This document shows, piece after piece, positions 1 through 35,104 of a stretch of 35,104 nucleotides of DNA. The translations under genes were made by a program, and so were the position numbers. Origin of the DNA: Acidithiobacillus sp. GTDB taxonomy: Bacteria > Pseudomonadota > Gammaproteobacteria > Acidithiobacillales > Acidithiobacillaceae. The stretch is taken from contig DAHXMJ010000051.1 in assembly GCA_027365525.1 (NCBI GenBank), positions 1-35,104 on the forward strand, written 5' to 3'. The notes beneath the pieces are model-generated. The model had not been told where the DNA came from. It saw only the letters and a program-made list of their open reading frames with translations, and ran no database searches. Within the stretch, counting starts at the first letter, position 1; each line of letters begins with the position of its first letter.

Positions 1-1
1 T

Positions 2-301
2 CTCGAAGCCTCGCTGGAGGCAGGGGCAGAGGATGTGGTCAACGAGGGTGAGCGGATCGTGGTATACGCCGACCCCGCAGATCTGGAAACCGTTACCGCA
101 GCCCTCCGGGAAGCGGGAATCCCCCCGGAAGAGTCGGAAACCGGCATGATCCCGGAAACCACCGTGGAAATCGCGGGGGAGGAGGCGGAAAAGCTTCTGC
201 GACTGCTGGATGCCCTGGAAGAAAACGACGATGTCCAGAACGTCTACGCCAATTACAGCATCAGCGATGCGGAAATGGCACGTCTGGCCGCTGGTGCCTG
301 A
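2..301 (+). CDS. yebC: YebC/PmpR-family transcriptional regulator, C-terminal part (5' end outside window)
   Basis: Translation ...EAGIPPEESETGMIPETTVEIAGEEAEKLLRLLDALEENDDVQNVYANYSIS is the typical YebC C-terminus; adjacent to ruvC as in many proteobacteria. Reading frame open to the window edge. Confidence 0.93.
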   Translation, partial: LEASLEAGAEDVVNEGERIVVYADPADLETVTAALREAGIPPEESETGMIPETTVEIAGEEAEKLLRLLDALEENDDVQNVYANYSISDAEMARLAAGA

Positions 302-310
302 CCGCGGCGG

Positions 311-817
311 ATGCGGATCATCGGCATAGACCCGGGCTCCCTCCGCACAGGCTTCGGGATCATTGACATGGCCGCCACCGGGCGGCTGAGCCACGTCGTG
401 CACGGCTGTCTGGATGTGTCTGGCCAGCCCTTCCTGACCCGCATCGCCGCCATCCACTCCCGTCTGGCCGGGATTCTGCAGGATTTTTCCCCGCAGGAAG
501 CCGCCATTGAATCCGTTTTCATGGCCCGAAACGCCGATTCTGCCCTGAAACTCGGACAGGCCAGGGGAGCCGCCCTGGTTGCCCTTCTGGGGAAGGGTCT
601 TCCGGTGGAAGAATATACAGCCCTGCAGATCAAGAAGGCTTCTGTAGGGGCGGGGCACGCAGGCAAGGAACAGGTACAGGAAATGGTCCGCCGGCTTCTG
701 GACCTGCCGGCACGCCCACAGGCCGATGCGGCGGATGCCCTGGCCTGTGCCATCTGCCACGCCCATCACGCCACAACACGACACCACTGGCAGGAACGGA
801 GAATCCCCGCCCGATGA
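311..817 (+). CDS. ruvC: Crossover junction endodeoxyribonuclease RuvC
   Basis: MRIIGIDPGSLRTGFGII N-terminus, AIESVF and DAADALACAICH motifs; followed by ruvA and ruvB. Confidence 0.97.
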   Translation: MRIIGIDPGSLRTGFGIIDMAATGRLSHVVHGCLDVSGQPFLTRIAAIHSRLAGILQDFSPQEAAIESVFMARNADSALKLGQARGAALVALLGKGLPVEEYTALQIKKASVGAGHAGKEQVQEMVRRLLDLPARPQADAADALACAICHAHHATTRHHWQERRIPAR

Positions 818-1395
818 TCGGCACACTGCAGGGTACCATTCTCCAGCGCCGCCCGCCCTGGCTCTGGCTGGATGTCCAGGGTGTGGGGTACGAGGTGGAA
901 ATGCCCCTTTCCAGCTTTTACGACATGGCGGCCGATGGCTCTCCCCTGCGGCTCTTCACACATCTTGCGATACGGGAGGACGCCCATCTGCTCTATGGTT
1001 TCCTGCATGCCGCGGATCGGGATCTCTTCCGCCAGCTGATCCGGGTAAACGGAATTGGTGGCAAGGTGGCCCTCGCCTGTCTTTCCGGACTGCAAGAGGG
1101 ACAGCTGCGCCAGGCACTCATGGATGGCAATACCCGCGTACTCACGGCCATCCCGGGCATCGGGGCCAAAACTGCCGAACGCATGGTGGTGGAACTGCGC
1201 GACAAGCTCGGAAATGCTTCTCCGGACAGCGGCGGGCCTTCCCTGGCCGGTGATCCCCGGCAGGAAGCCATTGCCGCCCTGCTCAGCCTTGGCTACCGGC
1301 AGGCAGAGGCGAGCCAGGCCATAGCAAGGCTTGATGGCGGGCTTGCCGTGGAAGAGATGATCCGCCAGGGGCTGCAGAGCCTGGCCAGACGCTGA
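814..1395 (+). CDS. ruvA: Holliday junction branch migration protein RuvA
   Basis: MIGTLQGTI...LLYGF...GIGGKVALACLSG...IPGIGAKTAERMVVELRDKL; overlaps the ruvC stop (ATGA). Confidence 0.97.
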   Translation: MIGTLQGTILQRRPPWLWLDVQGVGYEVEMPLSSFYDMAADGSPLRLFTHLAIREDAHLLYGFLHAADRDLFRQLIRVNGIGGKVALACLSGLQEGQLRQALMDGNTRVLTAIPGIGAKTAERMVVELRDKLGNASPDSGGPSLAGDPRQEAIAALLSLGYRQAEASQAIARLDGGLAVEEMIRQGLQSLARR

Positions 1396-1432
1396 CAGGG
1401 GAATTCCGTAACCGGAGGATGGTCATAGACGC

Positions 1433-2467
1433 ATGATGGACAGGGGCCCACTGAATTCCCAGGAGCATCCCGGCGACGGGGCCGATCACGCCCTGCGCCC
1501 GCGCCGGCTGGACGAGTACCTTGGACAGGCCCGCCTGCGCGAAAGCCTGTCACTTTTCATCGATGCAGCGCGCGCACGCGGAGAAGCCCTGGACCATGTG
1601 CTTCTTTTCGGTCCGCCGGGACTGGGCAAAACCACCCTGGCCCACATTATCGCCCTGGAAATGGGTGCGGGGCTCAAGGTAACCTCGGGACCGGTCCTCG
1701 ACAAGCCTGGGGACCTGGCTGCCATCCTGACCAACCTGCAGCCCCATGATGTGCTGTTTGTCGATGAAATCCACCGCCTGAGTCCGGTCGTGGAAGAGGT
1801 GCTCTATCCCGCCCTGGAGGATTTTGAACTGGATATCCTGATCGGAGAGGGACCTGCAGCGCGTTCCATCAAGATCGGTCTGCCTCCTTTCACCCTCATT
1901 GGGGCCACCACCCGGGCTGGGCTTCTGACCTCTCCGCTCCGGGACCGGTTTGGCATCAGTTTCCATCTGGAGTTTTACAGTGTGGACGAACTGGCGCAGA
2001 TCGTCTCCCGCTCGGCCGGGATTCTGGACACTCCCTTCAGCTCCGGCGGCGCACGGGAAATCGCCCGCCGCTCCCGTGGAACTCCCCGCATCGCGAACCG
2101 CCTGCTCCGCCGGGTACGTGACTATGCCCAGGTGCGTGGAAATGGCCACATTGACCAGGAAACGGCCCATGCCGCCCTGAAAATGATGGAAGTTGATGAA
2201 CACGGGTTCGACAGCCAGGACCGCAAGCTGCTGGGCGCCGTAATAGAGCGCTTTGGCGGCGGCCCGGTAGGCGTTGAAAGTCTGGCCGCCGCCATCGGCG
2301 AGGAACGGGGGACCATAGAAGATGTTCTGGAACCTTTCCTGATCCAGAGCGGGTACCTGATCCGGACCCCGCGGGGGCGCTGCGCCACAGAACAGAGCTA
2401 CCTAGCCCTGGGACTTCCACGGCCCACATCGTCCCGCCAGGAGGGAAACCTTTTTCATGGAAGCTGA
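1433..2467 (+). CDS. ruvB: Holliday junction DNA helicase RuvB
   Basis: [30 protein letters not shown] (Walker A), LFVDEIHRL (Walker B), [18 protein letters not shown]. Confidence 0.98.
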
Positions 2468-2894
2468 AAAACCGGCCGCCCATTCCCCCCGGGGGGAGTT
2501 CATGGTGCGGGTCTATTATGAAGATACGGACCTCGGCGGAGTGGTGTATCATGCGAACCATCTCCGCTTCATGGAACGGGCCCGTACCGAAATGCTGCGC
2601 GTCCACGGACTGGAGCTGGACCAGCTGGAACGCGACGATGGCGCCATTTTTGCCGTCCGCCGGGCCGAGCTGGACTATGTAGCTCCGGCACGTTTCAACC
2701 AGCTCCTGCTTGTGTCAACCAGGATTGACCGGGCCACCTCCGTGCGCATGGTTTTCCGCCAGGAAATTACGGCGGAGGAGCAGCTGCTCTGCTGCGGCAA
2801 GGTAGAGGTTGCCTGTCTGAATGCAGCAACCTTCCGTCCCCGGCGGATACCCCAGAGAATACTGCAAGCTTTCTTTCCTTCCCTACTTCCGTGA
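2457..2894 (+). CDS. ybgC: Tol-Pal system-associated acyl-CoA thioesterase YbgC
   Basis: [31 protein letters not shown] hot-dog thioesterase motif; upstream of tolQ. Confidence 0.93.
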
Positions 2895-2900
2895 GTTGCC

Positions 2901-3602
2901 ATGGATCACCAGTCTGCCGTACCACATGCCCAGTCCCTTTCCCTCAGCCACCTGGTCCTTCATGCCAGCTGGGTAGTACAGGGAATCCTGCTGCTCCTGC
3001 TCGTTGCGTCCGTCGTCTCCTGGTTTGTCATCTTCCAGAAGGGCATGGTGTTTTCCAACGCCCAGAAAGGCCTGAAACGCTTTGAGAAACGCTTCTGGAG
3101 CGGCGGAGAGATGTCCCAGATCTACCAGGGGGTCAGCAACAACCCACAGCTGGACATGGGAGCCGGCAGCATCTTTTGCGCCGGATATGAGGAATTCCAG
3201 CGCCAGCGCAACAAATCCCGCGGCCCTGATGCCCTGGACGCAGCCAGGCGTGCGATGCGCGGGGCCCAGATACGGGAGGTCGGCCAGCTGGAAAGCAACC
3301 TTCCCCTTCTGGCATCCATTTCCTCCGTCAGTCCGTTTGTTGGTCTGCTGGGCACGGTCTGGGGGATCATGACGACCTTCATGAACATTGGGGCCGCCCA
3401 GCAGGCCACACTGGCGACCGTTGCTCCGCCCGTAGCCGAAGCCCTGATTGCCACACTGGCCGGGCTTTTCGCCGCCATTCCAGCGACATTTTTCTATAAC
3501 CGCTTTGTGCACCGGCTGGATGAACTGGATGCACATTATGAGGTTTTCATGGACGAGTTCACCAACATCCTGCACCGGCAGATCCCGGAGACTCACCCAT
3601 GA
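2901..3602 (+). CDS. tolQ: Tol-Pal system protein TolQ (ExbB/MotA family)
   Basis: LPLLASISSVSPFVGLLGTVWGIMTTFMNIG...VAPPVAEALIATLAGLFAAIPATFFYNRF. Confidence 0.96.
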   Translation: MDHQSAVPHAQSLSLSHLVLHASWVVQGILLLLLVASVVSWFVIFQKGMVFSNAQKGLKRFEKRFWSGGEMSQIYQGVSNNPQLDMGAGSIFCAGYEEFQRQRNKSRGPDALDAARRAMRGAQIREVGQLESNLPLLASISSVSPFVGLLGTVWGIMTTFMNIGAAQQATLATVAPPVAEALIATLAGLFAAIPATFFYNRFVHRLDELDAHYEVFMDEFTNILHRQIPETHP

Positions 3603-4009
3603 AAAGACGGCGCCTTCTGGCCGAGATGAACGTCGTTCCCTACATTGATGTCTCGCTGGTGCTGCTGGTGATCTTCATGCTTTCCGCGCCGCTGCTTACC
3701 CAGGGGGTCAATGTGAACCTGCCCAAGGGAGCCAGCAGGCCAGTCTCCGACAAGACTCCGCCCATTGTCATCTCGGTAACCCGGACTGGATCGCTGTCCC
3801 TCCAGTACAAGGACCAGCATGAAAACCCGACACTTGCCAGCCTGGTCGGGGCCATCCATGCAATCGCCGGCGGACGTGCCGCCCAGGCCCAGGTTCTGGT
3901 CGGTGGAGACGCACATGTGGATTATGGAAAGGTCATGGCAGTCATGGCCCGGCTGCAGAAGGCCGGAATATCCCACGTCGGCCTTCTGACCCGTCCGGAG
4001 GCGCATTGA
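3599..4009 (+). CDS. tolR: Tol-Pal system protein TolR (ExbD family)
   Basis: MKRRRLLAEMNVVPYIDVSLVLLVIFMLSAPLLTQGVNVNLPK; overlaps tolQ stop. Confidence 0.96.
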   Translation: MKRRRLLAEMNVVPYIDVSLVLLVIFMLSAPLLTQGVNVNLPKGASRPVSDKTPPIVISVTRTGSLSLQYKDQHENPTLASLVGAIHAIAGGRAAQAQVLVGGDAHVDYGKVMAVMARLQKAGISHVGLLTRPEAH

Positions 4010-4956
4010 AACGGGATCCCCGAATACGGCCTTTTCTGCTTGCGGCGGCGCTGAATGTGGCCGTTCTGGCGGCCCTGTTCCTGACCTTTCATGTCCAGAT
4101 TCCAGAAACATCGCCAGCGCCGATGGAAGCCAGCCTGGAGGGGGCGATGCCTCCCCGGCCTGCCCCGGAACCACAGCACCGGCCCCAGCCTGCACCGGCA
4201 CCCCGGCCCGTACCGAAACCTGAGCCCAGGGCGGTTCCAGTCCCTCCCCCACCAGCCCCCAAGCCTGCCCCAGCCCCGGTTCCGAAAAGAAACACGGTCC
4301 AGAAATCCACCAGCCAGCTTGCGGCCGAACGTGCCCGGGCAGAGAAAACTGCTGAACAGCTGGCGCTGAAGAAGGCGGCGGCGGAGAAGGCGGCGGCGGA
4401 GAAGGCGGCGGCGGAGAAGGCGGCAGCGGAGAAGGCGGCAGCGGAGAAGGCGGCAGCGGAGAAGGCGGCAGCGGAGAAGGCGGCAGCGGAGAAGGCGGCA
4501 GCGGCAAGGCGTGCTGCATCCCTGAAGAAACAGCTTGCGGAGGAGGCTGTCAAAGCGGCGGAGGCTGCACGGGCAAAGGCACTCCAGCAGCAGCTGGAAG
4601 CGAGGGCAAAACTTCAGGCAGAAGCCAATCTCGCCGCTGCCCGTGCCCAGCAGGCGGCCGAAAACCAGAAGCTTTCGGTGCTGTTCTCCCAGGAAATCCA
4701 CCAGCGGGTTTACAATGCATGGAATACCAGTTTTGCGGCATCACTCAACTGCGTGGTGCAGATTGAACTGAGTCCAACGGGCAGTCTCATTGGCCCTCCG
4801 GTCATTGTCCGCTCCAGTGGCAGCGCCCAGTTTGACCAGGCGGTGGTCCAGACGGTAGCACGGGCCGCTCCCTTCGTACCCCCTATTGGCCTATCCTATG
4901 GGATCTATAAAGAAGTGGATATCAAATTCAATGCCGAGGATCTCAATCATGGCTAA
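4006..4956 (+). CDS. tolA: Cell envelope integrity protein TolA (TTG start)
   Basis: Single N-terminal TM, Pro-rich segment, (KAAAE)n helical domain, C-terminal TolA/TonB-like domain; between tolR and tolB. Confidence 0.93.
   Translation: MKRDPRIRPFLLAAALNVAVLAALFLTFHVQIPETSPAPMEASLEGAMPPRPAPEPQHRPQPAPAPRPVPKPEPRAVPVPPPPAPKPAPAPVPKRNTVQKSTSQLAAERARAEKTAEQLALKKAAAEKAAAEKAAAEKAAAEKAAAEKAAAEKAAAEKAAAEKAAAARRAASLKKQLAEEAVKAAEAARAKALQQQLEARAKLQAEANLAAARAQQAAENQKLSVLFSQEIHQRVYNAWNTSFAASLNCVVQIELSPTGSLIGPPVIVRSSGSAQFDQAVVQTVARAAPFVPPIGLSYGIYKEVDIKFNAEDLNHG
4372..4506 (+). repeat. 15-bp in-frame tandem repeat (AAGGCGGCRGCGGAG) in tolA, about 9 units
   Basis: Direct reading: eight KAAAE units plus a final KAAAA unit. 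The first three units use GCG and the later ones GCA at the same codon. Confidence 0.95.
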
Positions 4957-6217
4957 ACGGTTCTGGATGCTTCTGCTCGCGCTCACAGGGTTCGGCATTG
5001 CACAGTCTTCACAGGCTGCACTCACGGTCGAAGTCACCAAAAGCGTATCTTCTACGCTACCCATCGCCATCCCTTCCTTTGGCCCGGGAGTCCCCGGACA
5101 GCCGTCGGTTGCCCAGGTGGTACGGGATGATCTTAGCCACAGCGGGATGTTCAACGTCCTGGCCCCCGCCACCTACCCCTCGGATCCGCACGGTCCTGGC
5201 GGCGTACAGGCAGGCCCCTGGGCTGCTGCGGGCGCCACGGGCCTTGCAGTAGGCTCCGTCATCCCGGAAGCCGGGGGATATGCTGTCAGCGTCTATGTCT
5301 ACAATGTGGCAACGGGGAAAGAACTGGCCGCAAAACGCTTCAGCTGCCCTGCGAACGAACTCCACATGACGGCTCACCATGTTGCCGACGCAATATATGA
5401 AGCCTTTACTGGCAAACCCGGTCCTTTTGCCCACCGCATTGCCTATGTCCGGAAACTCGGCCGCCAGTATGAACTGCTGGTTGCGGAATCCGATGGCTGG
5501 GACCCCCATGTGGTCGTCCAGGGACTAATGCCCATTTTTTCGGTAACCTGGTCACCAGACAACCGCAGTCTGGCCTATGTCACCTACCTGAATGGCCGGG
5601 CAACCATCTTTGTCCAGAACCTCGCTACCGGCCAGCGGCGGGCAGTTGCACCGGGTGGAGAAATTGTCAGCGCGCCGGCCTTTTCTCCTGGGGGTAACCG
5701 GCTGGCCTACGCCCGCGCACAGGGCGGGGAAACCAACATCTATACTGTCAGCCTGGCAACAGGACAGAGACAGCAGCTGACCCATGACCAGAGCATCAAT
5801 ACCTCTCCTACCTGGGCGCCAGGAGGCCAGCAGATCGCCTTTGTTTCTGACCGCGCTGGCAGTCCGCAGATCTACGCCATGGATAGCAGCGGCGGGAACG
5901 TTCGCCGCCTGAGCTACAGCGGCACCTACAATGCGGGACCGGTTTTTTCTCCAGCCGGGAATGCCATTGCCTTCATTCACCGGACCAGCGGCGTCTATGC
6001 CCTGGCTGTAATGAGACCGGATGGCAGTGGTCTCCGCATTCTGGATGCCCAAGGAAACTGCGACCATCCCAGTTTTTCCAGCAATGGCCAGATGGTACTG
6101 TATGGTACGGAACGGGGAGGACGGAAGGTCCTCGCCGAAGCCAGCACTGATGGAAAAACACTGGCCATCCTCCACAGCACCATGGGAGCCGACAGCCAGC
6201 CGGCATGGTCCCACTGA
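4949..6217 (+). CDS. tolB: Tol-Pal system beta-propeller protein TolB
   Basis: Signal peptide MAKRFWMLLLALTGFGIAQSSQA; repeated WSPDNRSLAYVT, FSPGGNRLAYARAQ, WAPGGQQIAFVSDRAGSPQIY propeller blades. Start placed at 4949 rather than 4886. Confidence 0.96.
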   Translation: MAKRFWMLLLALTGFGIAQSSQAALTVEVTKSVSSTLPIAIPSFGPGVPGQPSVAQVVRDDLSHSGMFNVLAPATYPSDPHGPGGVQAGPWAAAGATGLAVGSVIPEAGGYAVSVYVYNVATGKELAAKRFSCPANELHMTAHHVADAIYEAFTGKPGPFAHRIAYVRKLGRQYELLVAESDGWDPHVVVQGLMPIFSVTWSPDNRSLAYVTYLNGRATIFVQNLATGQRRAVAPGGEIVSAPAFSPGGNRLAYARAQGGETNIYTVSLATGQRQQLTHDQSINTSPTWAPGGQQIAFVSDRAGSPQIYAMDSSGGNVRRLSYSGTYNAGPVFSPAGNAIAFIHRTSGVYALAVMRPDGSGLRILDAQGNCDHPSFSSNGQMVLYGTERGGRKVLAEASTDGKTLAILHSTMGADSQPAWSH

Positions 6218-6262
6218 TCCGGTCTGGCCTGCCAGACCGCGAGCAACAGGTTTTTCCATCGC

Positions 6263-6284
6263 GGGGGCCTACATGCAGGCCCCC
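6263..6284. terminator. Candidate stem-loop between convergent tolB and queC
   Basis: GGGGGCC-TACATGCA-GGCCCCC perfect 7-bp GC stem in the convergent intergenic gap; no strong T-tract, so terminator function is tentative. Confidence 0.4.
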
Positions 6285-6295
6285 TGCTTCCAGGC

Positions 6296-6979
6296 TCAGA
6301 TATATGGTGTGGGATCAGGAATTCCGGCCTGGATGAACCCTTCGCTGCGGAGGCGGCAGCTGTCACACCGACCACAGGAACGTCCTTCCCGGTCCAGTTG
6401 GTAGCAGGAACGCGTCAGCCCATAGTTCACGCCAAGCTGGCTGCCCAGACGGATGATTTCACTTTTGCGCAGGAACTGCAGGGGTGCATGGATCCGCATG
6501 GTCCGGCCTTCACTTCCAGCACGGGTGGCCTGGTTGGCCAGTTCCTCAAACGCCAGTACAAAACCAGGACGGCAGTCCGGATAGCCGCTGTAATCCTGGC
6601 TGTTGACCCCCACAAAAATGTCCTGGCTTCCCAGAACTTCAGCCCATGCCAGGGCAATGGACAGAAATACGGTATTGCGCGCAGGAACATAGGTGAGCGG
6701 GATACCGCCGCCCCTTTCCTCACCACCACCTTCAGGGACGGCAAGACTCTCATCCGTAAGTGCCGATCCGCCGATGGCCCGCAGGTCCAGGGGAAACACC
6801 CGGTGGCTTTCCGCTCCCAGTATCTTGGAAATCTGCTGTGCGTAGCGCAGTTCGGCGGAATGGCGCTGCCCGTAATCGAAGGAAAGGGTATGCACGGCAA
6901 AACCATCACGGCACGCAAGAGCCAGAACGGTCGCGGAATCAAGACCACCGGAAAGCAGTACCACAGCTGGCCTGCGCAT
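6296..6979 (-). CDS. queC: 7-cyano-7-deazaguanine synthase QueC
   Basis: [18 protein letters not shown] (PP-loop), [26 protein letters not shown]. Confidence 0.96.
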
Positions 6980-6997
6980 GGGTCCTCTCCCTTCTTC

Positions 6998-7639
6998 TCA
7001 GTGCCCAGGTTCATCCCCCCAGATCAGCTTGTGCAGCTGGATCTGGAGGCGGACGGGAAGCCGGTCTGCAAGTATCCAGGAAGCCAGGTCCCGAACCGGC
7101 AGCTGGGTGTATGAAGGCGAAAGCAGGATCTCGCAGCGGTCCCACAGCTGGTGTTCTTCCAGAATTTTTCGGGCCCACTCATAGTCTTCCCGGCTGCAGA
7201 GGACCATTTTTACCTGGTCTCCAGAACCGAGAAATCCCAGGTTGGGCCAGTAGTTCCGTACCACCTCTCCGGAACCGGGTGTCTTGAGGTCCAGAATTTT
7301 GATAACCCTAGGGTCGACCTCTGCCACAGGAAGTGCACCGCTGGTCTCAAGGTATACCTCATGTCCGCGGTCGCAGAGGGCCGAGAGGAGACCATGGACT
7401 TCTGGCTGTGCCAGGGGCTCCCCACCAGTCACAACCACCAGCCGGCAGCCATGCGCGGCTACCTGGTCCAGAATGGCGTCTATCTCCTGCCATTCCCCGC
7501 CATGGAAGGCGTAGGCCGTATCACAGTACTGGCAGCGCAGGGGGCAGCCGGTCAGGCGCACAAAAGTGGCTGGCCGGCCTACACTCGCCGTTTCCCCCTG
7601 AAGACTACAGAAGATCTCTGTGATGCGCAGCCGGGACAT
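6998..7639 (-). CDS. queE: 7-carboxy-7-deazaguanine synthase QueE (radical SAM)
   Basis: EIFCSLQGETASVGRPATFVRLTGCPLRCQYCDTAYAFHGGEW...VVVTGGEPLAQ; adjacent to queC. Confidence 0.96.
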   Translation of the reverse strand: MSRLRITEIFCSLQGETASVGRPATFVRLTGCPLRCQYCDTAYAFHGGEWQEIDAILDQVAAHGCRLVVVTGGEPLAQPEVHGLLSALCDRGHEVYLETSGALPVAEVDPRVIKILDLKTPGSGEVVRNYWPNLGFLGSGDQVKMVLCSREDYEWARKILEEHQLWDRCEILLSPSYTQLPVRDLASWILADRLPVRLQIQLHKLIWGDEPGH

Positions 7640-7645
7640 GACAGA

Positions 7646-8488
7646 TCAGTGGGACAGGGCCTGCAGTTCAGCCTGGGCCCTCTGAGCGGCCGGGGTTCTT
7701 GGATATTTCTTCAGCACCAGGTTAAGTGCAGACCTGGCCCGCCCTGGCTGGCCCAGGGACTGGTAGATCTCGGCAATACGCAGCAGCGCCTCGGGCGCCT
7801 TGCTGCTCTGCTGGTAATTCTGGACAACGGTTTCCAGGCTGCCGATGGCAGCCTGGTTCTGTCCGAGAACGTACTGGGCCTGACCGAGCCAGTAATAGGC
7901 ATCCACAACCAGGCTGCTCTGGGAATACTGCTGGATAAAACCCTGAAGTGCGGTCACGGCTGTGCCATATTTTCCTTCCCGCAGATAGTCGAACGCCCTA
8001 GCGTACTCTTTCTGTCCAAGGCCCTGAACTACGGGGGCAGACGCACTGCCGGCGGCCGAGGTTACAGCCTCTCCCGACAGGGCTGGGGCGACAGCTGCGG
8101 GCCCCTGTGCGGGGGCGCTCCCCGTACTGGCCGTCGCGGCAGTTGCCGCACCCCCGCCCATCGCGGCCACAGTCGCGGCCAGGGCATCCAGTTTGGTACT
8201 CATGGCTGCCTGGCGGGTTTTCAGGTCATGCGTGCGCGTTTCCAGTTCTCCCCGCAGGTTCCGGAGTTCCTGGTCCATGCGCTGGTAACGGTTCAGGAGA
8301 TCCCCCAAGGCAGTCTGGCTTCCCCGGCTAGCTTTCTGGATGGCGATCAGGCTGTTCAGCTCCCCCTGCATGACCGCCACCTGCTGCTGCAGCTGCCGGA
8401 TTTTTGCCCGGGAAGACTCGGCGGATGCCCATGGGCTCGCCATAAGGAGTGCGGCAGCTGCCACACAGGACACCACCCTGCGTTTCAT
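7646..8488 (-). CDS. cpoB: Tol-Pal system protein CpoB/YbgF (coiled coil + TPR)
   Basis: Signal peptide, coiled coil, C-terminal YARAFDYLREGKYGTAVTALQGFIQQYSQSSLVVDAYYWLGQAQYVLG repeats; next to pal. Confidence 0.93.
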   Translation of the reverse strand: MKRRVVSCVAAAALLMASPWASAESSRAKIRQLQQQVAVMQGELNSLIAIQKASRGSQTALGDLLNRYQRMDQELRNLRGELETRTHDLKTRQAAMSTKLDALAATVAAMGGGAATAATASTGSAPAQGPAAVAPALSGEAVTSAAGSASAPVVQGLGQKEYARAFDYLREGKYGTAVTALQGFIQQYSQSSLVVDAYYWLGQAQYVLGQNQAAIGSLETVVQNYQQSSKAPEALLRIAEIYQSLGQPGRARSALNLVLKKYPRTPAAQRAQAELQALSH

Positions 8489-8503
8489 CCGCTGGAAACC
8501 TCC

Positions 8504-9085
8504 TTACTGTCCCTGATAGCCGCCGCTGTACACGAAATCCACACGGCGGTTCCGTGCCCAGCAGGCCGAATCGTTCTGTGCACAGAGCGGGTTGTCCTTG
8601 CCAAAGCTGACCGTGCTGATGCGTGTTCCGCTTACTCCCTGGGATTCAAGATACTGCTTGACCGTCTCGGCACGCCGCTCGCCAAGAGCAAGGTTGTATT
8701 CCTGGGTTCCCCGGGCATCCGTATTCCCCTCCAGGCGTACCTTGACATGGGCGTGGTTCATCATGAACTGGGCGTTCTCCGCCGCAACGGTCTGTCCATT
8801 CGCATCCATGCTGTCACTGTTAAACCCGAAGTGGACCCGGAGATGGCGTGGCAGTGCCGCCAGCTCTGCCGCTGTCAGGCCACTGCTCCCCCCACCTATG
8901 GGGCCGTTGTTGCCCAGGTTCTGGGATCCGACTCCCGCGCCCGCATAGCCAGATGTCCCTGCAGAAACCCCAGGTGCCACGGGCCCCACGCCCCCGGGAG
9001 CGCCACTGCCTACATTGCGTGCACAGCCTGCCAGGGTAACGACACCAGCTGCCACCAGAATCACGACGGTATTCTTGAATTGCAT
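8504..9085 (-). CDS. pal: Peptidoglycan-associated lipoprotein Pal
   Basis: Lipobox VTLAGC; OmpA-like domain VHFGFNSDSMDANGQTV...VRLEGNTDARGTQEYNLALGERRAETVKQYL. Start set at MQFKNTVVILV. Confidence 0.95.
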   Translation of the reverse strand: MQFKNTVVILVAAGVVTLAGCARNVGSGAPGGVGPVAPGVSAGTSGYAGAGVGSQNLGNNGPIGGGSSGLTAAELAALPRHLRVHFGFNSDSMDANGQTVAAENAQFMMNHAHVKVRLEGNTDARGTQEYNLALGERRAETVKQYLESQGVSGTRISTVSFGKDNPLCAQNDSACWARNRRVDFVYSGGYQGQ

Positions 9086-9414
9086 TTGCGCTGCTCCTAA
9101 AGCAGGATGGCATGAAAAATCTGCCCCTGATTGTATCTTGCCTCCTCCCGCAAGGGCAATTGTTTCCGGGTGCAGGCCGTCCCGCACAGTGGCTGTCTTG
9201 ACATGGAAGCGCGCCCTGATATGGTGGGCTTCGTTTATCCGTATCCGGATACCCGATGGCGATCCCGGAGAAAGCCCGCCGGGGACGTGGGTGGGCGTCC
9301 GGGCCGGCCCCCATGGACCAGGATAGTCTGACTAGAGGAGGAGCGGGACCAGGGTGGTCTGTGGCCACCGCGCTATCCCTCCCCGGCATGTGTCCGGGGT
9401 TTCCCGCCAGCAGG

Positions 9415-10338
9415 ATGGACCGATCGGTTGTGCGCATTGGAACCCGCGCCAGTCCCCTTGCCCTGTGGCAGGCGGAACATGTGCGTGCGGAACTGCTGTC
9501 CCGGAATCCGGGTCTCGCGGTGGAGCTCGTCTCGATGACTACTGCCGGTGACCGCCATCTCGATACCCCCCTCCAGCTGGTGGGAGGAAAAGGGCTTTTC
9601 GTCAAGGAAATCGAAACCGCCCTGCTCGCGGGGGAGGTCGACCTCGCTGTCCACTCCATGAAGGACGTTCCCTCTGTCCAGCCAGAAGGCCTCGAACTGG
9701 CAGTCATTCTGGAGCGGGAAGATGTCCGGGATGTCCTTGTCTCCAACCATTACCAGGCCCCATCCGGACTGCCTGCAGGTGCGCGGGTCGGGAGTTCCAG
9801 CCTGCGCCGCCGTGCCCAGCTTCTTCACCAGTTCCCCCATCTTGATGTCCGGGACCTGCGCGGCAACGTTGCCACACGGCTCCGCCATCTGGACGGCGGT
9901 GGCTGGGATGCAATTATCCTGGCAGCCGCCGGTCTGCTGCGGCTCGGTCTTGCAGAGCGTATAGCCGGATACCTGTCCATTGAAGATTCCCTCCCCGCTG
10001 TTGGACAGGGCGCCATCGGGATTGAAATCCGCGCTGAAGACTCTGCCACCCGCCGTCTGGTCCACCCCCTGTCCCACCATCCCACAGAGTGGTGTGTCCG
10101 GGCAGAAAGGGCCATGAACCGGATACTCGGAGGAGACTGCCGTCTGCCCGTGGCCGCGCTGGCCCGGTGGAAAGGGGAAAGCATGGAGATGGAAGGACGC
10201 GTAGCCAGCGCGGATGGCCTCAGACTCCTGACTGCCAGAGCCACTGGCGATGATCCGGACACCCTTGGACAGACCGTGGCAGACTGTCTGCTGGCACAGG
10301 GAGCCGGCCAGATTATCCAGGAAATCCACCAGGCATGA
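9415..10338 (+). CDS. hemC: Hydroxymethylbilane synthase (porphobilinogen deaminase)
   Basis: MDRSVVRIGTRASPLALWQAEHV...GLFVKEIETALLAGEVDLAVHSMKDVP...GGDCRLPVAALA. Start set at 9415; upstream extension looks non-coding. Confidence 0.96.
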   Translation: MDRSVVRIGTRASPLALWQAEHVRAELLSRNPGLAVELVSMTTAGDRHLDTPLQLVGGKGLFVKEIETALLAGEVDLAVHSMKDVPSVQPEGLELAVILEREDVRDVLVSNHYQAPSGLPAGARVGSSSLRRRAQLLHQFPHLDVRDLRGNVATRLRHLDGGGWDAIILAAAGLLRLGLAERIAGYLSIEDSLPAVGQGAIGIEIRAEDSATRRLVHPLSHHPTEWCVRAERAMNRILGGDCRLPVAALARWKGESMEMEGRVASADGLRLLTARATGDDPDTLGQTVADCLLAQGAGQIIQEIHQA

Positions 10339-11126
10339 ACAGGCCTCTTCTGGACAAGGGGATCGTGGTTACCCGCCCCATGGAACAGTCTACGGAACTG
10401 GTTTGCCTGCTGCAGAAGGCTGGTGCACGGGCTATTACCTTCCCGGCGATACGCATTGAGGCCCCGGAAACGTGGCACTCCCTGGATGGCGCGCTGGATC
10501 ATCTGGCCCGGTTTTCGTGGGCCATTTTTACCAGCCGGAATGCCGTCCATTTCGCCCTCAGCCGCTGGCAGGGGCGTGAATTTCGGGTCCCATGGCCATC
10601 TACCGTCCGGATCGCTGCCGTGGGGCGGGAAACTGCCAGGGCACTGCGAGAATTTGGGGTTGAGGTCCACCTGGTCCCGGATCGCTTCAGTTCCGAGGGC
10701 CTACTGGAAATTTCTGATCTGCAGGATGTTGCGGGCCTGGAAATGGCCATCTTCGCCGGCGACCAGGGCCGGGAGCTTCTTGAGACCACGCTGCGGCAGC
10801 GCGGGGCTCTGGTGGAAAAGGTCTTCTGCTACCGCCGGACCGTCCCCGGTGCAAATCCCACTCCGCTCCTTCACGCTTGGGCCCGGGGCGAACTGCACGC
10901 TGTCACGGTGACAAGCCCAGAAATTTTCAACAATTTTTACCAGATGGTAGGAGGACTCGGACAGCGCTGGCTGAAAAATACCCCCATTATTGCCATCAGC
11001 AGCCTGACCGCCGAGGCCGTTACCAGCAAGGGGCTTCCCAGTCCATGGACCGCTCCCGAAGCAAGCAACGCGGGGCTCCTGTCAGCACTGGAAACCTGGA
11101 CAGCATCTTTGGAGAAAAACGCATGA
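10335..11126 (+). CDS. hemD: Uroporphyrinogen-III synthase
   Basis: GIVVTRPMEQSTELVCLLQKAGARAITFPAIRI...AIFTSRNAVHFAL...VTVTSPEIFNNF; directly after hemC. Confidence 0.9.
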   Translation: MNRPLLDKGIVVTRPMEQSTELVCLLQKAGARAITFPAIRIEAPETWHSLDGALDHLARFSWAIFTSRNAVHFALSRWQGREFRVPWPSTVRIAAVGRETARALREFGVEVHLVPDRFSSEGLLEISDLQDVAGLEMAIFAGDQGRELLETTLRQRGALVEKVFCYRRTVPGANPTPLLHAWARGELHAVTVTSPEIFNNFYQMVGGLGQRWLKNTPIIAISSLTAEAVTSKGLPSPWTAPEASNAGLLSALETWTASLEKNA

Positions 11127-12115
11127 TCCCCACCTGCTCCCATTCCCGGCACCAGCCCCGCCGTCTCAGGCGCCATCCCGCCATGCGGAGGATGCTGCAG
11201 GAATGCCATCTCACTCCCGCAGAATTTCTCCTGCCCATTTTTCTGGTGGAAGGGGAAGGAATCCGGACCGAAATTTCCAGCATGCCCGGGGTGTTTCGCC
11301 ACAGCATCGATTCGGCCCTCCGGCTCTGTAACGAGGCAGCCGCCCGCGGCATTTCCGGCGTTCTTCTTTTTGGCGTCGTGCACAGCGGCAGCAAAGACGC
11401 GCTGGGAAGCGTTTCCTGGGCAGCGGATGGCCTGGTCCAGCGGGCGGTCCGCACCATCCGGGAGCGCCATCCCGGGCTCCTGGTAATCGCCGATGCCTGT
11501 TTCTGCGAATATACCAGCCACGGGCACTGTGGCGTGCTGGATGCCCACGGAGACCGGGACGACAGCGCAACCCTGGAAAATCTCCAGCTGCAGGCCCTCT
11601 CCTACGCGGAAGCCGGCGTGGACGTCGTGGCACCGTCCGGGATGGTCGATGGCATGGTCATGGCCATCCGGGAGGCACTGGATTCGGCAAGGCACGAAAA
11701 TGTAGCCGTACTTTCCTATGCGGTAAAGTATGCCAGCGCATTTTATGGTCCGTTCCGGGATGCCGCTGACAGCACCCCCGGCTTTGGCAACCGGCGTGGC
11801 TACCAGATGGATCCAGCCAACCGCCGGGAAGCTTTCCGGGAACTGCAGCTGGATCTGGAAGAAGGCGCGGACCTCGTGATGGTAAAACCCGCCGCTGCCT
11901 ATCTGGATATTATCCGTGATGTCCGGGAGCGGTGCGATTTTCCCTTGCTTGCCTACCAGGTATCCGGGGAGTACAGCATGCTGCAGGCCGCTGCGCGGGC
12001 AGGCTACCTTGACCTGCGGGATAGCGTAATGGAATCCCTTCTTGCAATCCGGCGCGCTGGAGCGGATGCCATTATCACCTACTATGCCATGGAGGCAGCG
12101 GGCTGGCTGGAGTGA
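11123..12115 (+). CDS. hemB: Delta-aminolevulinic acid dehydratase (porphobilinogen synthase)
   Basis: RLRRHPAMRRMLQECHLTPAEFLLPIFLVEG...VIADACFCEYTSHGHCGVLD...GADLVMVKPAAAYLDIIRDV. Start at the ATGA overlap with hemD. Confidence 0.96.
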   Translation: MIPTCSHSRHQPRRLRRHPAMRRMLQECHLTPAEFLLPIFLVEGEGIRTEISSMPGVFRHSIDSALRLCNEAAARGISGVLLFGVVHSGSKDALGSVSWAADGLVQRAVRTIRERHPGLLVIADACFCEYTSHGHCGVLDAHGDRDDSATLENLQLQALSYAEAGVDVVAPSGMVDGMVMAIREALDSARHENVAVLSYAVKYASAFYGPFRDAADSTPGFGNRRGYQMDPANRREAFRELQLDLEEGADLVMVKPAAAYLDIIRDVRERCDFPLLAYQVSGEYSMLQAAARAGYLDLRDSVMESLLAIRRAGADAIITYYAMEAAGWLE

Positions 12116-12837
12116 AATCCGACTCCCTGCAGACCAGGAAACGCCAGTTTCAGCCTGCCAGAAAGCAGGTACCGCCGCATGGGTTCTGGCGGCGTACGGC
12201 CCTCAACCCCCTGGCGCCTGTCCTGCCCCGGGTCTCGCGCCTTGTGCGGGCATCGGACTGGGACAGCCTCTTTCCATGGCTGCTGCTCTCCATCGCCATC
12301 AATGTTTCCGTCTGGCTTCCGGTTTTTCTCTGGCTGCCCGGGACTGCCCTGCCGCTGCAGGGCCAGATTGACACTTCCTTTCTGGAAATCCACGTCCAGA
12401 AAGCTGCCCGGATACCGGCCGCTTCAGCAGCGACCACTTCTATCAGCCTCATTCCTGTCCGTGCCTCCCGCCTGGAGGTTCCGGCACAAATGCGTTCAGT
12501 TCAGCAGAAGCAGCATCCACGCCACAATGAGAGGAAAAGCCTGGAGTTCCGTGCCTGGCTGCGAAATTGGCAGCTACGGATCATAAAAACGGCCAGCTCC
12601 CATCTCTCTGGTGCGTCCCTGCCCCACGGAAACATCGTGATCGCCGTGACGGTCGCCCCTGACGGCCGCCTCATCCGAATTGCCGTATTGCACGGGAGGA
12701 GCCATCCACAGCTGGTTACGGCAGCCCTGTCCATCATCCGGGCCGCTGCCCCTTTTCCTCCCCTGCCCCGGGCCTGGCAGAGCCCGCCCCACCCACTCCA
12801 GGTAGTCCGCACCTGGAACTTTGGAAGCCCTTCCTGA
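12112..12837 (+). CDS. TonB-family energy transducer-like protein (GTG start)
   Basis: One predicted TM (WLLLSIAINVSVWLPVFLWL) and a C-terminal TonB/TolA-like segment (IVIAVTVAPDGRLIRIAVLHGRSHPQLVTAALSIIRAAAPFPPLPR). No exbB/exbD beside it. Confidence 0.72.
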   Translation: MKSDSLQTRKRQFQPARKQVPPHGFWRRTALNPLAPVLPRVSRLVRASDWDSLFPWLLLSIAINVSVWLPVFLWLPGTALPLQGQIDTSFLEIHVQKAARIPAASAATTSISLIPVRASRLEVPAQMRSVQQKQHPRHNERKSLEFRAWLRNWQLRIIKTASSHLSGASLPHGNIVIAVTVAPDGRLIRIAVLHGRSHPQLVTAALSIIRAAAPFPPLPRAWQSPPHPLQVVRTWNFGSPS

Positions 12838-12956
12838 CGCGACCGTTTCAGGAGCCCGAGAGCGAAGCGGCCCGCTCCCCTTCTCCGGGATGGCCAGAAC
12901 AGATCGGGGCTTTTCCGTCCAGCAAAAAGGGGGCCGGAGGGAAGTGGCCGGAACCA

Positions 12957-14312
12957 TTATGAGGGGGCATGCAAACGGGCACTCTTGCCATCCGCCTGAA
13001 GTTCCAGTTCCTCAAGGGAAACCCGGCGGGTTTCCAGAGCAAAAACACGGGTCACAATTACTGCAACCAGGGCTACGCCAGCATTCAGCAGCAGCAGGTC
13101 CGCAATACCCCATCCGCGCTCCAGAAGGGGAAAAAGAAGCGCTGAAAATACCGCTCCAAGGCGGGATGCAGCAGTAGCCATCCCAGCCACCGTGGCACGC
13201 AGATGAGTGGGGAAAAGTTCGACCGAAAGGGCAAAAACCGTCACGGCCGGACCCAGCCCCAAACCCATGGCATAGAGCGTGGCGCCTGCGTACACGGCGG
13301 CTGGCAGGTGCCAGGCGACAGCCCCCCCAAAAATTGCAAGCCCACAGGACATAAGCAAAAAACCTGCTGTCTGCAATGGAATTCGGCCCCAGCGGTCCAC
13401 ACGCGGAAGAATGAACACAATGCAGGAAGCAGAAACAGCAAGGAACAGGGCATTGATGGCGGCAGCCGATTCCTGGCTGCCAGCCAGCCCGTATTGCCGC
13501 AGAACGAGGGGAAAATACAGCGCAATGCCCAGACTCACAACGTCCAGAAAAAACCAGGGCAGAACAGCCAGCCCGAGACGCCGGGGCCAGGGAGACCGCA
13601 GCAGCCGGGCCATGGAAAAACTCTCTCCCCTATAGGATCCCAGATGGGTTTCCAGCGCTTCGGTGGTAAGTTCCGGGCGAATGGCCTTCAGGGCCTCTAC
13701 TGCTTCCCTCCACTGCCCCCTGCGGACCAGCCATCGGGGTGATTCCGGCAGCCCGCGGCGAAGCCAGAAAAGAACGGCGACCGGAACCACGGCACTGCCC
13801 AGCATCCAGCGCCACGAGCCAGACCCCATGGACAGCAGCATCCAGCCGACCAGGGTCGAAACCAGCGCTCCTGCGAACCACGCAAGGTTGATCCAGGCAA
13901 AACCACGCCCCCGGGTCATGCTCCGCCCATATTCTGCAACAATGGTAGCAACAAGGGGATAATCAAGGCCAATCGCCAGCCCAGTCACGAAACGGGCGGC
14001 ATAAAGACTGTCCAGGTGGAGGCTCAGGGCACTCCAGACCGCTCCCGTTCCGTACAGCAGAATGTTGGGCAGCAGAAGACGCCGCCTTCCAAAACGGTCT
14101 GTTACATATCCACCCAGAAGCCCCCCGGCAAAGGAGCCAGCAAGAGCGGCCGCCATCAGGGTCCCGGTCTGGCCAGCTGTCAGGTGCCAGGCTCGGGAAA
14201 GGGGCAGCAGCACAACGGCCATAATGCTGAGATCGTAGCCATCCAGCAGCATTCCCAGCATCGAGGCTGCCAGCGCCTGCTGCTGCACGGTATACGGTTT
14301 CCTGTCCAGCAT
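12957..14312 (-). CDS. MFS transporter, sugar/metabolite:H+ symporter type, phosphate:H+ symporter-like signature
   Basis: 12-TM-like protein with DGYDLSIMAVVLLPL, GGYVTDRFGRRRLLL, GLAIGLDYPLVATIVAEYGRSMTRGRGFA. Start set at 14312, preceded by GGGGAG on the minus strand. Confidence 0.85.
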   Translation of the reverse strand: MLDRKPYTVQQQALAASMLGMLLDGYDLSIMAVVLLPLSRAWHLTAGQTGTLMAAALAGSFAGGLLGGYVTDRFGRRRLLLPNILLYGTGAVWSALSLHLDSLYAARFVTGLAIGLDYPLVATIVAEYGRSMTRGRGFAWINLAWFAGALVSTLVGWMLLSMGSGSWRWMLGSAVVPVAVLFWLRRGLPESPRWLVRRGQWREAVEALKAIRPELTTEALETHLGSYRGESFSMARLLRSPWPRRLGLAVLPWFFLDVVSLGIALYFPLVLRQYGLAGSQESAAAINALFLAVSASCIVFILPRVDRWGRIPLQTAGFLLMSCGLAIFGGAVAWHLPAAVYAGATLYAMGLGLGPAVTVFALSVELFPTHLRATVAGMATAASRLGAVFSALLFPLLERGWGIADLLLLNAGVALVAVIVTRVFALETRRVSLEELELQADGKSARLHAPS

Positions 14313-14449
14313 GCCACTCCCCAGTCCACATTCCACCGCAAAAAACCAAAAGCCCGCATAAAAAGCAACTGGCCCAGATCCGTCCCTGCCGGCAACCCAT
14401 CACGCCGATCTGGCACCAGTCATATTCTACTGCCCGCTCAAACGGCAGA

Positions 14450-14467
14450 TTGCCACAGCATTGACAG
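14450..14467 (-). promoter_or_regulatory. Weak Pho-box-like repeat on the MFS side (CTGTCAA-TGCT-GTGGCAA on minus strand)
   Basis: Two 7-mers at 11-bp spacing, 6/7 and 4/7 matches to CTGTCAC; no well-spaced -10. Low support. Confidence 0.2.
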
Positions 14468-14565
14468 CTTGCCAGAGAACTGCACAGGTACAATTAGTAC
14501 AGGCTAAAAAATAACCCAGGCACACTCACATAAAAGTTATCGTTTAGACAGGCTTCTGTCAGGAA

Positions 14566-14583
14566 TTTTCACACCACTGTCAC
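14566..14583 (+). promoter_or_regulatory. Candidate Pho box upstream of the TonB-dependent receptor
   Basis: TTTTCAC-ACCA-CTGTCAC, two 7-mers with 4-bp spacer, preceded by a third copy CTGTCAG at 14556; TAGTTT (weak -10) begins 10 bp after the box at 14594. Confidence 0.45.
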
Positions 14584-14742
14584 AATGAGGTGGTAGTTTA
14601 CATGATTGCATAAAACCAAGTACACCATTTGGCAGATATGCACAAAGTTGAAGCAAATCAGGATCATCTGCAACAGTCTTAGGTTTAAGTGAGCTGTCAT
14701 AATTACTTAACAGGGCCGCAAAATAGCTAGAGGATCTTTACA

Positions 14743-17157
14743 ATGCTACACAGAACACCAACAAAAAAGGCAGTAACACTAACCGTAATATCCGCAATCG
14801 CAGTACTGGCTTCATCAGGAAACGCGACTGCAGATGGCACGCCTGCGAAGCCGCAAAAAAAACACCCAACAAAAACTACATATGTTGGGAGCGTAAGTGA
14901 TACATCGACAGCAGAAAAAAATTCCACAACAGCCGGTTCGGCCTTTACAAACAGGGTGTTGACACACAAGCAGATTTTCAAATCAACACAAAGTCTCGGA
15001 ACTGTTACAAAAAAACAGGCAAAAATATTTGGCCCTAACGCCAGTTCGTCAGAGGCATTAAGCATTTTGCCAAACGTTTTTATTAGCGGTCCTGACGGAA
15101 GCGGTGTATCCAACCGGTCAACAATTTCAATACGCGGCATACAGGTTGGCGTAACATCGTATAGCGGAAACCTGGAATACAACGGAATTACAGGACTGTT
15201 TGACGGCATTCCGATCCAGAATCTGGATGAAGGAAAAAGTTTCCACACTGTGGAAACACCCATAGGTGCACTGCTCAGCGGCATCAACACGATTTACGGA
15301 CCAGGAAACCCACAAAACAGATGGTTTGACAGCCTTGGCGGAACAGTAAATTTTATTCCTGTGCAGCCAGGCCGGCAGGCAAAAGCTAAAGCGGCCTTTT
15401 CATATGGCAGTTTCGGATCAAGAATTATTACCGCTTCTGCCGGTACCGGGCAGATTGATGGCTGGTCAGCCGTCATAGCAGGAGCCTATGCTCATGGACA
15501 CAGTTTCCGCAGCGGAACATACCTGCCAAGCCACACAGACCAGCTTTTCTTCAAGGCAAGAAAACACTACCACGGAACAACATACAGTTTTGGCGCATAC
15601 TACGACAGAAACAGATCCCTGCGCCCAAACCAGATCCCATTGTACCCGGTGCAGGGCGCAACACTAAATGGCCTGCCCAACGGAGTGCCATATAGCCAAA
15701 ACACTACGGGTTTTTACTCTACACTGCCATATTCAGTTTGGCACAAAAACGATCAGGAACACATGTTTCTTCTCTACGGGCGGCAGCATACGCACATCGC
15801 ACGACATGTTGCGCTAACCAATGAGATGTGGTACAGAAATAGCGTATTGCACCATTACAGCGTAAACTATTTTTATCCACCAAACAGCCGCTCGGCTGCC
15901 CAGATTACCAACTGGTATACAAATACGTACGGCGACAAGCTGGACTTTGACGTCAAACTCCCAATGAACACGATCGGATTTGGCGGCTATGTTATAAATG
16001 CAAATACCAATGTCAATGGTTACTCTGGCAACAATTCCATGGGATACACGATTCCAACAACGATCGGCGGACCAGGAAATCCCCGCCAGGTCGTAGATCA
16101 CACCTACACGGAAACATACGCATCAGGATTCATTCAAGACCGGATTACCCCAATGAAAGGCCTCAGCATTGTGCCGGGCCTGGATTTTATGGATTTCCAG
16201 ACGCATTTCTTCCAGAATGGCCCAGCACTCGCTGCAGACTATCCGAATGACACCAGCCTTCAATACAGCACGTCACCGAGCCTGGCAAAGGAATTCCAGA
16301 GACTTGAACCATCCGTAGGCGTAAATTATGCGATAACAAAAAGCGTGGCAATTTACGGCAGCTACTCTGTAACCTACCAAAATCCAACTGCCGGAAACTA
16401 TAATGCAGCAGCAGGACCGCTGACCGATCTGGGAACGCTAAAGCCTGTCCGCAGTAACGACTACGAAATTGGGGCCAGGTTCAACAAGAAGGGGTTCCTT
16501 GGGCTGGACGATGCGTTTGCCGACATTAACTACTTTAATGACAAGCTAAGCAATGAGACAATTCCAGTTACCTCTCTGACAAATCCGCTATACACAATAT
16601 TTAGTTATGGTACCGCAGTACTGAATGGTGTCAATCTCTCAATTGATGCCAAGATCAACAGAAACTGGTCTGCGTTTAGCAATGTTGGAGTTATTCACGC
16701 ATACTATACAAAATATTTTTCAACAGCAGACAATCTTTCATACAATGGTGCTCCTGTATCAGCAACACCAGATGCTACAGCGAATATTGGGGTCAGTTAC
16801 AGCACGTATGTACCGGTGGCAGATACAAAATTTACGGCTACCGTTTTCGATCAATACACCGGTCCACAGTATATTTTTAACAACAACACTGGCGCACCAT
16901 CATTCCACCAGACGATTGGCAGCTACGATATTGTAAACCTAAATCTTGAAGCAAGGACAACAGCACTGGACGGGATTATACCCGGGGTACGGTATTCGAC
17001 CCTGTCGCTGAACATAACCAATCTGTTTAATCGGAAATACAATTCGACAGGGAATATTACTGGCGGAGGATATTTCAATACCAATGCATCCGGATATGAA
17101 ATTGTCAACCCGGGTGAGCCAAGAGCTGTGTTTGGTACGCTGGCTTTCTCGTTCTAG
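14743..17157 (+). CDS. TonB-dependent outer-membrane receptor
   Basis: Signal peptide; plug-like NVFISGPDGSGVSNRSTISIRGIQVG; GINTIYGPGNPQNRWFDSLGGTVNF; C-terminal SLNITNLFNRKYNS...EPRAVFGTLAFSF ending in F. Confidence 0.9.
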   Translation: MLHRTPTKKAVTLTVISAIAVLASSGNATADGTPAKPQKKHPTKTTYVGSVSDTSTAEKNSTTAGSAFTNRVLTHKQIFKSTQSLGTVTKKQAKIFGPNASSSEALSILPNVFISGPDGSGVSNRSTISIRGIQVGVTSYSGNLEYNGITGLFDGIPIQNLDEGKSFHTVETPIGALLSGINTIYGPGNPQNRWFDSLGGTVNFIPVQPGRQAKAKAAFSYGSFGSRIITASAGTGQIDGWSAVIAGAYAHGHSFRSGTYLPSHTDQLFFKARKHYHGTTYSFGAYYDRNRSLRPNQIPLYPVQGATLNGLPNGVPYSQNTTGFYSTLPYSVWHKNDQEHMFLLYGRQHTHIARHVALTNEMWYRNSVLHHYSVNYFYPPNSRSAAQITNWYTNTYGDKLDFDVKLPMNTIGFGGYVINANTNVNGYSGNNSMGYTIPTTIGGPGNPRQVVDHTYTETYASGFIQDRITPMKGLSIVPGLDFMDFQTHFFQNGPALAADYPNDTSLQYSTSPSLAKEFQRLEPSVGVNYAITKSVAIYGSYSVTYQNPTAGNYNAAAGPLTDLGTLKPVRSNDYEIGARFNKKGFLGLDDAFADINYFNDKLSNETIPVTSLTNPLYTIFSYGTAVLNGVNLSIDAKINRNWSAFSNVGVIHAYYTKYFSTADNLSYNGAPVSATPDATANIGVSYSTYVPVADTKFTATVFDQYTGPQYIFNNNTGAPSFHQTIGSYDIVNLNLEARTTALDGIIPGVRYSTLSLNITNLFNRKYNSTGNITGGGYFNTNASGYEIVNPGEPRAVFGTLAFSF

Positions 17158-17173
17158 CATTTCATTATCACCA

Positions 17174-17208
17174 CATTCCCCCCGACCATATGCCATCGGG
17201 CGGGAATG
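17174..17208 (+). other. Intercistronic hairpin between TonB receptor and sulfotransferase genes
   Basis: CATTCCCCCCGA - CCATATGCCA - TCGGGCGGGAATG pairs over 12 bp with one bulge; no following T-tract. Confidence 0.6.
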
Positions 17209-18891
17209 GCCTGTCTCCTGTTTGCTTTTAACACCTTCAAAATGAATTCCAGCACTCACAGTTTAGGCGATACCGCACTGCTTGAGGTTGAGCAGGCTTT
17301 AGAAAATGGCAACACCGGGAAGGCAGAGTCTGTCGCTGCACACCATCTTGGCCGCATTAAATCTCCTCCAGCAAGGTGGTTTTATTCTCTGGCCATGATT
17401 TATTACAGGTACAGCCACTACCGGGAGGCTGCACAGCTGTTTAACCGTGCCTTTGCCCACGAACCAGACAATACTTTATACGGCATACAGCTCGTCCGCT
17501 GTTTCCAGCTACTGGGATTTTACCAAAAATCTGAATCCATTTTGTTAACTCTGATGCAGATTGAACCAGACAACAGCACCATATTATTTCTCCTTGCAAT
17601 CTGCGCAGACCAGGCTGGCGATCATGCCAGGGCTGTCTGCCTCTCAGATCGGGCAATAGCCACAAACCCAGAAAATGCTGAAATAAAATTTTTCAAGGCT
17701 TCTGTGCTTCTTAATTCTGGTTCTCCAGCGCTGGCGCTTCAGGTTCTTGACAACATCGCAGACGGGGATCAGTCATCCCCCATTGGAACTGCCCTGCGCT
17801 CAGCAGCATTAGAACGGGCTGGCTGCTATCAGGAAGCCCTGTCTATCCTGCCTGAATGCACATCTGATTCTCAGAGCTATGCGCAGATGTTAGCCTATGG
17901 TCGCGCCGTACTGCACTGTGATGACGGAACCGTACAAAAAGCATATGGAAAACTTAAATGCTGGGCTTCCAGGAATGAAAGTGTTATTTCTGGAAATCAG
18001 GAAAAATCGGCTGTTGCTTTTCTTTTGGGTGATCTTGCAGACAGATGTGGATTGTACGAAGCTGCGTATTCTTACTACAAGGATGCAAACAGGTTTGCTT
18101 ACCCTGGAGAATGGAATAGAAGCGAAACAATATCGTTTGTAAATTCCTGCATGGGTTATTCGCCAAATACAATATCCGGTATTTCAGGTGCCCAGAAACT
18201 GGTTTTTATTGTCGGCATGCCCAGATCGGGCTCATCCCTTCTTGAGAAACTGCTTGTTGTTGGTGGTGGGATGTCCGGGCATGGAGAGAGCGCCAATGTC
18301 AGCCGTCTTGTACGCAAAATTACGGACGGCGTGGTCGCTGAATATCTTGGAACATTGGGCCAGCTAGACCAGGCTTCAGTACTTTCTCTCGCCGAACAGC
18401 TTCTTCTGGATTATGGCCATGCAGGAAAAACAGCTATTCATGTAGACAAGATGCTGTTCAATTTTCAGTTTTTGCCACTAATCCTTAAACTTGTCACAGA
18501 TGCACTGGTTATCCACATTGTGAGAGACTATAGGGATGTAGCACTTTCATGTTTCATGAAGCCTTTCTCTGGCCACCATCCATACAAAAGATCAATATCC
18601 GATATTGTATTCCAGTACCGTGTGCAGAATAAAATCATGAACAGATGGAAGCAGCTGTTTCCCTGCAACATTATTACAGTATGTTATGAGGAACTTGTAA
18701 CATCGCCTTCCATGATTCTGCCAAAAATTGAAGATTTTTTAGGCATATCTATTAGTCATGATCTGGATGCCATTTGTAAAACAGAGACCAATTGTGCGAC
18801 ATCCAGCTACGCACAGGTCAGGCAGCCTCTCTATCAGACTTCTGTTAGCCGTTGGCGCAATTATGAGAAATTTATGGATTTTGAATTTTAA
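17206..18891 (+). CDS. Tetratricopeptide-repeat sulfotransferase family protein (start could be 17242)
   Basis: N-terminal TPRs (ARWFYSLAMIYYRYSHYREAAQLFNRAFAHEPDN); 5'-PSB-like VFIVGMPRSGSSLLEKLL; 3'-PB-like VRDYRDVALSCFMKPF. Confidence 0.88.
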   Translation: MACLLFAFNTFKMNSSTHSLGDTALLEVEQALENGNTGKAESVAAHHLGRIKSPPARWFYSLAMIYYRYSHYREAAQLFNRAFAHEPDNTLYGIQLVRCFQLLGFYQKSESILLTLMQIEPDNSTILFLLAICADQAGDHARAVCLSDRAIATNPENAEIKFFKASVLLNSGSPALALQVLDNIADGDQSSPIGTALRSAALERAGCYQEALSILPECTSDSQSYAQMLAYGRAVLHCDDGTVQKAYGKLKCWASRNESVISGNQEKSAVAFLLGDLADRCGLYEAAYSYYKDANRFAYPGEWNRSETISFVNSCMGYSPNTISGISGAQKLVFIVGMPRSGSSLLEKLLVVGGGMSGHGESANVSRLVRKITDGVVAEYLGTLGQLDQASVLSLAEQLLLDYGHAGKTAIHVDKMLFNFQFLPLILKLVTDALVIHIVRDYRDVALSCFMKPFSGHHPYKRSISDIVFQYRVQNKIMNRWKQLFPCNIITVCYEELVTSPSMILPKIEDFLGISISHDLDAICKTETNCATSSYAQVRQPLYQTSVSRWRNYEKFMDFEF

Positions 18892-19659
18892 ACAGCCAGC
18901 AACGTGCTGCATGATAACTGCTAAGCAACTTTGACAAAGCTGCCAGGGGGATCTGCGAGGACTTGCAAACCAGACAGAACTTTTGGCCCGCCGTACCTGT
19001 CTGGGGTTCCTGCCTTCTGGCTGGTTTAATTTGCCGCACGTAGTACCCGTAGTGATCTCTACATAACACAGCTTGTGGATTGGAACTGGAGACAGGCATG
19101 CCTGGACAGCAGATGGTTTTTTTAGGGGAAACTGGAATATTGGAAGTTCTTGGGATGACCCGGAGGAGGGTGGTGGGGGCGAGTGCATCATGGCTTCGTG
19201 TATTCGCGATGGTTGGCTCCTGCCCCTCCTGCGGGACGTTCTGCAGTGACCGGGATGCAATCGCACCAGGGGTGTGCAATCCTTTTGGGGGACAGGACCA
19301 TCATGCGGCCGCTCAGCATAGGCACCATCCAGGACAAAAACACCCCGCTGAAAATCCTGGAGTGTACCGGTAATCACCAGATTTTTGTGTATGCTGGCGA
19401 GGCACACGCGGTATATGTCTACCAGTAAGAAGCGGTAGACGTCCCTGCTGTCGGCCAGCCCCAACCTGTTGGTGAGAGCACGCAGGAACCGGATGGGATA
19501 TGCCGGGAGCCGGCGCAGGATCCGGGATTTTCTGCCAGGCCGGCCCGTCCTGTCATGCTGACGGCTCCTGACTTCCTTACTGTGCAACCAGTATCACCGC
19601 GAGACAAACCAGGGCTTCCTTAAAAGCCAAACACAATAATGCCATGGAGAGTCATCGGT

Positions 19660-19677
19660 ATTTCACGCTTCTGTAAC
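19660..19677 (+). promoter_or_regulatory. Candidate Pho box plus -10 upstream of the phosphoesterase operon
   Basis: ATTTCAC-GCTT-CTGTAAC (5/7 and 6/7 to CTGTCAC, 11-bp periodicity), exactly 10 bp before TATACA at 19688. Confidence 0.5.
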
Positions 19678-19825
19678 ATGCCAGTGGTATACATGTGGGA
19701 TAATCGCAGCCTGTATCTGGCCGCACCATGGGTTTCAGACAGATGCAGCTGAAGACAGAGCCCAGGGATACCGTTGGCACTCCCGGGTTCGGTGCATTCC
19801 CTACAATTTTCGTGAGGTGTAACCA

Positions 19826-21394
19826 ATGACTATATCGAGAAGATCATTCCTCAAGACCCTTGGAGCTGCCGCAGCAGCTCCCATGGTTCCAGGCTTTATT
19901 GGGATGGCGAAGGCTGCAGGTGTATCCCACCTCAACCGGCTGCGCGACAACATCGATCATATCATTGTGATTTTTCAGGAAAACCGGTCGTTCGACCACT
20001 ATTTTGGCACCTTCAGTCCACGCAATGGGCAGCAGGTGACCAATCTGCTGGACGCGTCGGGGAAAATTGATTCCCGGTTTCTGGGTCTGCAAAAAAATCC
20101 CGCCGGGATCCCCTATACGGTTCTGCCGACGCCCAAGGACATTATCGGGTTTCAGGAGGCTGAGCTGCCCAATGCGCCGTTTCATCTCGCACCCTATATC
20201 CCCGCCAACGACAATGTGCATTGGGATCCCAAACATCGCTTCTTCCGGATGTCAGCGCAGATCAACAACGGCAAGATGGATCGCTTCGTGGCATTGGCCA
20301 TGGGCGACCATCGGCATTTGTCCCGTACCCAGCTGGAAAAATATGTATCCCAGCGCATTGAATTTGATTTGGCGCATCCAAGCGGGCCGGTCCTGGGACA
20401 CTACATGGCGCAGGACATCCCCTTCTACCACCAGGTCGCACGCGAATACGTCCTTTACGACCGGTTCTTCCAGGCCATGTCCGGTGGATCTACGGGTAAT
20501 GCCCTCTACCTTGCGGCTGCCCGGTCCTGTGTTAATCCGAAGGCCCCGGCAGATTCCCGCAGTCCCTTCGATCCCAAGGCTGCAGGTCTGGAGCATTCCT
20601 TTTTTGATCTGCCCTACGATCATAACGGTATTCTGATAAACGATCTCTCTCCTACACAGGGTCCTACCGGCGCCAACCAGCCCCATGCCCTGCGCCTTTC
20701 ACCTCCACCGGAATTCCAGACGTACCAGAATATCGGAGACCTCCTGAACGTAGCCAATGTGGACTGGGCCTGGTACAACGAGAACTGGAATCAGGTGAAG
20801 CCTTGGGCTCTCAAGACAGCTTTCGGTCCTGATGATGGCTCTGCCGTCATCGACACCGGGCGTCTGTATGAAGCTCACCACAATCCTTTTCAGTACTACG
20901 CACGCTGGCCCGAATATGTCAAAAAAGGCCACATCCGGAGTACCGAAGATTTCCTGGATGATGCAGCGTCGGGCAATTTGCCAGGTTTCTCCATGGTCAA
21001 GGCAACGGCCGCCCATACTGAACACCCGGCGGACTGTGCGCCGGTATTCGGCATGGACTGGGTTGAGAAGCTGGTTCGGGCCCTGGCATCTGGCCCTGCC
21101 TGGCACCGCACAGCCATCTTCATAACCTACGACGAGGGGGGTGGTTTTTGGGATTCCGTCCCTCCCCCCCAGGTCGACGGCTACGGATTTGGGACCCGCA
21201 TCCCCGCGCTCCTGATCTCCCCCTGGTCAAGGCAGGGTTTTGTGGACCATCACATCTCCAGCACAGCCAGCATTCTCAAGCTGGTAGAAACCCGTTTTGG
21301 ACTGTCCCATCTCAACCATCGGGACCGGGATGCCTACGATCTGCTGCCATCCTTTGACTGGGATCAGAAAGGACCAAAGCCCTTTCGCCTGTAA
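19826..21394 (+). CDS. Tat-exported phosphoesterase family protein (PF04185-like; phospholipase C / acid phosphatase AcpA type)
   Basis: Twin-arginine signal SRRSFLKTLGAAAAAPMVPGF; DHIIVIFQENRSFDHYFGTF; MSGGSTGNALYLAAA; FITYDEGGGFWDSVPPPQVDGYGFGTRIPALLISPWSRQGFVDH. Confidence 0.9.
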   Translation: MTISRRSFLKTLGAAAAAPMVPGFIGMAKAAGVSHLNRLRDNIDHIIVIFQENRSFDHYFGTFSPRNGQQVTNLLDASGKIDSRFLGLQKNPAGIPYTVLPTPKDIIGFQEAELPNAPFHLAPYIPANDNVHWDPKHRFFRMSAQINNGKMDRFVALAMGDHRHLSRTQLEKYVSQRIEFDLAHPSGPVLGHYMAQDIPFYHQVAREYVLYDRFFQAMSGGSTGNALYLAAARSCVNPKAPADSRSPFDPKAAGLEHSFFDLPYDHNGILINDLSPTQGPTGANQPHALRLSPPPEFQTYQNIGDLLNVANVDWAWYNENWNQVKPWALKTAFGPDDGSAVIDTGRLYEAHHNPFQYYARWPEYVKKGHIRSTEDFLDDAASGNLPGFSMVKATAAHTEHPADCAPVFGMDWVEKLVRALASGPAWHRTAIFITYDEGGGFWDSVPPPQVDGYGFGTRIPALLISPWSRQGFVDHHISSTASILKLVETRFGLSHLNHRDRDAYDLLPSFDWDQKGPKPFRL

Positions 21395-21465
21395 GCCATT
21401 GTCCCGTCCTTCTGGACTCGAGGAACGCACTGCAAACAAAAAGTGACCACAGGAGATTTGTGTAT

Positions 21466-22044
21466 ATGGATTTACCGGAACAGAAATGGCCAGCAATGGT
21501 GAAATGGTTGCATGCGTTTTTTGCCATCCTTATAACTTTTGAAGTAATGAGCGAGCTGGACATGAAAGCCATCTGGAAAAGGAAAGGAGAACTTCATTTC
21601 CGGCATCTCCTTTTCCACGCGCATATGTGGATCGGCATGGCAACAGCCCTGGTCGTCGCTTTATTCTGGATCCAGATCTATTACAAGGAGCATGTACGCT
21701 CGCACCTGTTTCCCTATCAGGGTGAATATCTAAAAAATATCTGCGCTGACATCTCCGGGCTGGCCAAGGGGTGTCTTCCTGCGACGGGGGTCCGTGGTGG
21801 GCTGCCCGGACTCATACAGGGCCTTGGTCTGCTAGCTGTAACCGGCATGGCTGCAACCGGCTTTGTCATGTTCTTTCTCATTCCAAATTTTGGTGCGGCT
21901 GCACCAGTACATTTCTACCAGATTCCCAAAAAAATCCACGACTACCTGTCAGAACTGGTCTGGATATTCTGGTGGCTGCACGCCGGTGTAGGAGTAGTCC
22001 ACTTCGTTAGCTCGCCAAAGATTCCCGCAATCTTCAAGACGTAG
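21466..22044 (+). CDS. Membrane-bound b-type cytochrome (cytochrome b561 / Ni-hydrogenase cyt b type)
   Basis: Four hydrophobic segments with His in MVKWLHAFF, LLFHAHMWIGM, WWLHAGVGVVHF. AGGAG RBS before ATG 21466. Confidence 0.75.
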   Translation: MDLPEQKWPAMVKWLHAFFAILITFEVMSELDMKAIWKRKGELHFRHLLFHAHMWIGMATALVVALFWIQIYYKEHVRSHLFPYQGEYLKNICADISGLAKGCLPATGVRGGLPGLIQGLGLLAVTGMAATGFVMFFLIPNFGAAAPVHFYQIPKKIHDYLSELVWIFWWLHAGVGVVHFVSSPKIPAIFKT

Positions 22045-22095
22045 TAGATGAAACAAAAAACGGCCAGCATTTACCCCAAGGACCGGGAATTCACA

Positions 22096-23391
22096 ATGAA
22101 CGCAATGACAACCATAGCGATGATCATTTTTTTGCTGCTCTCCTCGAACGGCATATGCACCGCAGAGAAGGCTCCAGGGATGGCCATTGAAAAAGTGGTT
22201 ATTTTCATGCGGCACAGCGTGCGTTCACCAACCAAAAGCAGGGCGGCACTGGACCGGTGGTCAAACCGGCGCTGGCCGGCCTGGGGGACGAGGCCGGGTT
22301 ACCTTACAAACAACGGCATTTTCCTTGCAAAAATGATGGGGTTCAGCATCTCTTCATACTACAAAAGCTATATTGCGCGATATGGAGAAAATTTCCGTCT
22401 GGGTGTCTTCGCCGACAATATGGAACGGACGATTGCGACAGGGGCTGCAGTCATACAGGGATTCCGGCCCAGCCAGAAGGTATCAGTGGAACACATCGCT
22501 GATGGTAAAGATCCTCTCTTCCACGCAGTCAAGATGCGTGCATGCACGATAAATAGCTCTATTGCAGAGAAGTACTATGCACATTCTCTGGCACTCTCAT
22601 TGTCATCCAGCGGGAAATACACCAGCTATCTCGACAGAATCAGAGGCATCCTCTGCCCAGACCTTGCTACAAATCCGGGTACGGTGTGCGCCCTGAATGA
22701 TAAAAACAGGATTGTCATAAAGCACGGTCATGTGGTTCTTGATGGCGCTCTTCACATTGCCAGTGCCGCTGGCGAAACGTTCTTGATGGAATACGCAGAT
22801 GGAAAGCCATGCAGCCAGGTTGGATGGGGAGACGCGTGCTCGGTAAAGGTCCTGGATAGCATACTGCCCCTGCGAAACCTTTATGCAAGGATCACCCGGA
22901 GCAGCCATTACTACGCCAGGCATGGCGCGACACCGATCATGATCGCAATCTCCACAGCCCTTTTTACGGAAAAACCGTTTTTCCATGCCAGGAAAACCAC
23001 TAAACCCTTTTTTCCAGACAGCATGACAATCTTCGTTGGTCATGATGTCAATGTTTCTGAAATCTCTGGAATGCTCAAATTGCACTATTCCCTTAACGGG
23101 CAGCCTGATCACACCCCACCGGACATGGCTGTTGCGTTTGAGCTTGCAAGAAGTGCCAGTGGGAAACAATATGTTGGCGTCCGGATTTTTTATTTTCCCC
23201 TGAAGTCGATGCGCGCTTCTGCACGGCAAAAGCAATACCGAAAGGCGGCGGTAGCCCCAGGATTTCTACCGGGGTGTACGGCCGGGCCAGAACACAATTT
23301 ATGCACCATATCTCAATTCCAGAAGCTTGTTCGGAAAAATTCGGTACGCAATTGCTGGAAAGCATCCAGCATTGCCAGTTTTTCCCCATGA
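22096..23391 (+). CDS. Secreted histidine acid phosphatase (phytase / glucose-1-phosphatase type)
   Basis: Signal peptide; catalytic RHxxRxP as FMRHSVRSPTKS, distal HD motif FVGHDVNVSEISGML, WGTRPGYLTNNG segment. Confidence 0.85.
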   Translation: MNAMTTIAMIIFLLLSSNGICTAEKAPGMAIEKVVIFMRHSVRSPTKSRAALDRWSNRRWPAWGTRPGYLTNNGIFLAKMMGFSISSYYKSYIARYGENFRLGVFADNMERTIATGAAVIQGFRPSQKVSVEHIADGKDPLFHAVKMRACTINSSIAEKYYAHSLALSLSSSGKYTSYLDRIRGILCPDLATNPGTVCALNDKNRIVIKHGHVVLDGALHIASAAGETFLMEYADGKPCSQVGWGDACSVKVLDSILPLRNLYARITRSSHYYARHGATPIMIAISTALFTEKPFFHARKTTKPFFPDSMTIFVGHDVNVSEISGMLKLHYSLNGQPDHTPPDMAVAFELARSASGKQYVGVRIFYFPLKSMRASARQKQYRKAAVAPGFLPGCTAGPEHNLCTISQFQKLVRKNSVRNCWKASSIASFSP

Positions 23392-23420
23392 AGGCTGGAT
23401 TTACGGATTTCACACGCTCA

Positions 23421-23811
23421 TCATGGGTGAACTAACGAGGGTGCGTGTTGCCAGATCCTTGAGAAACCTGGCAGGCGCGGGGCGCGCTGCTGCCATGACC
23501 CGCATGGCCACGCCGGAATGCCTGTCCGGGCACGTACGCTGCCATTTTCAGGATCTGCGCGTAAAGTTTGCGGGCTGCGGCTTCCTGGGGCGGGCCAACA
23601 TCTGTCAGCCCGTTTTGAATAAGGCATCTAAAAGGCCCTGATCAGCTGCAAGGCAGGTGTTGACATGGTAATTGGCAGGAAGGACCATTCGCGGCAGGCT
23701 GAACAGGCGGGGGCAGGTTGCTTGTCCCTGGCGTAGCAGGATACCTGGCATCCTGCGCTGCCAGTGATGTGGCGTCTGGCGGACCGGGAATGCTATGCCC
23801 GCAATCCACAC
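23421..23811 (-). pseudogene. Decayed coding remnant of unknown family
   Basis: Minus-strand frames join as ANYHVNTCLAADQGLLDALFKTG / DVGPPQEAAARKLYAQILKMAAYVPGQAFRRG / VMAAARPAPARFLKDLATRTLVSS across a stop and frame changes. Confidence 0.4.
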
Positions 23812-23954
23812 GAAACACCATCATTCCATGAAGGCGGGACGATAACAGCAATGGACGTATCCAGCAGGTGGTTCGGAGAGATTTTGCGATTGCGGCATGC
23901 TTGTGCATGGGTAGTGCTGCATTCTCCCCATAGTGCTCGTGAGTCCAGGGCCGT

Positions 23955-25256
23955 ATGGGCGGGGTAGCGCGCCAGGCGGCTGCCTGTCTTCTGGTGGCCA
24001 GCGCCCTGTTGCCGGCCCCGGCCGCCCTGGGAGCCGGCCTCACTCTGGAGGCTGCCATCCAGCGGGCCTTGGGCAACCAGGCCCTGGTTCAACAGGCGGA
24101 ACATCGGGTGGCAGAGAAGGATGCGCTGCGCAGGGCCGCCCATGCCGGTGTGCTGCCAAGCTTGTCCCTGGTCGCCGGCAGCATCTGGGCCCAAACCCGC
24201 AAAGGCCAGCCTGTCCTCGTGTCTGCCAACGGCGCTACCGAGGTGATTGGCCAAGTCCAGCTCACTATCCCCATCTATGCACCCCAGACCTACGCTTTGG
24301 AGGCATTGGCCAGCAACCAGCTGGCCGTGGCCCGGTACCAGGAGCGGCAGGCACGGCTGCTGGTTGCCGCGCAGGTCACGGCAGCCTATTACCGGCTAGC
24401 CCTATGGGACAACGAACTGGCCGTGTGGCGCCGGGCCCTGGGAGTGGCCCAGGAACTCCAGGCAGCGACAGAAAAGAGCTACCATGCCGGTACCCGTTCC
24501 CGCCTGGACCTGACCCAGGCCCGGCTGACTGCTGCCAGGGCCCGGGCCGGACTCAACCAGACGGTTCCTGAAGCCAAGGCGGCCCTCCGTGTCCTGGCCC
24601 TGCAGACCGCGTATGTGCCAGACACCCTGCCACCCCTGGTTCCTGTTACCCTCCCCTCGGCAGATCTGCCACATGAGACGGTGCTAACCGCCCAGGCCAC
24701 CCGCACCCAACCCCTTTTGCAGGTAGCGGAAGGGGAAATTCAGGTGGCCCGCGCGACGCTGCACTACCACCAGGCCGCCCGACTGCCAGTGATAGCCGCG
24801 AACGGTGCTTACGGTTTGGATACAGTGACTGTGCCAGACGCCCGCGGCCTGGGCTGGCAGGCATCCCTGAGCTTGCAGATGCCCATTTTCGGCTTCGGCC
24901 GCAATCGCGACAATGTGGCCGCTGCCCAGGAACACCTGGCCGCCATGGAGGCCGGGAAAAGAGCACTGATGCTGCAGGTCGACAGCCGCATTGCAGGGGA
25001 TTACGGGACCGCACTGGCCGCCGACAATGCGTTGCACGACGACCGGACCATGGTCCGGGAATCCCGGGCCGTATATAAAATGACCCGCAAGGGGTATCTC
25101 GCCGGCGCGCTGAGCGCACTGGCCCTGCAGCAGGCCGAAAGCAATTGGGTTCAGGCGCGGCTCAGGCTTGCGGGCGCCGCCATCCGGGCACGCCTGGCGA
25201 GGGCGCAACTGGCCCTGGACAGCGGGATTTTGCCGGAAAGCGAAGGAATGCGATGA
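23955..25256 (+). CDS. TolC-family outer-membrane efflux protein
   Basis: LTLEAAIQRALGNQALVQQAEHRVAEKDALRRAAHAGVLPSLSLVAG; coiled-coil OEP repeats; upstream of adaptor and RND pump. Confidence 0.9.
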   Translation: MGGVARQAAACLLVASALLPAPAALGAGLTLEAAIQRALGNQALVQQAEHRVAEKDALRRAAHAGVLPSLSLVAGSIWAQTRKGQPVLVSANGATEVIGQVQLTIPIYAPQTYALEALASNQLAVARYQERQARLLVAAQVTAAYYRLALWDNELAVWRRALGVAQELQAATEKSYHAGTRSRLDLTQARLTAARARAGLNQTVPEAKAALRVLALQTAYVPDTLPPLVPVTLPSADLPHETVLTAQATRTQPLLQVAEGEIQVARATLHYHQAARLPVIAANGAYGLDTVTVPDARGLGWQASLSLQMPIFGFGRNRDNVAAAQEHLAAMEAGKRALMLQVDSRIAGDYGTALAADNALHDDRTMVRESRAVYKMTRKGYLAGALSALALQQAESNWVQARLRLAGAAIRARLARAQLALDSGILPESEGMR

Positions 25257-26251
25257 CCAGAAGAACATTTTCCACCCCCTTTTTGTTAGCCATCCTGCCC
25301 CTTTTTGCATGGCTGTGGAGTGCAGTTCCCGCCTATGCCTTACCGGTGCAGGCGGTGGCGGTGCAGTCCGCCCCGTGGCCGGGTGAAACACAGGTACTGG
25401 GGACAGTGGAGAGCATCGGGGAAGTCACCCTGACCTCTCCAGTGACGGGCCGTGTCCTGGGTCCATTTCTCACACCGGGCAACATCGTAGTGGGTGCCGT
25501 GGTGGCGCGCATCGCACCCCCAGGCCTTCACGCCAGCATTCATGCAGCCCATGCCAGGGTAGCCTACGCCCAGACCCAGCTTGCCCGCACCCAGAAGCTC
25601 TTCCATGACGGGGTGATGGCACGGCAGGACGTGGACCGGGCCGCACTGGCAGTGGCCGAGGCGCGCTCCTCCCTGCTGGCGCTGGAAGCCCAGGCTGGCG
25701 AACAGGTGCTGACAGCACCATTCGCAGGAACCCTGCACTATCTGGTCCCTCCCGGTGCGGTGGTGAATGCCGGTAGCCCCATAGCTACCCTGGCAGGGCG
25801 CAGTGAGCCCTGGGCGCGGGCTTATGTGACCCCGGAACAGGCACATGGCCTGAGGCTGGGGGCGAGCGTGGTCATCAGGGCCCAAGGCCAGCAGTGGCTA
25901 GGGCAGATCCGTTCCGTAGGCCAAAGCGCCCGGCACTTCGGCCTGGTGTCGGTTTACATCACCCTGCCCCGAAACAGCGCACAGCTCCTGCCAGGGGAAT
26001 GGCTGCAACTTGCGCTGCCTTCGGAAGGTGGCACAGCTTTCCGCGTTCCTGCCCGGGCCGTGGTCATGCGTGGTGCCCACAGCGAGGTCTTCGTCATCAG
26101 GCAGGGGCGGGCGATGTCTGTACCGGTGCGGGTAGTGGTGAGCCGCGGCGCGGAGGCCTGGGTCCAGGGGCCGCTGAAGGCTGGCGAACTGGTAGTGGTT
26201 TCTGGCAGCTCCAGGCTGGCCCCAGGCACGCACGTGGAGCTGCAGCCATGA
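25253..26251 (+). CDS. RND efflux periplasmic adaptor (HlyD/MFP family)
   Basis: VLGTVESIGEVTLTSPVTGRVLGPFLTPGNIVVGAVVARIAPPGLHASI; LTAPFAGTLHYLVPPGAVVNAGSPIATLAG. Start 25253 overlaps the upstream stop. Confidence 0.9.
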   Translation: MTRRTFSTPFLLAILPLFAWLWSAVPAYALPVQAVAVQSAPWPGETQVLGTVESIGEVTLTSPVTGRVLGPFLTPGNIVVGAVVARIAPPGLHASIHAAHARVAYAQTQLARTQKLFHDGVMARQDVDRAALAVAEARSSLLALEAQAGEQVLTAPFAGTLHYLVPPGAVVNAGSPIATLAGRSEPWARAYVTPEQAHGLRLGASVVIRAQGQQWLGQIRSVGQSARHFGLVSVYITLPRNSAQLLPGEWLQLALPSEGGTAFRVPARAVVMRGAHSEVFVIRQGRAMSVPVRVVVSRGAEAWVQGPLKAGELVVVSGSSRLAPGTHVELQP

Positions 26252-26264
26252 AAGCAGAAACCGC

Positions 26265-29200
26265 ATGAAACGCTATCTGGCCTTACTCTGGGAGAACCGT
26301 TTCTCCGTAATCCTCTCTGGCCTGTTCGTCCTCGGTGCGGGATGGTTAGCGCTTCAGGCCCTGCCAGAGGCCGTGTTCCCAAACGTAAACTTTCCCAAGG
26401 TATCGGTCCTGATCAATGCCGGCAATCTTCCGGTCAAGTTTATGGAGATCGAGGTTACGCAGCCCCTGGAAGATGCCGCCAAAGGGGAGCCAGGTGTGCG
26501 GCTGGTGCGCTCCCAGACGGGTAATGGCCTGACCAAGCTGCACGTCTACTTCGACCCCAATGTGAACCCCGAGACGGCCTATCTGATGCTCCAGGCCCGT
26601 CTCGCCCACATCCCGCTGCCGCCAGGAGCACGGATGATCGTCCGCCTCATGGCGCCCAACATCTATCCCTTTGCCGAGTACGCCCTGGTCTCCAACCATA
26701 TGGACAGCTCGGCGATGATGCCTACCTTCGCTTTCCAGATCCGTCCGGGCCTCCTGTCAGTGCCTGGAGTCTATCGGGTGGACGAAACCGGACGCGGCTG
26801 GCCGGAGGTTCATATTGCCCTAGACCCCTTGCGGCTGGCCCAATACCACCTGGATGCCCGGCAGGTGGTGGCCGCCCTGCGCGCTGCCCAGGGACCATTT
26901 TTCTCTGGCGTGCTGAACATTTTCCACCAGCAATTTATCGTTGCCACCACGCCCAGGCCCGAGGATACGGCCCGGCTGGCTGCCCTGACACTGCCCCTGG
27001 GCCCGCCCGACGCCCAGGGAGCCCGCACCCCCCTGGCGCTGGGGATGCTGGGAAAAGTGAGCATCGGCCCTCCACCCCTGCTGCGGGACGCTGCGGTGAC
27101 CGGACACCGGCACGCTCTGATGATCGACGTTCTGGCCCAATCCGGGGCTAACGAAGTGGCGGTAGCAGGGGCCGTGCAGAAGCAGATCGCGGAGCTCCAG
27201 GCCCATCTGCCCCCAGGCGTGAAGCTGATCCCCATCTATGACCTCAGCCACCTGATCAGCAGCAGCCTCAAAGATGTCTGGATCGCCCTTGGACTGGGCA
27301 GTCTTATCGCCTGGCTGGTGGTGCTCGCCTTTCTCGGCCGTCTGGACGGAGCACTGGCGACCATAGTGGTTGTGCCCATGTCCCTGGCAGCCACTTTCCT
27401 CGTTCTGCACGGCTTGGGATACAGTCTCAATATCATGACCCTGGGCGGGCTAACCGCAGCCATCGGCGCCCTGGTGGACCATGCCATCGTGGTCGTGGAA
27501 CGGGGGCTTCACGGCTTGCACGGCGACCTCGAAACCCGGCGGCGAACGGCGCTGCGCCGGGCCGGTGAGATCCTGCCCCTCATGACGATGGCGACCCTGA
27601 CATCCTGCGTGATCTTTATGCCACTGGTCTTTCTTTCGGGGACCCTCGGCCTGCTCTTCCGCCACATGGCGCTCTCCATCGTCATCGCCCTGGTCACGTC
27701 CCAGCTGGTGGCCCTTTTCATCACGCCGGTGCTGGCTGTCTGGCTGGCAGGGCGGGCCCGGCTCGGGCGCCGGAGCCTGGGGGAGAAATGGCTGCGGCGC
27801 CATTATAGCCGCTGGCTGGTCACTGGGATGCGCAGGCCCTGGCTCGCCGTACCCGTCATCGTGCTCCTTGCAGCGTTGGGCTGGTATGGGCTGAAGACCC
27901 TGCCTACTGCCTTCCTGCCGCATTGGGACGAAGGCATCATCTCAGTGCCCTTCCGTACCCCCGTCGGCAGCAGCGTGGCAGAGACTACCAGGGTGGGGCG
28001 GAATCTTATGCGCGTTGCCCTGGCCAATCCCAATGTCGCCCGGGTGTCGCTCATGGTCGGCCGGGGCTTGAACAATGCCTATTCCACCCCAAACAAAGGC
28101 GCGATCTCCGTCGTCCTCAAGGTGAAGCGCAAGGAGAGCACAGAGGAGGTCATGCGCACCCTGCACCGGGAGTTCCGACAGGCTGCGCCCAACCTGCTGG
28201 CAGTCCAAACCGTCCAGGTGATGGTCAACCGCCTGGGTGACCTTTCTGGTGCCCACGCCCCCCTGGAAATCTTCCTGTTCGGGTCTGACTCGGCAACGCT
28301 CAGGAAAGCCGGCGGCCAGCTGGCCGCCGCCCTGCGCCAGAGCAGCTCTTTCCAGTCTGTGGTCTTCAAGTCTCCTTCCGCCGGCCCGGAAATTCAGGTG
28401 CATCCCTCACCACTGGCTGCGGTTTACGGAGTCACTCCACCGGTACTTGCCAACCAGATCAAGGCACGCTTCTGGGGCCGTCAGGCAGGATTTCTCCTCC
28501 ATGGCGAACAGATCCTGCCCATCCGCGTCAGTCTGGCCGGACAGCCAGTCACCCCTGCCGGCATGGGGGAACTGCCAGTCCGCCTGCCCGGCGGCACCTA
28601 CACCCCCCTGTCCAGCGTAGCCAGGGTGCAGCTGCAGGGGGCGGTACCCTACGTGACCCACCAGAACCTTGTGCCCTTCGCCTATATCTGGCTGCAGCCC
28701 AAGCCTGGCGAGGGGCTCGCCGCTGCTGCGAAAAAAGCCCATGAGGTGATCGGTACCATGCACTTCCCTTCTGGTATCAGCCCCGTACTCGGCGGTTATT
28801 ACCGGCAGCAGGCGAAAAGTTTCAGGCAGATGGCAATAATTCTGGGCGGTGCCCTGGCCCTGCTGCTGGTCCTGCTGGGATTCCAGTTCAGCAGCCAGAG
28901 GGCGGCGGGTGCCGCCATGATCGCCATTGCCCTGGCCGCTCCAGGGGCGCTTCTGGCCCTCCTGTCCCTGGGTGTCGACCTGGACAGCACTGCCTTCCTT
29001 GGTGTGTTGCTCGTCTTTGCCATCGCAGTGAACAACGTCATCCTCATCTTCGCCCGCGCCCGCCAGGTCGGCGGTCCCCGCCCCCGCCCCGCCATCGTCG
29101 CCCTCGCCTCCCGCCAGCGCCTGCGCCCGATCCTCATGACCATGCTGGCGGACGTACTGGGCTTCCTGCCGCTGGTGGTTGGCGTCGGCCGTGGTACCGA

Positions 29201-29375
29201 CCTCCTCAAGCCTTTGGCCGTTGCCGTCATGGGCGGACTGCTGCTTTCGGTATTCATGTCCCTATGGCTTGCGCCGGTGATCTACAGTGCATGGATGGGA
29301 AAGCGGAGGGAAAGCCACGATCTGCCCGCGCAGAATGTAGCCCGGGCAGACGCACAAGCTGATAGCAGCAGTTAG
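26265..29375 (+). CDS. RND-family efflux permease
   Basis: 1036 aa AcrB/CusA-type: LPEAVFPNVNFPKVSVLI, duplicated TM/periplasmic architecture, LGGLTAAIGALVDHAIVVVERG, RLRPILMTMLADVLGFLPLVVGVG. Confidence 0.93.
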   Translation: MKRYLALLWENRFSVILSGLFVLGAGWLALQALPEAVFPNVNFPKVSVLINAGNLPVKFMEIEVTQPLEDAAKGEPGVRLVRSQTGNGLTKLHVYFDPNVNPETAYLMLQARLAHIPLPPGARMIVRLMAPNIYPFAEYALVSNHMDSSAMMPTFAFQIRPGLLSVPGVYRVDETGRGWPEVHIALDPLRLAQYHLDARQVVAALRAAQGPFFSGVLNIFHQQFIVATTPRPEDTARLAALTLPLGPPDAQGARTPLALGMLGKVSIGPPPLLRDAAVTGHRHALMIDVLAQSGANEVAVAGAVQKQIAELQAHLPPGVKLIPIYDLSHLISSSLKDVWIALGLGSLIAWLVVLAFLGRLDGALATIVVVPMSLAATFLVLHGLGYSLNIMTLGGLTAAIGALVDHAIVVVERGLHGLHGDLETRRRTALRRAGEILPLMTMATLTSCVIFMPLVFLSGTLGLLFRHMALSIVIALVTSQLVALFITPVLAVWLAGRARLGRRSLGEKWLRRHYSRWLVTGMRRPWLAVPVIVLLAALGWYGLKTLPTAFLPHWDEGIISVPFRTPVGSSVAETTRVGRNLMRVALANPNVARVSLMVGRGLNNAYSTPNKGAISVVLKVKRKESTEEVMRTLHREFRQAAPNLLAVQTVQVMVNRLGDLSGAHAPLEIFLFGSDSATLRKAGGQLAAALRQSSSFQSVVFKSPSAGPEIQVHPSPLAAVYGVTPPVLANQIKARFWGRQAGFLLHGEQILPIRVSLAGQPVTPAGMGELPVRLPGGTYTPLSSVARVQLQGAVPYVTHQNLVPFAYIWLQPKPGEGLAAAAKKAHEVIGTMHFPSGISPVLGGYYRQQAKSFRQMAIILGGALALLLVLLGFQFSSQRAAGAAMIAIALAAPGALLALLSLGVDLDSTAFLGVLLVFAIAVNNVILIFARARQVGGPRPRPAIVALASRQRLRPILMTMLADVLGFLPLVVGVGRGTDLLKPLAVAVMGGLLLSVFMSLWLAPVIYSAWMGKRRESHDLPAQNVARADAQADSSS

Positions 29376-29394
29376 AGTGACATTTGTGCCGGAG

Positions 29395-29707
29395 AATACA
29401 TAGGGTATGGTGCCCACTACCGCTGTGCCAGGATGGCTATCGCGGATCCAGATCAGGAAGTTTGTCCGATCAGTGTCCCGCAAAGGCTGCTCGCCCGACA
29501 ACGCGGCCTGTGAAGACTTTTTTGGGCGGCTCTGGGCGACTCAAAGCCGGATGTTTCTATCGTCAGCAGTGGCGAAACACGAGCATAGTGCAGTTCATCC
29601 AGATGCTCGACGCCCATATCCACTGGTACGATGAAAAACGGCTCAAGCTTTCCCTTGGCTCTCCCAGTCCCCCCGAGTACCGGGAGAGCCCAAGTCTCAC
29701 ATCGTAA
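29395..29707 (+). pseudogene. IS3-family transposase (OrfB) C-terminal remnant, frameshifted
   Basis: PGWLSRIQIRKFVRSVSRKGCSPDNAACEDFFGRLW in one frame and NTSIVQFIQMLDAHIHWYDEKRLKLSLGSPSPPEYRESPSL in another. Confidence 0.85.
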
Positions 29708-29830
29708 ACCAGTCCAGCTTTCCGCCGCATCCCGATCTGGTCAAAGTTGCACGCTGACTGATATTCGAAGATAATTCAACCGGGTGGAAATGTCCCCCGT
29801 CCGTCTACTCCACATCAAGGGTTGAGCTCC

Positions 29831-30325
29831 ATGGGTTTTAACAGCTTTCGAACCTGCCACCTCCGCGCTCTGCTCGCATGGATAAGCGTCGCGCTGCTGA
29901 TAGGTTTCGCGGGTGGCGCCAATGCTGCCGGCATCGCGCAAATCGTCCACGCACGCAAGGCGCACTTCAAGACACTCGGCAGAACCTACAAGTTACTGCG
30001 GGATCAGATAGATCGCTCGCACCCGCATTGGCGCATGGTCCAAGTGGACGCGAGGCAGATTGCCGTGCTCTCCAATTCCCTGTCTACCTGGTTCCCTGCG
30101 GGCAGTGGGAAGGGGCATGGAGTCGGCACCCGGGCGAGCCGGGAAATCTGGGTGAAACCCGCTGCGTTCGCCCAAGCCACGCAGAGAATGCGAATCAGCG
30201 CACAAAACCTGACGCGGGACGCCGCCGATCACAACCTTCACGCGCTAGCACTGGATACCAGGAGACTCGGCCAGTCCTGCGCCAGTTGCCACCGGAGTTT
30301 CCGCTCGCGCAGCAATTTTTGGTGA
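29831..30325 (+). CDS. Cytochrome c' family protein
   Basis: Signal peptide ending GGANAA; four-helix-like sequence with C-terminal heme motif CASCHRSFRSR. Confidence 0.8.
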   Translation: MGFNSFRTCHLRALLAWISVALLIGFAGGANAAGIAQIVHARKAHFKTLGRTYKLLRDQIDRSHPHWRMVQVDARQIAVLSNSLSTWFPAGSGKGHGVGTRASREIWVKPAAFAQATQRMRISAQNLTRDAADHNLHALALDTRRLGQSCASCHRSFRSRSNFW

Positions 30326-30328
30326 AGC

Positions 30329-31003
30329 ATGGTCACTACGGGTAGTGCAGTCCGAAAGCGCGTTCGGGTCTGGGATCTGCCGACAAGGATCTGGCACTGG
30401 AGCATGCTGATCCTGTTCGCGACCTGCTGGTGGACCGCGGACACCGATCACATGCGCTGGCACCTGTACGCCGGCTACGGAGTCCTCGGCCTCGTGTCTT
30501 TTCGGATCGTGTGGGGTTTTTGCGGCGGACAGACTGCCCGGTTCAGCAGTTTCGTTCGCGGGCCCGCAGGCGTTTGGCGCTATGCCCGCAAGCTCCTCGA
30601 GCGCAGTCGCGATGAGTCACTCGGTCACAATCCGCTGGGTGCACTCAGCATCATCGTAATGCTGGGCCTTTTGCTGCTGGAAACGATTCTCGGCCTATTT
30701 GCGGTCAATATCGACGGCGTCTCCTCAGGTCCATTGTCCCAGTGGGTCTCTTTCGAGACTGGACGGCACTTCGCACATTGGCACGCCGACACTTTCAATA
30801 TCCTTTTGCTCCTCATCGGTCTGCATCTCACAGCGATCCTGTTCTACCGCGTGGTCCGCGGAGAGAACCTGGTGTCTGCCATGATTCATGGCTACAAGTC
30901 GCACCGAACACCCGGTGAGACTCCGTATTTCGTGCCACTGTGGCGCGCTGTACTGCTCGCAGCCCCGATTCTTATCGGGATCGTCTTATTGGCGAAAATC
31001 TGA
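30329..31003 (+). CDS. Cytochrome b561-type membrane diheme cytochrome
   Basis: VRVWDLPTRIWHWSMLILFATCWWTAD, HLYAGYGVLGLVSFRIVWGF, GRHFAHWHADTFNILLLLIGLHLTAILFYRVVRGENLVSAMIHG; 3 bp after the cytochrome c' gene. Confidence 0.87.
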   Translation: MVTTGSAVRKRVRVWDLPTRIWHWSMLILFATCWWTADTDHMRWHLYAGYGVLGLVSFRIVWGFCGGQTARFSSFVRGPAGVWRYARKLLERSRDESLGHNPLGALSIIVMLGLLLLETILGLFAVNIDGVSSGPLSQWVSFETGRHFAHWHADTFNILLLLIGLHLTAILFYRVVRGENLVSAMIHGYKSHRTPGETPYFVPLWRAVLLAAPILIGIVLLAKI

Positions 31004-31015
31004 TGGCAGCGGGGT

Positions 31016-31806
31016 TTATAACGAAGAACAAGCGGCCATTTTGACCGGGTCCAGCAGCAGCTTATTACCGTCATTCACTGTCCGATCATCCAGAACGCGC
31101 CCTGAATTCCGCGGATATTGTCTGAAAAACCGCCTGTGCTTTCTCGATTTACCTTTCCCTAACCTTCCTGCACGCCGGAACCCGCTGCGGTTCACGGCGG
31201 AGTCTTTTGTAACGGTTGTTTTGTCAGGCGAACAGGCCCGTCTGCGTCGGCCTTTTGCTGCAGATGATCGAGAATTCTCTTTGACCACCTCCGGATTCTT
31301 AATGCTGGCAATGTCCTTCACGGCCCCGCCGCAGGCCAGACAGGTCCCGATGTCGATGCCCCAATGAAGCGTTTTCAATCGGTACCCGGGTCATCAAGGC
31401 CTGGCACTCAGCCGGCGTTGATGGTTCATCGCGGGTACCGTGGCCTTGCCGCCTCTACTCCGTTTGACCGGGTGACCAAGGCGTGATGTTTGCTGTTCGG
31501 CACAAACACCCCGTGAAAGCCGGTCAGATTGATCCGCGGCTTCGTGGGACCAGTACCGCCGGGCGACTGGATGTGCCGGCATAGGCGTTCGAGCTTTTTA
31601 CGTTCATCGGCACTGGTCGCCACCCAGACAGGCAGCGAACACCCGGCCACTTTGTCCAACCTGTCATCGAACGGCTTGTCGCAGAAAGGCAGGGTTTGCA
31701 GGTGAGAATACCTTGAGCCCCGCGCTGCAGCCACAGCGCAACGCGATAGGTGATGGAAGGCCCCTACAATCCCTCGGGCCGGTGACACTGGTAAAACGAC
31801 CGGCAT
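31016..31806 (-). pseudogene. IS91-family transposase remnant (C-terminal parts, frameshifted, internally deleted)
   Basis: SRYSHLQTLPFCDKPFDDRLDKVAGCSLPVWVATSADERKKLERLCRHI, PKPRINLTGFHGVFVPNSKHHALVT (in a disrupted context) and LHWGIDIGTCLACGGAVKDIASIKNPEVV. Confidence 0.78.
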
Positions 31807-31816
31807 CCCTACCTAG

Positions 31817-32645
31817 ATACTATCGTCACGAGATAGCCAACCAAAGGGTAAGACAGCGGATTTGTACAGCAGCAACGAAGGATGACAGGTTTTTCGCATA
31901 ACGGGTGGCGATCCCCCGCCACCGCCTGAGATGCAGGAACGCGTTCCCGATCAGATGGCGCAGCCTGTAAAGATACTGGTCATACGCTCTGGGTTGTTTA
32001 CGGTTTTTGCGCGGCGGAATAACCGCTTTTGCTCCGTGTTTCCCGACTTTCGCCACGATCGCATCGCTGTCGTAGCCTTTTCCGGCAAGAAGATGCTCCA
32101 TCTGAAACCCTTCAATCAATTTGTCAGCCTCCGCACAATCTGCTCGGGTACCTTCTGTAATAACCGCTCTGAGCGGCATACCATGCGCATCCACGGCCAG
32201 ATGTATCTTTGTGCTGAGCCCCCTTTTGTACGGCTCATGCCCTGATTGCCTCCGCGTGCCCCAGCGGCATGGGGGTGAACCTTGCAATGGCTGGCATCAA
32301 TCATGAGCCATTCGTAATCCGGCTCGACAATGAGCTTTTCCAGCAGGGACTCCCAAATGCCCTGATCGCGCCAGCGGCAAAAACGTCGATGGGTGTTTTT
32401 CCATCCTCCATACGAGGCAGGCAGGTCTCGCCATGGCGCACCCGTGCGAAGAATCCAAAACACCGCATTGATAAATCGACGGTTATCTTGTGCCACTCCA
32501 CCCCAAACACCTGCCCGCCCGGGTAAATGCGGTTCGAGCAGTGCCCAATGCCTGTCCGTAATGTCGTGCCGATGAATGGTTTCTGGCATGCGGTTATAGA
32601 TTCTTTGCGAAAACCATATCCTACCACATCTTGTGACGACAGTAT
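31817..32645 (-). mobile_element. IS5-family (IS427-like group) insertion sequence, apparently complete, 829 bp
   Basis: Terminal inverted repeats ATACTATCGTCACGAGAT / ATACTGTCGTCACAAGAT (16/18); CTAG directly flanks both ends (31813-31816 and 32646-32649). Confidence 0.88.
31826..32589 (-). CDS. IS5-family transposase, OrfA/OrfB joined by -1 frameshift
   Basis: OrfA: DRHWALLEPHLPG...RTGAPWRDLPASYGGWKNTHRRFCRWRDQGIWE...WLMIDASHCKVHPHAAGARGGNQGMSRTKGG; OrfB: GLSTKIHLAVDAHGMPLRAVITEGTRADCAEADKLI. Frames meet at AAAAGGGGG. Confidence 0.88.
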
Positions 32646-32833
32646 CTAGGGATTTTTATGATGAATGACAGGAAAGAACGTCAATGTCTTTCCGCCGATT
32701 TGTCTCTGGAGGGCGACAAAATTGGCATATCGAGCCATGGCGCCTGCCGCTATCCGCCTGAATATTCGTAGCGCCATCTATTGGCGCGGTTATTGCTTTG
32801 TCACCATCACAGTCGCAAAACAGGAGAAGTGCC

Positions 32834-33508
32834 ATGAGAAAGAACTGGCTGATTCCCATGAGTGTCGGAGCTGGCCTGCTGGTTGCTGCAGCAAGCGCCA
32901 ATGCCTCGATTTACTCCGTGATGAATCAAGTTGGCATGTCGGGGAATGTACAGGGAACGACCAATCAATATGGGAATACCACAGGTGGTCTGGGGGTGCG
33001 GGGTAGCCTGTTCTCCCAGGGATTCTTTGGAACGGCCAAGTTCCGCCACCAGTTCGGCCCAGCCTTTGACGGCTATACCGGCGGAGATAGCAATACCTTT
33101 GGGCTCAAGGTGGGATATTTATTCCCGACCAACCCAGTTCTGGCGCTGGGTCCGTACCTGGGCTATGAGTACAACCACTTTGCGGAAAATGATACCTATT
33201 CCGGTTATCACGCCTCCCAAGGACTCGATAACCTCGGCGGAGGGCTGTATGCAGCGGCTTCGTTGCCCTTCGCCAACGTGACGGGGTATTTGGGGTATCT
33301 GGGAGGTGTTTCGGAAACCAGCCACGTCAGCGGGTTTCCGCCACTGCGCTATAATCAGGCCTCCGATCTTCTGCAGATGGGGGTGAACGTGTACTATCCC
33401 CTGATGGCCAACCTGGATTTCTACGTGGGTCTGCATGACGACGACTTTACCGAGGCCGGAGCACCAAATCTGCTCCGGGGGGATGTAGGAATTGGAGCCG
33501 AGTTCTAA
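32834..33508 (+). CDS. Outer-membrane beta-barrel-like secreted protein
   Basis: Signal peptide (LLVAAASANA), alternating amphipathic strands (GTAKFRHQFGPAF, FGLKVGYLF, LDFYVGLHDDDF) and terminal GVGIGAEF-type ending (DVGIGAEF). Confidence 0.65.
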   Translation: MRKNWLIPMSVGAGLLVAAASANASIYSVMNQVGMSGNVQGTTNQYGNTTGGLGVRGSLFSQGFFGTAKFRHQFGPAFDGYTGGDSNTFGLKVGYLFPTNPVLALGPYLGYEYNHFAENDTYSGYHASQGLDNLGGGLYAAASLPFANVTGYLGYLGGVSETSHVSGFPPLRYNQASDLLQMGVNVYYPLMANLDFYVGLHDDDFTEAGAPNLLRGDVGIGAEF

Positions 33509-33532
33509 TCAAACCAGCTGAGGAGGTGTTTG

Positions 33533-33979
33533 ATGCCTCGACATCTGAAGAAAACAGTCCTCTTTGTACTAACGGCTTCAGCGATAGGCTTTGCGGTATC
33601 TGCTCAGGCAGATCCGCTAAATTTCAGCCTGGATCTTGGCGAACCCGGCTATAACATCGGGTTTTCCAACTATCCACAGTATAGCTTTTGGGCACCACCG
33701 CCTGCCTATGGGGAATACTATCAGCAGCCGCTCTATGCCCAGTATTTGATGTGGTACTACTACCCGCAGTACTACTACGAATATTATCCGGCACCGCCAC
33801 CACCACCTCCACCTGGGGCACCGCCGCCTCCGCCTCCTCCGGCGGGAGCACCTCCACCGCCTCCACCGGGAGCGTATTTCTCGGGCTTGGGAGTTCCTCC
33901 GCCACCACCGGGAGGACCACCACCGGGACCACCACCGGGACCACCGCCGGGACCACCGCCGGGAGGGCCACCGAGGTAA
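33533..33979 (+). CDS. Small secreted Tyr/Pro-rich low-complexity protein
   Basis: AGGAGGTG RBS, signal peptide ending AQA, Tyr-rich YLMWYYYPQYYYEYYP followed by poly-Pro/Gly (PPPPPPPGAPPPPPPP...GPPPGPPPGPPPGPPP). Confidence 0.68.
   Translation: MPRHLKKTVLFVLTASAIGFAVSAQADPLNFSLDLGEPGYNIGFSNYPQYSFWAPPPAYGEYYQQPLYAQYLMWYYYPQYYYEYYPAPPPPPPPGAPPPPPPPAGAPPPPPPGAYFSGLGVPPPPPGGPPPGPPPGPPPGPPPGGPPR
33914..33961 (+). repeat. 12-bp tandem repeat (GGACCACCRCCG x4) encoding GPPP units
   Basis: Direct reading of four consecutive 12-mers. Confidence 0.85.
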
Positions 33980-34044
33980 GCGTTTCCATCCACCCCCCAC
34001 GCTAGATCGCCCCGTGGGGGCATCACCTTTGAAGAAAGAAAAAC

Positions 34045-34293
34045 GTGGAAGTAGCCCCCCGCGGCCGTCTCTATCGCCAATGGGCCGTAACACTTGCTGC
34101 TGCCTTGAGCTTGTCTCTGGTGCTCGGTTGTGCCAAGGCATCAGCGCACGTCATAACCTCTTCGCGTTCGGCCTGCGCCTGGCTCGCCAAGGAGTCGTTG
34201 TGGCCCTCATCCACAGCTCTGTTGCTATGGAAAAAATCTGAAAAGACATTATCGATCCACTCCGTCCACTCTCGTCGCAGAGAACTTTTGTAA
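34045..34293 (+). CDS. Small putative lipoprotein ORF, possibly truncated by the adjacent IS3 element
   Basis: TM plus lipobox-like LSLVLGC; stop codon directly abuts the presumed IS end (TAA|TGACCCCC). Confidence 0.3.
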   Translation: MEVAPRGRLYRQWAVTLAAALSLSLVLGCAKASAHVITSSRSACAWLAKESLWPSSTALLLWKKSEKTLSIHSVHSRRRELL

Positions 34294-35104
34294 TGACCCC
34301 CAGAAAAGCTGCACAGCGTATAGTAGGAACAGGAGACAGGGTGTGTACGCTGTGGAAGAGATGGAAACCAGGCGCTGGACGGCGAAGAGTAAGGCGGCAC
34401 TGGTCCTGGAGATACTCCGTGGACAAGGCACGGCTGCAGAGGCCGCACGGCTCCATGATCTGCTCCCCTCAGAGATAGAGAAATGGGTGGAGGAGGCAAA
34501 GGCGGGCATGGAGAATGCCCTGCGGGCGAATCCCCGCGAAGCGTCGGAGCGATACGAAAAAAAGATCAGTGAATTGCAGGCGGCCTATGGAGAGGCCATG
34601 CTGGAGCTGAAAGCGCGAAAAAAATTGTCGGTCCTCCCGGCCTGGAAGAGGACTGATCCTGCAGATACAGGCGGAGATGGTGCAAGAGGGCTGGCAGGTG
34701 GGTTCGCCCAACTGTGCCGCTGGTTTGGGCTGCTACGGCGGACTTTCCGTTATCGGACAGTTTCCTCCGTGCGTGGGGCAAACGCCCAGCTGGCTGCGCG
34801 GATCAGGGCGTTTATTGAACAGCACAGCCATGCTGGATATCGAACCATTGCCCATCATCTGGGGCCCAACAAAAAGACCGTGCAGCGGATCAACCAGAGG
34901 AATGGCTGGCAGGTACGCAAACGTTCCCAGGGATTTCGTCCCCGGGCGCAAAGCCTGCCTTCTGTCGCCAGTCGTCCGAATGAACGCTGGGCGACGGACC
35001 TGACCCGCATCTGGTGCGGGGACCAGAACCGCTGGATGGCGCTGACGGCGGTTATGGACTGTCATACACGGGAACTTCTGGCGTGGCGGCTGACACCAGC
35101 AGGA
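34294..35104 (+). mobile_element. IS3-family insertion sequence, 5' part (runs off window)
   Basis: Presumed left end TGACCCCCAGAAAAGCTGC, followed by OrfA-like HTH and OrfB-like DDE sequence. Confidence 0.75.
34361..35104 (+). CDS. IS3-family transposase (partial; single open frame to window end)
   Basis: METRRWTAKSKAALVLEILRGQGTAAEAARLHDLLPSEIEKWVEEAKAGMENAL (OrfA HTH) ... AGYRTIAHHLG..KKTVQRI...RPNERWATDLTRIWCGDQNRWMALTAVMDCHTRELLAW (DDE). Confidence 0.85.
   Translation, partial: METRRWTAKSKAALVLEILRGQGTAAEAARLHDLLPSEIEKWVEEAKAGMENALRANPREASERYEKKISELQAAYGEAMLELKARKKLSVLPAWKRTDPADTGGDGARGLAGGFAQLCRWFGLLRRTFRYRTVSSVRGANAQLAARIRAFIEQHSHAGYRTIAHHLGPNKKTVQRINQRNGWQVRKRSQGFRPRAQSLPSVASRPNERWATDLTRIWCGDQNRWMALTAVMDCHTRELLAWRLTPAG

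Follow-up and report, generated by a model that had tools for sequence, protein, structure and literature searches.

A putative PhoB-dependent, activator-type Pho promoter within a phosphorus-scavenging locus precedes a TonB-dependent receptor gene of Acidithiobacillus sp. at positions 14566–14599, a reading to which we assign a probability of about 0.9 on the basis of sequence analysis. Positions refer to the window, i.e. the whole stretch of 35,104 nucleotides that was analysed. Read directly from the window, the promoter (subsequently designated P1) consists of TTTTCAC-ACCA-CTGTCAC-AATGAGG-TGG-TAGTTT. The relevant features of the locus are:

14556–14562, forward strand: CTGTCAG, extra copy, 10 bp from half-site 1 and outside the 11-bp register
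14566–14572, forward strand: P1 half-site 1 for PhoB (predicted), TTTTCAC; half-site score 5.66
14577–14583, forward strand: P1 half-site 2 for PhoB (predicted), CTGTCAC, 11 bp after half-site 1; half-site score 8.46
14591–14599, forward strand: P1 extended -10, TGG-TAGTTT, 7 bp 3' of half-site 2
14694–14700, forward strand: CTGTCAT, isolated half-site in the predicted 5' leader; half-site score 8.54
14743–17157, forward strand: TonB-dependent receptor, 804 aa; beta-barrel PF00593, 8e-31
17206–18891, forward strand: TPR-sulfotransferase protein, 48 bp after the receptor gene; PF13469, 1.6e-25, and TPR
19649–19693, forward strand: P2, second Pho promoter (predicted), GAGTCAT-CGGT-ATTTCAC-GCTT-CTGTAAC-ATGCCAG-TGG-TATACA, comprising three half-sites at 11-bp intervals and then an extended -10; composite score 18.9, rank 3
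19826–21394, forward strand: Tat-exported phosphoesterase (AcpA acid phosphatase / phospholipase C family); PF04185, 1.1e-75, and PF10518
21460–22044, forward strand: cytochrome b561-like membrane protein; PF01292, 9.4e-7, 29.2 bits versus a curated cut-off of 30.1 bits
22048–23391, forward strand: histidine acid phosphatase / AppA-like phytase; NF007552, 1.4e-60, below cut-off; PDB phytases matched down to 1.7e-48

Architecture of the predicted receptor promoter

A Pho box, in the definition used here (PMC4415409), consists of two 7-bp direct repeats at 11-bp spacing and is followed about 10 bp downstream by the -10 element. P1 has both the repeats and the -10, the latter in a position matched to the aligned pstS promoters of relatives, with which half-site 1 also aligns in register. 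The TAGTTT hexamer (14594–14599) lies 10 bp past CTGTCAC and carries a TG extension at 14591, while a recognisable -35 element is absent and the Pho box sits in its place. The motifs CTGTCAG, TTTTCAC, CTGTCAC, TAGTTT and CTGTCAT, which had been listed in an earlier note on this DNA, were confirmed at their window coordinates. The classical Pho box geometry claimed there, an 11-bp pair with TAGTTT 10 bp further on, is borne out, and the same half-site/-10 design recurs in the pstS promoters of 24 non-redundant relatives. The TG of the extended -10, P2 and the phosphatase/phytase surroundings had been overlooked in that first reading.

The earlier note had described a triple repeat, of which the two copies at 14566 and 14577 stand in 11-bp register. 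The third one, CTGTCAG at 14556, starts 10 bp ahead of the next copy and is hence off register; the heptamer that would fit the register, at 14555, has a score of -18. P1 is therefore a double rather than a triple box, and CTGTCAG is probably no PhoB half-site. Similarly, the further half-site reported at 14694 is present as CTGTCAT and scores 8.54 alone, but its in-register neighbours are poor (-2.4 and 2.3), no matching -10 accompanies it and the composite score amounts to 3.4. It falls downstream of the predicted transcription start, and a second box at this place is unsupported by these values.

Genome-wide scores and the pstS promoters

The genome, a 62%-complete assembly of 1.37 Mb that is grouped in one family (Acidithiobacillaceae) with Acidithiobacillus ferrianus and A. 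sulfuriphilus, encodes PstS as well as PhoB (309 bits, over the cut-off), and a PhoR gene (PF11808) adjoins the PhoB gene. For the DNA-binding domain of this PhoB, the best alignment is that with E. coli PhoB (1.6e-31), the recognition-helix stretch being nearly identical. The upstream regions of pstS in the family contain between two and five repeats of the TGTCAY type in 11-bp register, followed by seven bases and then mostly by TGNTA. In the genome's own pstS promoter (CACGAACTTCTGGTAGGTT) and in those of the relatives, the extended -10 is found at equal spacing and in near-identical sequence to P1, as seen from GAGTCAC-GAACTTC-TGG-TAGGTT upstream of the own pstS versus CTGTCAC-AATGAGG-TGG-TAGTTT in P1.

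P1 was scored with several matrices on a sample of about 410 kb of the own genome, composed of stretches some of which had been chosen for receptor paralogues or pattern matches, and genome-wide pattern searches were carried out in addition. An independent E. coli matrix, built from published PhoB ChIP sites (PMC3465305), placed P1 at rank 4 of 818,902 positions and at rank 2 when the spacer was ignored, with a null probability per position of 5e-7 to 5e-6 for the spaced pair. A pstS-trained 18-bp model including the AAAA spacer gave P1 only a modest 7.8 (rank about 15). This matrix was dropped as too pstS-specific, and spacer-free and composite models were therefore adopted. The composite matrix, comprising half-sites and -10 with spacers ignored, was trained on 24 non-redundant pstS promoters from other genomes only, one of which (L073) is misaligned. 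Among 818,134 positions of the same sample, P1 ranked first with a score of 24.7, followed by a receptor paralogue (19.7), P2 (18.9), the own pstS promoter (18.5) and another receptor paralogue. Measured against the background, as the earlier note had envisaged, P1 thus comes first or close to first in the genome and, with the composite model, scores above the pstS promoter. As a negative control, the upstream regions of phoB yielded 0/27 hits. On the minus strand, a search for a Pho promoter serving the divergent MFS transporter gene (12957–14336, reverse strand) gave nothing that scored, the best value being -6.5; the transporter itself has sub-threshold matches to aromatic-acid/H+ and phosphate:H+ symporters.

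The entire 1.37-Mb assembly contains only two perfect matches to the pattern TKTCAY-N5-TGTMAY-N7-TGNTA, whose degenerate positions were settled when both P1 and P2 were already known, and both (14567–14595 and 19661–19689) lie in this window. With up to 2 mismatches the own assembly has 10 matches versus 0 for a backward control, and with up to 1 mismatch the 29 family genomes have 295 versus 9 (hand-summed). Could the repeats have come together by chance, the intergenic region being AT-rich? Single heptamers do occur at chance frequency, CTGTCAC alone being unremarkable with 5 copies in the window versus 3.67 expected, and the copies at 14556 and 14694 are off register. However, with the -10 in the model nothing in a total of 8 Mb of random sequence reached P1: the maxima were 15.7 in 4 Mb of genome-like sequence and 19.3 in 4 Mb with intergenic dinucleotide content, as compared to 24.7. 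Together with the location of the genome's two perfect composite matches, both at the P1/P2 locus, this makes coincidence highly improbable. The Pho regulation of the receptor promoter postulated by the earlier note is hence supported by the score, by the presence of PhoB, PhoR and PstS genes and by the likeness to the pstS promoter.

Pho and Fur sites in the receptor family

In the window receptor the plug domain PF07715 was not reported at 1e-3, whereas it is present in the paralogues of the own genome, and no relatives were found in the PDB by sequence. The orthologue of Acidithiobacillus ferrianus is 71–73% identical. Four relatives (L136, L137, L138 and L140) have kept the pair of receptor and TPR-sulfotransferase genes, and in L138, L139 and L140 the receptor has phosphoesterase genes in its neighbourhood. 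The TPR-sulfotransferase has no evident part in a phosphorus locus. Upstream of the orthologous receptors the promoter design is preserved to different degrees: it is strong in the MAG G010 (23.9) and comprises four repeats in G009, while the two closest orthologues (A. ferrianus and a MAG, 71–75% identity) have degenerate boxes (10.9 and 10.3) with a correctly spaced -10 or extended -10, and the MAG orthologues in L138 and L140 (61–62%) have a simple dimer only.

When the upstream regions of 90 TonB receptor homologues were scored with the composite matrix, 52 reached at least 10 and 49 at least 14, whereas none of 352 control windows, which were of equal length and taken from random stretches of two relatives, reached 10; the 90 upstream regions are not independent events because the genomes are related. 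Judging from sequence motifs, several of the Pho-negative receptors appear to be located behind an exbD-like gene and may belong to operons. In the own genome, a further Pho-like site (L160, 5202–5235; 16.6) precedes a TonB receptor gene (5288–7600) and a gene (7619–10408) for a large PF04185 phosphoesterase that also matches NHL repeats weakly.

Receptors of this type have been annotated in the literature as iron transporters, some of them linked to phosphatase genes (PMC2631029), and accordingly the window receptor might be a Fur-regulated Fe(III)-siderophore receptor, the Pho-like repeats being secondary or coincidental. No strong Fur box was detected in the window receptor promoter, where the best match agrees with the consensus at 12 of 19 positions. 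Within the family, matches of at least 14 of 19 are rare (2/90 receptor upstream regions versus 0/200 controls), and at a threshold of 13 of 19 the excess is modest (19/90 versus 12/200), so that Fur boxes are not clearly enriched upstream of the receptors. As the Pho architecture, in contrast, far exceeds chance, we consider regulation by Fur instead of PhoB improbable.

Two orphan proteins whose sole domain is a C-terminal, DNA-binding Trans_reg_C domain are encoded next to TonB receptor paralogues (L042, 3617–4516, reverse strand; L047, 4220–5134, forward strand). Pho-like sites are present upstream of both genes, and the proteins could possibly act as second-tier regulators. Direct repeats are bound by OmpR-family regulators in general, and another member of the OmpR/PhoB family, for instance such a winged-helix protein, might thus occupy P1 in place of PhoB. 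This, too, is unlikely: pstS, the classical PhoB target, has the identical architecture family-wide, the recognition helix of the orphan proteins (NTLAVRIYRLRR) differs from that of PhoB, and no orphan Trans_reg_C gene was found adjoining the P1 locus. Control of P1 by PhoB remains the preferred reading.

The phosphatase genes, the proposed mechanism and known systems

P2 lies 5 kb downstream of P1 and precedes the phosphoesterase, cytochrome b561 and phytase genes. It has zero mismatches to the composite pattern, and its -10 is spaced as in P1. The region between the sulfotransferase gene and P2 (18892–19648, about 750 bp) is without a convincing gene. The phosphoesterase combines PF04185 (255.5 bits) with a Tat signal (PF10518), and its PDB matches comprise the acid phosphatase 2d1g and phospholipases C. 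Its homologue in A. sulfuriphilus is preceded by a comparable promoter (22.1), and a weaker one (10.0) is found upstream of the b561 homologue in A. ferrianus. In the phytase-like protein GHDVN is present, but RHSVRSP replaces RHGxRxP (Gly to Ser) and the match reaches 205 bits versus a cut-off of 585; owing to the altered catalytic motif its activity is uncertain. Fragmented phytase matches beside the orthologous receptor of A. ferrianus (L137, 3990–8210) suggest that the phytase gene has decayed there.

The following account of PhoB binding, the response to phosphate, the start site, the operons and the receptor substrate is inferred from these sequences. When phosphate is scarce, PhoR would phosphorylate PhoB, a head-to-tail dimer of which would occupy TTTTCAC-N4-CTGTCAC in the -35 position and recruit sigma-70 RNA polymerase to the extended -10 (TGGTAGTTT). 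The transcript would begin near 14606 and run through the TonB receptor gene and then the TPR-sulfotransferase gene, while P2 would drive the phosphoesterase, cytochrome b561 and phytase genes. The exported phosphatases would cleave organic esters to yield phosphate, and the receptor would import a phosphorus-bearing ligand, e.g. an organophosphate or a ferric-phosphate complex. In bioleaching cultures phosphate matters, and ferric iron can precipitate it. A point against this account is that many sites of E. coli PhoB are transcriptionally inert (PMC10294691), although those are intragenic.

Extended to the family, the data tip the balance slightly towards a receptor clade of Acidithiobacillaceae that is mainly PhoB-controlled and serves phosphorus acquisition, in the form of organophosphates or ferric-phosphate complexes. 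Many "Fe(III)-siderophore" receptors of Acidithiobacillus are probably phosphorus-acquisition receptors, as judged from their upstream regions. The great number of TonB-dependent Fe(III) systems in acidithiobacilli, in spite of abundant soluble iron, has been remarked on (PMC2631029). If our reading is true, PhoB-controlled phosphorus receptors would help to explain the many receptors in iron-rich acidophiles, and the Pho promoters predicted upstream of over half of the receptor relatives examined, together with the lack of a clear Fur-box enrichment, offer phosphorus as a testable answer to this great number. That a TonB receptor may be under Pho control is not in itself a new idea, since it is contained in PMC2631029 and in the PhoB regulon of Caulobacter crescentus (PMC11208175); a demonstration at the promoter level in Acidithiobacillaceae was not found in the literature searched.

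In the E. coli pstS, phoA and phoB promoters, as in P1, a pair of 7-bp direct repeats separated by 4 bp stands about 10 bp ahead of the -10. The first half of P1, TTTTCAC, is similar to the phoB box of E. coli (TTTTCATAAATCTGTCAT; PMC3465305). The spacer is ACCA in P1 but A-rich in E. coli, and the conserved extended -10 (TGN) is a feature of Acidithiobacillaceae unlike the E. coli Pho promoters. The PhoB regulon of C. crescentus likewise includes TonB-dependent receptors, a phytase, phosphatases and Pst, a likeness of content and not of orthology; the organism belongs to a different class, and its PhoB control was established by experiment, whereas P1 and P2 are known from sequence alone. Closest in context are the Acidithiobacillus receptors FhuE1, FecA3, CirA2 and CirA3, which adjoin AcpA-type or PhoD-type phosphatases and for which control by PhoB, on the grounds of co-localisation, and by Fur was suggested in 2008, the receptors being treated as Fe(III) transporters (PMC2631029). 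They come from the same bacterial group and have phosphatase neighbours as found here, the comparison being one of context and not of orthology. Those receptors, however, were read as Fe(III) uptake systems with Fur boxes, whereas among the receptors analysed here Pho promoters are predicted and Fur sites show no clear enrichment.
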